Assembly: GCA_025964255.1 (NCBI GenBank)
Contig: JAOPZF010000102.1
Location: 1 to 43,300 of the forward strand
DNA from: Solirubrobacterales bacterium
GTDB taxonomy: Bacteria > Actinomycetota > Thermoleophilia > Solirubrobacterales > 70-9
Reading direction: 5' to 3'
DNA length: 43,300 bases
Numbering within the stretch: the stretch's first letter is position 1; each line of letters begins with the position of its first letter. Below, piece by piece: positions 1-43,300 of the stretch. A program made the position numbers and the translations under genes. The notes beneath the pieces were generated by a model. It worked only from the letters and a program-made list of their open reading frames with translations. It was not told where the DNA came from and searched no databases.

Positions 1-257
1 CCGAGGGTCGCGGCGGCGATTCCGACGATCCGCCCGAAGGTGTCGCCTTTGAGCAGCGAGACGCCGGCGAAGAGCTCGAAGATCCCGAGGAGCACGGTGA
101 TCCAGCCCCAGGCGTGGAGGCTGCCGATCACGTAGTGCGTTTCGTTCGCGTAGAAGTGCGCGTCACCGATCGCGCCGATGCCATAGACGATGTTCAAAAC
201 GCCCGCTATCAGCAGCAAGATCGCGACAAACGCGGCGCGGCCCATTCCTCTATCCAT
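1..257 (-). CDS. DUF7144-like small membrane protein (3' end outside window)
   Basis: Reading the minus strand from the ATG at 257 gives an open frame that runs off the left edge, so the C terminus is missing. The visible 85 residues begin MDRGMGRAAFVAILLL and hold two hydrophobic helices, about residues 8-28 and 50-66, followed by a short polar turn and the start of a third. The pattern ('GVLNIVYGIGAI', 'WGWITVLLGIFELFAG') resembles the four-helix DUF7144 membrane proteins common in actinobacteria. A second ATG four codons in is an equally possible start. No function is known; the family assignment is by pattern recognition only. Confidence 0.7.
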   Translation of the reverse strand, partial: MDRGMGRAAFVAILLLIAGVLNIVYGIGAIGDAHFYANETHYVIGSLHAWGWITVLLGIFELFAGVSLLKGDTFGRIVGIAAATL

Positions 258-529
258 GGCTTCTGCCCTTTCGCTCGAATTCGGACCGCGCGCTCCCCGG
301 CGGCGGCCACGTCTTGAAGCTATGGACCCGCGAGCCCTTTGGCGTCATTCGATACAGGTGATCCTCGGATTCGGCGAGCGGCCGAACCGACCCGGGCGCA
401 ACCCACCCGCCGGGGCCGCGCGGTTAGGATCGGCCTTCGACGCTCGGACCTTGGCGCTGAGTCGTCGAATGCCCAAGGAGGCAACGCGAAGACGAGCATG
501 CTCGTCAGACCGACTTCTCCCAATCAGCG

Positions 530-1006
530 ATGTCCGGACAGGAGTCGGCCGCCGACGCCCACCGGGAAGAGGAGTCGAGCGTGCCCGAAGACGAGGAGGG
601 ACGCCCTGCAATCGGGGGCGGCAGCGACGAGAGCGAGCGGCAGGTGTCAAGCCTCGCGGCGATCTCTCGCGAGATGGTCCGCATCTACAAAGTTCAGTTC
701 GGCCGCGGCCCGACCAAAGCTCGGACGGCCTTTGCGGGCCCCGACCTGGTGGTCTGCACGCTCGAAGACAGCCTGACGCCGGTCGAGCGCAGGATGGCCG
801 AGATCGGCGATCACGAGCGGTTGCGCGACCTGCGCCTCTACTTCCAGCACGTCACCGAGGGTCAGTTCCGCGAGGTGATCGAACGCTCGCTGGGCCGCAC
901 CGTGCGAGCGTTCGTCAGTGGGATGGACACCAGCAAAGACGTCTCCGCCGAGCTCTTCTACCTCGAGCCCGAGACCGACCGCGCCGAGACGGTCGAGATC
1001 GGCTAG
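530..1006 (+). CDS. MpsC-like (DUF2294 / YbcI family) protein, copy 1
   Basis: A 158-residue soluble protein. The first 40 residues are acidic and low in complexity; residues 42-150 form the MpsC/DUF2294 domain, with 'MVRIYKVQFGRGPTKART', 'LTPVERRM', 'LRDLRLYFQH' and the C-terminal 'FVSGMDTSKDVSAELFYLEP'. The family takes its name from a proposed Na+-translocating membrane-potential system, but its biochemistry is not settled. A clear paralogue lies 660 bp downstream at 1665. Its TAG stop (1004-1006) interlocks with the stop of the antisense STAS gene in one CTAG. The start is the first ATG giving a family-like length; no strong ribosome site is visible. Confidence 0.82.
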   Translation: MSGQESAADAHREEESSVPEDEEGRPAIGGGSDESERQVSSLAAISREMVRIYKVQFGRGPTKARTAFAGPDLVVCTLEDSLTPVERRMAEIGDHERLRDLRLYFQHVTEGQFREVIERSLGRTVRAFVSGMDTSKDVSAELFYLEPETDRAETVEIG

Positions 1007-1338
1007 CCCTCATTCGCGGCGCTCGCCTCGCCGCGATCGGCGAAGACCAAGCCGTTGCCCATCAACCCGGTGACCGTGAATACCCGCAGGACCGCGGGCG
1101 AGATGCTGTGCACGACGACCCGACCGCCTTCTTCTTCGCGTTGCCGATGCGCGCGTAGGATCACCGCGATCCCGGTGGAGTCGATGAAGGTGCAGTACCT
1201 GAGATCGATCAACGTCGACCCCGGGCCGGCCTCGTCGATCGCTCGCTGAAGCTGGTCGGTCACCGAGAGATCGAGCTCGCCGTCGACCTCGATCTCGGTC
1301 GCGCCGTCCGACAGTTGCCGCTCGGTCAGCTGCAACAT
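1003..1338 (-). CDS. STAS-domain anti-sigma factor antagonist
   Basis: The start was placed at the ATG at 1338, which has GGGAG upstream; a longer frame to 1452 would add an arginine-rich, non-homologous extension. The 111 residues form one STAS domain: beta-rich start 'IEVDGELDLSVTDQLQRAI', then 'LIDLRYCTFIDSTGIAVI', where the DSTG serine corresponds to the phosphorylated serine of SpoIIAA/RsbV. Such proteins bind anti-sigma kinases and free a sigma factor when dephosphorylated. No kinase or sigma gene lies next to it. A SpoIIE-type phosphatase that could act on such a protein is encoded at 32912-34000. It sits antisense between two MpsC-like genes. Confidence 0.85.
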   Translation of the reverse strand: MLQLTERQLSDGATEIEVDGELDLSVTDQLQRAIDEAGPGSTLIDLRYCTFIDSTGIAVILRAHRQREEEGGRVVVHSISPAVLRVFTVTGLMGNGLVFADRGEASAANEG

Positions 1339-1664
1339 CCGCGTCTCCCTTCCGTGCCCGCGTTGCGATGAGACATGACGTCCTCTCCGGAATCTCTTCT
1401 TCTCGGTTCGGAGTCCGCGAGCTCGCCGTTCGGGTCGAGCCACGTGCCTCACTGTCCATCCTCAGCGGCGTCCGCGTGCGGAGCGACGCCGAGAGCAGTT
1501 TAATCCGCGCCGGCGCTCGACTCAACGACGCCGCTAGGAAATTCCTCCCGACGCCGCCGCGAATAGGGCGTACCCTCCCAAGGAGTCAGTCGTTTGTCGG
1601 GAACATCCACCTGCCGTCCGCCTCGCGAGCGACCTCTGATCGGAAGGCAGGGATATGAGGAACC
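1339..1664. other. Divergent intergenic region between STAS and second MpsC gene
   Basis: This 326-bp stretch separates two divergently transcribed genes. I see no convincing coding frame: the frames that cross it lack family resemblance. The ribosome site for the gene at 1665 (GAGGA, four bases before ATGAACG) is at its right end and that for the STAS gene (GGGAG) at its left end. I could not assign a -35/-10 pair for either gene. Confidence 0.4.
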
Positions 1665-2075
1665 ATGAACGACAGCGCGAAACGCGCCGCTGACGAGTCG
1701 GGGACGGAGACCACCTCCGATCTCGATGGCGGCAGCGGGCTCTACGCCGAGGTGTCGCGGGCGATGGTCCGCCTTTACAAAGAACAGTTCGGTCGCGGGC
1801 CGGTGAAGGCGAAGACCCGGTTCGCCGACCAGGACACGTTGCTCTGCAGCCTGGAGGGGAGCCTCACCCCCGCCGAGAAGACCCTGGTCACGATGGGCGA
1901 GGACCAGCGCCTGCGCGACATCCGGATGTTCTTCCAACACGCCTGCGAGCCCCAGTTCCGCCAGACCATCGAAGAACTGACCGGCCGAAAGGTCCTCGGC
2001 TTCGTCAGCGGCATGGACACCGGCCGCGACATCTCGGCAGAGGTCTTCTACCTCGAGCCCGCGGCCGACGGCTGA
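1665..2075 (+). CDS. MpsC-like (DUF2294 / YbcI family) protein, copy 2
   Basis: This 136-residue protein is the paralogue of the one at 530. The two align without gaps over the core: 'MVRLYKEQFGRGPVKAKT', 'GSLTPAEKTL', 'LRDIRMFFQH', 'FVSGMDTGRDISAEVFYLEP'. The N terminus is again an acidic, unconserved arm. The start at 1665 follows a GAGGA ribosome site. Its last 28 bp overlap the 3' end of the antisense DUF427 gene. Copies flanking a STAS gene suggest a local tandem duplication that later diverged. The function is not established for either copy. Confidence 0.83.
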   Translation: MNDSAKRAADESGTETTSDLDGGSGLYAEVSRAMVRLYKEQFGRGPVKAKTRFADQDTLLCSLEGSLTPAEKTLVTMGEDQRLRDIRMFFQHACEPQFRQTIEELTGRKVLGFVSGMDTGRDISAEVFYLEPAADG

Positions 2076-2449
2076 TCGTCCGTCGCGATCGAGTCGACCC
2101 GGTCGGGGTAGAACGCGACGTGGCCGGCGATCTCGTCCACCGCCGGATACGGCGACCGGTACTCCCAGACCGCGTTGGCCGAGCGCTCGCCGCCCGCCGG
2201 CACGCTGTAGTAGTTGGCGTCGCCCTTGAAGGGGCAGTAGGAGGAGTGGTCGGTCGGCTCGAGCAGCGAGCGATCGACGTCCTCGAGTGGGACGTAGGCG
2301 ACCGGCTCGTACTCGGCCTCCCGCAGCGTCAGCGCCCGCTGGGTGTCGGCGACGATCTTGCCGGCGACGGTGACCACGACCCGGTCGGCGTTGGGCTCGA
2401 TCGTGATCGGATGGTCGGGGGCGGGCTCCATGATCTTCTTCTCGGACAT
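2048..2449 (-). CDS. DUF427 domain protein
   Basis: 133 residues. The DUF427 signature is clear: 'VAGKIVADTQRAL', 'YEPVAYVPLEDVD', then 'THSSYCPFKGDANYYSV'-type residues (here 'TDHSSYCPFKGDANYYSV') and 'WEYRSPYPAVDEIAGHVAFYPDRVD'-like end. The fold is a small beta barrel of unknown reaction; members are common in actinobacteria and fungi. It starts two bases after the stop of the flavin-type gene at 2452-2895 and is presumably co-transcribed with it. The tail after the domain is short and polar and overlaps the 3' end of the MpsC-like gene on the other strand. Confidence 0.88.
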   Translation of the reverse strand: MSEKKIMEPAPDHPITIEPNADRVVVTVAGKIVADTQRALTLREAEYEPVAYVPLEDVDRSLLEPTDHSSYCPFKGDANYYSVPAGGERSANAVWEYRSPYPAVDEIAGHVAFYPDRVDSIATDDQPSAAGSR

Positions 2450-2451
2450 CG

Positions 2452-2895
2452 TCAGCTATCAGCAGCCTGTTCGAAGCCGCCCTCGGCACCGAAGCCCTGG
2501 ACCGACTGGACGTCGATGACGACCGCGACCCCGGCGCGGTCGGGATCCTGGCCGCGCTCGCCCTCGATCATCGCCGCGTAGACGGCGTCGTCGGCGGAGG
2601 GGTCGACGTGGGCGAGGCCGTGGATGGAGAGGAAGAGCGGCCCGGGACCGTCGGCGCCCCCGTAGTAAAGGACCGAGACCTTCGGGTCGTCGGCGATCGC
2701 GGCGACCACCCCGCCCTCGGCTTTGCGCGACCAGAAGGCGAGCTGGGTCGGACCGTGGACCTGGAGGCTGCCGCGGAAGGAGAGCCCCACGTAGCCGTCG
2801 TCTCCCGCGTAGCCGAGCACCGCGGTTTTGCCGCGCAACGCGGCCCCATCGATCGCTTCGGCGATCTCGCCGCTGAGGTCAAGCTTGTCTGCCAT
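2452..2895 (-). CDS. Pyridoxamine 5'-phosphate oxidase-family (FMN split-barrel) protein
   Basis: 147 residues with the split-barrel pattern: 'GKTAVLGYAGDDGYVGLSFRGS', 'QLAFWSRKAEGGVVAAIADDPKVSVLYY' and 'LSIHGLAHVDPSADDAVY'. These small proteins usually bind FMN or F420 and reduce or oxidise varied small molecules; the substrate cannot be read from sequence. The length suits a single-domain family member. It is the first gene of a two-gene unit with DUF427 (gap 2 bp). An AAGGAT-type ribosome site lies just upstream of the ATG. Confidence 0.82.
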   Translation of the reverse strand: MADKLDLSGEIAEAIDGAALRGKTAVLGYAGDDGYVGLSFRGSLQVHGPTQLAFWSRKAEGGVVAAIADDPKVSVLYYGGADGPGPLFLSIHGLAHVDPSADDAVYAAMIEGERGQDPDRAGVAVVIDVQSVQGFGAEGGFEQAADS

Positions 2896-2972
2896 CCGTT
2901 GATCCTTTCGAAGTCTGAAAGAGCTGCCTCAGAGAGAGTGGCAAACCCGAGCCTCGGTCTCCTTCTTCACCG

Positions 2973-3827
2973 TCACCGAGGCCGGTAGGCGGTCGTGAGG
3001 ACCGAGATGTCGACCTCCGTGGGGAGTGCGCCGGCCGCGTCCCCCTCGAGGTCATCCGAGGTCACGTGTCGCGCGCTGGGAGTCATCAGCACCAGGTCGG
3101 CGGCCTCGTCGGGTGACAGGCGCGCGGTGTACTCGGTCGGCACGGTGTGGAGCGCGTCGAAATGGGGGTCCAGCGTCCGCTCCAGTCGTTCCTCCTTGGC
3201 CGGGTCGATGCCCACCATCCCTTTGATGTGGTGACGCAGCTGACCGAGATGTCGGTCGGTCGGTCGCGTCACCACGAGCATCCCGTCCGGGCGCAGGACG
3301 CGATGGAACTCGGCGGCGTTCCGCGGCGCGAAGACATCGAGGACCAGGTCGACGGAGGCGGAGGACACCGGGATCGGGCCAAAGAGATCGCAGGCGATCA
3401 CGGCGGCCCGGGGGTGCGCCCTGGCCGCGGCGCGTAGGGCGTAGGTCGAGGAATCGAGCCCGAGGCCTCGTGTGGTCGGCAAGGCATCGATCACCGCGGC
3501 GAGGTAATTCCCGGTGCCGCAGCCGGCATCGAGGACGATGCTCGGCGGCGGCACCTGGTCGGTGGCGAGGCGAACGACCTCGGCGAGGATCGGCGCGTAG
3601 ATCCCGGTCCCCAAAACCCTCCGTCGAGCCTCCACCATCGGCGCGGCGTCACCGCTTGTCGGCCGCACGCCGGCGATCAGGCTCGCGTAACCCTGGCGGG
3701 CGATGTCGAAGCTGTGGCCATTGAGGCAGCGGAGGCCGGCGTCAGCGCGCGACAGATCCTCCTCGCAGACGGGGCAACGAAGGATCGGGAGGACTAGATC
3801 GAGAGCGGACGAATGAGATTCGGGCAC
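2973..3827 (-). CDS. rlmA: RlmA-type 23S rRNA (guanine-N1)-methyltransferase
   Basis: 284 residues. The N-terminal zinc site is C18-P-V-C21 ... C34-x3-H38 ('LRCPVC', 'LRCLNGHSFD'), followed by 'ARQGYASLI', typical of RlmA. The Rossmann methyltransferase domain follows, with motif I 'VLDAGCGTGNYL' and 'LGLDSSTYALRAAA'; the C-terminal 'LMTPSARHVT' also fits the family. RlmA(I) methylates G745 and RlmA(II) methylates G748 of 23S rRNA; the second class includes the tylosin-resistance enzyme TlrB. Gram-positive ancestry favours the RlmA(II) type, but which base is modified cannot be decided here. It is a free-standing gene, not part of an antibiotic cluster. Confidence 0.87.
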   Translation of the reverse strand: MPESHSSALDLVLPILRCPVCEEDLSRADAGLRCLNGHSFDIARQGYASLIAGVRPTSGDAAPMVEARRRVLGTGIYAPILAEVVRLATDQVPPPSIVLDAGCGTGNYLAAVIDALPTTRGLGLDSSTYALRAAARAHPRAAVIACDLFGPIPVSSASVDLVLDVFAPRNAAEFHRVLRPDGMLVVTRPTDRHLGQLRHHIKGMVGIDPAKEERLERTLDPHFDALHTVPTEYTARLSPDEAADLVLMTPSARHVTSDDLEGDAAGALPTEVDISVLTTAYRPR

Positions 3828-3868
3828 AGGCGTTCGCCGGAAACTACTGCGGGTAGGCCCAGATCAGG

Positions 3869-4222
3869 TCAGCTCAGCCACGCGGAAAACTCCTTGAGGG
3901 CGTCGGGGATGACGTAGTAGTAGGCCCAAAGGCCCTGCCGCTCGGAGCCGACGATGCCAGCGTCCCTCAGCTTCTTCAGGTGGTGGGAGACGGTCGGTTG
4001 GGAGAGGTCGAAAAGCGGCACGAGCTCGCAGACGCAGACTTTTCCGGCGTGCTTGCGGAGCACGTCCACCAATTGCAGGCGGACCGGATCGCCGAGCGCT
4101 TTCGCGATCGCCGCCATCCGTTGGGCCTGATCGCGCTCGACCTCGGGGTAGACCACCGGCTCGCAGCAGGGGGTCCCCGCGGCGCGCTTGGTCTTCGGTG
4201 CCATCTCCAGATCGATGCTCAT
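3869..4222 (-). CDS. arsR: ArsR/SmtB-family arsenite-responsive repressor
   Basis: 117 residues, winged-helix ArsR fold. The recognition region reads 'LSQPTVSHHLKKLRDAGIV' and the wing 'ERQGLWAYYYV'. Possible metalloid ligands are an N-terminal Cys pair (C19, C20) and C63/C65 in 'VCVCEL'. The Cys pair plus a helix-3 cysteine recalls the corynebacterial ArsR type, which senses As(III). The ATG at 4222 lies 7 nt after a -10 box, so the message looks leaderless. It is divergent from acr3-arsC and shares with them the dyad at 4238-4260, implying joint autoregulation and repression. Confidence 0.93.
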   Translation of the reverse strand: MSIDLEMAPKTKRAAGTPCCEPVVYPEVERDQAQRMAAIAKALGDPVRLQLVDVLRKHAGKVCVCELVPLFDLSQPTVSHHLKKLRDAGIVGSERQGLWAYYYVIPDALKEFSAWLS

Positions 4223-4229
4223 CTATTTA

Positions 4230-4268
4230 CATATATCTATTGAACTTACGTTTGTCAATACGTAGGAT
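4230..4268. promoter_or_regulatory. Overlapping divergent ars promoters with ArsR operator
   Basis: Plus strand: -35 TTGAAC (4240-4245), 17-bp spacer, -10 TAGGAT (4263-4268), then ATG of acr3 six bases on. Minus strand: -35 TTGACA (4258-4253), 17-bp spacer, -10 TATATG (4235-4230), then ATG of arsR seven bases on. A perfect inverted repeat, TATTGA-N11-TCAATA (4238-4260), covers both -35 boxes. Binding of ArsR there would block both promoters. The stretch is strikingly AT-rich against its GC-rich surroundings. Both transcripts would be leaderless. Confidence 0.85.
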
Positions 4269-4274
4269 GGCGCC

Positions 4275-5342
4275 ATGGCGACCGGCCGACTCTCGACCAC
4301 CGATCGTCTCCTGCCGCTCTGGATCGGAGTGGCGATGGGCGTCGGGCTCGGGCTCGGCGCGCTGATCCCCGGCCTCGAGAGCGGCGCGTTGTCGGCGGTC
4401 GCGATCGGCGGCACCTCACTGCCGATCGCGATCGGCCTGCTGCTGATGATGTATCCGGTGTTGGCCCGGGTCCGCTACGAGGAGCTCGGCCATCTGCGCG
4501 GCGAGCGCGGCCTCTTGGTCTCCTCGCTGGTCCTCAACTGGGTCATCGGCCCGGCGCTGATGTTCGCCCTCGCCTGGCTGATGCTCCCCCACGATCCCGA
4601 ATACCGGACCGGGCTGATCGTCGTCGGCCTCGCCCGTTGCATTGCGATGGTCCTTATATGGAGCGAGCTCGCCTGCGCCGACCGCGAGGCGACCGCCGTG
4701 CTGGTCGCGATCAACTCGATCTTCCAGATCGTTGCCTACTCCCTGCTCGGCTGGTTCTACCTCTCAGTCCTGCCGGGCTGGCTCGGCCTCGACACCGAAG
4801 GCTTCTCGGTCGGGATCTGGGAGGTGGCCCGCACCGTCCTGATCTTCCTCGGCATCCCGCTCGCGGCCGGGTACCTGACGAGGGTCGTCGGCCTGCGACG
4901 CAAGGGCCGGGACTGGTACGAACAGACCTTCCTGCCGCGGATCGCGCCGATCACCCTCTACGGCCTCCTCTTCACGATTGTCCTCCTCTTCGCCCTGCAA
5001 GGCCATCAGATCACCAGGCACCCGCTCGACGTGGTGCGGATCGCGCTGCCGCTGCTCGTCTACTTCGCGCTGATGTTCGGGATCGCCTTCGCCTGGGGGC
5101 GCGCGTCAGGCTACGGCTACCCCCGAACGGCGACCCTGGCGCTGACCGCCGCCTCGAACAACTTTGAGCTCGCGATCGCGGTGGCGATCGGCGTCTTCGG
5201 CGCGACCTCCGGCGAGGCGCTGGCCGGCGTCGTCGGGCCGTTGATCGAGGTCCCGGTCCTTGTAGGCCTCGTCTACGTCTCGCTGTGGCTGCGGGGACGA
5301 TGGTTCGGACCGTCGCCGGAGCCGTCGGGAGCGGCGGGCTGA
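4275..5342 (+). CDS. acr3: ACR3-family arsenite efflux permease
   Basis: 355 residues and about ten membrane helices, the normal size for Acr3 carriers of the bile/arsenite/riboflavin transporter superfamily. Hallmarks include 'MMYPVLARVRYEEL', 'VLNWVIGPALMFALAWL', the helix-4 motif 'GLARCIAMVLIW' with its conserved cysteine, and 'ASNNFELAIAVAIGVFG'. It exports arsenite from the cytoplasm using the proton motive force. It is translated from a leaderless start six bases after TAGGAT. Its TGA overlaps the ATG of arsC by one base, so the two are translationally coupled. Confidence 0.95.
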   Translation: MATGRLSTTDRLLPLWIGVAMGVGLGLGALIPGLESGALSAVAIGGTSLPIAIGLLLMMYPVLARVRYEELGHLRGERGLLVSSLVLNWVIGPALMFALAWLMLPHDPEYRTGLIVVGLARCIAMVLIWSELACADREATAVLVAINSIFQIVAYSLLGWFYLSVLPGWLGLDTEGFSVGIWEVARTVLIFLGIPLAAGYLTRVVGLRRKGRDWYEQTFLPRIAPITLYGLLFTIVLLFALQGHQITRHPLDVVRIALPLLVYFALMFGIAFAWGRASGYGYPRTATLALTAASNNFELAIAVAIGVFGATSGEALAGVVGPLIEVPVLVGLVYVSLWLRGRWFGPSPEPSGAAG

Positions 5343-5734
5343 TGGCCAACGCCCTCTTCGTCTGCCTCCATAACGCGGGTCGCTCGCAGATGAGTCAGGC
5401 GCTGTTCGAACGCGCCGCCGAGGGTCGCCACGACGCCCGCTCGGCGGGCACCACACCCGGCGATCACGTCCACCCGGAGGTCGTCGAGGTGATGCTCGAG
5501 GTCGGCATCGACCTGGCCGATCGCATCCCCCACGAGCTGACCGAAGACGACGCCCGTTGGGCCGACGTCGTGGTGACGATGGGCTGCGGCGACGAGTGTC
5601 CCTACATCCCGGGCCGCCGCTACGTCGATTGGGATCTGCCCGACCCGAAAGGCCGGCCGATCGAGGAGGTGCGCGCGACCCGCGACGAGATCGAGAGGCG
5701 GGTCGGCGAGCTGGTCGCGGAACTGAACGGCTGA
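5342..5734 (+). CDS. arsC: Arsenate reductase, low-molecular-weight phosphatase type
   Basis: 130 residues from the ATG that overlaps the acr3 stop; an upstream in-frame ATG at 5285 lies inside acr3 and would add a non-homologous arm. The P-loop C8-x5-R14 ('VCLHNAGRSQ') and the Asp loop 'DWDLPDPKG' identify the LMW-PTP fold. The 'MGCGDECP' cysteines are closer together than the Cys82/Cys89 redox pair of staphylococcal ArsC, which favours a mycothiol/mycoredoxin-linked mechanism as in corynebacteria; this is inference. It reduces arsenate to arsenite, the substrate of Acr3. Confidence 0.92.
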   Translation: MANALFVCLHNAGRSQMSQALFERAAEGRHDARSAGTTPGDHVHPEVVEVMLEVGIDLADRIPHELTEDDARWADVVVTMGCGDECPYIPGRRYVDWDLPDPKGRPIEEVRATRDEIERRVGELVAELNG

Positions 5735-5757
5735 GACGCCCGACAGCGCCTCAGCCG
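5728..5757. terminator. Hairpin between convergent arsC and molybdoenzyme genes
   Basis: A 12-bp stem (CGGCTGAGACGC with GCGCCTCAGCCG, one mismatch) and a six-base loop lie exactly across the junction of two convergent genes. Both stop codons are inside the stem. There is no U-tract on either side, as is usual in high-GC actinobacteria. A bidirectional terminator is the simplest reading. Confidence 0.6.
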
Positions 5758-7094
5758 ACCTGCACCGGGTGGCGGACGACCGCCCAAAAGAGGTAACCGT
5801 TTTTGTTGAACGGAACGGTTTCGGGCTGCCTCTGGCCGGTCTGGTCGGTGGCGCGTGCCCGCAGCTGGTAGCTACCGGGGCCCGGCGGGGTCCAGTCGAA
5901 GCTCCAACGCACCCACGCCTGGGGGACGTTGGGTGACTGCAGCTTGGCCGGATGCCAGCCTTCGGGCGTGGGCCCTGAGGGTCCGCTCCGGGACGGATTC
6001 CCGCCGGCTCCCGTCGGCACCGCGGCATACGCCGGACCGACGGACGTGGAGACGGCCTCCGGGTAGATCTCGACCCGCTTGATCGTCCCGCTGCCCGACC
6101 AGGATCGGCCGTGCAGCCGGATCGTCTTCCCGGCGGGCAGGGCGGCGGGCATCGGCAGCTCGAAGGCGCTCTTCACCGCCTGCTTGGTCAGCGCCGGCGA
6201 GTCGGCGGGGTATTCCGAGCCGATCATGCGGTACTGGGTGGTGTTCCAGGGCGAGTAGAGAGGAACGTCGGCGACTTCGATCTGGCCGAGCCACTTGGTG
6301 CTCGCGACGCCGACCCAGCCGGGGACGACCAGCCGCAGCGGACGGCCGTGGTCCGGGGGCAGGGGTTCGCCGTTCATCCCGTAGGCGAGGAGCGCGTCGT
6401 CGAGAGCCTTCGCGACCGAGAGGGGACGGCGGACGTGCCCTTCGTTGACGCCGTTCGTGATCACTTCCGAGTCGAGTCCCTGCGGCATGACGTCGACGGC
6501 GCTCGACTTGATCCCGGCCCTTTCGAGGACCTCGCGCAGAGGGACGCCGTGCCACTGCGCGACCCCGACCGCGCCGAGCTTCCAGGCCGAGCCGGGCGCC
6601 GGGGTCCGCTGCTGGGAGCCGAAGAAGCTGCGGCCGTTTCCGGCGCACTCCATGAACGCCGTCCGGGTTTCGGAAGGCATCTTGCGCAGCTCGCTCAGGG
6701 TGAAGGAGCGTCCGTTCGGATCCTTCAGCCCGCTGCCGAACACGTTCAGCCGATACCTCAGCGGGTCGATCGCCTCGGTCGCGGTGTGGTTGCGGACGAA
6801 GAACTTCTCGACCGGCGTCAGGTAGCCCTCGTCGGCCATCGCCGGCCATTTCATTTCGGCGTTGGTCCCCAGCCGTTCGAACCATTCTTCGGGCAGCTTC
6901 TTGACTATCCCCTGCGGCACCGGAAAGGCGGGTGCCCTGGTCGTACGGAGAAAGCCGCCGCCGGCGAGCATCAAGGAGCCCGCGGCCCCGAGCTTCAGGA
7001 GCTGCCGTCGTGAGAGACCGTGCTCGCGCTGGAGCTTGCGATCGAGCTGCTCATCGCGGGTGTCGAAGTACTCGGCTTCATCGGTAAGTGCCAC
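5751..7094 (-). CDS. TAT-exported sulfite-oxidase-like molybdopterin oxidoreductase
   Basis: The GTG at 7094 was chosen because AAGGAGG stands five bases before it; 447 residues. A twin-arginine signal 'SRRQLLKLG' and hydrophobic stretch (about residues 28-50) are followed by the oxidoreductase molybdopterin domain, with the Mo-ligating cysteine in 'FMECAGNGR' (C150) and 'GRPLRLVVPGWVGVASTKWL'. A C-terminal Mo-co dimerisation domain follows ('IRLHGRSWSGSGTIKRVEI', 'WVRWSFDWTPPGPG'). It should act outside the membrane. The divergent TSUP exporter suggests a sulfite/sulfonate role. No haem domain is visible, so the electron acceptor is unknown. Confidence 0.9.
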   Translation of the reverse strand: MALTDEAEYFDTRDEQLDRKLQREHGLSRRQLLKLGAAGSLMLAGGGFLRTTRAPAFPVPQGIVKKLPEEWFERLGTNAEMKWPAMADEGYLTPVEKFFVRNHTATEAIDPLRYRLNVFGSGLKDPNGRSFTLSELRKMPSETRTAFMECAGNGRSFFGSQQRTPAPGSAWKLGAVGVAQWHGVPLREVLERAGIKSSAVDVMPQGLDSEVITNGVNEGHVRRPLSVAKALDDALLAYGMNGEPLPPDHGRPLRLVVPGWVGVASTKWLGQIEVADVPLYSPWNTTQYRMIGSEYPADSPALTKQAVKSAFELPMPAALPAGKTIRLHGRSWSGSGTIKRVEIYPEAVSTSVGPAYAAVPTGAGGNPSRSGPSGPTPEGWHPAKLQSPNVPQAWVRWSFDWTPPGPGSYQLRARATDQTGQRQPETVPFNKNGYLFWAVVRHPVQVG

Positions 7095-7142
7095 CGTTGC
7101 CTCCTTGTCCCCAGAGTGTGTGAGAGACAAAGTTAACTAAGA

Positions 7143-7176
7143 CAGTCTAGAAAGTCGACTATCTCGGCCTAGACTG
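7143..7176. promoter_or_regulatory. Perfect dyad in the divergent molybdoenzyme/TSUP promoter region
   Basis: CAGTCTAG (7143-7150) and its exact reverse complement CTAGACTG (7169-7176) are separated by 18 bp that include the palindrome AGTCGACT (7153-7160). Each arm contains TAGACT, a TANNNT -10 match, reading outwards on its own strand; the right one ends nine bases before the TSUP ATG. The arms could therefore be two mirror-image -10 boxes, a regulator site, or both. No regulator gene is adjacent. Confidence 0.55.
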
Positions 7177-7184
7177 CCGCGACG

Positions 7185-7961
7185 ATGCTCGGTAACGCGG
7201 TCCTCGGTGCGGTCATCGCCTTCGCCCTCGCGGTGTTGACCACCCCGGTCGGAGTCTCCGGCGCTGTGTTCCTGATCCCGGTCCAGATCAGCATCCTCCA
7301 CACCCCGAGCCCGTCGCTGACGCCGACGAACCTGCTCTACAACGTGCTCGCCACGCCGGGCGCGTTGTGGCGCTACTCGCGCCGCGCGCCGATCCGCGCC
7401 CCGCTGACCGCGACGCTGGTCCTCGGCACGCTGCCCGGCGTCGTCGTCGGCGCCGTGCTCCGGGTCGAGGTCCTCTCCGGGCCGACCGCCTTCTACTACG
7501 TCATCGCCGCCGTCCTCATTCCGCTCGGCGCCTGGCTCGCCGTCGGCCGCGCGCCGACCGTGGGCCGCACGCCCCCCTCCCCACGCAGTCCGCGGATCGT
7601 CGTCCTGGCGCTGCTGGTCGGGGTGATCGGCGGCATCTACGGGATCGGCGGCGGCTCCCTCCTCGCCCCGCTCCTGGTCGCCGTCGGATTCACGATCGCC
7701 GAGGTCGCCCCGGCCGCGCTCGCCTCGACCTTCCTCACCTCGATCGTCGGGGTGATCGCCTACGCCGTCCTCAGCATCCGACACAGCGGTTCGATCGCGC
7801 CGGTCTGGGTCGTCGGCCTGGCGATGGGCGCCGGCGGCCTGCTCGGCGGCTACGTCGGCTCAGGCCTCCAGTCGCGTCTACCGGAGCCACTTCTGCGCCG
7901 CGGCCTCGGCGTCCTCGCCCTGGCACTCGGGGTGCGGTATCTCGTGACCGGCCTCAGCTGA
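7185..7961 (+). CDS. TSUP (TauE/SafE) family exporter
   Basis: 258 residues with seven to eight predicted membrane helices. The two-repeat TSUP pattern is present: 'TPVGVSGAVFLIPVQISIL' and 'TPTNLLYNVLATPGALWRY' in the first half, and 'GVIGGIYGIGGGSLLAPLLVAVGFTIAEVAPAALASTFLTSIVGV' in the second, split here by the conserved 'GIGGGS' loop. TSUP proteins move sulfite, sulfonates or related anions. Divergence from a sulfite-oxidase-like gene supports a sulfur-oxyanion substrate. The ATG lies nine bases after TAGACT, so a very short or absent leader is likely. Confidence 0.88.
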   Translation: MLGNAVLGAVIAFALAVLTTPVGVSGAVFLIPVQISILHTPSPSLTPTNLLYNVLATPGALWRYSRRAPIRAPLTATLVLGTLPGVVVGAVLRVEVLSGPTAFYYVIAAVLIPLGAWLAVGRAPTVGRTPPSPRSPRIVVLALLVGVIGGIYGIGGGSLLAPLLVAVGFTIAEVAPAALASTFLTSIVGVIAYAVLSIRHSGSIAPVWVVGLAMGAGGLLGGYVGSGLQSRLPEPLLRRGLGVLALALGVRYLVTGLS

Positions 7962-8031
7962 TCGCGACCGGGACCGCCGAGGCGGCCCGGGCCGCCCCTC
8001 GTTTCCGAGGAACGACCCGGGGCTCCGTCCG

Positions 8032-10095
8032 CTAGGAGACGCGGACCTTCTGGGTGCTGGTCGTGACGCCGGGGATGGCGACGAACAGCGTGTACTGGCC
8101 GTGCAGAGCCTTGGTGTGCCGGAGGCGGAACTCGCTTCCGAGACGCCCCGTGCCGTGAGCGACGACCTTGTGGTCGCGCACGAGCTCGAGCACCGTGCGG
8201 GAGCTGGTCTTCGCTCCGGAACCGGTGCACTTGACCTCTTGCTTCCTGCCCTTGGTGACGATCTTGCACTTCACCATGGGCGTTGCGCCCTGCGGGCCGC
8301 GGGGGCCGGTGGCACCCTTCGGACCGGCGGGGCCGGTCGCGCCTTTCGCGCCGGCGGGGCCGGCAGGACCGGTCGCGCCGTTAGATCCATTCGCACCGGC
8401 AGGGCCGGGTTCGCCCTGCGGACCGGCAGGACCGATGGCCGGAGGTTCGCCAGGCGTTTCGCTGACCACCTCACCGGACGTTTCGTTCAGGATGACCTTC
8501 GGCGCACGCTGAGCGTTGCCGAATTCGAACATGTTGTCGACGCTGCCCGAATCGATGTCCTCGGAGCCGGCACCGATGCTCGGGAGGCTCCAGTTCTGCT
8601 CGACGAACTTGATGATCGACGACTGCTCGGTGAGCGTGTTGTCGATGTAGTTCGATTTCGCGTACGGCGAGATCAGCATGAACGGAAGCCGCGGACCGAG
8701 GCCGCAGCGATTGTCGTGCTCGACCAGCGAGCTGGCGTTTTTGAACTGGCACGCTTCGGCACCGTTGAGCTTGTCCGCCGTGGTGTGCGACGGGAACAGC
8801 GTCGGGCCGACCTGATGGTCATACCAACCATCGGAATCGTCGTAGGCGATGAAGATCGCCGTGTTCTTCCAGTACTGCGAGTTCTGGATCGTGTTGATCT
8901 CTTCGGTGAGGAACTTCTGTTCGTCGAGGGGATCGGAGTTGCCCGCGTGGCCGTTCTCGGCCGCCGGAGGCTTCAGGAACGAGACTTGCGGCATGTTTTC
9001 CGCTTCGATTGCTTTTTTGAACCAGGACAGGTCGTACTGGTGGTTGACCCGTTCGGACCATTTGGTCGTGGTCGGATCGCTGTGACCAACTTCGCTCACC
9101 GAGCTCGGCGAAACGTGCTCGAGGTTGGCGGTGCTCGTGTAGTACTCGAAAGGCTCGTGGTGCATCACGTAGCTTTTCTGGCCGGCACCGCCGACGTTCG
9201 CCATTTCCTGACCGCAGACCGGCCGACCGGCTACATGCGAGCTCGGTTCGAAGCCGCCCTGGAACCAGCCCCAGGTGACTCCCCGTTCATTCAAGAGGTC
9301 ACCGATGTTGCGACCCGTCATCGAGGCGGTCGAGCCTTTCGGCAGGCTGACGGTTTCACCTTCGAGCGAGACGCTTTCCAGTTCTGACCCTGGGTTGGAG
9401 CACTCGTCATAGCGGGGTTCGGTGTCGCCCTGCATGACGCCGCCGCCGACTCCGCCATTACCGCCGGGGCCGGGTTCGGCGCCTTCGGTGTCACCGCTGA
9501 TCAGGTTGATCGCGCCCGGGGTGGACGGACCGAACTGATTGTTGTAGGAGTTGTCGTTCAGCGCGTAGTGCTGCGCGTAGTTCCACAGTGCAGTCACAGT
9601 GTTACCGTCGTAGTAATCCATGACGATCCCGTTGCGGCCGTAGTTCCGTTTATTTTTTTCGGTCGTCTGTTCGCATTCGTGACCCTGGGTCTTCTGGACG
9701 AATTCGTCCATCAGCCCGTTGTGCTCGGCTTCCTGCTCAGGCGTGTAGCTGTGGCCTTGGTCGCAAGTCACCGCTTCCGCGCGGCTGAGGCGTTCCGGGT
9801 TGAACTCATTCGGGTTTTCGGTCAACAGGGCATGACTGAGGCCGTTCACCGCCGGCGTGCCCGGGGCTGCCGTGAACGACGGTTCGCCGGCGCCGTTGGC
9901 GGCCACCGGGTAAGTGCCGAAATAGTGGTCGAACGAAATGTTCTCCGGGAAGAGAACGACGACGTGTTCGATCGGCGTCGTCGGGCCCGGCAGGGCGGCA
10001 GTCGGTGCCGCGCCGGACATCGAGATCCCGAGGATGGTCGCGCCGGCGACCATCGCAGTGGCGCCTAACGCCAACAGCTTCTTGCGCATACGCAA
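8032..10095 (-). CDS. Secreted phosphoesterase (phospholipase C/acid phosphatase type) with collagen-like tail
   Basis: 687 residues. A Sec signal (about 1-34, 'KKLLALGATAMVAGATILG') precedes a PF04185-type phosphoesterase domain with 'HVVVLFPENISFDHYFGTYP', the divergent form of the ENRSFDHYFG metal-site motif, 'NNQFGPSTPGAINLISGDT', 'IAYDDSDGWYDHQVGP' and 'CGLGPRLPFMLISPYAKSNYID'. Residues 555-605 are 17 uninterrupted Gly-X-Y triplets, followed by an 82-residue beta-rich C-terminal domain. It probably releases phosphate or head groups from exported phosphoesters. AAGGAG lies upstream; a TTG two codons before the ATG has better spacing and may be the true start. Confidence 0.9.
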   Translation of the reverse strand: MRMRKKLLALGATAMVAGATILGISMSGAAPTAALPGPTTPIEHVVVLFPENISFDHYFGTYPVAANGAGEPSFTAAPGTPAVNGLSHALLTENPNEFNPERLSRAEAVTCDQGHSYTPEQEAEHNGLMDEFVQKTQGHECEQTTEKNKRNYGRNGIVMDYYDGNTVTALWNYAQHYALNDNSYNNQFGPSTPGAINLISGDTEGAEPGPGGNGGVGGGVMQGDTEPRYDECSNPGSELESVSLEGETVSLPKGSTASMTGRNIGDLLNERGVTWGWFQGGFEPSSHVAGRPVCGQEMANVGGAGQKSYVMHHEPFEYYTSTANLEHVSPSSVSEVGHSDPTTTKWSERVNHQYDLSWFKKAIEAENMPQVSFLKPPAAENGHAGNSDPLDEQKFLTEEINTIQNSQYWKNTAIFIAYDDSDGWYDHQVGPTLFPSHTTADKLNGAEACQFKNASSLVEHDNRCGLGPRLPFMLISPYAKSNYIDNTLTEQSSIIKFVEQNWSLPSIGAGSEDIDSGSVDNMFEFGNAQRAPKVILNETSGEVVSETPGEPPAIGPAGPQGEPGPAGANGSNGATGPAGPAGAKGATGPAGPKGATGPRGPQGATPMVKCKIVTKGRKQEVKCTGSGAKTSSRTVLELVRDHKVVAHGTGRLGSEFRLRHTKALHGQYTLFVAIPGVTTSTQKVRVS
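8281..8433 (-). repeat. Collagen-like Gly-X-Y repeat tract in phosphoesterase
   Basis: Seventeen consecutive Gly-X-Y codon triplets rich in GPA, GAT, GPK, GPQ and GAK. It separates the catalytic domain from the C-terminal domain and should form a rigid triple-helical stalk or trimerisation segment if exported. The DNA is correspondingly repetitive, a site where length variation between strains is expected. Confidence 0.9.
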
Positions 10096-10319
10096 TCGAG
10101 GCTCCTTAGGTTGTTTCAGTAGCTACCAGTGCGCGTGACGCCCAGACACGGCACGCCGCCGGATCCTCTTTCAGCCCCGGACCGGGGCTGTCACGGCGTA
10201 GTTACCAACTTGTGACCATCGCGTGAAATACACGGACGTTCACAACTCGCGTCGGTGCGGTCCTCACGGGGTTACATTTCTTCAACAAACTCCGCGCGAG
10301 CGCGAATAAAGATGGCCCG

Positions 10320-11408
10320 ATGTCAACCCGACGGTCCTTCCGCCGCCCGGGACGCCTCCGAGGCCTGGCGCTCGTCGCAGGTGTGCTCGTCGTCGTCGCC
10401 ATCGGCGTCTTCATCGGCTCGGCGCTGGCTCCCTCCCACTCGGACGGGCAGTCGGGTGGCGGCGTCGCCTCGGAGGGCCCCGCCCACGTCGACAACCCGC
10501 TCGCCGGGCGCATCACGAAGGTCGTCGGCGCCGATGCCTCCGCCGCTCGCTACGGCGAAGAAGTCGCCGCGCTCGAGGACTTCGAAGAAAACCTTGCCGG
10601 CGAAAAGATCTCCGATCTCTCGCCGATTCCCGCCGCCCGATTCCAGAAGCCGGTGAAGGAATACAAGGCCTACGCCCACGGCTGGATCGAACGCACGATC
10701 CGCGATGCCAAGGCGCTCCGCATCACGCTCGCCGGCGGCTCACGGGCCGGCGCCCAGCGCGCCTGGGAGAAGGCCTGGGGCGACTACATGCACCTCGGCG
10801 CCGACTACGGGCTCTTCGGCGAACTCGAAGAAGAACTCGACGGCACCGCCGGCGGGCCTCGGACCTCGCCCTCGGACCCGAGCTTCGTCGGCTTCCGGCG
10901 ACTCGAATGGGGCCTATGGACCGGCCGCCCGCTGCGCTCGCTGTCCTCCTACGACGATCGCCTCGTCCACGACCTGAAGCGGCTGCGGGCGGCGGTCCCG
11001 TGGGTCGAAATCGACGCTCTCGACTACGCGACCCGCGGCCACGAGATCATCGAGGACGCCCAACGCGACCTGATGAGCGGGATGGACGTGCCGTGGAGCC
11101 ACCAGGGCGTCCTCGGCACCGCAGCGGCGCTGGCCTCGGTCGAAGAGGTCTTCCACACGCTGAAACCGCTGCTCTCGGGCCGCGAGGACACCGAGGGCGA
11201 AGTCGGGAATTGGCTGCTCCGACTGCACCGGCTCTTCGACTCGATGCGCCATCGCGGCAGCTACCCGACCCTGACCCAGATGGGTGAACGGGAACACGAG
11301 CAGTTCAACGGCTACGTCACGGGGGCCCTCGGCGCCCTACAGATGGTGCCGAGCACGCTCGAGACCGAACTCTACAAAGCACCCCCGAGCATCGGAGGCA
11401 AAGGATGA
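10320..11408 (+). CDS. efeM: EfeM/EfeO-family iron-uptake protein (M75 domain only)
   Basis: 362 residues. An arginine-rich N terminus and one hydrophobic helix (about 12-36) act as a signal anchor; no lipobox cysteine is visible. The rest is an imelysin/M75-type domain: 'YMHLGADYGLFGELEEEL', 'GFRRLEWGLWTGRPL', 'EIDALDYATRGHEIIEDA'. There is no N-terminal cupredoxin domain, so it is EfeM-like. The HxxE motif usual in the family ('GFHRxE') reads 'GFRRLE' here, so the first His is Arg. Its stop overlaps the efeB start by four bases, and the two should act together on periplasm-side iron or haem. No EfeU permease gene is in the window. Confidence 0.88.
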   Translation: MSTRRSFRRPGRLRGLALVAGVLVVVAIGVFIGSALAPSHSDGQSGGGVASEGPAHVDNPLAGRITKVVGADASAARYGEEVAALEDFEENLAGEKISDLSPIPAARFQKPVKEYKAYAHGWIERTIRDAKALRITLAGGSRAGAQRAWEKAWGDYMHLGADYGLFGELEEELDGTAGGPRTSPSDPSFVGFRRLEWGLWTGRPLRSLSSYDDRLVHDLKRLRAAVPWVEIDALDYATRGHEIIEDAQRDLMSGMDVPWSHQGVLGTAAALASVEEVFHTLKPLLSGREDTEGEVGNWLLRLHRLFDSMRHRGSYPTLTQMGEREHEQFNGYVTGALGALQMVPSTLETELYKAPPSIGGKG

Positions 11409-12679
11409 GCCCGCTCGACCGTCGTCAGTTCCTGGGCCGTTCCGCCGCGGTGGTCGGCGCCGGCGCGATCGGCCTCGGCGTCGGCGCCGAGGTCGCGTCC
11501 GGTTCGTCGACCTCGGAGCCGAGCGCCGAGGAGGCGGCGAACCGCGTCCTCACCGACGAACTCGCCGCGCGCAGCGGCTTCGACGGCTACCACCAGGCCG
11601 GGATTCTGACTCCGCGCCAGCAGAACGCCGCCTTCATCGCGCTCGACGCGATCGCCCCGCGCCAGAACGAACTGATCGAAGCGCTGAAGGAACTCTCTTA
11701 CCGCGCCGCGTCGCTCACCCAGGGCGGCGGCGTCGCCGAAATCGAGATCGATGACCCGCCGCCCGACAGCGGCCTGCTCGGTGATTACAACGCGCCCGAC
11801 GGGCTGACCGTGACGATCGCCTTCGGCTCGACCCTCTTCGACCACCGCTACGGCCTCGCCAATGCGAAGCCCCCGCAGCTGGTCCCGATGCCGGCCTTCG
11901 AAAAGGACGGGCTCGAACCGGACCGGTGCCACGGCGACGTACTGCTCTCGATCTGCGCCGATCACCGCGACACCGTCGTCCACACGATGCGCGAGCTGAT
12001 GCGCACCACCGCCGGCGTGCTGACGCCGCGCTGGCGGATCGACGGCTTCCAGAGCACCAAACGCGGCCCGACTCCGCGCAGCAGCACCCGCAACCTGTTC
12101 GGCTTCCGCGACGGCACCGCCAACCCGGACCCGACCGACGCGAAGCTGATGGACGAGCTCGTCTGGGTGAAGCCGGGCGCCGGCGAACCGGCCTGGACGC
12201 ACGGCGGCACCTACCAGGTGGTCCGAACGATCCGGATGCAGGTCGAGTTCTGGGACCGGGTCGGGATGTTCGAGCAGACGAACATGATCGGCCGCGACCG
12301 CGTCACCGGCGCGCCGCTCGGCGGGACCCACGAGTTCGAAAGCCTCCGCTACGACCTCGACCCGCACGGCAAGCGCATCCCCCTGAGCGCCCACATCCGC
12401 CTCGCCAACCCGCGCACCCCGGCGACGCAGAACCAGCGGATCCTACGCCGTCCCTACAACTACGACCGGGGGCTCGACGAAGCCGGGAACCTCGACCAAG
12501 GCCTCCTCTTCGTCGCCTTCAACCAGGACATCAACCGCCAGTTCGAGACCGTCCAGAAGCGCCTCGAGGAAGAGGAAATGGCCGACTACATCACCCCGGT
12601 CGGGGGCGGCTACTACTTCACCCCCCGCGCCGCCCAGTCCTCCGGCGACTGGGTCGGCTCCGGCATGTTCACCGCCTGA
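11405..12679 (+). CDS. efeB: EfeB-type Dyp peroxidase / deferrochelatase
   Basis: 424 residues beginning with a twin-arginine signal, 'DRRQFLGRSAAVVGAGAIG'. The Dyp-type haem peroxidase fold is shown by the distal motif 'GFRDGTANP' (catalytic Asp and the GxxDG element), 'HGGTYQVVRTIRMQ' and, near the end, 'GLLFVAFNQDINRQFE' and 'GGGYYFTPR'. EfeB enzymes are exported with haem bound and use peroxide; they have been proposed to free iron from haem or oxidise Fe(II) for uptake. Translation is coupled to efeM by an ATGA overlap. It ends 16 bp before a decayed gene on the other strand. Confidence 0.93.
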   Translation: MSPLDRRQFLGRSAAVVGAGAIGLGVGAEVASGSSTSEPSAEEAANRVLTDELAARSGFDGYHQAGILTPRQQNAAFIALDAIAPRQNELIEALKELSYRAASLTQGGGVAEIEIDDPPPDSGLLGDYNAPDGLTVTIAFGSTLFDHRYGLANAKPPQLVPMPAFEKDGLEPDRCHGDVLLSICADHRDTVVHTMRELMRTTAGVLTPRWRIDGFQSTKRGPTPRSSTRNLFGFRDGTANPDPTDAKLMDELVWVKPGAGEPAWTHGGTYQVVRTIRMQVEFWDRVGMFEQTNMIGRDRVTGAPLGGTHEFESLRYDLDPHGKRIPLSAHIRLANPRTPATQNQRILRRPYNYDRGLDEAGNLDQGLLFVAFNQDINRQFETVQKRLEEEEMADYITPVGGGYYFTPRAAQSSGDWVGSGMFTA

Positions 12680-12695
12680 GCGAGGCGCGCCGGCG

Positions 12696-12999
12696 TCAGG
12701 TGAGGATGTTCACAGCGCGGGCGACGACCAGCCCGAGGATCGCGAGTGAGATCAGCGACTGGAGGGCCATCGCGATCTTCGCCCACGGGACCAGCGGCAT
12801 GACGTCGGTCGGGCTGAACGCGAGGGAGTTGGTCATCCGAGATAGAGGTAGTCGATGAACAGCGGCCGCCAGCCCGGCGGTCGGCGGCGATCAGCACCAG
12901 CAGCACCAGTCCGATGACGCCGAGGAACCACCTGGACTCGGGCCGAACCCCCGACGGGAGCCACCCCGTGAGCAGGACCGCGAGAGAGCCATCGGCCAA
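12696..12999 (-). pseudogene. Internally deleted, frameshifted DUF1345-like membrane protein gene
   Basis: Three reading frames on the minus strand together give the two ends of one protein. The start (from 12999) reads 'SGVRPESRWFLGVIGLVLLVLIAADR', the first helix of a roughly 220-residue actinobacterial DUF1345-like family. It then jumps directly to the C-terminal part in a second frame, 'GWRPLFIDYLYLG', and after a further shift to the third, 'TNSLAFSPTDVMPLVPWAK', ending 'ALQSLISLAILGLVVARAVNIL' (split here: last helix then TGA at 12698-12696). Some 130 central codons are missing. The family assignment is from memory of the conserved ends. The 47-codon ORF 12836-12696 alone could still be translated. 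Confidence 0.7.
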
Positions 13000-13096
13000 C
13001 GACGCTCACCTCTGATCTGATCGGGAGCGCTCAAGGCCGATCGACGCTATGCGACCCGACGAGCGCCGTCAATCGACCGGCGGCTAGGCTGGATCG

Positions 13097-13549
13097 ATGG
13101 CACATCCTTCTGCCGACGAAGCGACTCGGCTCGGTCGCGAGGACTCGAAAGAGGCGATCGAGATGGCTCGGGCCGGGAGCCCGATGTATCCGATCGTGAC
13201 GATCGCCGACGGCGACGACCACAGGGAGCAGACCACCGGGTTCCACAAGCGGTGGTGGCGGCAGTTCGACGAAAAGTGGCCGGAGTCCGTGCGCGAGGCC
13301 TACAACGACGCCTTCACGCGGGAGCTGGCGGCCGCCAAGGTCGCGGTGGTGGAGCTTCAGTTCGACGGCGCCAACGGCAAGTGGACCAACGTCGGCGTGG
13401 TCGACCTCGAACAGTGGGAGCCGACGTTCCCGTTCGACCCGGAGAGCACCGGGTGGGTGAAACAGGACCCGCGTTCGCGGGTGGGCTGGCGGCGGCGGTC
13501 GATGCTGCGCAAGATGTTCTCGCGGAAGAAGAAGGCCGAGCTGGTTTAG
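13097..13549 (+). CDS. Hypothetical protein, charged C terminus
   Basis: 150 residues, not recognised. It is soluble, with no signal peptide. An aromatic-rich middle ('FHKRWWRQFDEKWPESVREAYNDAF') precedes a predicted beta strand pair, 'KVAVVELQFDGANGKWTNVGVVDL', and the last 25 residues are strongly basic ('WRRRSMLRKMFSRKKK'), which might bind nucleic acid or the membrane face. TAGGCT lies six bases before the ATG, the leaderless arrangement seen elsewhere in this window, and this supports both the start and the reality of the gene. Neighbours on either side are decayed genes on the opposite strand. Confidence 0.7.
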   Translation: MAHPSADEATRLGREDSKEAIEMARAGSPMYPIVTIADGDDHREQTTGFHKRWWRQFDEKWPESVREAYNDAFTRELAAAKVAVVELQFDGANGKWTNVGVVDLEQWEPTFPFDPESTGWVKQDPRSRVGWRRRSMLRKMFSRKKKAELV

Positions 13550-13554
13550 GGCCT

Positions 13555-13582
13555 CTTCGCCCAGCTACCCAGCCGGGCGAAG
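13555..13582. terminator. Hairpin after the hypothetical gene
   Basis: CTTCGCCC (13555-13562) pairs exactly with GGGCGAAG (13575-13582) around a 12-base loop. It lies between the stop of the plus-strand gene at 13549 and the stop of the minus-strand frame at 13604, the right place for a shared terminator. There is no U-tract. Confidence 0.5.
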
Positions 13583-13603
13583 TGGGGGTGGACGCGACGA
13601 CGC

Positions 13604-14069
13604 TCAGGAGGCGAGCGCTTCGGCTTCGTCGGCTTCCATGCGTGCCAACATCGCTTCGAGCGCCGCGTATTCGGCACCTTCGATCGCCTCTTCGGCGAAG
13701 GCGATCGCTTCGACGGCGTCGAGCTCGCCGTCGTCGGCCCGATTGGCGAGATGCTTGGCGTCGAGATCGGCCTTCTTGTCGGCGAAATCGGCGCGGACCC
13801 GGTCCATGTGCGCGTCCCAGCTCTGCTGGATCTCGTTCCAGCGCCGGATTCCGCCCTGTTCCACGTCGACGGCGTCCTGGACGGCCTTCGAGGCCTTGTC
13901 CTTCGCCGCCGCGTCGACGTCCTTCACCTGCTGCTCGAGCGTGGCGCGATCCTTGGCCGCCGCGGCCTTGACCCGATCGGCGGCGCGCTCGGCGCGCTCG
14001 GCCGGCGGCCCGGGTGAAGCTCGACTCCTCGGCCACGGCGACGAAATAGCGCAGGTGCCTGATGTCCAC
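13604..14069 (-). pseudogene. Chimeric remnant: LysR start joined to a coiled-coil protein tail
   Basis: From the ATG at 14069 the first 22 codons spell a textbook LysR-regulator N terminus, 'MDIRHLRYFVAVAEESSFTR' then AA. In the next bases the frame loses all similarity, while another frame continues as 'AERAERAADRVKAAAAKDRA', a highly charged, helix-forming protein running to the stop at 13604-13606 ('RVRADFADKKADLDAKHLAN' lies in its middle). The two halves meet near 14003 in a GCCGCCGAGCG-like run, so a deletion between short matching sequences with a one-base frame error is likely. Neither half has its other end. Translation through the join would need a frameshift. Confidence 0.65.
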
Positions 14070-14172
14070 GCTTCGAGGCTAGGCAAAGGATCCGTGCCCC
14101 TCTTCGGCACAGTCCACAGTCGACGCGGCGGCCGCTGTGGAATGTCCACAACGGGACCGGGCAATCCGAGAT

Positions 14173-15255
14173 CTAGCCGAGGTCGAAGACGAAGCGCTGA
14201 AGCACCTGCGCCCCGGCTCCGGCGGCGACGCTGTCCTCACCGTGAGCCGCCGCGGCGACGGTGACCGAGCGCCAGGAGGAGCGGGGACGGTGGCGCTCGA
14301 TCGTCGCGGCGACCGCGTCGAGGTAGTCCTGTTGGTGGCGGGCGAAGTCGGTGCCGGTGAGGACGACGTGCTGGACGTCCAGCGTCTCGACCAGGTTCAG
14401 CGCGCCGACCGCGATGACGTTGGCCGCTGCCTCGATGTCGCCCGTCGCGATCGCCGCGTCGTGGACCGCCTCGACGCAACCTTCGCGCCCGCAGACGCAG
14501 CGCGGCCCGTTGATGTCGACGACGGTGTGGCCGAACTCGCCGGCGTTGGTGTGGGCACCGCGATAGGCGGCGTCGCGCAGCCAGAGGCCCGCCCCCACCC
14601 CCGCCTCGATCAGGATCAGCGCCGTGTCGGCGGCGTCGGTGCCGAGCGCCCAGGCCTGGCCCGCCGCCGCGGCGGCGACGTCCTTGTCGAGAACGATGGG
14701 CATCCGGAGCGCCTCGTGGGCGAGGTCGCAGAGCGGTACGTCGTGCCAGCCCTTCAGCGAGTATGCGTCGCGGACGATGCCGCGACCGTGGTCGAGCGGG
14801 CCGATCATCCCGATGCCGACACCGACCAGCGCCCCCCCTTCGCCGTCGATCGTCTCTCCCAACTGCCCGACCCCCTCGCGCACCCGCTCAATCAGCGCCT
14901 CGGGCCCGAAGTCGGACTTGAGATCGAACCAGAGCCGCTCCCCCACGTTGCCGCGCAGATCGACCTGCGCCAGCCGCACGCCGCGCCGGGTGACGTGGAC
15001 GCCGACCGCCTGGCGCGCCGCGTCGCGCATCCGGTAGACGGTCGCCGGCTTGCCGACGCCGGCGCTGCGCGTCCCTGCCGTCTCGACCAGCCCTGCATCG
15101 GTGAGCCGGGTCAGCACGTTGGAGACGGCCTGCGGGGTGAGCTCGGTCTGGGCCGCCAATGAGGCCCGGTCGACGGCCTCCCCGCGCCGCGCCGCGTCGA
15201 GCACCAGCACCTCGCTGCGCCGCCCGATCCGGTCCGTCCCACCTCGCGTCGTCAT
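14173..15255 (-). CDS. ROK-family transcriptional regulator
   Basis: 360 residues from ATG 15255. An N-terminal winged helix ('RASLAAQTELTPQAVSNVLT', 'RLTDAGLVETAG') is followed by a ROK sugar-kinase-like domain with 'GVGIGMIGPLDHGRGIVRDA', 'EAGVGAGLWLRDAAYRGAHT', 'NAGEFGHTVVD' and the zinc motif C-x-C-x4-C in 'CVCGREGCVEA'. Such proteins usually bind a sugar and repress transport or catabolic genes; XylR and NagC are named examples. An upstream ATG at 15282 lies inside the palindrome 15273-15285 and is less likely. It is divergent from an MFS exporter that it probably controls. Confidence 0.88.
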   Translation of the reverse strand: MTTRGGTDRIGRRSEVLVLDAARRGEAVDRASLAAQTELTPQAVSNVLTRLTDAGLVETAGTRSAGVGKPATVYRMRDAARQAVGVHVTRRGVRLAQVDLRGNVGERLWFDLKSDFGPEALIERVREGVGQLGETIDGEGGALVGVGIGMIGPLDHGRGIVRDAYSLKGWHDVPLCDLAHEALRMPIVLDKDVAAAAAGQAWALGTDAADTALILIEAGVGAGLWLRDAAYRGAHTNAGEFGHTVVDINGPRCVCGREGCVEAVHDAAIATGDIEAAANVIAVGALNLVETLDVQHVVLTGTDFARHQQDYLDAVAATIERHRPRSSWRSVTVAAAAHGEDSVAAGAGAQVLQRFVFDLG

Positions 15256-15265
15256 CGCCAGAGAG

Positions 15266-15299
15266 ATATTACGCAATGCCATTGCTAAATTGGGTCGGG
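15266..15299. promoter_or_regulatory. Compact divergent promoter with palindrome, ROK regulator / MFS gene
   Basis: A perfect 13-bp palindrome, GCAATG-C-CATTGC (15273-15285), sits between two outward-facing -10 boxes: TAATAT on the minus strand (15271-15266) leading to the ROK gene, and TAAATT on the plus strand (15286-15291) leading to the MFS gene, whose GTG is seven bases on. A repressor on the palindrome would touch both promoters. The position suits an autoregulating ROK protein. No good -35 was found for either. Confidence 0.65.
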
Positions 15300-16519
15300 T
15301 GTTCCTCACCCAGAAGCGTGTCGCCATCTTCGCCCTCGCCCTCGGCGGCTTCGGCATCGGCCTGACCGAGTTCGTCACCTTCGGCCTCTTGCCGCAGATC
15401 GCCCGCGACGTGACGCCGGGGCTCTTCGACACCGACCGCGGTGAGGCGCTCAGCCACGCCGGCTGGACCGTCTCCGCCTACGCGCTCGGGGTCGTCGTCG
15501 GCGCGCCGACGCTGGCGGTGCTGGGCGCGCGGATGAACAAGGTGAAGTTGCTCGCCTTCCTCCTGATCGGCCTCGCCGCCGGCAACATCCTCTCGGCCTT
15601 GGCGCCGAGCCTCGGCCTGCTCCTCGTCGCCCGCTTCCTCGCCGGCATCCCCCACGGCGCCTACTTCGGCGTAGCCGGCCTGCTGGCGGCGGAGATGATC
15701 GGCCCCGGCGCGCGCTCGCGCGGCCTCGCGATCGTCCTCTCCGGGTTGACGATCGCCAACGTCGTCGGCGTCCCGGCGATCACCCGCCTCGGCCAGCTGA
15801 CCAGTTGGCGGCTCGCCTACGTCACCGTCGCCGTCGTCTTCATGATCGCGATGACGATCGCGGTCCTCACTCTGCACGACCCCGGCGAGGCGACCGATTC
15901 CTCGCCGCGTGAGGAGTTCGGCGCGCTGCGCTCGCGCGCCGTCTGGCTTTCCGTCGCGGTCGCGGCGATCGGCTTCGCCGGCTTCTTCGCCGTCGACAGC
16001 TACCTCGTCCCGGTCACCACCCACAGCGCCCACCTCAGCAGCGCCGTCGCGCCGTTTGTACTGGCGACCGTCGGCCTCGGGATGACCGTCGGCAACGCCG
16101 CCGGTGGCGTGTTCGCCGACCGGCGCCCGACCGAGAGCCTGCTCGGCGGCCTCGTCGCCCTCGCGGTCGCGATGTGCGCGTTCGCCCTCGTCGCCCACAC
16201 CACCGTCGGCCTCTTCCTCACCGCCTTCGCGGTCGGCGCGACCGCCCTCTTCATGGGCCCGCCCCTCCAGGCGCTGCTGATCCGCGCCGCCCCGAAGGCG
16301 GTCCTCATCGGCCCGGCCCTGAACCAGTCGGCGATGAACACCGCCAACGCGATCGGCGCCCTCGCCGGCGGCGCGGTCCTCTCGGCAAACCTCCCCTACA
16401 CCGCCACCGGCTGGGTCGGCGCCGGCCTCGCCCTCGGCGGCCTCGCCCTGGCGCTGGTCGCCGCCAAAGCGATGACCTCGTTCCGGAGCGCCCCGATCGA
16501 CGCACCGGCGCTCGAGTAA
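15299..16519 (+). CDS. MFS efflux transporter (AraJ/CmlR-like)
   Basis: 406 residues from a GTG at 15299; longer frames extend into the divergent ROK gene and lack homology. The first helix 'VAIFALALGGFGIGLTEFV' matches the 'ALxxFxIGTTEF' start of the drug:H+ antiporter group that includes chloramphenicol exporters and AraJ. Twelve helices are predicted, with the loop motif 'GARMNKVKLLAFLL' and motif C-like 'RFLAGIPHGAYFGVAGLLAAEM' split by a glycine turn. The substrate is unknown; sugars or drugs are both possible for this group. The TTG at 15290 is an alternative start. Control by the adjacent ROK regulator is likely. Confidence 0.87.
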   Translation: MFLTQKRVAIFALALGGFGIGLTEFVTFGLLPQIARDVTPGLFDTDRGEALSHAGWTVSAYALGVVVGAPTLAVLGARMNKVKLLAFLLIGLAAGNILSALAPSLGLLLVARFLAGIPHGAYFGVAGLLAAEMIGPGARSRGLAIVLSGLTIANVVGVPAITRLGQLTSWRLAYVTVAVVFMIAMTIAVLTLHDPGEATDSSPREEFGALRSRAVWLSVAVAAIGFAGFFAVDSYLVPVTTHSAHLSSAVAPFVLATVGLGMTVGNAAGGVFADRRPTESLLGGLVALAVAMCAFALVAHTTVGLFLTAFAVGATALFMGPPLQALLIRAAPKAVLIGPALNQSAMNTANAIGALAGGAVLSANLPYTATGWVGAGLALGGLALALVAAKAMTSFRSAPIDAPALE

Positions 16520-16523
16520 CGGT

Positions 16524-16569
16524 GCCCTTCGCTACTTCCCCTTTATATGAGGGGGAAGTAGCGAAGGGC
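16524..16569. terminator. 18-bp perfect hairpin downstream of the MFS gene
   Basis: An 18-base arm (16524-16541, GCCCTTCGCTACTTCCCC) pairs without mismatch with 16552-16569 around a ten-base AT-rich loop. It starts four bases after the MFS stop codon. A CTTTTT run follows after a further 13 bases. It is the strongest hairpin in the window and most simply a terminator, although a small minus-strand ORF ends inside its left arm. Confidence 0.7.
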
Positions 16570-16681
16570 GTGCGGCCTTCCGTGCTTTTTCTACCTCGTC
16601 GGGATGGATCTGGATGACGGGGACCTCGTGGCCGACGTCGTTGAGGTACTCGCGGAAGGCGAGGACGCGGGCTCTTTGCAC
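16532..16681 (-). CDS. Possible 49-residue protein
   Basis: A minus-strand frame from GTG 16681 to the TAG at 16534-16532 reads 'VQRARVLAFREYLNDVGHEV' followed by 'PVIQIHPDEVEKARKAA'. The middle is amphipathic and looks protein-like, with GC-rich third codon positions, unlike neighbouring shadow frames. The last twelve codons fall in the 18-bp hairpin, so that end is unlikely to be conserved. It may be the C-terminal scrap of a lost gene or a real small protein. No ribosome site or clear -10 was found. Confidence 0.35.
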   Translation of the reverse strand: MQRARVLAFREYLNDVGHEVPVIQIHPDEVEKARKAARPSLLPPHIKGK

Positions 16682-16707
16682 ATGGGATCAGCCGATATAA
16701 GGGGTGG

Positions 16708-17757
16708 ATGGCTTCTCTGCGCGTCGCGATCGTCGGCTACGGCCTCTCCGGCCGCTGCTTCCACGCGCCGCTGATCGCGACGATCGACGGGCTCGAGGTG
16801 GCGATCGTCGTCACCTCGAACGCCGAGCGGCGGGGAGAAGCGGAGCGCGAACACCCTGGGGTGCGGGTCGTCGACGGCTACAAGGAGGCGCTCGCGGGGC
16901 GGCCCGACCTGGTCGTCGTCGCGGTGCCGAACGCGGGGCACGTCGAGATCGCGAACGCGACGATCGACGCCGGCGTGCCCTTGGTCGTCGACAAGCCGCT
17001 GGCGAGCAGCGTCGGCGAAGCGGAGGGGATCGTCGCCCACGCCCGCGCCGCCGGCGTCCCGCTCACGGTCTTCCAGAACCGCCGCTGGGACTCCGACCAG
17101 CTGACACTACGACGCCTCCTCGATGAGGGAGCCCTCGGCGAGGTCACCCGCTTCGAGTCGCGCTTCGAGCGCTGGCGGCCCGCGCCGAAGGTTGGCGCCT
17201 GGCGCGAGGAGCTCGGCTCCGAGGAAGGCGGCGGCGTCCTGCTCGACCTCGGCTCGCACCTGATCGACCAGGCGATCGACCTCTTCGGACCGCCGACCCG
17301 CGTCTACGCCGAGGTCGCCGCCCGCCGCGGCGGCCCGGCCGACGACGACGCCTTCGTCGCCCTCACCCACCCCGGCGGGACGATCAGCCACCTCTGGTGC
17401 TCTGCCGTCGCCGCCGTCCCGGCGGCGCGCCTCCGGGTCCAGGGGACCGCGGCCGGCTTCGTCGTCGCCGACCTCGACCCGCAGGAGGCGAAGCTCCGCG
17501 CGGGCGAGCGGCCGACCGACGCCGACTGGGGCATGCCGGCCGAGCCCGAATACCCTCGCCTCGTCCGCGGCGAAGAGTCCGAACCGGTGACCCCCGAGCC
17601 CGGCGACTGGCGCCGCTTCTACGAGCTCCTCCGCGACGCCCTCACCACCGGCTCCCCGCTCCCAGTCGACCCCGAGGAAGCCGTCGCGACCCTCCGCGTC
17701 CTCGACGCCGCCCGCCGCAGCGCCCGCGAGCGCATCGTCGTCCCCCTCGACCCCTAG
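16708..17757 (+). CDS. Gfo/Idh/MocA-family NAD(P)-dependent oxidoreductase
   Basis: 349 residues. The N-terminal Rossmann fold has 'VAIVGYGLSGRCFHAPLI', and the family's EKP motif appears as 'DKPL' in 'VPLVVDKPLASSVGEAE'. The C-terminal alpha/beta domain carries 'GGVLLDLGSHLIDQAIDLFG', whose D-x3-H residues are in the active site. Members oxidise or reduce sugars, inositols or related polyols; YhhX/YvaA-like members are similar in length. TATAAG ends six bases before the ATG, so it may be leaderless. It is convergent with the TetR gene, sharing a CTAG at the stops. Confidence 0.9.
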   Translation: MASLRVAIVGYGLSGRCFHAPLIATIDGLEVAIVVTSNAERRGEAEREHPGVRVVDGYKEALAGRPDLVVVAVPNAGHVEIANATIDAGVPLVVDKPLASSVGEAEGIVAHARAAGVPLTVFQNRRWDSDQLTLRRLLDEGALGEVTRFESRFERWRPAPKVGAWREELGSEEGGGVLLDLGSHLIDQAIDLFGPPTRVYAEVAARRGGPADDDAFVALTHPGGTISHLWCSAVAAVPAARLRVQGTAAGFVVADLDPQEAKLRAGERPTDADWGMPAEPEYPRLVRGEESEPVTPEPGDWRRFYELLRDALTTGSPLPVDPEEAVATLRVLDAARRSARERIVVPLDP

Positions 17758-18359
17758 CCCGTAGGTTCGAGGACGCGGTCGACGAGGGCGTCGACGAAGG
17801 GGCGCGAGACTTTCGTGCCGGTCAGGGCGCGGTAGACGATCGGGCCGATCAGTGCGTCGAGCGTCGTGTCCGGGTTGAGGCCCGCGGGTAGTTCGCCCTC
17901 GGCGATGCCCCGTTTCAGCAGCGCTCGCTCGCGGGCGCGGCGCGGGTCGAGGTAGCGCTCGTGGAAGAGGGCCGCCGTCTCGGCGTCGTGCTGTGCCTCG
18001 CCGAGCAGCGCCAGCAGGATCTCGCCGGCGTCATCTTTGGCGAGGAAGCGGGCGAGGGCGCGCAGGTAGCCGCGGACGGCGTCGACGACCGCGCCGTCCT
18101 CGGGGATCTTGAGCCGGCGGTCGGCCTCCTCGACCAGCGTGTCGAGGAGGATGTCGATCTTCGACGGCCACCAGCGGTAGATCGTCTGCTTGGAGACGCC
18201 GGCGCGGGCTGCGATGCCCTCGACCGTGACGCCGCCGAAGCCGCGCTCGATCAACAGCTCGTCGGCGGCACCGAGGATGGCGAGCCGGGCGTCCTCGTTG
18301 CGCCTGTGCGGCGCCCGCCCCTTCGCAGCGCGACTCGCCGCGATGTCCTTCGTCGCCAT
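17754..18359 (-). CDS. TetR/AcrR-family transcriptional regulator
   Basis: 201 residues. The DNA-binding domain is clear at about residues 24-70: 'ILGAADELLIERGFGGVTVEG' (one strand of it) then 'IAARAGVSKQTIYRWWPSK', the helix-turn-helix with the usual Tyr-x-x-W-x-x-K cap. The ligand-binding half is typical TetR_C and helical; the ligand is unknown. The nearest gene that is not convergent is the GH3 glycosidase, transcribed away from it at 18524, so it may control that gene, or only itself. A basic arm precedes the domain. Confidence 0.9.
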   Translation of the reverse strand: MATKDIAASRAAKGRAPHRRNEDARLAILGAADELLIERGFGGVTVEGIAARAGVSKQTIYRWWPSKIDILLDTLVEEADRRLKIPEDGAVVDAVRGYLRALARFLAKDDAGEILLALLGEAQHDAETAALFHERYLDPRRARERALLKRGIAEGELPAGLNPDTTLDALIGPIVYRALTGTKVSRPFVDALVDRVLEPTG

Positions 18360-18523
18360 GGTCGCCGGATCCTAGTCTCACCCCCCGTCCTTTCCCTGCC
18401 GTTGGCGCCTGCCGGCGCGCCGCCGAGATGCTCCGAAAACTTCTCGTTTGCTCCGGTTGATTCTGGGTAGCCGAATTGAGTTGCGGTAGGGAGCCGCCAC
18501 AAACGTCAGGAGGAGGTCCGGAC

Positions 18524-20650
18524 ATGGATTCAGGAAAGGCCGGCCGGCGGCGGTTCACGCTGCTGCTCACCGCGCTCTCAATTGCGATCGCCCTCGTCGT
18601 TGCCACCACCGCGCTCGCCGCGGGTGGCCGGGGAGGGTCACACAACAGGTGGTCGGGCGGACCGCCGAGCGGCTCAGGGCCCGGGGAGTCGGGTGGTTCG
18701 CCTCTCTACATGAACCCCCACCTGCCCGTTCAATTCCGCGTCAAGGATCTGCTGTCGCGGATGAACCTGCCGGAAAAGGTCGGCCAGATGACCCAGGCCG
18801 AGCGCGCCCCGATCGAAGGCGAACCGGCGCAGCTGACCGAACTGAACGTCGGCAGCGTCCTCTCCGGCGGCGGCTCGGTGCCGACGCCGAACACGCCGGA
18901 AGCGTGGGCGAACATGGTCGACAAGTTCCAGCAGGCGGCGCTCGAAACGCGCCTCCACATCCCGATCATCTACGGGGTCGACTCGGTGCACGGGCACGGC
19001 AACCTGTACGGGGCGACGATCTTCCCCCACAACATCGGGCTCGGCGCTACGCGTGACCCGAAGCTGGTCGAAGAAGTCGAGGCCGTGACCGCGGCTGAGA
19101 CGCGGGCGACCGGGCCGCAGTGGGTCTTCGCGCCCTGCATCTGCGCGCCGCAGGACGACCGCTGGGGCCGCACCTACGAGGGGTTCGGCGAGAGCCCGGC
19201 GCTGGTCGAAGAAATGGAGACCGCGATCCGCGGCTTCCAGGGCCCGCCCGGACATCTGAGCGAACCCGACCACGTGCTAGCGACGGCGAAGCACTTCGCC
19301 GGCGACGGCGACACCATCTACGGGACCAGCACCACCTCGGGCTACAAAATCGATCAGGGCGTCTCGATCACCGACCGCCATGAATTCTTCGAAAAAGCCC
19401 TACGCCAGTACATCCCGGCGGTGCAGAAGTACGACGTAGGCACGGTGATGCCGTCCTACTCGAGCGTCGACTGGACCGAAGACGGGATCGGCAACCCGAT
19501 CAAAATGACCGCCGAAGGAGGGCTGATCACCGGCTTCCTGAAGGAACACCTCGGCTTCGAAGGCTTCGTGATCTCCGACTACAACGCGATCCAGCAACTG
19601 CCCGGCGATTACGAAGAACAGGTCAAGGCCGGCGTGATGGCCGGGGTCGACATGTTCATGGAGCCCGAAAGCTATAAAGAATTCGAGGAAACGCTGCTGA
19701 AAGAGGTCGAAGCGGGCGAAATCCCGGAAAGCCGGATCGACGACGCGGTCTCGCGGATCCTCAAGGCGAAGTTCGAACTGGGCCTCTTCGAGCACCCGTT
19801 CACCGACCGCTCGGGGATCCCGGAAATCGGCGACCAGGCCCACCGCGAAGTGGCGCGTCGCGCGGTCGAGGAGTCGCAGGTGCTGTTGAAGAACGACGAA
19901 GGCGCACTGCCGATCCAACCGGGCGGTGACGTCTACGTCGCCGGCTCGAACGCGAACAACATCGGCAACCAGGCCGGCGGTTGGACGCTGACCTGGCAGG
20001 GCGGCTCGAACAACCCGACCCCGATCCCGGGGACGACGATCCTGCAAGGGATCGAAGGCGCCAACGCCGGTGGCACGACCACGTTCAGCGAAGGTGCCAC
20101 CGAACCGGTGCCGAGCGACGCGACCGGCGTGGTCGTCGTCGGCGAGACGCCTTACTCGGAGGGCTATGGCGATGTCGGCGGCCCGCAGTGGGCATTCGAC
20201 GAAGGCGACGAAGGCAAACCGCGGCCGCCGAAGACGATGGAATTCTCGGCTGCCGACAAAGCCGCGATCGACAAGGTCTGCGCCGAAGCGGCCAAGTGCG
20301 TCGTTGTCATCGTCTCCGGTCGGCCGTTGATCATCGAACCGGCGCAGCTGGAAGAGATCGACGGCCTGGTCGAGGCGTGGCTACCCGGCAGCCAGGGAGA
20401 AGGGGTCAGCGATGACCTCTTCGGCACCACGCCGTACACCGGCAAGCTGTCGGTGAGCTGGCCGAAGACGCTCGATCAGGAGCCGATCAACGTCGGCGAA
20501 CCCGAATACGACCCGCTCTTCCCGTTCGGCTTCGGGTTGAGCACCGGGCCGGGCGGCGGCCATGGCCACCATCACCATCACCACCACGGGCATCACCACC
20601 ACCACCATCACCACCACGGGCATCACCACCACGGGGGCCATCACCACTGA
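18524..20650 (+). CDS. Secreted glycoside hydrolase family 3 (beta-glucosidase-like), His-rich tail
   Basis: 708 residues from ATG 18524, which follows a strong AGGAGGAGG. A signal/anchor helix (about 9-31) is followed by a glycine-serine linker and the GH3 TIM barrel ('KVGQMTQAER', 'YGVDSVHGHGNLYGATIFPH', 'TAKHFAGDGDT'), with the nucleophile D352 in 'FEGFVISDYNAI'. The C-terminal GH3 domain contains 'DDAVSRILKAKFELGLFE' and 'VEAWLPGSQGEGVSDDLFG'. It should cleave terminal beta-linked glucose or related sugars outside the cell. The last 30 or so residues are a natural histidine-glycine tail with 24 His. A possible regulator is the divergent TetR gene. Confidence 0.93.
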   Translation: MDSGKAGRRRFTLLLTALSIAIALVVATTALAAGGRGGSHNRWSGGPPSGSGPGESGGSPLYMNPHLPVQFRVKDLLSRMNLPEKVGQMTQAERAPIEGEPAQLTELNVGSVLSGGGSVPTPNTPEAWANMVDKFQQAALETRLHIPIIYGVDSVHGHGNLYGATIFPHNIGLGATRDPKLVEEVEAVTAAETRATGPQWVFAPCICAPQDDRWGRTYEGFGESPALVEEMETAIRGFQGPPGHLSEPDHVLATAKHFAGDGDTIYGTSTTSGYKIDQGVSITDRHEFFEKALRQYIPAVQKYDVGTVMPSYSSVDWTEDGIGNPIKMTAEGGLITGFLKEHLGFEGFVISDYNAIQQLPGDYEEQVKAGVMAGVDMFMEPESYKEFEETLLKEVEAGEIPESRIDDAVSRILKAKFELGLFEHPFTDRSGIPEIGDQAHREVARRAVEESQVLLKNDEGALPIQPGGDVYVAGSNANNIGNQAGGWTLTWQGGSNNPTPIPGTTILQGIEGANAGGTTTFSEGATEPVPSDATGVVVVGETPYSEGYGDVGGPQWAFDEGDEGKPRPPKTMEFSAADKAAIDKVCAEAAKCVVVIVSGRPLIIEPAQLEEIDGLVEAWLPGSQGEGVSDDLFGTTPYTGKLSVSWPKTLDQEPINVGEPEYDPLFPFGFGLSTGPGGGHGHHHHHHHGHHHHHHHHHGHHHHGGHHH
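20561..20647 (+). repeat. CAC/CAT histidine-codon repeat encoding a natural poly-His tail
   Basis: Twenty-nine codons before the TGA encode 24 His and five Gly, as blocks of 1, 7, 9, 4 and 3 His separated by Gly. Most codons are CAC with CAT interspersed, so the tract is a near-perfect trinucleotide repeat and liable to length change. Such tails bind Zn, Ni, Cu or haem. Confidence 0.95.
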
Positions 20651-20709
20651 TGCGCTCCCGGCATCACAGCAAACCGAATCGGTCTTGGACAGGCCGTGGA
20701 AGGAGGCAC

Positions 20710-20742
20710 GATGACTCCGGTAAGCAACTGAACGGAGTCATC
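20710..20742 (+). promoter_or_regulatory. Hairpin that would mask the SDR ribosome site
   Basis: GATGACTCCG (20710-20719) pairs perfectly with CGGAGTCATC (20733-20742) around 13 bases. The right arm holds GGAG, the only candidate ribosome site of the SDR gene starting at 20745. A ribosome on the MTPVSN leader would cover the left arm and open the hairpin. The same dyad could instead be a protein-binding operator, for example for the nearby LysR regulator. Confidence 0.5.
20711..20731 (+). CDS. Candidate six-residue leader peptide MTPVSN
   Basis: ATG at 20711 is preceded at ideal spacing by GGAAGGAGG, one of the best ribosome sites in the window, yet the frame ends after six codons (M-T-P-V-S-N, TGA 20729-20731). 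The main SDR start is 14 bases further on and has only a weak GGAG. The first three codons are the left arm of the hairpin at 20710-20742. This is the architecture of a translated leader controlling a downstream gene. Confidence 0.5.
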   Translation: MTPVSN

Positions 20743-20744
20743 AG

Positions 20745-21464
20745 ATGAGATTTGAAGATCAGCGCATCGCGATCCTGGGCGGCACCTCGGGGCTCGGGCT
20801 CGCGACGGCAAAGGCGGCGGCCGCCGAGGGGGCGGCCGTCGTCGTCGCCTCGGCGACCGCCGCCCGGGTCGAGGGCGCGCTCGCGCAACTGCCCGACTCG
20901 GCCGAGGGGCACGTCGTCGACCTGCTCGACGAGGACGCTGTGCGCGGCTTCTTCGCCGCGGTCGGCGCCATCGACCACCTCGCCTTCACCGCCGGCGAGT
21001 CGCTGCAGCTCGGGCTCGTCGCCGAGACCTCCGTCGCCGACGCCCGCCGGGCCCTCGACCTGCGGATCTGGGGCGCCTACACCGCGGTCAAGCACGGGGC
21101 GCCGCGGCTTCGCGAGGGCGGCTCGATCGTCCTCACCTCCGGCAGCGCCGGGCCGCGACCGGGTCCGGGCTGGGGGGTCGGCGCGCTGATCTGCTCGGGG
21201 ATCGAGGGCTGGGCCCGCGCGATGGCGCTGGAGCTGGCGCCGCTGCGGGTGAACGTGGTGCGGCCGGGCGTCATCCGCACCGACCTCTGGGACTCGATGA
21301 GCGAGGCCGACCGCGCCGGGCTCTACGAGGGCGTCGCCGCGCAGCTGCCGGTCAGCCGGGTCGGTGAGGCCGAGGACGTCGCCGCGGCCTACCTCTACCT
21401 GATGGCCAACGCCCACAGCACCGGCGATGTCGTCACCGTCGACGGCGGCACGCTGCTCGTCTGA
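20745..21464 (+). CDS. SDR-family protein lacking the YxxxK catalytic pair
   Basis: 239 residues, Rossmann fold with the cofactor loop 'ILGGTSGLGLATAKAAAAEG' and the C-terminal 'LRVNVVRPGVIRTDLWDSM' and 'STGDVVTVDGGTLLV'. The active-site serine region is present ('SIVLTSGSAGPRPG'), but where classical SDRs have Tyr-x3-Lys this protein reads 'GALICSGIEGWARAMALEL'; no Tyr and no Lys stand there. This divergent subgroup exists in other bacteria, so it may bind NAD(P) without the standard reaction or use other residues. Expression may be set by the leader and hairpin just upstream. Confidence 0.85.
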   Translation: MRFEDQRIAILGGTSGLGLATAKAAAAEGAAVVVASATAARVEGALAQLPDSAEGHVVDLLDEDAVRGFFAAVGAIDHLAFTAGESLQLGLVAETSVADARRALDLRIWGAYTAVKHGAPRLREGGSIVLTSGSAGPRPGPGWGVGALICSGIEGWARAMALELAPLRVNVVRPGVIRTDLWDSMSEADRAGLYEGVAAQLPVSRVGEAEDVAAAYLYLMANAHSTGDVVTVDGGTLLV

Positions 21465-21484
21465 GCGACGTGCCGCTGACGAAT

Positions 21485-22333
21485 TCAGGCGGAGATGGCT
21501 TCGACGACGCGCACGTCGGGGTCCTCCGCCGCCACCTCGCGGGCCGCGTCGGCGAAGGCGGTGATCAGCCGCGAGCGCCGCGAGGACTCGGCCGCCAGCA
21601 GCACTTCGTCGGGCGCGGCGTCGGTGACCGGCACGTAGACGACGTCCGGGCGCGTGTAGTGACGGGTCGCCGACAGCGGCAGGACGATGATCCCGTGTCC
21701 CGCGGCCACGTACTCGAGCTTCTCCTCGACCCCGCGCAGGACCGTCGTCCGCGTCGGCCCGGTCTTCACCGGTTCGAGGTAGCGCAGATGGTGCTCCTCG
21801 GCGATCTCCGCCTCGAGCACCGACTCGCGCCCCGCCAGCGGGTGGCCGGCGGGGACGGCGACGAGCCGCCGCTCCGTATATAGCGGCGTCAACCGCAGCC
21901 CGCGCACGTCGATCGGCCGTCTCACGTAAGCGACGTCGACCCGCCCACCAAGCACCGCCTCCTCCTGGTCGTCCCACTCGAGCCGCTGCACCTCGACGCT
22001 GACCCCCGGCTCGGCGGCGGCGAACCGGCGCACCGCCTCCGTCGGCATGATCCCGGTGCGAAAGCCGACGACCAGGGACCTCGACCCTCGGGCCGCCCGC
22101 TGGACCCGCCGCCGCGCCGCATCGGCACTCGCCAACAGCGGCCCCGCGTCCTCGAGCAGCTGCCGCCCCGCCGGCGTCAACGACACCACCCGCCGGTCCC
22201 GCACCAACAGCGCCACCCCGAGCTGCTGCTCGAGCGACTGGATCTGCCGACTCAGCGCCGGCTGCGCGATATGCAGATCCTCCGCCGCCCGCCGAAAGTG
22301 AAGCCGTTCGGCAACCGCGATAAAGCTGCGCAC
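21485..22333 (-). CDS. LysR-family transcriptional regulator
   Basis: 282 residues from a GTG at 22333; no ATG, GTG or TTG occurs further upstream in frame before a stop, so either GTG or an unusual CTG start is used. The winged helix reads 'VRSFIAVAERLHFRRAAEDL' and 'HIAQPALSRQIQSLEQQLGV'. The effector domain includes 'VVGFRTGIMPTEAVRRF', 'VDVAYVRRPID' and 'LVAVPAGHPLAGRESV'. The effector is not known, but the set resembles regulators of aromatic or oxidoreductase genes. It is convergent with the SDR gene, which is a plausible target. Confidence 0.9.
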   Translation of the reverse strand: MRSFIAVAERLHFRRAAEDLHIAQPALSRQIQSLEQQLGVALLVRDRRVVSLTPAGRQLLEDAGPLLASADAARRRVQRAARGSRSLVVGFRTGIMPTEAVRRFAAAEPGVSVEVQRLEWDDQEEAVLGGRVDVAYVRRPIDVRGLRLTPLYTERRLVAVPAGHPLAGRESVLEAEIAEEHHLRYLEPVKTGPTRTTVLRGVEEKLEYVAAGHGIIVLPLSATRHYTRPDVVYVPVTDAAPDEVLLAAESSRRSRLITAFADAAREVAAEDPDVRVVEAISA

Positions 22334-22379
22334 CTTGACCAGATCAAGCTCGCTGATGCCCGAATCGTATCGGTGCCGC

Positions 22380-22601
22380 TCACCACTTCAGCTCGATCTC
22401 GAGCTCGCTCTCCTCGCTGCCGGTCTCGAACTCGACCTTCCAGTCGACTTTCTCAGGGATCGCGATCTTGAACTGCATGCCGTTGCGGTCGAACTTGACC
22501 TCCTCGCCTGCCCCCGCGAGGAGATTGGCGATGCGGCGCAGGCGGGTCGCGGCTTCATCGCGGGTGAGGGTCTCGCGCTGCTCGACCTCGAACGTGTCCA
22601 T
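22380..22601 (-). CDS. Amphi-Trp domain protein
   Basis: 73 residues from ATG 22601, which has GAGAGGAAC upstream. The sequence is a complete amphi-Trp domain: 'DEAATRLRRIANLLAGAGEE' then a short linker, and the alternating strand end 'VDWKVEFETG', 'SELEIELKW' finishing on the characteristic tryptophan. The family is small and widespread and has no settled function. The stop lies 47 bp from the LysR start on the same strand, so both could be on one transcript. A remnant of a lipid-kinase gene is directly upstream. Confidence 0.88.
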   Translation of the reverse strand: MDTFEVEQRETLTRDEAATRLRRIANLLAGAGEEVKFDRNGMQFKIAIPEKVDWKVEFETGSEESELEIELKW

Positions 22602-22675
22602 CGGCCTGTTCCTCTCGTTGTATGTGCACTGCGACATCCGCCGTCTTCCCCGCTGCCTCTTCCTCCGCACAGTCC

Positions 22676-23037
22676 GCGCCGATCGCCAGGCGGGCCACGT
22701 CGACCCGCTTCTCGCCGCCCGCGACGAAGGCGTCGAAGGCGCCGAAGACATCGTCGCGGTCGACCCCGAGGTCGAGGGCGAAGTGGTTGCGCGTGCCCGG
22801 CGGGACGCAGGCATAGGGCAGCCCGCGCTCCGACGCGACCTCAGCGAGGACCGCGATGCCGCGGGGGAACCGGTCGACGCGAGGAACGCCGCGAACACGA
22901 CGGCCCCCGCTCCCAACCCCAACGCGGAGCCGCGGCCGCACGGCGGGCTACTCGTCCCAATGCGCCGTCGCGATCAGGTCGACCGTCGCCCGGCGCGCGG
23001 GCACGGAGGTGCGCGCCGTCGAATCCATGCTGCTCAT
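22676..23037 (-). pseudogene. Remnant of a diacylglycerol-kinase-family gene
   Basis: A core of about 50 residues on the minus strand is unmistakably DAGK catalytic-domain sequence: 'LAEVASERGLPYACVPPGTR' followed by 'NHFALDLGVDRDDVFGAFDA'. The GGDGT nucleotide-binding loop before it and everything after 'RRVDVARL' are gone. Upstream, in another frame, 'GLGAGAVVFAAFLASTG' looks like the last helix of a PAP2 domain, and an ORF of 29 codons from 23037 retains a perfect GGAGG ribosome site and start. The ancestor may have been a PAP2-DAGK fusion; that part is inference. The end coordinates are approximate. Confidence 0.6.
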
Positions 23038-23076
23038 GCGTCGACCTCCAGTCTTCGGAATGGGTCTGAGTCGAAA

Positions 23077-25305
23077 CTACGGCGCGGGCGGCGTCCGCGA
23101 ATCACCACGATCGGGCGATAGCGCCGCCCGGCAGATCTCGACCGCCTCGTGCCGCGAGGAGACGCCGAGCTTCAGGTAGGTCGAGCGCACCTGCGTCTTC
23201 ACCGTGTTCGGCGAGACGATCAGCTCGTCGGCGATCTGCCGGTATGAGAGGTGGCTCGGCAGCATGCGCAGGACGCGCAGCTCGGCCGGGGTGAGGTCGG
23301 GGAGGCTGCTTGCCGAACGACGAGTGACGGCGGCGTCGATCTCCTGCAGCCAGGCGGCCGGCATCGGGGCGTCGCGCAGGTCGGCGAGCCGCAGACGCGC
23401 CGAGGCGAGGAACTGCGAGGCGATCGTCGGCTCGTTCAGCTCGATCGCCGTCGCCGCCAGCGCTGCCGCCGTCTCGACTACGAACCAGGCGCCGAAGCCG
23501 CGCACCCGGGCGAGCAGCGCCCGCGCCGCCGCGGCGTCGGCGAGCGCCTCGGAGCGCCGCTGGTCGGCGGCGTTGACGTAAGCCGAGACCGCCATCGCGA
23601 GGGCAACCGAGGGGCGCGCGATGAGCCCCGCTCGGTCGACCCCGGAGCGCGCCTGCGAGGCGAGGATGCGGGCGGTCGGCCAGTCGTCGTCGGCCGCAGC
23701 GAGCAAGCTGAGTTGGGACAGGGCGAGGATCTGGACCAGCGGCACGTTCCAGACCGAGGCCCGGCGCGCCGCGTCCGAGAGCGCCTGATGGGCGCCGTCG
23801 CGATCGCCCGAGAGATGCGCGGCGACGCCGGCCATCAGGTCCGCCATCGCGCCCCAGCGGCTCTCCTCGGGAAGCGCGGTGCGCGCCAGCTCGGCGGCCG
23901 TCGCCATCGCCGCCGTGCCGCCGCGAGCAAGCGTCGCGTCGATCAGCGCCAGTCCCGCCGGCACGTCGGCGGCGAGGCTCTCCGGCGCGTCGAGATGGGC
24001 GCAGGCGATCGCCGCCCAGTACTCGGCTTCGTCGCCGTCGCCATCGGCGAGGTGGCCGTGCGCGAGCGTCAGGCTGAGGTGCGGATCGCGGGCGGCGCGC
24101 TCGAGGCCGATCCGCTCGATCCAGCGCTGCACCGTCGCGTGGCGCCCGGTCGTCTTGAAGCTCGGCACCGCTTCCCAGATCAGCCGGCCGGCGCGCTCGA
24201 AGTCCCCCGCGGCGATGGCGAAGTCGACCGCCCGTTCCGGGTCACCGTCCGCCTCCGCCCAGCGCGAGGCGCGCAGGTGGAGCGCCGCGACCTCGCCGCC
24301 GTGGCGCCGGCCCAGCTCGGACCGCAGCATGTCGGCGAGCAGCGAGTGAAGGCGGAACCACTCGTCGCGCCGGTCGAGTGGCACCAGCAGCATGTTGCGG
24401 CGCGCCAGCTCGGCCAGCCGCGCCCCCGAGCCGTCGGCCTCGAGGACGAAGTCGCAGAGCTCGCCGCCGAGCCGGTCGAGGAAGGAGACGCGGGTGAGGA
24501 AGTCGACGTCCTCGGCGCTCAGCGTGGCGAGCAGCTCGTCGCGAATGTAGTCGACGAGGTTGCGCTCGTCGCCGCCGAAGCCGGCATCCGGCAGCCAGGC
24601 CTGGGGGGCGCCCCCGCCGCGGGTCATCCCGGCGAGGTAAAGGGCGACCGGCCAGCCCTCGGTCTTGACGACGATCGTCTCCACCTCCTCGGCTCGGGCG
24701 GCGACGCCCGCACCGGCGAGCAGCCGCCGCGCCTCCCCCGGCGTCATCATCAGGTCGCGGGTCTCGAGCACGGTGAGGCGGCCTTCGGCGCGCAGCCGGC
24801 TGACGTGGATCGGGGGCACCGCGCGCGTCGCCAGCGCCAGGCACGAGCCGTCGCCGACGCCGCCGAGGAGCGCCTCGACCAGGCGCAGGCTCGCGGGCGA
24901 GTCGAGGTGCTCGAGCTCGTCGAGGACCAGCACCGCCGGGACGACGCGCCCCCGCAGCGCCCGTTCGAGCCGCGGCACGACCACGTCGAGGTTCGGCCGC
25001 GAGGTCTGGATGCTGTCGATCACCGCCGCCTCGACCGGCTCGATCGGCTCGAATGCTTCGGCGATCGCGCTCAGCAGGACGGCCGGGTCGTCGTGGGCGG
25101 CGGTGAGCGCGACCCAGGCGAAGGGCCGCGGATCGCTCCCCGCCCACTCCGCGAGCAGGACCGACTTGCCGTACCCGGCAGGCGCGTGGAGCAGCACCGC
25201 CTCGGTGTTGGACGAGCGCAGTCGATCCGTCAATCGCGATCGGGCGACCGTCTCGCGGTGGCCAGTCTCGTTTTGTCCTACGGAGTCCACGGCCAAACGA
25301 TCCAC
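23077..25305 (-). CDS. Large LuxR-family ATP-binding regulator (MalT/LAL type)
   Basis: 742 residues. An N-terminal STAND-type ATPase carries Walker A 'APAGYGKSVLL' (about 41-51), Walker B 'AVLVLDELEHL' and 'LALATRAVPPIHVSRLRAEG'. A long alpha-helical TPR-like middle follows, then a C-terminal LuxR helix-turn-helix: 'LTPAELRVLRMLPSHLSYRQ' and 'IADELIVSPNTVKTQVRSTY'. MalT-type regulators bind ATP and a small inducer, oligomerise and activate promoters. No dedicated target is evident. The GTG at 25305 is the longest start; a TTG three codons later is better spaced from GGGGAGG and may be the real one. Confidence 0.9.
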   Translation of the reverse strand: MDRLAVDSVGQNETGHRETVARSRLTDRLRSSNTEAVLLHAPAGYGKSVLLAEWAGSDPRPFAWVALTAAHDDPAVLLSAIAEAFEPIEPVEAAVIDSIQTSRPNLDVVVPRLERALRGRVVPAVLVLDELEHLDSPASLRLVEALLGGVGDGSCLALATRAVPPIHVSRLRAEGRLTVLETRDLMMTPGEARRLLAGAGVAARAEEVETIVVKTEGWPVALYLAGMTRGGGAPQAWLPDAGFGGDERNLVDYIRDELLATLSAEDVDFLTRVSFLDRLGGELCDFVLEADGSGARLAELARRNMLLVPLDRRDEWFRLHSLLADMLRSELGRRHGGEVAALHLRASRWAEADGDPERAVDFAIAAGDFERAGRLIWEAVPSFKTTGRHATVQRWIERIGLERAARDPHLSLTLAHGHLADGDGDEAEYWAAIACAHLDAPESLAADVPAGLALIDATLARGGTAAMATAAELARTALPEESRWGAMADLMAGVAAHLSGDRDGAHQALSDAARRASVWNVPLVQILALSQLSLLAAADDDWPTARILASQARSGVDRAGLIARPSVALAMAVSAYVNAADQRRSEALADAAAARALLARVRGFGAWFVVETAAALAATAIELNEPTIASQFLASARLRLADLRDAPMPAAWLQEIDAAVTRRSASSLPDLTPAELRVLRMLPSHLSYRQIADELIVSPNTVKTQVRSTYLKLGVSSRHEAVEICRAALSPDRGDSRTPPAP

Positions 25306-25401
25306 CTCCCCGTGAGGACGACCTTGGCTCCAATTGCTAAGAGAAACCTAACCCGTACCGGCGCCGCCCGCAACGGCACATTTGGCCAAGGCATGAGGCG
25401 A

Positions 25402-25854
25402 TCACTGGCCGAACGAGCCAACGGCGCGGCGGGCGGCGGCGAGGTCGCTCGGGTGGACCCAGGCGTCACCGAAGACCTCGGCCCGGGTCCCGGCCGCCGC
25501 TTCGCGCAGCGGGATCGCCCAGCGGTGCTCGAGCAGGATGATCGCCGCCGCCGCGCCGCGCGGGAGCCGGTCGGCCAGCGACCAGGTGCCCTCCGCCATC
25601 GCTTCGTCCGCGCGGTCGGAGACGAGGAGCGCCTCGACCACGGCCCCCGGAAACTCCTCTGGGTCGGGCGGGTCGAGCCGACGGAGCCCGCCGTCGGGAT
25701 CGCGCCGCACCCGCAGCACGTCGAGCGCCCGCACCGCGTCCTGGGAGTGCAGGTCCTGCAACTCGGCGGCGAGCATCCGCTCGGAGCCGGGCTCGTCGAG
25801 GCCGATCAGCAGGACCTGAACCGGCCCGAGGACGTCGCCGAGGCCGCCGGCCAT
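25402..25854 (-). CDS. DUF6325/DUF1269-like protein
   Basis: 150 residues. The opening 'GPVQVLLIGLDEPGSERMLA' and 'DAVRALDVLRVRRDPDGGL' follow the DUF6325 pattern (beta strand, helix, then an 'IRxIDxxxVxKDxDG' strand). The second half is 'AAAAIILLEHRWAIPLREAA', again typical, where a helix next to an 'E-H-W' motif closes the domain. The glycine-zipper seen in some DUF1269 relatives is missing. The function is unknown; such genes often sit beside SHOCT genes, as here, with only a four-base gap. The family call is from pattern memory. Confidence 0.75.
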   Translation of the reverse strand: MAGGLGDVLGPVQVLLIGLDEPGSERMLAAELQDLHSQDAVRALDVLRVRRDPDGGLRRLDPPDPEEFPGAVVEALLVSDRADEAMAEGTWSLADRLPRGAAAAIILLEHRWAIPLREAAAGTRAEVFGDAWVHPSDLAAARRAVGSFGQ

Positions 25855-25858
25855 CGCC

Positions 25859-26083
25859 TCACCCTCCGAGCAGGCGCTCGCGCTCGTCGGCGAACTGGCG
25901 GTCGGTGAGCACCCCCGAGTCCAGCAGCACCTTCAGCTTGGCGAGCGCGTCGATCCGCGCCTCGGCTCCGCCGGCGTCGATGACGCGGCGGCCGACCGGG
26001 GGCGTCGAGGGGCGATGGTGCGCGGGGCGGCCACCGGCGACCTCAAGCATCCACGCCGGCAGGAGCGTTCTCGGTCTGCGCAA
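25859..26083 (-). CDS. SHOCT-domain small protein
   Basis: 74 residues from a TTG at 26083, chosen because GAGGGAGG stands five bases before it; the longer frame to 26149 lacks such a site. The C-terminal 30 residues are a SHOCT domain, 'LAKLKVLLDSGVLTDRQFAD' followed by 'ERERLLGG', a short helical pair found at the end of many membrane or secreted proteins, thought to mediate oligomerisation. The N-terminal part is basic and proline-rich, with a weakly hydrophobic patch. It is the first gene of a two-gene unit with the DUF6325-like protein. Confidence 0.8.
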   Translation of the reverse strand: MRRPRTLLPAWMLEVAGGRPAHHRPSTPPVGRRVIDAGGAEARIDALAKLKVLLDSGVLTDRQFADERERLLGG

Positions 26084-26461
26084 GGTGCCTCCCTCTCTCG
26101 GCTCGGTCCTCCTTAGCGACATCTCAGCGGAAGACGGCGCCGACCGCATCGCTAGATCTGGGTGAACTCGCCTCGGCGGGGAGACGGGATCACCCCATCT
26201 GAGTGATGCGCAGCCGACGCGCGCTGCGTACGTTCGTCCATGGCCTCACGGCCTCCAGCCCCCCAAGGTAGCCGGCAGCCCGCCGCCGGCGCCCCCACAG
26301 CCCAGAGCGCCCGCCCGGCCCGCGACACCGGGTGGGCAGCCGGGCGAGGGCGACCACATCAACCCTTCATCGTCGGCTGAGCCGCGGGACCGGATCCGAG
26401 GGATGCGGCGGTGGCTGAAGACTTTTGGTCCCCGGGGGAACCAGACACGTTAAGCGAACGG
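26084..26461. other. 378-bp intergenic region, no supported gene
   Basis: It lies downstream of the glycosyltransferase operon and upstream of the SHOCT gene, both on the minus strand. A proline/alanine-rich plus-strand frame (26239-26379, 46 codons) has no ribosome site or recognisable motif and is not called. Near 26426-26443 an imperfect palindrome (TGGTCCCC / GGGGGAACCA) might be a terminator for the operon. I see nothing else. Confidence 0.4.
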
Positions 26462-28183
26462 TCATTGGACCAACGCCGGCCGTTCCTCGCATCGCAGGCG
26501 CCACAGCTCGGGCGGCGCACCCGCCTCGGGGCGGGGGCGGAACGATGGGTAGGCGGGGCGCGGTGGGGCTTCGATTCGGCGCTCGACCGCGACCATCACC
26601 TCTCCTGCCATCGCGCTGAGGGCGCGGAGGCTCTGGTGGCGGTTCTGGCGGGTGCCGAGGTCGACCTCGGCGAGGGCGTCGAGGCCGACGAAGCGGAGGG
26701 CGTCGATCATCATCGCGATCTCGACCCCGTAGCCGACCGGGACCGAGAGGCGCTCGAAGAGGTCGCGGCGGATCGCGATCTCGCCCGAGAGTGGCTGGGT
26801 GAAGCCGGAGAGCGAGGGGAAGTGGAGGTTCAGCAGCGGCCGGGCGACCAGCTCGGTCACCCTCCCCCCTTCGCCTTCCTGGGTCGAGTCGCCGAGCGCG
26901 AAGGGGCGACGGAAGGTGCCCTTGACCAGGGCGAGGCTCGGGTCGAGGACCATCGGTCCGAGCAGGCCGGTGACGAAGCCGGGGTCGAAGTCGATGGTGT
27001 CGGCGTCGAGGAAGACGAGCAGCTCGGCGCTCGTCGCCGCGGCGGCCCGCCACATCGCGTCGCCCTTGCCGCGAGCGCGCCCGAGCTCCGGGCGGATCGA
27101 CGACTCCGAGAGGACGCGAGCTCCGTGCTCGCGGGCGACCGCTGCGGTGCCGTCGGGCGAATCGGCGTCGACGACGAGGAGCTCGTCGAGCAGCCCGGCT
27201 CCCCGGAGCGGCGCGATCGCCTCGAGGATCGGGCCGATCGTCGCCGCGCATTCGCTGGTCGGGAGGATCACCGCGACGGTCCTCGTCTTCGCCGCGAGCA
27301 GCTCGGGCAGGCTGAAGTCGCGACCGTCGTAGCGGCGCTCGCCGAGCCAGCGCGCCAACTCCAGGTCGCGGGCGAGGCCCCGCTCGGCCCGTCCCTCGGT
27401 GCGCGCCGCGGTGACGACCGAGACCGGGCGCAGGCGATGGATTGCGATCCCGGCCGCGGCGAGCCGGTCCTCCAGCTCCTGGTCCTCGAGCGCCGCCATC
27501 CAGGCCATCCCGCCGGCCTGCCGGTAGGCCCGCGGGGTGACGCCGAGGCTGGCGCCGGAGAAGTGGGCGTGTTCGGCGGGGCCGCGGGCGGCCGCCTCGG
27601 CGGTGCGCACGGCAAGGTCGGCCTCGCGCCGGGCGAGGACACCGTCGGGAAGAGCCGCCGCTTCGTCGGGGTCGAGGCGGATCTCGCCGCCGATCGCCTC
27701 GGCGCCGCCCTCGATCGCCTCCAGCTGGCGGGCGATCCAATCCGGCGCGACGCGCGAATCGGCGTCGGTCGAGGCGAGCAGGCCACCCGCGCGTCCCAAC
27801 GATTCGAGGCGAGCGCAGCCGACGTCCATCCCGGTCGCGCGAGCCGGCCCGGCGCCCTGGCCGGGCCCGTCGATGACGTGGATGACCGGCCCGCCCAGGC
27901 GCGGCGAACCGACGCCCGACACCGGGTCGCCCGGGACCTCGTCGCTCGCCGGATCATCGATCCGACGTCGCGCGGCCTCGACCTCCGCCGCGGTCCCGTC
28001 TTCGCAGGAGTCGAGGACGACGACGACCTCGAAGCCCTCCAGCGCGACCTCAACCTGGCCGGCGAGCGCGTCGAGGCAACGACCGATCCACAGCTCCTCG
28101 TCCCGGGCGGGGACGACGACCACGGCGCGCACCGTCGCGGCGGGCGGCGGCAGGGCACGGCGGGCGGCGGCGCTCAGCTCCAC
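26462..28183 (-). CDS. Two-domain glycosyltransferase: GT2 fused to GpgS-type (GT81) domain
   Basis: 573 residues from GTG 28183, which has GAGGAAC at good spacing; a longer frame would run antisense through the upstream gene. Residues 18-285 form a GT2 domain ('AVVVVPARDEELWIGRCLDA', 'STDADSRVAPDWI'). Residues 300-540 match glucosyl-3-phosphoglycerate synthase: 'GRARGKGDAMWRAA', 'FLDADT' (metal site, 391-396), 'GRVTELVARPLL', 'QPLSGEIAIRRDLF', 'GYGVEIAMMIDALRFVGLDA'. GpgS joins UDP-glucose to 3-phosphoglycerate. The N-terminal half could add a second sugar or bind an acceptor. It is the last gene of a five-gene overlapping operon. The GpgS half is confident; its exact substrate is not. Confidence 0.87.
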   Translation of the reverse strand: MELSAAARRALPPPAATVRAVVVVPARDEELWIGRCLDALAGQVEVALEGFEVVVVLDSCEDGTAAEVEAARRRIDDPASDEVPGDPVSGVGSPRLGGPVIHVIDGPGQGAGPARATGMDVGCARLESLGRAGGLLASTDADSRVAPDWIARQLEAIEGGAEAIGGEIRLDPDEAAALPDGVLARREADLAVRTAEAAARGPAEHAHFSGASLGVTPRAYRQAGGMAWMAALEDQELEDRLAAAGIAIHRLRPVSVVTAARTEGRAERGLARDLELARWLGERRYDGRDFSLPELLAAKTRTVAVILPTSECAATIGPILEAIAPLRGAGLLDELLVVDADSPDGTAAVAREHGARVLSESSIRPELGRARGKGDAMWRAAAATSAELLVFLDADTIDFDPGFVTGLLGPMVLDPSLALVKGTFRRPFALGDSTQEGEGGRVTELVARPLLNLHFPSLSGFTQPLSGEIAIRRDLFERLSVPVGYGVEIAMMIDALRFVGLDALAEVDLGTRQNRHQSLRALSAMAGEVMVAVERRIEAPPRPAYPSFRPRPEAGAPPELWRLRCEERPALVQ

Positions 28184-29346
28184 TTCGCCCGTTCCTCGAT
28201 CAGCTCGCGGCCGCGTTCGTAGGCGGTGTCCTCGCGGTGGGTCGCGACCCCGACGATCTCGCCGCCCCGCCCGTACCAGCAGGCCCAGGCGCCATCGTCG
28301 CCGGATTCGAAGCGCGAGTCCTCCCAGCCGTCGCCCCAGCCGACGTACTTGATCGTGCGCTCGCCGATCGTCGACCAGAAGCCGGGCGCGACGCTCCACT
28401 CGGCCGCGACGCCGGCCATCGTCTTCCCCGCGACCTCGCCCATGTTCAGCGCCTCGCCCCAGTGTTCGACCCGAAGTCGGCGGCCGGCCGCGGTGTTGAA
28501 GGCAAAGGCGACGTCGCCGGCGGCGAGCACGCGAGGATCGGCGGTCGCCATCGAGGCGTCGACCTGGACGCCGTCTTCGACCGCGAATCCCGCCGCGGCG
28601 GCGAGGCCGTCGTTGCGCTCGACGCCGAGCGCGAGGAGGACGCGGTCGACGACGACCTCGTGGCGATCGGTGAAGCGGGCGCGGGTGGCGCGGTCGCCCC
28701 CCGGACGGAGCTCCGCCAGCTCGGCTTCGGCGAGTAGCTCGACGCCGAGCGATTCCAGCCAACTCGTGATCTCCGCCGCAACCTCGGGGCCGAGGCGTTC
28801 GATCTGCGGCGCGGCCTCCAGCGTCGCCATCGTCACCGCGACACCGCGCATCGCCAGTGAGGCGGCAGCCTCACAGCCGATGAAGCCCGAGCCTGCGACG
28901 ACGGCGCTGTCGCCGCGGCCGAGCTGCCCGAGGCGCTCGGAGTCGCCGATCCGGCGCACGGTCTGGACTCCGGGTCCGTCGGCCCCGGGGATCGGCGGGA
29001 CCAGCGGGTCGGCGCCGGTCGCGAGCAGGAGCCGGTCGAACGGATGCTCCTCACCCTCCACGGTGCGAGCGACGGTCGCGCCGAGATCGATCGCCGCCAC
29101 CTCCGCCCCTGTCACCAGCTCGATCCCGTGCTCCTTGTACCAACCGGGATCGGCGAGCGGCAGCTCGTCCCGGCCCGACTCGCCGCGCAGGAAGTCCTTG
29201 GTCAGCGGCGGCCGTTCGTAGGGCGGGTCGGCCTCGCGGGCGAGGATCGTCACCGCGCCGGAGCCGCCAGCCTCGCGGTACGCCTCGGCCGCCGCTTTCG
29301 CCGCCGGTCCGCCGCCGACGATCACGATCCGCTCCGCCCCGCTCAT
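28174..29346 (-). CDS. Ferredoxin-reductase-like NAD(P)H/FAD oxidoreductase
   Basis: 390 residues from ATG 29346, which overlaps the preceding stop as ATGA. Two dinucleotide folds are present: FAD 'IVIVGGGPAAKAAAEAYREAG' (a GxGxxA variant, shortened here at the ends) and NAD(P) 'SAVVAGSGFIGCEAAASLA'. 'YERPPLTKDFLRGE' and 'VLAAGDVAFAF' are typical of rubredoxin/ferredoxin reductases that feed electrons to oxygenases or other redox proteins. No ferredoxin or oxygenase gene is adjacent, so the acyl-CoA-dehydrogenase-like protein of the same operon is a candidate partner. It overlaps the glycosyltransferase start by ten bases. Confidence 0.9.
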   Translation of the reverse strand: MSGAERIVIVGGGPAAKAAAEAYREAGGSGAVTILAREADPPYERPPLTKDFLRGESGRDELPLADPGWYKEHGIELVTGAEVAAIDLGATVARTVEGEEHPFDRLLLATGADPLVPPIPGADGPGVQTVRRIGDSERLGQLGRGDSAVVAGSGFIGCEAAASLAMRGVAVTMATLEAAPQIERLGPEVAAEITSWLESLGVELLAEAELAELRPGGDRATRARFTDRHEVVVDRVLLALGVERNDGLAAAAGFAVEDGVQVDASMATADPRVLAAGDVAFAFNTAAGRRLRVEHWGEALNMGEVAGKTMAGVAAEWSVAPGFWSTIGERTIKYVGWGDGWEDSRFESGDDGAWACWYGRGGEIVGVATHREDTAYERGRELIEERAKWS

Positions 29347-29966
29347 CGCCGGCACCAGCGGTCGAGCAGGTAGTCGGACTCCGTGTGGCTCGCGTCTAGG
29401 ACGAGCGAGGTGCGTTCGTCGAGGATCCGGTGGACGTCGTTCCCGGTCAGCTCGCGGCGCGGATCGGGGTGGCGCCAGTGGACGGCGAGCAGCGTGCCGC
29501 CCGGGGCGAGCGCCGCCTCGATCCGGCGGATGCCGTCGGCGAGGAGCTCGGCGCTCCAGTAATAGAGGACCTCGGCGCAGACGATCGTGTCGAAAGGGCC
29601 CCCGGGGGTGCCCTCGGGGAGCTTTCGCTCGAGCAGCTCGACGTTGGTCGCCCCTGCCTCGTCCAACCGCTCGCGGGCGCGCGCGAGCGCGGTCGGGCTG
29701 AAGTCGACGGCCGTGAGGTGGGACGCGCGCGGGGCCAGCATCGCGGTGAAGACGCCGACCGAGCAGCCGAGCTCCAGCGTGCGGCCGGTCTCCGCGGGCA
29801 GGTAGGAGAGCGTGCGCCGGTACTTCGCCTGCTCGTACTCACTGGTCGCGTAGTCCCAGGGGTCGGCCGCTTCGCGCGCGAGCCGCTCGAAGTGCTCGAC
29901 TGGGGCGCGGTCGCGAGCTTCGCTCGCGTCGCGGTGGCGGCGCTGGTCGCGGGCGGCCATCGTCAT
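29343..29966 (-). CDS. NodS-like SAM-dependent methyltransferase
   Basis: 207 residues. The N-terminal 'DPWDYATSEYEQAKYRRTLS' and motif I 'TLELGCSVGVFTAML' are those of the NodS family, as is the 'VCAEVLYYW' strand. NodS of rhizobia N-methylates the amino sugar freed by the NodB deacetylase. A NodB-like deacetylase is the first gene of this operon, so an amino-sugar N-methylation is a reasonable hypothesis; the substrate cannot be read from the sequence. Both ends overlap neighbours by four bases (ATGA), giving translational coupling. An alternative is O-methylation of a sugar, as in methylglucose polymers. Confidence 0.87.
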   Translation of the reverse strand: MTMAARDQRRHRDASEARDRAPVEHFERLAREAADPWDYATSEYEQAKYRRTLSYLPAETGRTLELGCSVGVFTAMLAPRASHLTAVDFSPTALARARERLDEAGATNVELLERKLPEGTPGGPFDTIVCAEVLYYWSAELLADGIRRIEAALAPGGTLLAVHWRHPDPRRELTGNDVHRILDERTSLVLDASHTESDYLLDRWCRR

Positions 29967-31075
29967 CGCCTCGCCAATCCTTCGGCGCCCAACTTCGCCA
30001 CGAGCGGATCGAGGCGATGCTGGAGCAAGAACGTCTCGAGATCACGCCGGGCGCGGTCGAGCCGACCGCCGGTGACGAACGGATGCGACCCGCATGCCGC
30101 AGCCGCCTCGCCGAGCACGAGTTTCGCCGCCCGATCGATCTCGGCGCGCATCGCGATCGAGGTCGCCCGCGGCCAGCGTCTGCGCTTGTTCCCGCTATCC
30201 GGGTCCAATTGCAGACCGTCCGGGTCGGGAGCGTCGGCGACGGCCGCCGCGCGATCGAGCCAGGCGTCGACGGTGCCCCGCGCGGCCTCGATCCGACCCG
30301 CCGCCAACTGCGCGAGCGGCTCGTCGGCGCGGCGGGCGGCGAGTTCGTCGAGGGCGGCGTCGACCGCCGCGTCGACCATCCCCGCCCAGGTCGCGGCGGT
30401 GCGCATCGCGTCGCGGGAGAACCACGGATCGCGGGCGAGCTCGCCGGGGCCGCCGAGGACCGCGGTGACGGGGGTGTCGTGGAAGACGACGCGGTGGCTC
30501 TCCGAGGCGCCCAGGCCGGCGGCGCGGTACCAGCCGCGGTCGACCTCGACCTCGGCGCCGCAGTCGAGCAGGACCAGCGCCGGCGGCTCGCCCTCGTCGT
30601 TGCCGACCATCACCATCGCCGCGTCGACCCCGCCGGCGCCCGAGCAGAACGTCTTGACGCCACGCAGGACGAGACGGGCGCCGGTCTCGGCCAGCCGCGC
30701 CGGATCGCCCTCGCCGGGTCCCGGATCCGCTCCCCACACCCCGAGCAGCCGGTCCCCCGCCGCGACGGCGGCGAGTTCGCGCTCGCGCAGATCCGGCTCG
30801 GCGGCGACTTCGAGCCGCTCGACCGCATTCAGGTGGCCGTCGAGGACGCGCGCGACCGATGCGTCGGCGGCGGCGACCCGGCGCAGCAGGTCCCACTCGG
30901 CACGCACCGAGCGTTCCTCGCGGACGGCGCCGATCGTCATCGACAGGGCGCCCGCGTCGGCGAGCTCGAAGAAGGCCTCGCGGGGGAAGCGCGGCACCCG
31001 GTCGAGCTCCGCCGCCTCGGCGGCGATCCGAGCGAGCGCCTCGTCGAGCCGCGCCGTGGCCGGAGCGTCAATCAC
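29963..31075 (-). CDS. Acyl-CoA-dehydrogenase-like flavoprotein
   Basis: 370 residues with the fold of acyl-CoA dehydrogenases: a helical N-terminal domain ('FPREAFFELADAGALSMTIG'), the beta domain with 'LVLRGVKTFCSGAGGVDAAM' and 'GLGASESHRVVFHDTPV', and a helical C-terminal domain ending 'RDLETFLLQHRLDPLVAK'. The 'DxETFxLxHxxD' end is distinctive of a subgroup found in sugar-modification clusters rather than in fatty-acid oxidation. I cannot place the catalytic base. It may oxidise an amine, alcohol or acyl group on the glycoside made here. It is overlapped by four bases on each side. Confidence 0.82.
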   Translation of the reverse strand: MIDAPATARLDEALARIAAEAAELDRVPRFPREAFFELADAGALSMTIGAVREERSVRAEWDLLRRVAAADASVARVLDGHLNAVERLEVAAEPDLRERELAAVAAGDRLLGVWGADPGPGEGDPARLAETGARLVLRGVKTFCSGAGGVDAAMVMVGNDEGEPPALVLLDCGAEVEVDRGWYRAAGLGASESHRVVFHDTPVTAVLGGPGELARDPWFSRDAMRTAATWAGMVDAAVDAALDELAARRADEPLAQLAAGRIEAARGTVDAWLDRAAAVADAPDPDGLQLDPDSGNKRRRWPRATSIAMRAEIDRAAKLVLGEAAAACGSHPFVTGGRLDRARRDLETFLLQHRLDPLVAKLGAEGLARR

Positions 31076-31674
31076 GCCAGCACGCCCTCGCAGGCCGACA
31101 CCGTCGCCGGCTCCAGCCCGTCCACCTCCGCCTCCGCGAGCAGCAGCTCGGTCAGGGCGACGGTCTCGGCGCAGGCCTCCCGCAGCGCGCCGGGGCCGAG
31201 CGCGTCGTGCATCAAGATCACGTCGCCGTCACGCAGGCCACCCTGCGCCTCGAGCGCGCCGAACATCCGCCGCACGTCGTCGCCACGCCAGTCGTGGGTG
31301 TCGACGTTCCAACCCCAGAGCCGTAGGCCGTATTCCGCCGCGAGGCTCCGGGTAGCGTCGGTCTCGATCCCCCACGGCGCCCGCCAGGCGTGCGGCCGCA
31401 CGCCGATCCCGTCGAGCATCTCGAGGCCGATCTCAACGTCCGCGGCGACCTCGTCCGGCTCGCGCTCGGAGTGCCGCACGTGGTCGACGCAGTGGAAGCC
31501 GATCTCGTTCCCGCCGGCGATCGCGGCCTCGATCAAGTCGCGATGCTCGACCGCCCGGCGCGCCTGGACGAAGAAGGTCGCGTGCGCGCCTCGCCGCTCG
31601 AGCGCGGCAAGGATGCGGAGGGTCCAGCCCGGGTCGGGGCCGTCGTCGAAGGTGAGGGCGATCTTTCCTGTCAC
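31072..31674 (-). CDS. NodB-like polysaccharide deacetylase (CE4)
   Basis: 200 residues from GTG 31674; a frame to 31725 adds a non-homologous arm. All NodB motifs are visible: 'LTFDDGPDP' (catalytic base and metal Asp), 'GFHCVDH' (H-x3-H metal site), 'RAPWG', 'WNVDTHDW' and 'ILMHD'. There is no signal peptide or membrane helix, so it should work in the cytoplasm on a small or lipid-linked N-acetylated sugar rather than on cell-wall polymer. It is the first gene of the operon that continues through the flavoprotein, methyltransferase, reductase and glycosyltransferase. Confidence 0.9.
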   Translation of the reverse strand: MTGKIALTFDDGPDPGWTLRILAALERRGAHATFFVQARRAVEHRDLIEAAIAGGNEIGFHCVDHVRHSEREPDEVAADVEIGLEMLDGIGVRPHAWRAPWGIETDATRSLAAEYGLRLWGWNVDTHDWRGDDVRRMFGALEAQGGLRDGDVILMHDALGPGALREACAETVALTELLLAEAEVDGLEPATVSACEGVLA

Positions 31675-31748
31675 GCCGGAGAGGTACCCGCCGGGCCGGC
31701 GATTCTCACCGCCGGCGCGACACATGCGCCGAGGACTCCACCGGCGAC

Positions 31749-32462
31749 CTACTGGTCGAGGTTTTCCCGACGCGGCGGCCGCCCGCCCTCGGGATGCTCC
31801 GGATCGTTCTCGAGCGGCGGTTCGCTGGTGCTCTCCGCGCCCGTCGCCGGATGCGGCTCCTCGCCGAAAGGGGCGCCGTCGGGATCGGCCGGGTCGCGAG
31901 GGTCCGGCCGCGTCTCGAAGGGGTCCGGGTACTCCGTCTCATCCGGCTCGCCGACCGGGTTGTTGAGCGCCTGATGCGGACCTTTGTCGTGCGAGCGGTT
32001 CCCGGGTTCGCTGTCGGGTTTCGATTTCTCGGCAGCGGGTTTCGGTTTCGGCGCCGCTTTCGGTTTCGCCGGTTTGCCGTCGTCCGCTTTCGGTTTCGCC
32101 GGTTTGGCTTTGGCGGTGTCCGGTTTCGGCGCCAGTTTCGGTTTCGGCGCCGGTTTCGGTTTCGCCGCGGCTTTTGGTTTCGGTTTGGCCGCTTTGGGTT
32201 TGGCGGGTTTCGGTTTCGGCGGCGCTTTCTCTTTCGCGATCGGGACGACCTTGGCGTCCGCTTCGGCGCCGGTCAGGTCGGCAGCGCCAGACGCGCGGCT
32301 GTCCTTCGCCCCGTCATCCTCCCCGCCATGCCCGAGCACCCGCTTGGCGACCATGCCACCAACCGCGAGCGCCGCGCCCGCCCCAGCCGCGGCGACCACC
32401 CGCGCCCGTTTCGTCATTCTGCCGATCAGGCTCTTTCCGGGAATGTCAGGGAGGTTCGGCAC
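31749..32462 (-). CDS. Lys/Pro/Ala-rich membrane-anchored protein
   Basis: 237 residues. One hydrophobic helix (about 22-43, 'ARVVAAAGAGAALAVGGMVA') follows a basic N terminus. Residues 75-150 are a PKPA/KPK low-complexity stretch like histone H1 tails, which could bind DNA or acidic polymers. The C-terminal 80 residues are acidic and proline-rich, with 'GPHQALNNPVGEPDETEYPD', a motif I have seen in other actinobacterial proteins of this design. No enzyme domain is present. The plus-strand frames over it are repeat artefacts. The function is unknown; the basic-then-acidic layout is striking. Confidence 0.75.
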   Translation of the reverse strand: MPNLPDIPGKSLIGRMTKRARVVAAAGAGAALAVGGMVAKRVLGHGGEDDGAKDSRASGAADLTGAEADAKVVPIAKEKAPPKPKPAKPKAAKPKPKAAAKPKPAPKPKLAPKPDTAKAKPAKPKADDGKPAKPKAAPKPKPAAEKSKPDSEPGNRSHDKGPHQALNNPVGEPDETEYPDPFETRPDPRDPADPDGAPFGEEPHPATGAESTSEPPLENDPEHPEGGRPPRRENLDQ

Positions 32463-32513
32463 GCCCCTCTAATGCCCACAAGCGCCGACTTCTAACGCGG
32501 ATAGGCTCGCGCG

Positions 32514-32915
32514 GTGCCGTTCACGCGCAAGAACCTGAAGCGGGACCTCGACGATCTCGGCTCCAACTTCGACGGATCGCCGGATCTCGAGTTCCGCGCC
32601 GCGACCAAAGCGCTCGGCCTCGAGCGGTCCGGACTGACCTACCAGCGAGTGCCGCCCGACTACCGGTTCCCGTACGGCCACACCCATGAGACTCAAGAGG
32701 AGATCTACGTGGTCGTGCGCGGGAGCGGGCGGATGAAGGTCGACGACGAGATCGTCGAGCTCGCCGAATGGGACGCGGTGCGCGTGCCGCCCGGCTCCTG
32801 GCGCGGCTATGAGGCGGGGCCCGACGGCCTCGAGCTCCTCGTCATCGGCGCCCCCAACCTCGGCGACAACCCTCGCGGCGACGTCGAGGGCACCCGCGAC
32901 TGGTGGACCGATTAG
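32514..32915 (+). CDS. Cupin-domain protein
   Basis: 133 residues from a GTG that lies six bases after TAGGCT, so it is probably leaderless. A single cupin_2 barrel is visible: motif 1 'PYGHTHETQEEIYVVVRGSG' (G-x-H-x-H-x4-E-x5-G-type metal ligands) and motif 2 'AEWDAVRVPPGSWRGYEAG', where the usual His is replaced by Arg. The end 'LLVIGAPNLGDN' is typical of small stand-alone cupins. Such proteins bind a divalent metal and may be isomerases, dioxygenases or sensors; nothing narrows this. Its stop overlaps that of the convergent SpoIIE gene. Confidence 0.88.
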   Translation: MPFTRKNLKRDLDDLGSNFDGSPDLEFRAATKALGLERSGLTYQRVPPDYRFPYGHTHETQEEIYVVVRGSGRMKVDDEIVELAEWDAVRVPPGSWRGYEAGPDGLELLVIGAPNLGDNPRGDVEGTRDWWTD

Positions 32916-34000
32916 GTCGAGCGCAGCACCAGCAGGCAGAGGTCGTCTGGGAGCGGCTGGTCGCCGATGTCGAGGAGGCGGCCTTTCGCGTCGGCGGCGA
33001 AGCGGTCGGCGGGCAGGTGGGCGAACGGGGCGAGGGCGCGGGTGAGGCCCTCGAGGCCGAGCAACGAGCCGCTGAGGCGGAGGTCGGTGGCGCCGTCGGT
33101 GTAGGCGAGGACCCCTCCCTCCCGGCCGAGGCCGAGCTCCACCGTCGACAGCGACAGCGAGCGCTGCACGCCGAGCAGCGAGGTGTGGCCGGTCGGCTCG
33201 ACCTGGGTCAGGGTCGGCAGCCGCAGCGGCGGTGGGTGGCCGGCGATCGCCCCGGTCATCACCGTCCCCGCCTTGTCGAAGTGCATGCAGACGGCGCTCA
33301 CCAGTTCGGCGCCCTCCCCCGCCTGTTCGATCAGCGCGTGGTTGGCGAGGTCGAGGATTTCGACCGGGTCGCCGGTGTTGGCGGCGAAGGTCGCCAGCTG
33401 GGTGCGGACGAAGGTGGCGAGCCGCGCCGCCACCGGGCCGTGGCCGACGACGTCGCCGACGATCGCCACGGTCGAACCGTCCGGCGGGTGGGCGATCAGG
33501 TAGAAGTCGCCGGAGACGCCGTGCATCGAGGGCACGAACGCCGCCGCGACGTCGAGGCCGGCCGACTCCGGCAGCGCCGCCGGGGTCAGGGCGCTGCGGA
33601 TCACCTCGAGATCCTCGGCCGAGTGTTCGAGCGCCAGGACGCGCTCCCGCACCATCCCGACTAGGAAGACGACGAGGCCGAAGGCGACGGCGCGGACCAG
33701 CAGCGTAAAGACGAATTCGTCGACCGGCTGGATCAGGGCGCTGATCCCGTAGAGGCCGAGGCAGAGGACCATCGTGACGATCCCGGCGCGGTAGCCGAAC
33801 CACCAGGTGACGAGGCCGATCGGCGCCGCATAGAAGAAGGCGATGCCGCCGTGGGCGCTGTTGGTGATCGCCAGCCAGAGGCCGAAGATCGCCGCGACCA
33901 TGAGGACGGCCCAGAGTGCACGGACGTAGCTCGGGGACCCAGGCCGCACGGTGCGGGCAGGATAAACGCGCCGCGGTCGCACCGCCAACCGAGAAAGCAC
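32912..34000 (-). CDS. Membrane SpoIIE-family serine phosphatase (PP2C)
   Basis: 362 residues. Four or so membrane helices occupy about residues 26-120, followed by a linker and the SpoIIE domain with metal-site motifs 'GVSGDFYLI', 'IVGDVVGHGPVAARLA', 'GAIAGHPPPLRL' and 'GGVLAYTDGATDLR'. These phosphatases dephosphorylate STAS anti-anti-sigma proteins and so switch on alternative sigma factors. A STAS protein is encoded at 1003-1338, far away but in the same window; a direct link is speculation. The membrane part may sense a signal. The convergent cupin gene overlaps the stop by four bases. Confidence 0.92.
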   Translation of the reverse strand: MLSRLAVRPRRVYPARTVRPGSPSYVRALWAVLMVAAIFGLWLAITNSAHGGIAFFYAAPIGLVTWWFGYRAGIVTMVLCLGLYGISALIQPVDEFVFTLLVRAVAFGLVVFLVGMVRERVLALEHSAEDLEVIRSALTPAALPESAGLDVAAAFVPSMHGVSGDFYLIAHPPDGSTVAIVGDVVGHGPVAARLATFVRTQLATFAANTGDPVEILDLANHALIEQAGEGAELVSAVCMHFDKAGTVMTGAIAGHPPPLRLPTLTQVEPTGHTSLLGVQRSLSLSTVELGLGREGGVLAYTDGATDLRLSGSLLGLEGLTRALAPFAHLPADRFAADAKGRLLDIGDQPLPDDLCLLVLRST

Positions 34001-34170
34001 TAGGTCTCCTTGTCCGTTTTTGCAGGTCGAGCGCGCCTATCCCGCCGGCAGGGCCACGAACTGCACGGCCTCCCTGCGCGGCAACGTCGCCGACGACGAG
34101 GGCACCACCGTCGTCCTCCGCTTCGCCCTCGCCCGCTGACGCCGGGACCCGCGACTACCATCCTTCGGCG

Positions 34171-34638
34171 ATGGGAGAGACGCCGACGATCTACGAGTGG
34201 GCGGGCGGCACCGAGGCCTTCGAGCGCTGGCTGAACCGCTTCTACGACCTGGTCGAAGAGGAGGGCACGCTGGCGCCGCTGTTCGGCGGGACGGTGAGCG
34301 AGGAGCACCGCGCCCATGTGCTCGCCTGGTGGGTCGAGGTGATGGGCGGCCCGGCCGACTACACGGCGAGCCTCGGCGGCTACCCGTCGATGCTGGCGCA
34401 CCACCGCGGCCTCGCGATCACGCCGGCGCAGCGGCGCCTCTTCGTCAACCTGCTGAGCCAGGCCGCCGACGAGGTCGAGCTGCCCGCCGACCCCGAGCTC
34501 CGCGCCGCGCTGATCGGCTACGCCGAGTGGGGCTCACGCCTCGCCGTCCACAACTCGACCCCGGACACCGACGACATCGTCACCGACGCGCCCGTCCCCC
34601 GCTGGGGCTGGGGCGTCGCGCCTCCGTACCAGGGCTGA
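34171..34638 (+). CDS. glbO: Group II truncated haemoglobin
   Basis: 155 residues from ATG 34171. The 2-on-2 globin pattern begins 'TIYEWAGGTEAFERWLNRFY', with 'APLFGG', then 'HVLAWWVEVMGGPADYTASL'. The proximal haem His lies in 'LAHHRGLAITPAQRRLF', and the end 'WGWGVAPPYQG' is the conserved tail of this actinobacterial type. The group binds oxygen or NO and is linked to NO detoxification or oxygen delivery. The frame upstream to 33916 is antisense to the SpoIIE gene and was dropped. It is monocistronic, or shares a transcript with the next gene 70 bp on. Confidence 0.9.
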   Translation: MGETPTIYEWAGGTEAFERWLNRFYDLVEEEGTLAPLFGGTVSEEHRAHVLAWWVEVMGGPADYTASLGGYPSMLAHHRGLAITPAQRRLFVNLLSQAADEVELPADPELRAALIGYAEWGSRLAVHNSTPDTDDIVTDAPVPRWGWGVAPPYQG

Positions 34639-34708
34639 CCCAGTTACGCCGGCGGTGCGCCGGGTACCGATCGATCCTCTGCAATTCGACCGAGAGGAGA
34701 CGATTTCG

Positions 34709-35200
34709 ATGGCCGATCTGACCACGATCGAGGAGAAGCTTGGCGAGGTGACGGGCCTGGCCGCGGCTGCCGTGGACGCGACCAAAAAAGTCGAGGGGAT
34801 GCTCGACGACGACTCCGCCGACCTCGCCGAGGCGCTGCGGAAGATGCGCGAGGAGGCCGAGGAGACGGAGCGGCGCTGCACCAACGTCGCGGGCAACCGT
34901 GACGGCAAGAAGACCGCGATCCTCGACAAGGCCGCCGAAACGAAGAAAGAGGCGAAGGCCTTCATGGACATCTACCTCGACGAGGAGTCCGACGAACTCG
35001 ACGGCTTCGAGTTCCTGACGATGACCGAGGCCGCCGAGGCGGGCCACTGGGCGATCCTCGGCAAGGTGAACGAGAAGGCGGGCGAGGAGGAGATCGGCCA
35101 CCTCGTCGACTGGGCGCTGCCGATCCAGGAACGGCACCTCGAAGAAGTGCGCGAGGGCTCGCTGCAGCTAGCGGCCGCGGAGGATCCCTACGGGGAGTAG
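34709..35200 (+). CDS. Ferritin-like hypothetical protein
   Basis: 163 residues from ATG 34709, preceded by GAGAGGAG. The protein is almost wholly helical and acidic, with 'LTTIEEKLGEVTGLAAAAVD' at the start and a second half, 'MTEAAEAGHWAILGKVNEKA' and 'EEIGHLVDWALPIQERHLEE', that places Glu and His in E-x-x-H spacings like those of ferritin-like four-helix bundles (DUF892-type). Metal binding is therefore possible but unproven. I do not recognise a named family. Related proteins are common in soil actinobacteria and often go with stress genes; the following gene encodes a LigD-like protein. Confidence 0.72.
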   Translation: MADLTTIEEKLGEVTGLAAAAVDATKKVEGMLDDDSADLAEALRKMREEAEETERRCTNVAGNRDGKKTAILDKAAETKKEAKAFMDIYLDEESDELDGFEFLTMTEAAEAGHWAILGKVNEKAGEEEIGHLVDWALPIQERHLEEVREGSLQLAAAEDPYGE

Positions 35201-35238
35201 GGCTTGATCGGCGGCGCGGCGGGGGTCAGGCTCAGGTG

Positions 35239-37275
35239 ATGGCCGGGCTCGGCGACTACGAACGCAAGCGGGACTTCGGCAAGACCGCCGAGCCCGCGCC
35301 GCGCAAGAAGGGGGCGAAGGGGCGCAAAGGTGCGCCCCGCTTCGTCGTCCAGGAACACAGCGCCACCCGCCTGCACTGGGACCTGCGGCTCGAGCACGAC
35401 GGCGTCGGCGTCTCCTGGGCGGTGCCGAACGGGATCCCGCAGGACCCGGCCGAAAACCGCAAAGCCGTCCACACCGAGGACCACCCGCTCGACTACTTCA
35501 GCTTCGAAGGCGAGATCCCGAAGGGCTCCTACGGCGCCGGGACGATGCGGATCTGGGACCAGGGCACTTACGAGGTCGAGAAGTGGCGCGACGACGAGGT
35601 CATCTTCGCCTTCGACGGTGAGCGGCTGCACGGGCGCTACGCGCTCTTCCGCGCGGGCGGGCCGAAGGACTGGATGATCCACCGGATCGACCCGCCTGAA
35701 GGCGAGCGCGATCCCTTCCCGGAGCCGCTGCCGCCGATGCTGGCCAACGACGGCGAGCTACCGCGTTCGACCCGCGGCTGGGCGGCGGAGCTCGCCTGGG
35801 GCGGCGTGCGCGCGATCGCCCGCTGCCGGCCCGGGCGGATCGAGCTGCGCGACGCCGAGCTCGAGGACATCGGGGCCCGCTGGCCCGAGGTCCATCGCCT
35901 CAGCCGCCAGATCGGCGCCCACGACGCGGTCCTCGACGGCGAGCTGGTCGTCTTCGACGCCGACGGGCGACCCGACCAGGAGCGGCTCGCGCGCCGCGAC
36001 AAAGGCGGCTCCGACAGCGCCGTGAGGCGGCGCGCCCGCGAGTACCCGGCGACCTACGTGATCTTCGACCTCCTCTTCCTCGACGGCGAGGACCTCACCG
36101 GCGCTCCTTATAAGGAGCGGCGCGAGCTGCTCGCCGGCCTCGAACTGGAGGGGGACGCGTGGCGGGTCCCGGCGAACGCGACGACGAAGTTCAAGGAGCT
36201 GCTCGCCGCGAGCGCCGGCCAGGGCGTCGAGGGGCTGGTGCTGAAGAAGCAGTCGAGCGCCTACGCGCCGGGGCGGCGTACGGGAGACTGGTTGCTCGTG
36301 CACGCCGACGGCGAGAAGAGGGACGCGAGCGCATCGCTCACCACGAACGCCGAGCCGACGGCGAAGAACAAATACCGCCTCCAGGTCGGCGAGCGCGAGC
36401 TGGCCGTCTCCAACCTCGACAAGGTCCTCTACCCCGCCACCGGCTTCACCAAGGGCGACCTGATCGACGCCTACGCCGACCTCGCCGAGGTCCTCCTCCC
36501 CCACCTCCGCGGCCGCCCGGTGACGCTGAAGCGCTACCCCGACGGGGTCGAGGGGAAATTTTTCTATGAGAAGCGCAGCCCGAAACATCGGCCCGACTGG
36601 GTGCCGACGGCGCGGATCTGGTCCGACAGCCACGGCGGCGAGATCGACTACACCCTGATCGAGGACCTGCCGACCCTCGTCTGGTCCGCCAACCTGGCGA
36701 ACATCGAGCTGCACACGGCGCTGGCCCGGGCCGACGACCAGGACCATCCCGAGTCGCTCGTATTCGACCTCGACCCCGGCGCCCCCGCAGACGTCCTCGA
36801 CTGCGCCGACGTCGCGCTGCGGATCCGCGCGCTCTTCACCCAGCTCGGGCTCGACTGCTACCCGAAGACCTCCGGCTCGAAGGGCATCCACCTGCACGTG
36901 CCGCTGAACGGCACCGCGACCTTCACCGAGTCGCGCCCCTTCGCCAAAGCGCTAGCCGAGACCTTCGAGGCGCGCTTCCCCGACGAGGTGATCTCACGGC
37001 AGACGAGGTCCAAACGGGAGGGCAAGGTGCTGATCGACTGGAGCCAGAACGACCCGCACAAGACGACCGCCTCGGTCTACAGCGTGCGCGCCCGCGAACG
37101 GCCGACGGCCTCGACGCCGGTCGAATGGGAGGAGCTCGAAGCGGCGGTCGAGGCGAAGGACGCAGGCGCCCTCGACTTCACCGTCGACGACCTGCGCGCC
37201 CGCGTCGTCGCCAAAGGCGACCTCTACGCGCCACTCCTCACCCAACGCCAGGAGCTCCCCGACCTCGCAGGCTAG
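35239..37275 (+). CDS. ligD: LigD-type NHEJ protein with degenerate ligase domain
   Basis: 678 residues in the order phosphoesterase (about 1-150, 'HSATRLHWDLRLEHDG'), ligase-like domain (about 165-360) and primase-polymerase (about 375-670, with 'VFDLDPG' metal Asps and 'TSGSKGIHLHVPL'). The ligase part is broken at the active site: the nucleophile motif KxDG reads A186-W-G-G, and motif V 'DWLKxK' reads 'DWLLVH' (350-355). Motif IV is kept ('EGLVLKK'). The OB fold that normally follows is missing; a 30-residue linker leads straight to the polymerase. It should process DNA ends but not seal them. No ku gene is in the window. Confidence 0.93.
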   Translation: MAGLGDYERKRDFGKTAEPAPRKKGAKGRKGAPRFVVQEHSATRLHWDLRLEHDGVGVSWAVPNGIPQDPAENRKAVHTEDHPLDYFSFEGEIPKGSYGAGTMRIWDQGTYEVEKWRDDEVIFAFDGERLHGRYALFRAGGPKDWMIHRIDPPEGERDPFPEPLPPMLANDGELPRSTRGWAAELAWGGVRAIARCRPGRIELRDAELEDIGARWPEVHRLSRQIGAHDAVLDGELVVFDADGRPDQERLARRDKGGSDSAVRRRAREYPATYVIFDLLFLDGEDLTGAPYKERRELLAGLELEGDAWRVPANATTKFKELLAASAGQGVEGLVLKKQSSAYAPGRRTGDWLLVHADGEKRDASASLTTNAEPTAKNKYRLQVGERELAVSNLDKVLYPATGFTKGDLIDAYADLAEVLLPHLRGRPVTLKRYPDGVEGKFFYEKRSPKHRPDWVPTARIWSDSHGGEIDYTLIEDLPTLVWSANLANIELHTALARADDQDHPESLVFDLDPGAPADVLDCADVALRIRALFTQLGLDCYPKTSGSKGIHLHVPLNGTATFTESRPFAKALAETFEARFPDEVISRQTRSKREGKVLIDWSQNDPHKTTASVYSVRARERPTASTPVEWEELEAAVEAKDAGALDFTVDDLRARVVAKGDLYAPLLTQRQELPDLAG

Positions 37276-37335
37276 AGCCCGGTGCGTCGCGTCGGGCGGG
37301 ACGCATCGAAACCCGCCTTACGGGTATCTGCGGAT

Positions 37336-37980
37336 GTGTCGGCCAAAGCGCCCTGCAAGCTGATCGCGCTCTCAGCCGCCTACGGGGCGGGCGGGGATGT
37401 CGTCGGCCCGGCGCTCGCGGGGCGGCTCGGTGTGCCTCTCCTCGACCGGGCGATCCCGATCAAGGTCGCCGAGCAGTTACGGGTAGAGCCCGAGGAGGCC
37501 GCCGCGGTCGAATCTGACGCCCCCGGCTGGCTGGAGCGGATAATGCGCGGCTGGGCCACCGGCGGCACGGGCCTTCAGATCGTGCTGCCCGGTGCCGGCT
37601 TTACGCGCGAAGACTTCCGCCGGGAGACCGAGAAGCTGCTGCGCGTCCAGTGCGAGTCGGGCGGCGGCGTGATGGTCGGCCGCGCCGCCGCGGTCTTCCT
37701 GCGCGACCACCCCGGCGTTCTGCGAGTGCGACTCGACGGCCCGCGCGACGCGCGCCTGCGCCAGGCGATGACGATCGGCGGCGTCGACCAGGAGACCGTG
37801 ACCCGCACTCTCGATCGATTCGACCAAGCCCAAGCCCTCTACGCCCGCGAGCTCTACCGGGCGAACATCGCCGACCCGGCCTACTACCACCTGGTGATCG
37901 ACTCGACCGCCGTCGACCTCGACACCTGCCTGACCTTGATCCTCACCGCCGCCGACGCCGCCATGCCCGCCCCCGGGTGA
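37336..37980 (+). CDS. Cytidylate-kinase-like family protein
   Basis: 214 residues from GTG 37336; a GTG at 37282 would add an 18-residue arm. The nucleotide loop 'LIALSAAYGAGGDVVGPALA' replaces the standard P-loop in the way typical of the PF13189 family, and 'RLGVPLLDRAIPIKVAEQL' and 'GVMVGRAAAVFLRDHPGVLRV' (GRxA..FL) follow. A C-terminal segment, 'YYHLVIDSTAVDLDTCLTLI', also fits. Family members resemble cytidylate kinase, but their true substrate is not known. It is convergent with apt, with 12 bp between the stops. Confidence 0.85.
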   Translation: MSAKAPCKLIALSAAYGAGGDVVGPALAGRLGVPLLDRAIPIKVAEQLRVEPEEAAAVESDAPGWLERIMRGWATGGTGLQIVLPGAGFTREDFRRETEKLLRVQCESGGGVMVGRAAAVFLRDHPGVLRVRLDGPRDARLRQAMTIGGVDQETVTRTLDRFDQAQALYARELYRANIADPAYYHLVIDSTAVDLDTCLTLILTAADAAMPAPG

Positions 37981-37992
37981 CCGGCGCGAAAC

Positions 37993-38538
37993 TCAGTCGT
38001 CGAATGCGATGACGGAGTGGGTCGGGGCGCCGAGGCGGTCACGGCCGGCGAGGGCGGTCAGCTCGACCAGGAAGGCATTGGCGACGACCTCGCCGCCCAA
38101 GCGCTCGACGATCTCGCCAAGCGCGCGGGCGGTGCCGCCGGTCGCGATCAGGTCGTCGTGGACGAGGACGCGGGCGCCGGGCGGTATCGCGTCGGAGTGG
38201 ACGTGGAGCTCGGCGGCGCCGTACTCGAGCTCGTAGGCGGCACGCTCGGTCCTCGCCGGCAGTTTGCCCTCACGTCGCGCCGGAACGAAGCCCGCCCCGA
38301 GCCGCACCGCGAGCGCCGAGCCGAGGATGAAGCCACGCGCCTCGGCACCGATGACGAGGTCGATCGGACCAGCGGACTCGACCTCCGCCGCGAGCAGCTC
38401 GACCGCGCCGGCCAGTGCCGCCGGCTCGGCGAAGAGCGGCGTCACGTCGCGGAAGATGATCCCCGGGCGGGGGAAGTCCGGGATCGAGCGGATCAGCCCC
38501 CGCAACCGCTCAATCCCCAAATCCGCCCCCGCCGCCAT
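37993..38538 (-). CDS. apt: Adenine phosphoribosyltransferase
   Basis: 181 residues, the normal length. 'IRSIPDFPRPGIIFRDVTPL' is the family's N-terminal signature, 'VIGAEARGFILGSALAVRLG' the loop that holds adenine and pyrophosphate, and 'VLVHDDLIATGGTARALGEI' the PRPP-binding motif. The enzyme makes AMP from adenine and PRPP in purine salvage. Its stop and the following hydrolase gene are on the same strand but separated in the order hydrolase then apt by 10 bp, so the two are probably co-transcribed, although no functional link is apparent. Confidence 0.96.
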   Translation of the reverse strand: MAAGADLGIERLRGLIRSIPDFPRPGIIFRDVTPLFAEPAALAGAVELLAAEVESAGPIDLVIGAEARGFILGSALAVRLGAGFVPARREGKLPARTERAAYELEYGAAELHVHSDAIPPGARVLVHDDLIATGGTARALGEIVERLGGEVVANAFLVELTALAGRDRLGAPTHSVIAFDD

Positions 38539-38548
38539 CGGACCTCGC

Positions 38549-39373
38549 TCAGCCCTGCAGGAACGCGAGAAGGTCGGCGTTGATCGTCTCGTGCTCGGTC
38601 GTCGGCATCCCGTGCGGGAAGTCTTTGTAGGTCTTCAGCGTCCCGTTCGGCAGCAGCTCGGCCGACTTCGGGCCGGCAGCCACGTAGGGGACGATCTGGT
38701 CGGCTTCGCTGTGCATCACGAGCACCGGCACCTGGATCTTCTTCAGGTCCTCGGTGAAGTCGGTCTGCGAGAAGGCGACGACGCCGTCGTAGCCGGCCTT
38801 GGCGCCGCCCATCATCCCCTGCCGCCACCAATTCTCGATCACAGCCTCCGAGGTCTTCTCGGGCGCTTTGTTGTAGCCGTAGAACGGGCCCGACGGGAGG
38901 GCGCGGTAGAACTCCGAGCGGTTCTCGGCGAGTTCGGTCTGGAGGCCGTCGAAGACGCTTTTCGGCAGCCCCTCCGGGTTGGCGTCGGTCTGCACCATCA
39001 GCGGCGGCACCGCGCTGATCAGCGCCGCCTTCGACACCCGGTCTTCGCCGTGGCGGGCGATGTAGTGGACGACCTCGCCACCACCGGTCGAGTGGCCGAC
39101 GTGGATCGCGTCGCGCAGGTCGAGGTGCTCGACCACAGCCCGCAGGTCGTCGGCGTAGTGGTCCATGTCGTGACCGTCGCCGACCTGGGTCGAGCGCCCG
39201 TGGCCGCGGCGGTCGGAGGCGACGACCCGGTAGCCCTTATCCAGGAAGAACAGCATCTGGTTGTCCCAGTCGTCGGCGGAGAGCGGCCAACCGTGGCTGA
39301 AGACGATCGGCTGACCCGAGCCCCAGTCCTTGTAATAGATGTCGACCCCGTCCGAGTTGGTGACGAAAGGCAT
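38549..39373 (-). CDS. Alpha/beta hydrolase (non-haem chloroperoxidase type)
   Basis: 274 residues from ATG 39373, which follows AAAAGGAG. The nucleophile elbow is 'GHSTGGGEVV', the acid lies in 'VMHSEADQIVPY' and the His in 'FPHGMPTTEHETIN', completing the triad. 'FSHGWPLSADDWDNQMLFFL' gives the oxyanion-hole region. The pattern is that of cofactor-free haloperoxidases and arylesterases; the natural reaction is probably ester hydrolysis or perhydrolysis. No signal peptide. It is followed by apt ten bases on. Longer frames upstream run through the region before the ribosome site and were dropped. Confidence 0.92.
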   Translation of the reverse strand: MPFVTNSDGVDIYYKDWGSGQPIVFSHGWPLSADDWDNQMLFFLDKGYRVVASDRRGHGRSTQVGDGHDMDHYADDLRAVVEHLDLRDAIHVGHSTGGGEVVHYIARHGEDRVSKAALISAVPPLMVQTDANPEGLPKSVFDGLQTELAENRSEFYRALPSGPFYGYNKAPEKTSEAVIENWWRQGMMGGAKAGYDGVVAFSQTDFTEDLKKIQVPVLVMHSEADQIVPYVAAGPKSAELLPNGTLKTYKDFPHGMPTTEHETINADLLAFLQG

Positions 39374-39566
39374 GGCGAGACTCCTTTTGTAGTCGGTGTG
39401 TCGATCCGGCGCCGCCCGATCCGACTGTAACGGCCACATCGCAGCACCAAGCGGTTTCCGCCCCGCGATCACAAGATCTTCCCCGGCGGGGCGCATCGGC
39501 GGCCGTTGAATGTGTTTCAAGACCCCAACGGCCCGCCAGGGCCCCACCCACCCCAGAAGGAGGGAC

Positions 39567-39944
39567 ATGAAGATCAACACCAGGATCGCCGTGCTGCTCG
39601 GCGTGCTGACGCTGCTCGTGACCCCGACCGCCGCGCTCGCCATCGGGCCGGAATATGAAGTCGAACACGTAGCGCCCGCCCCCGGCGCCGGCGCCTCGCT
39701 GGCGGCGAAGACGAAGGCGTACGGCGTCTACTGCAAGGGCTTCCCGAAGAAGCACGTCAAAGGTCAGAAAATGACCCCGTTCAGCCGCTGCGTCACCTCG
39801 ATGGCGAAGGCCGTCGGTGGCAAGAAGACGGCGAAGAGCGCCTGCACCGGCTTCTCCAAGAAACACGTCAAAGGCAAGACCGGCACCGAATTCTCCCGCT
39901 GCGTGGTCGCCGCCGGCGAAGCGAAGCGCGAAGGCGCCCTCTAG
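39567..39944 (+). CDS. Secreted small protein with two Cys-bearing repeats
   Basis: 125 residues from ATG 39567, preceded by AGAAGGAGGG. A Sec signal (about 1-24, 'IAVLLGVLTLLVTPTAALA') ends in an AxA site. The mature part contains two copies of a 30-residue unit: 'YCKGFPKKHVKGQKMTPFSR' then CV, and 'ACTGFSKKHVKGKTGTEFSR' then CV. Each has two cysteines that could form one disulphide. Proteins of this pattern appear in the Solirubrobacterales as I recall them; their function is unknown. It is basic, so it may bind the cell wall or polyanions. A large hairpin follows 37 bp after the stop. Confidence 0.82.
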   Translation: MKINTRIAVLLGVLTLLVTPTAALAIGPEYEVEHVAPAPGAGASLAAKTKAYGVYCKGFPKKHVKGQKMTPFSRCVTSMAKAVGGKKTAKSACTGFSKKHVKGKTGTEFSRCVVAAGEAKREGAL

Positions 39945-39980
39945 CCGGATTGATCCCACACATCGCAGAAGTAAGGACGA

Positions 39981-40029
39981 GGCCGTCTCGTCCACGGCCC
40001 GGCTGAATGTGGCAGTGGACGAGACGGCC
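39981..40029. terminator. 15-bp perfect hairpin after the secreted-protein gene
   Basis: GGCCGTCTCGTCCAC (39981-39995) pairs exactly with GTGGACGAGACGGCC (40015-40029) around 19 bases. It begins 37 bp after the stop codon at 39944. It has no U-tract, as usual for this kind of genome. A terminator or mRNA-stabilising 3' structure is most likely. Confidence 0.6.
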
Positions 40030-40167
40030 GGAGGGCGGGGATCGCCCGGTGCGTCACAGGTCCGCCACGGAGACCCATGGAACGTCACGGTCCTCCCTGA
40101 CGGATTCAGAAGTTGCAATCACGTGACCATGGTTTAGTTCCCCCATAGGGCCCTAAATCCGTGCAGC

Positions 40168-40201
40168 GCGTTTCGGGACCTCAAAGCAGGGCCTGAAACG
40201 C
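40168..40201. repeat. Inverted repeat in the non-coding region
   Basis: GCGTTTCGGG (40168-40177) pairs with CCTGAAACGC (40192-40201) with one mismatch around 14 bases. It lies in mid-intergenic space, 142 bp from the nearest gene end, so it is not an obvious terminator. It might be part of a small RNA or a protein-binding site. Confidence 0.45.
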
Positions 40202-40342
40202 ATCAGGACTCGTGACAAATCCGGCGTCTCTCCACACACTCCGTCACGTTCCCGGCATCTTCGTCACGGATCGAGCGGTCTCCGCGGCCCTTGTGGCGGA
40301 ACCCGTGTCGGGAGTCTGGAGTTCGTGCCGAACCCGTGATGT

Positions 40343-40975
40343 CTAGAGCGCCCGGCGGGCGAGGAGGGTCGAGTCGTCGATCTCGAACGTCTCGCCGTCG
40401 CGGCTGACGGTGCGCGGGCGCTGCTCGACCACGAGCGGCTCGAAGCCCTCGGGAAGGGCCGGGACGAGATCCGCGGCGAGGAACATCGCGCGGAGGTGGG
40501 ACTCGCTCATCTGGGCGTGGCGGCCCGAAGGGGCGTGGCCGACGACGAGGAGGTGGCCACCGGGCGCGACCGCGGCGGCGAGGCGAGCGGTGACCGCGGC
40601 CATACCGGCGTCGGGTGGGTGCAGAAAGTGGGTCGTGACCAGGTCCCAGGTGCGGCCGTCGGCATCGAACTCGCGCGCGTCAACCTGCCACCACTCGGTA
40701 TGGTCACCGACGCCCGCCGCCTCGGCGTGGGCCGCCGCTCGCGCCAGCCCGTTGGCTGAGAAATCGGCGCCGGTCACCCGCCAGCCCTGACGGGCGAGCC
40801 AGATCACGTCGCCGCCCTCACCGCTGCCGACGTCGAGCGCCGTCCCCGGCTCGAGCCCGCTCACCTCGGCAACCAGCTGCGGGTTCGGGTCCCCGCTCCA
40901 TACCTTGCCGTCGCCCGAGTAGCGCTCGTCCCAGGCCGGCTGCTCGAACATCTCCGTCGCTCTCGAATTCTCCAT
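40343..40975 (-). CDS. Class I SAM-dependent methyltransferase (thiopurine/tellurite-resistance type)
   Basis: 210 residues. The start 'WDERYSGDGKVWSGDPNPQL' is typical of the group that includes thiopurine S-methyltransferase and TehB-like proteins. Motif I is 'ALDVGSGEGGDVIWLARQGW', followed by 'VTGADFSANGLARA' and 'LVTTHFLHPP', the post-motif region of small-molecule methyltransferases. A likely role is methylation of a thiol, metalloid or similar toxic compound, but the substrate is not known. The gene ends in the hairpin-rich interval and is divergent from the Fic gene with 91 bp between the starts. Confidence 0.87.
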   Translation of the reverse strand: MENSRATEMFEQPAWDERYSGDGKVWSGDPNPQLVAEVSGLEPGTALDVGSGEGGDVIWLARQGWRVTGADFSANGLARAAAHAEAAGVGDHTEWWQVDAREFDADGRTWDLVTTHFLHPPDAGMAAVTARLAAAVAPGGHLLVVGHAPSGRHAQMSESHLRAMFLAADLVPALPEGFEPLVVEQRPRTVSRDGETFEIDDSTLLARRAL

Positions 40976-41019
40976 GCGCGTCCTTTGTCTTCGGTGTTTG
41001 CCGGGGGATCAAGACAACT

Positions 41020-41064
41020 TGGCACGTTTTATCGTGCCATCAACTTTTTCGCCTTATAGTTGAT
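41020..41064. promoter_or_regulatory. Two adjoining dyads and leaderless promoter of the Fic gene
   Basis: TGGCACG-N6-CGTGCCA (41020-41039) is a perfect dyad. It is followed directly by ATCAAC-N14-GTTGAT (41039-41064). The right arm of the second overlaps the -10 box TATAGT (41055-41060), and the Fic ATG lies six bases after that box. Both look like operators. The C-terminal helix-turn-helix of the Fic protein itself could be what binds there. Confidence 0.6.
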
Positions 41065-41066
41065 GC

Positions 41067-42242
41067 ATGGACGTCGACCGCCTGGCCTCAAGCCCTGTCG
41101 GACGGCTCGTCCCGATCCTTGGCCCAGATCCTGTCAGCCACGAGATCGTCGAGGGGCGAGCCTTCCTGCCGGACCCTTTGCCAAGAGACATCACGCTGTC
41201 GACCCCCACCTGGAATCGGGTGAATGCCGCCTCGGCGGCCCTTGCCCGTCTCGACGGCGCCGCTCGCCTCATGCCGAAGCCTGAGCTTCTGCGCCGCCCC
41301 GCCCTCCGCCGTGAGGCACAGAGCACGAGCGCGCTAGAGGGGACCTTTGCCCCATTCGCCGACGTCCTCGCCGCGGACCGGGATGACGAGCCGAACATCT
41401 CCGCCGAGGTCCGGGAGATCCTCAACTTCGAGTCGATGGCCGAGTTGGCCTTCTCCTGGCCGGAGGAGCGTCCGATGACGATCAGCATGCTCGGCGAGCT
41501 GCAACGGACGCTGGTCCGAGGCACCGCGGGCGAACTCAGTGACGCCGGTGGCCTGCGGGACAGGATCGTCGTGATCGGTGCTCGTGGCCGAGGATTCGAC
41601 GAAGCGCGGTTCGTCCCCCCGCCGCCCGGCGATCAACTGCGCTCCGGCGTCGAGGCGCTGCTGACCTGGATCGAGGAACCGCCCGACCTGCCATCGGTCG
41701 TTCAGGCGTCGATGGCGCATTATCAATTCGAGACTCTGCACCCTTATTCCGACGGTAACGGCCGACTGGGGCGCCTGCTGGTCATCGTCCATTTGCTGCG
41801 CGGCGCACTGATCCGCGAGCCCCTGCTCGTCGTCTCCCCCTGGTTCGAGCAGCGCCGTTCCGCGTACCAGGAGGCGTTACTTAACCTGAGTCTCGGTGGC
41901 GACTGGGACGCATGGATCTCCTTTTTCACCGAGGGAGTGGCGTCATCCGCCGCCGAGTCACAGCGAAAGGTCGAGCGCCTGGTGGGACTCCAGAGCGACT
42001 TGCGGTCCGAGGTTCAGCGAGCGGGGAAACGAGGGATTGCCGAGCGGCTCGCCGGCGATCTGATCGGCAATCCGTACGTCACCAGCCAGGATGTCGCTCG
42101 GCAATATGGGGTCTCGGGCCAAGGGGCGCACAACGCGCTCAAGACCCTCACCGACCTCGGGATCCTCGAGTTCGGCGGCACTCGATCAACCGGCGCTCAC
42201 ATCTATGTGGCCCGTCGAGTCGTCGATGTCGTCTCCTCCTGA
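41067..42242 (+). CDS. Fic-family protein with N-terminal inhibitory helix and C-terminal HTH
   Basis: 391 residues. The Fic active site is canonical: 'HPYSDGNGRLGR' (225-236) with the catalytic His and phosphate loop. The N-terminal inhibitory motif [S/T]xxxE[G/N] is present as T87-S-A-L-E91-G92, so this is a self-inhibited (class II) enzyme whose glutamate would hold ATP in a non-productive pose. A C-terminal winged helix follows ('NPYVTSQDVARQYGVSGQGA'). Such enzymes add AMP to target proteins. No separate antitoxin gene is visible, in keeping with intramolecular inhibition. The start is supported by the six-base distance from TATAGT. Confidence 0.94.
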   Translation: MDVDRLASSPVGRLVPILGPDPVSHEIVEGRAFLPDPLPRDITLSTPTWNRVNAASAALARLDGAARLMPKPELLRRPALRREAQSTSALEGTFAPFADVLAADRDDEPNISAEVREILNFESMAELAFSWPEERPMTISMLGELQRTLVRGTAGELSDAGGLRDRIVVIGARGRGFDEARFVPPPPGDQLRSGVEALLTWIEEPPDLPSVVQASMAHYQFETLHPYSDGNGRLGRLLVIVHLLRGALIREPLLVVSPWFEQRRSAYQEALLNLSLGGDWDAWISFFTEGVASSAAESQRKVERLVGLQSDLRSEVQRAGKRGIAERLAGDLIGNPYVTSQDVARQYGVSGQGAHNALKTLTDLGILEFGGTRSTGAHIYVARRVVDVVSS

Positions 42243-42292
42243 GCTCAATTTCTCCGACGCTTCCGACGCCACCGGTTAGGTTCTCTCTACTT

Positions 42293-43300
42293 ATGAGTAA
42301 CCCGGCAGAGAAAGCGGATGGTTCGAGGGGTGGCCATCCGCGCTGGGTCGCGGTGCTGCTCGTCCTCGGCACGATCTTCACGCTGCTCGCGATGTTCTCG
42401 ATCTGGGCCAACCGCCAGGCGCTGAACACCGACAACTGGGTCAGCACCAGCAGCCGCATCCTCGCCAACAAGAAGGTCGACCAACGGCTCTCCAACTACC
42501 TCGCCGAACAGCTCGCCGCCAACGAACCGGTGAAGACGAAGCTGGAAGAAGAGCTGCCGCCACGCCTGCAGCCGCTCGCCGGCGCGGTCGCGACCGGCCT
42601 GCGCTCGCTCGCGCCGCAGATCGCCGAACGAGCGCTACAGAGCCCGAAAGTCCAGGCGCTCTGGGAAACCGCCAACCGCGAGGCGCACGAGCGGTTGCTC
42701 GAAGTCCTCGACGGCGGCGGCTCGGCCGTCTCCACCGAAAACGGCGAAGTGACGCTCAACCTCAACCACCTGGTCGAAGAAGTCAGCAACGACGTCGGGA
42801 TCGGCGCAGGCGCAGCCGAACACCTGCCGCCCGATGTCGGCCGCCTGGTGATCCTTAAGTCCGACCAGCTCTCGGCCGCCCAGACGGGCGTCCACATCAT
42901 CCGCGAGCTGCCGATCGTCCTCACCCTGCTGGCGCTGCTCTGCTTCGCCGGCGCGGTCTGGCTCTCCCCCAGGCGCCGCAAGGCGCTGCGCACGGTCGGC
43001 CTCTGCTTCGTCTTCGTCGGCGTGCTGGTGCTGCTGCTGCGGACGATCGGCGGCAACGTCCTGGTCAACGCCGTGGTCGCGAACCCGGCGGCGAAGCCCG
43101 CCGTCCACGCGGTCTGGGGCATCAGCACCTCGCTGCTGAAGTCGATCGCCACCTCGACGATCGCCTTCGGCCTGCTCGTCTTCCTCGCCGCCTGGCTGGC
43201 CGGACCGACCGGAATCGCCACCGCCCTGCGCCGCGAGGCCGCCCCCTACGTCCGCGCCCACTGGGCCGTCGCCTACGGCGCCGCCGCGGTGATCTTCCTG
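42293..43300 (+). CDS. Actinobacterial integral membrane protein (3' end outside window)
   Basis: From ATG 42293 the frame is open for 336 codons to the right edge. After a polar N terminus comes a membrane helix 'WVAVLLVLGTIFTLLAMFSI', then 'WANRQALNTDNWVSTSSRIL' and a long extracytoplasmic domain ('LADNxxVxxxLxxYL'-like, here 'NKKVDQRLSNYLAEQL'). A cluster of helices follows ('VLTLLALLCFAGAVWLSPRR', 'TVGLCFVFVGVLVLLLRTIG'). The pattern is common in actinobacterial hypothetical membrane proteins; the function is unknown. TAGGTT ends ten bases before the ATG, so it may be nearly leaderless. Confidence 0.87.
   Translation, partial: MSNPAEKADGSRGGHPRWVAVLLVLGTIFTLLAMFSIWANRQALNTDNWVSTSSRILANKKVDQRLSNYLAEQLAANEPVKTKLEEELPPRLQPLAGAVATGLRSLAPQIAERALQSPKVQALWETANREAHERLLEVLDGGGSAVSTENGEVTLNLNHLVEEVSNDVGIGAGAAEHLPPDVGRLVILKSDQLSAAQTGVHIIRELPIVLTLLALLCFAGAVWLSPRRRKALRTVGLCFVFVGVLVLLLRTIGGNVLVNAVVANPAAKPAVHAVWGISTSLLKSIATSTIAFGLLVFLAAWLAGPTGIATALRREAAPYVRAHWAVAYGAAAVIFL

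What the first reader, a model, noticed from the sequence alone, without database searches (positions are those of the whole stretch)
26462..31674. Five-gene overlapping operon: NodB-like + ACAD-like + NodS-like + ferredoxin-reductase-like + GT2-GpgS fusion
Seen: every junction overlaps (4, 4, 4 and 10 bp), so the five genes are made as one unit. Known: NodB deacetylates and NodS N-methylates amino sugars next to a GT2 synthase in rhizobial Nod-factor synthesis; GpgS joins glucose to 3-phosphoglycerate. Inferred: an actinobacterial pathway that builds a glycoside (perhaps glucosylglycerate-based), deacetylates it, methylates the amine or a hydroxyl, and oxidises it with a flavoprotein fed by a reductase. 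The cytoplasmic deacetylase argues for a small or lipid-linked substrate. I know of no described pathway with this exact set.
Basis: partly seen in the sequence, partly recalled or inferred. Interest (0 to 1): 0.85.

Follow-up and report, generated by a model that had tools for sequence, protein, structure and literature searches.

The report
Conserved amino-sugar tailoring gene cassette
Five overlapping bacterial genes form a conserved, unnamed set that probably builds and modifies a small amino-sugar compound inside the cell, and a related set with a different type of deacetylase occurs in several other phyla.

Summary
The five genes and their 4, 4, 4 and 10 bp overlaps are real. In 33 related loci of Thermoleophilia and Rubrobacter the NodB-like gene, methyltransferase and GT2 each lie by the ACAD-like gene in 32; the reductase is in the run in 19. 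The ACAD tree splits the two types at one branch (100/99). Two unrelated de-N-acetylases in one role point to an N-acetyl-sugar substrate. The "ACAD" lacks the MCAD-type catalytic glutamate and is closest to flavin monooxygenases, sugar nitrososynthases among them, so oxidation of the sugar amine is my favoured, inferred step. The GpgS half is a true GpgS/MpgS by score and residues, yet not core: in Rubrobacter-clade loci it is decayed or lost, and most such genomes searched have an intact stand-alone GpgS. Seven literature searches aimed at the cassette found nothing on it. Product and function are unknown.

The parts
31072..31674 (-). NodB-like polysaccharide (de-N-acetyl) deacetylase, 200 aa, no strongly hydrophobic stretch; GTG start (alternative ATG at 31725)
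   Evidence: PF01522 81 bits; TFDDGP, HxxxH, RxPWG, DxxDW and LxHD motifs; max 19-residue hydropathy 0.94
29963..31075 (-). ACAD-fold protein, group-D flavin-monooxygenase-like, 370 aa
   Evidence: below Pfam ACAD cut-offs; PDB profile hits DszC, MsuC, KijD3, ORF36 nitrososynthase; model pLDDT 87.1, Foldseek TdsC/DszC/MsuC/DnmZ/ORF36/KijD3; MCAD catalytic Glu column is His353
29343..29966 (-). NodS-type class I SAM methyltransferase, 207 aa
   Evidence: PF05401 74.6 bits; profile of 12 orthologues: PDB best 4isc 1.2e-53, NodS 3ofj 4.6e-30, phosphoethanolamine N-methyltransferase 5wp5 6.8e-20
28174..29346 (-). ferredoxin-NAD(P) reductase-like flavoprotein, 390 aa (optional member of the cassette)
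   Evidence: Pyr_redox_2 169.7 bits; NCBIfam HcaD/AndAa 189/188 bits, below their cut-offs; in the gene run of 19 of 33 related loci
27326..28183 (-). N-terminal GT2 (GT-A) half of the fusion, no membrane segment; TDADS motif and LED motif
   Evidence: alignment of 30; model pLDDT 91.7; Foldseek best WrtF, TM about 0.55
26465..27355 (-). C-terminal GpgS/MpgS half of the fusion
   Evidence: NF010496 342.8 bits over residues 277-572; Rubrobacter xylanophilus MpgS 3f1y best PDB hit; K373, D393, D395, G440, R441, T443, E488, H516 kept in all 22 distinct fused relatives outside the Rubrobacter clade

Best explanation
The operon is the Thermoleophilia/Rubrobacter form of a widespread, unnamed cassette that makes a small, soluble, N-modified amino-sugar glycoside. 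Shown: the linked gene set, the one-branch split between NodB and PIG-L types, retained catalytic motifs of both deacetylases, a monooxygenase-like ACAD fold without the MCAD-type base, and an intact but non-core GpgS half. Inferred: the GT2 half moves an N-acetyl-hexosamine from a nucleotide sugar onto a small acceptor; NodB (elsewhere PIG-L) removes the acetyl group; the NodS-type enzyme N-methylates the freed amine; the ACAD-fold flavoprotein oxygenates it (hydroxylamine, nitrone or nitroso level), fed in some lineages by the reductase. Where the GpgS half is intact it makes a (glucosyl or mannosyl)-3-phosphoglycerate, which may be the acceptor or a co-regulated solute.
For: Linkage in 32 of 33 loci and in varied gene orders elsewhere: all four functions in 13 of 15 other actinobacterial loci opened (of 24 such hits), in 11 of 18 cyanobacterial/Bacteroidota/Verrucomicrobiota loci (4 of the other 7 end at a contig or locus edge), and in 3 of 6 plasmid loci opened. 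No locus holds both deacetylases among those searched with both. ACAD tree of 75 rows separates the types at one branch, 100/99, in all of 200 bootstrap trees. Deacetylase motifs kept in 31-32 of 33 NodB rows and 17 of 18 PIG-L rows. GT2 is fused to GpgS in 21 of 33 loci and to the methyltransferase in two loci of one Patulibacter MAG. NodS is the closest characterised relative of the methyltransferase, N-methyltransferases next. ACAD: best by profile DszC/MsuC/KijD3/ORF36; MCAD-Glu column H, P or A in all 57 cassette members; Ser145, aligned with DszC Ser163 by my count, invariant in 57 of 57. Highest 19-residue hydropathy of the five proteins 1.58, no membrane segment.
Against: No substrate, donor or product was tested. 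Foldseek also ranks isovaleryl-CoA dehydrogenases close (TM about 0.8), so the fold alone does not choose between oxygenase and dehydrogenase. Of the DszC residues recalled as catalytic, His92 aligns with Arg76 and the His391 region is uncertain. The GT2 half has no close solved relative (TM about 0.55), so HexNAc as donor has no structural support. The reductase is not in the run of 14 of 33 loci. One locus (L052) has no NodB or PIG-L hit; one PIG-L-type locus (L211) has no PIG-L hit. The GpgS pattern in Rubrobacter is not perfect: G515 has a decayed fused half and a stand-alone copy with a stop inside.
Confidence: 0.5

Rival explanations
1. The operon makes a glucosylglycerate- or mannosylglycerate-type compatible solute that the other enzymes decorate; GpgS is the heart of the pathway.
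For: GpgS half intact at all eight active-site positions in 22 of 22 distinct fused copies outside the Rubrobacter clade; GpgS linked in a second arrangement, upstream of NodB, in L072, L074, L075, L079 (L074 and L079 from one MAG); all 13 NodB-cassette genomes of the class sample have a GpgS against 76 of 286 others.
Against: PIG-L cassettes show no GpgS beside them (one weak hit, L086); of 14 such genomes inspected 3 have none at E 1e-30, and 6 of 23 if the nine uninspected hits are counted in. Fused half decayed in 7 and absent in 2 of 9 readable distinct Rubrobacter-clade loci. In 10 of the 13 class genomes the GpgS counted is the fused copy itself, and relatedness was not corrected for. 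Four of the 13 (G073, G109, G122, G160) have a stand-alone copy besides the intact fused one.
Confidence: 0.25
2. The genes modify an envelope glycan or a lipid-linked sugar, in the manner of peptidoglycan or Nod-factor deacetylation.
For: NodB, NodS and a GT2 are part of the Nod-factor set (recalled); best named PDB relatives of the deacetylase are peptidoglycan and chitin deacetylases.
Against: No membrane segment by hydropathy in any of the five (no signal-peptide program was run); the GT2 half lacks the membrane part of NodC (recalled comparison). Neighbouring genes were not annotated well enough to exclude a transporter.
Confidence: 0.12
3. The ACAD-like protein is a real acyl-CoA dehydrogenase and the cassette adds or alters an acyl chain on a glycolipid.
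For: ACAD fold; isovaleryl-CoA dehydrogenases among the Foldseek hits; annotated as acyl-CoA dehydrogenase in public plasmid records.
Against: MCAD-type glutamate column is H, P or A in all 57 cassette members; against a recalled isovaleryl-CoA dehydrogenase motif, not from a call, the other known base position would be Met224; no thioesterase, ligase or acyl carrier among the five genes.
Confidence: 0.1

Closest known systems
Rhizobial Nod-factor genes nodB, nodC, nodS
   Same: Polysaccharide deacetylase, GT2 and NodS-type methyltransferase in one operon; NodS is the closest characterised relative of the methyltransferase
   Different: No NodA-like gene among the five; GT2 half without membrane part; flavin-oxygenase-like protein, reductase and GpgS half added; NodB and NodS scores are far below the NCBIfam equivalog cut-offs
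ACAD / PIG-L / NodS-type methyltransferase / GT2 cassette of other Actinobacteria, Proteobacteria, Cyanobacteria and Bacteroidota (unnamed; found here)
   Same: Same four functions; related ACAD-like, methyltransferase and GT2 genes
   Different: PIG-L instead of NodB; no reductase or GpgS of this kind seen beside it, save one weak GpgS hit (L086); gene order varies. Deinococcus radiodurans has ACAD, PIG-L and a methyltransferase, no GT2 annotated within 7 kb
GpgS/MpgS, e.g. Rubrobacter xylanophilus MpgS 3f1y, mycobacterial GpgS
   Same: C-terminal half is a member by score and active-site residues
   Different: Fused behind another GT2 half; in Rubrobacter-clade cassettes the fused half is decayed or absent
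Sugar nitrososynthases KijD3, ORF36, DnmZ and DszC/TdsC/MsuC monooxygenases
   Same: ACAD fold, near full-length profile match to KijD3 and ORF36
   Different: 17-24% identity in Foldseek alignments; partner reductase, where present, is ferredoxin-reductase-like rather than a free-flavin reductase (recalled for DszC)
Mycothiol and bacillithiol pathways (recalled)
   Same: Glycosyltransferase then PIG-L de-N-acetylation of a GlcNAc linked to a small polar acceptor
   Different: No cysteine ligase among the five; methyltransferase and flavoprotein instead

Membership tests
GpgS/MpgS (glucosyl/mannosyl-3-phosphoglycerate synthase) | Score above the curated NCBIfam cut-off | tested here: met
   NF010496 342.8 against 262 bits
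GpgS/MpgS (glucosyl/mannosyl-3-phosphoglycerate synthase) | Lys114-Asp134-Glu232 network, Asp136 metal ligand, Thr187 acceptor contact (M. tuberculosis numbering, passages of PMC2581804) | tested here: met
   Window K373, D393, E488, D395, T443 by my reading of the alignment
GpgS/MpgS (glucosyl/mannosyl-3-phosphoglycerate synthase) | Activity with nucleotide sugar and 3-phosphoglycerate | not testable with these tools
   needs an assay
NodB chitooligosaccharide deacetylase | Score above the NodB equivalog cut-off | tested here: not met
   TIGR04243 98.8 against 240 bits
Polysaccharide deacetylase PF01522 | Family score and catalytic motifs | tested here: met
   81 bits, cut-off 23.1; motifs kept
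NodS | Score above the NodS equivalog cut-off | tested here: not met
   NF041650 77.4 against 300 bits; Pfam PF05401 74.6 against 24 bits is met
Acyl-CoA dehydrogenase | Pfam ACAD domain scores | tested here: not met
   PF02771 18.3 against 22.9; PF02770 17.8 against 33.3
Acyl-CoA dehydrogenase | MCAD-type catalytic glutamate | tested here: not met
   column is His353 here, H/P/A across 57 cassette members
Group-D flavin monooxygenase / sugar nitrososynthase | Closest by profile and fold | tested here: met
   DszC, MsuC, KijD3, TdsC, ORF36 best by profile; TdsC and DszC first by Foldseek
Group-D flavin monooxygenase / sugar nitrososynthase | DszC catalytic residues Ser163, His92, His391 (recalled) | tested here: inconclusive
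   Ser kept (S145), His92 aligned with Arg76, His391 region holds Q352-H353 but the alignment there is uncertain
Group-D flavin monooxygenase / sugar nitrososynthase | O2-dependent oxidation with reduced flavin | not testable with these tools
   needs an assay
Nod-factor pathway | nodA, nodB, nodC together | tested here: not met
   no acyltransferase among the five genes; the rest of the genome was not searched for nodA or nodC

The most novel reading that the evidence does not exclude
A phylum-spanning, undescribed biosynthetic cassette makes an intracellular N-methylated, N-oxygenated amino-sugar glycoside (a redox-active or protective metabolite) in Rubrobacter, Thermoleophilia, other Actinobacteria, cyanobacteria, Bacteroidota and Proteobacteria; in Thermoleophilia it is built on a glycosyl-glycerate core by a two-headed GT2-GpgS enzyme.
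Probability: 0.2. Interest if true: 0.85.

Novelty: new variant of a known kind. Interest (0 to 1): 0.62.

Why it matters
A conserved gene set of this breadth with no product assigned may hide a metabolite that many bacteria share. The natural exchange of two unrelated de-N-acetylases gives a sharp, testable clue to the substrate. The GT2-GpgS fusion, and its decay in the Rubrobacter clade where a stand-alone GpgS usually exists, offers a second lever on how the pathway is supplied.

Tried and rejected
Acyl-CoA dehydrogenase function for the ACAD-like gene: not favoured, on the missing MCAD-type glutamate. Of the three comparison proteins there, L017 and L020 show the GEGT motif with the glutamate and L030 does not; they were judged by motif and not scanned for families.

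Stress-gene neighbourhood: LigD lies in the window (35236-37275), Ku/LigD beside the Bradyrhizobium cassette, a catalase beside the Sulfitobacter one, a manganese-catalase-like gene near L045 and L041, but across 60 cassette-type loci these genes hit only 1 to 2 loci each, so no enrichment is claimed; 28 control loci, on half the bases, gave none.

A GT2-ACAD fusion in Deinococcus radiodurans, which I assumed from gene length and wrote into notes, proved wrong: the N-terminal part, about 410 residues, matches none of the cassette GT2s at 1e-3 and no Pfam family at 1e-3. GpgS as a required partner: not upheld for PIG-L cassettes (11 of 14 inspected genomes have one, 17 of 23 with uninspected hits; all genomes of the sample 202 of 396; G306, whose locus holds the ACAD alone, left out). 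Recurrent extra neighbours: the gene picking was noisy and its families were not annotated, so nothing is concluded.

Literature: ten searches, seven of them aimed at the cassette; only listings were seen, save passages of PMC2581804. Micromonosporaceae loci L099-L126 hold only a distant ACAD and were left out of the cassette counts; L127 matched over 26 residues and was left out too. Row drops: one search used 57 cassette ACADs (37 NodB type, 20 PIG-L type) plus L044; the tree left out L044 and L222. Loci known to be one genome fetched twice: L032/L065, L033/L059, L035/L064, L036/L063, L040/L077, L041/L076; L056/L221 have zero branch length between them. The 33-locus counts use L048-L080 only.
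Full report
Observation. The open point is the NodB start: GTG 31674 or ATG 31725. Pfam and NCBIfam place four of the five firmly; the ACAD-like gene stays below the Pfam cut-offs. The window belongs to a 4.0 Mb draft genome in which this is the only match for the ACAD-like protein at E 0.001; the fusion protein has one other match there, weak, over 107 residues.

Linkage in relatives. In 299 genomes of the same class, the own one included, 13 have an ACAD match at E 1e-30 or better; then come two near 1e-19 (L044 and L045, both beside a PIG-L gene), and the rest at 5e-10 or worse. NodB was found by the ACAD gene in all 12 of the other 13. The genome-contig scan gave 80 loci. In L048-L080 (33 loci), NodB is found in 32, methyltransferase in 32, GT2 in 32 and the reductase inside the run in 19. 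GpgS sequence lies in the run in 25: 21 fused to the GT2, four of these decayed, and 4 as a separate gene just upstream of NodB; 8 show none. Of those 8, L055 and L059 stop at a contig end and L057 has a broken frame. Junction overlaps of 4 bp recur.

A wider cassette. Loci from Cyanobacteria, Bacteroidota and Verrucomicrobiota (L081-L098) carry ACAD-like, PIG-L, NodS-type methyltransferase and a GT2; all four in 11 of 18. Of 87 plasmid records with an ACAD match I opened six: Bradyrhizobium, Komagataeibacter and Sulfitobacter carry the four side by side; Deinococcus radiodurans has ACAD, PIG-L and, behind a helicase gene, a methyltransferase, no GT2 annotated within 7 kb; Methylobacterium has the ACAD alone; the Nostoc record is not annotated. 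In 15 loci from other actinobacterial families, of 24 such hits, 13 have all four in several gene orders. Pfam confirms PIG-L, NodS and GT2 in the members sampled. No locus holds both NodB and PIG-L. A tree of 75 ACAD-like proteins puts all 41 NodB-type on one side of one branch and all 34 PIG-L-type on the other, 100/99 support and all 200 bootstrap trees; two PIG-L rows (L133, L215) are long-branched. Rubrobacter copies are nested among Thermoleophilia copies, which suggests transfer to Rubrobacter (inference).

Deacetylase. Both types keep their catalytic motifs: the five NodB motifs in 31 or 32 of 33 rows each, misses falling in L048 and L065, which are truncated, and in L049 and L051; the PIG-L motif HPDDE in 17 of 18. 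PIG-L and CE4 enzymes share one well-known activity, removal of acetyl groups from N-acetylglucosamine units (recalled). Their exchange in one slot is the best clue to the substrate.

ACAD-like protein. The profile search against solved structures ranks DszC, MsuC, KijD3, TdsC and the ORF36 nitrososynthase above acyl-CoA dehydrogenases. The model (pLDDT 87.1) matches TdsC, DszC, MsuC, DnmZ, ORF36 and KijD3 but also isovaleryl-CoA dehydrogenases. Aligned with two class relatives that bear the GEGT glutamate motif, the MCAD-type glutamate column is H in 38, P in 18, A in 1 and D in 1 of 58; the D is L044, outside the cassette family. Residues invariant in 57 of 57: R76, G80, H81, V113, W114, G139, S145, G146, P217, R310, G329, Q352. 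KijD3, ORF36 and DnmZ oxidise amino groups of sugars (recalled), which fits a deacetylase and an N-methyltransferase next door.

Methyltransferase. Beyond an unnamed structure (4isc), rhizobial NodS is the best solved match, then phosphoethanolamine N-methyltransferases. A DPW..S.YE..K motif is nearly invariant near the N-terminus.

Glycosyltransferase. The GT2 half has no membrane segment, a TDAD motif and an invariant ED pair, and only loose fold matches, TM about 0.55. The ED pair is typical of inverting GT2 enzymes (recalled). In two loci of one Patulibacter MAG the methyltransferase and GT2 are one protein. Donor and acceptor are unknown.

GpgS half. It is a GpgS/MpgS by score and residues, closest to Rubrobacter xylanophilus MpgS among solved structures. 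Eight active-site positions are intact in all 22 distinct fused copies outside the Rubrobacter clade (26 loci, four of them duplicates). In the Rubrobacter clade, of 9 readable distinct loci 7 have 5 to 8 of these positions changed and 2 lack the half. Of 11 genomes of that family searched (of 25 with a cassette hit), 10 have a stand-alone GpgS with all eight positions intact; the eleventh, G515, has one with a stop inside. Both states were seen in the same genome in four (G337, G348, G399, G418); G515 goes against a neat hand-over. In the class sample all 13 cassette genomes have GpgS against 76 of 286 others (Fisher p 7.5e-8, relatedness not corrected, 10 of the 13 being the fused copy); four of the 13 have a second, stand-alone copy. 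In the Rubrobacter family GpgS is commoner than the cassette in the sample, so co-occurrence there says little. Among PIG-L-type genomes 11 of 14 inspected have GpgS. So GpgS is coupled in Thermoleophilia but is not part of the common core.

Mechanism. Best reading: GT2 builds a HexNAc glycoside, the deacetylase frees the amine, the NodS-type enzyme methylates it and the flavoprotein oxygenates it. Gene content, exchange, motifs and fold are shown; each chemical step is inferred. I put 0.5 on the general scheme and less on N-oxygenation by itself.

Comparison and novelty. It works like a soluble, miniature Nod-factor or bacillithiol logic, but the NodB and NodS equivalog tests fail and no NodA-like gene is among the five, so it is not filed as either. 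Seven searches of open PMC text aimed at the cassette found no paper on it; subscription papers and preprints were not searched.

Noticed in passing
L128 5750-8089 (Deinococcus radiodurans plasmid): The ACAD-like domain is fused behind about 410 residues that match no Pfam family at 1e-3 and read like a glycoside-hydrolase barrel (my impression).
   Followed up: partly
L039 8695-10209, and the gaps in L068 and L069: In L039 an opposite-strand gene of 504 aa (looks like an M28 peptidase, not tested) sits between ACAD and methyltransferase; L068 and L069 have gaps of about 1.5 kb at the same place.
   Followed up: no
window 35236-37275: LigD with phosphoesterase, ligase and polymerase domains about 3.5 kb from the operon; Ku and LigD also adjoin the Bradyrhizobium cassette, but no enrichment was seen.
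   Followed up: partly
L044 1883-5959: A second kind of ACAD plus PIG-L neighbourhood with genes that look like an acetyltransferase and a GT4 enzyme (not tested), without a NodS-type hit.
   Followed up: no
window 31749-32462: Lysine-proline-alanine-rich protein directly upstream of NodB on the same strand, no Pfam match.
   Followed up: no
L081, L082, L085, L089, L090, L094 around 5000-6900: A gene that looks like an alpha-amylase (not tested) lies upstream of the PIG-L cassette in six cyanobacterial loci.
   Followed up: no
genome G515, contig C1 982092-982833: The stand-alone GpgS has an in-frame TAG, in the one Rubrobacter-family genome of eleven without an uninterrupted copy.
   Followed up: no
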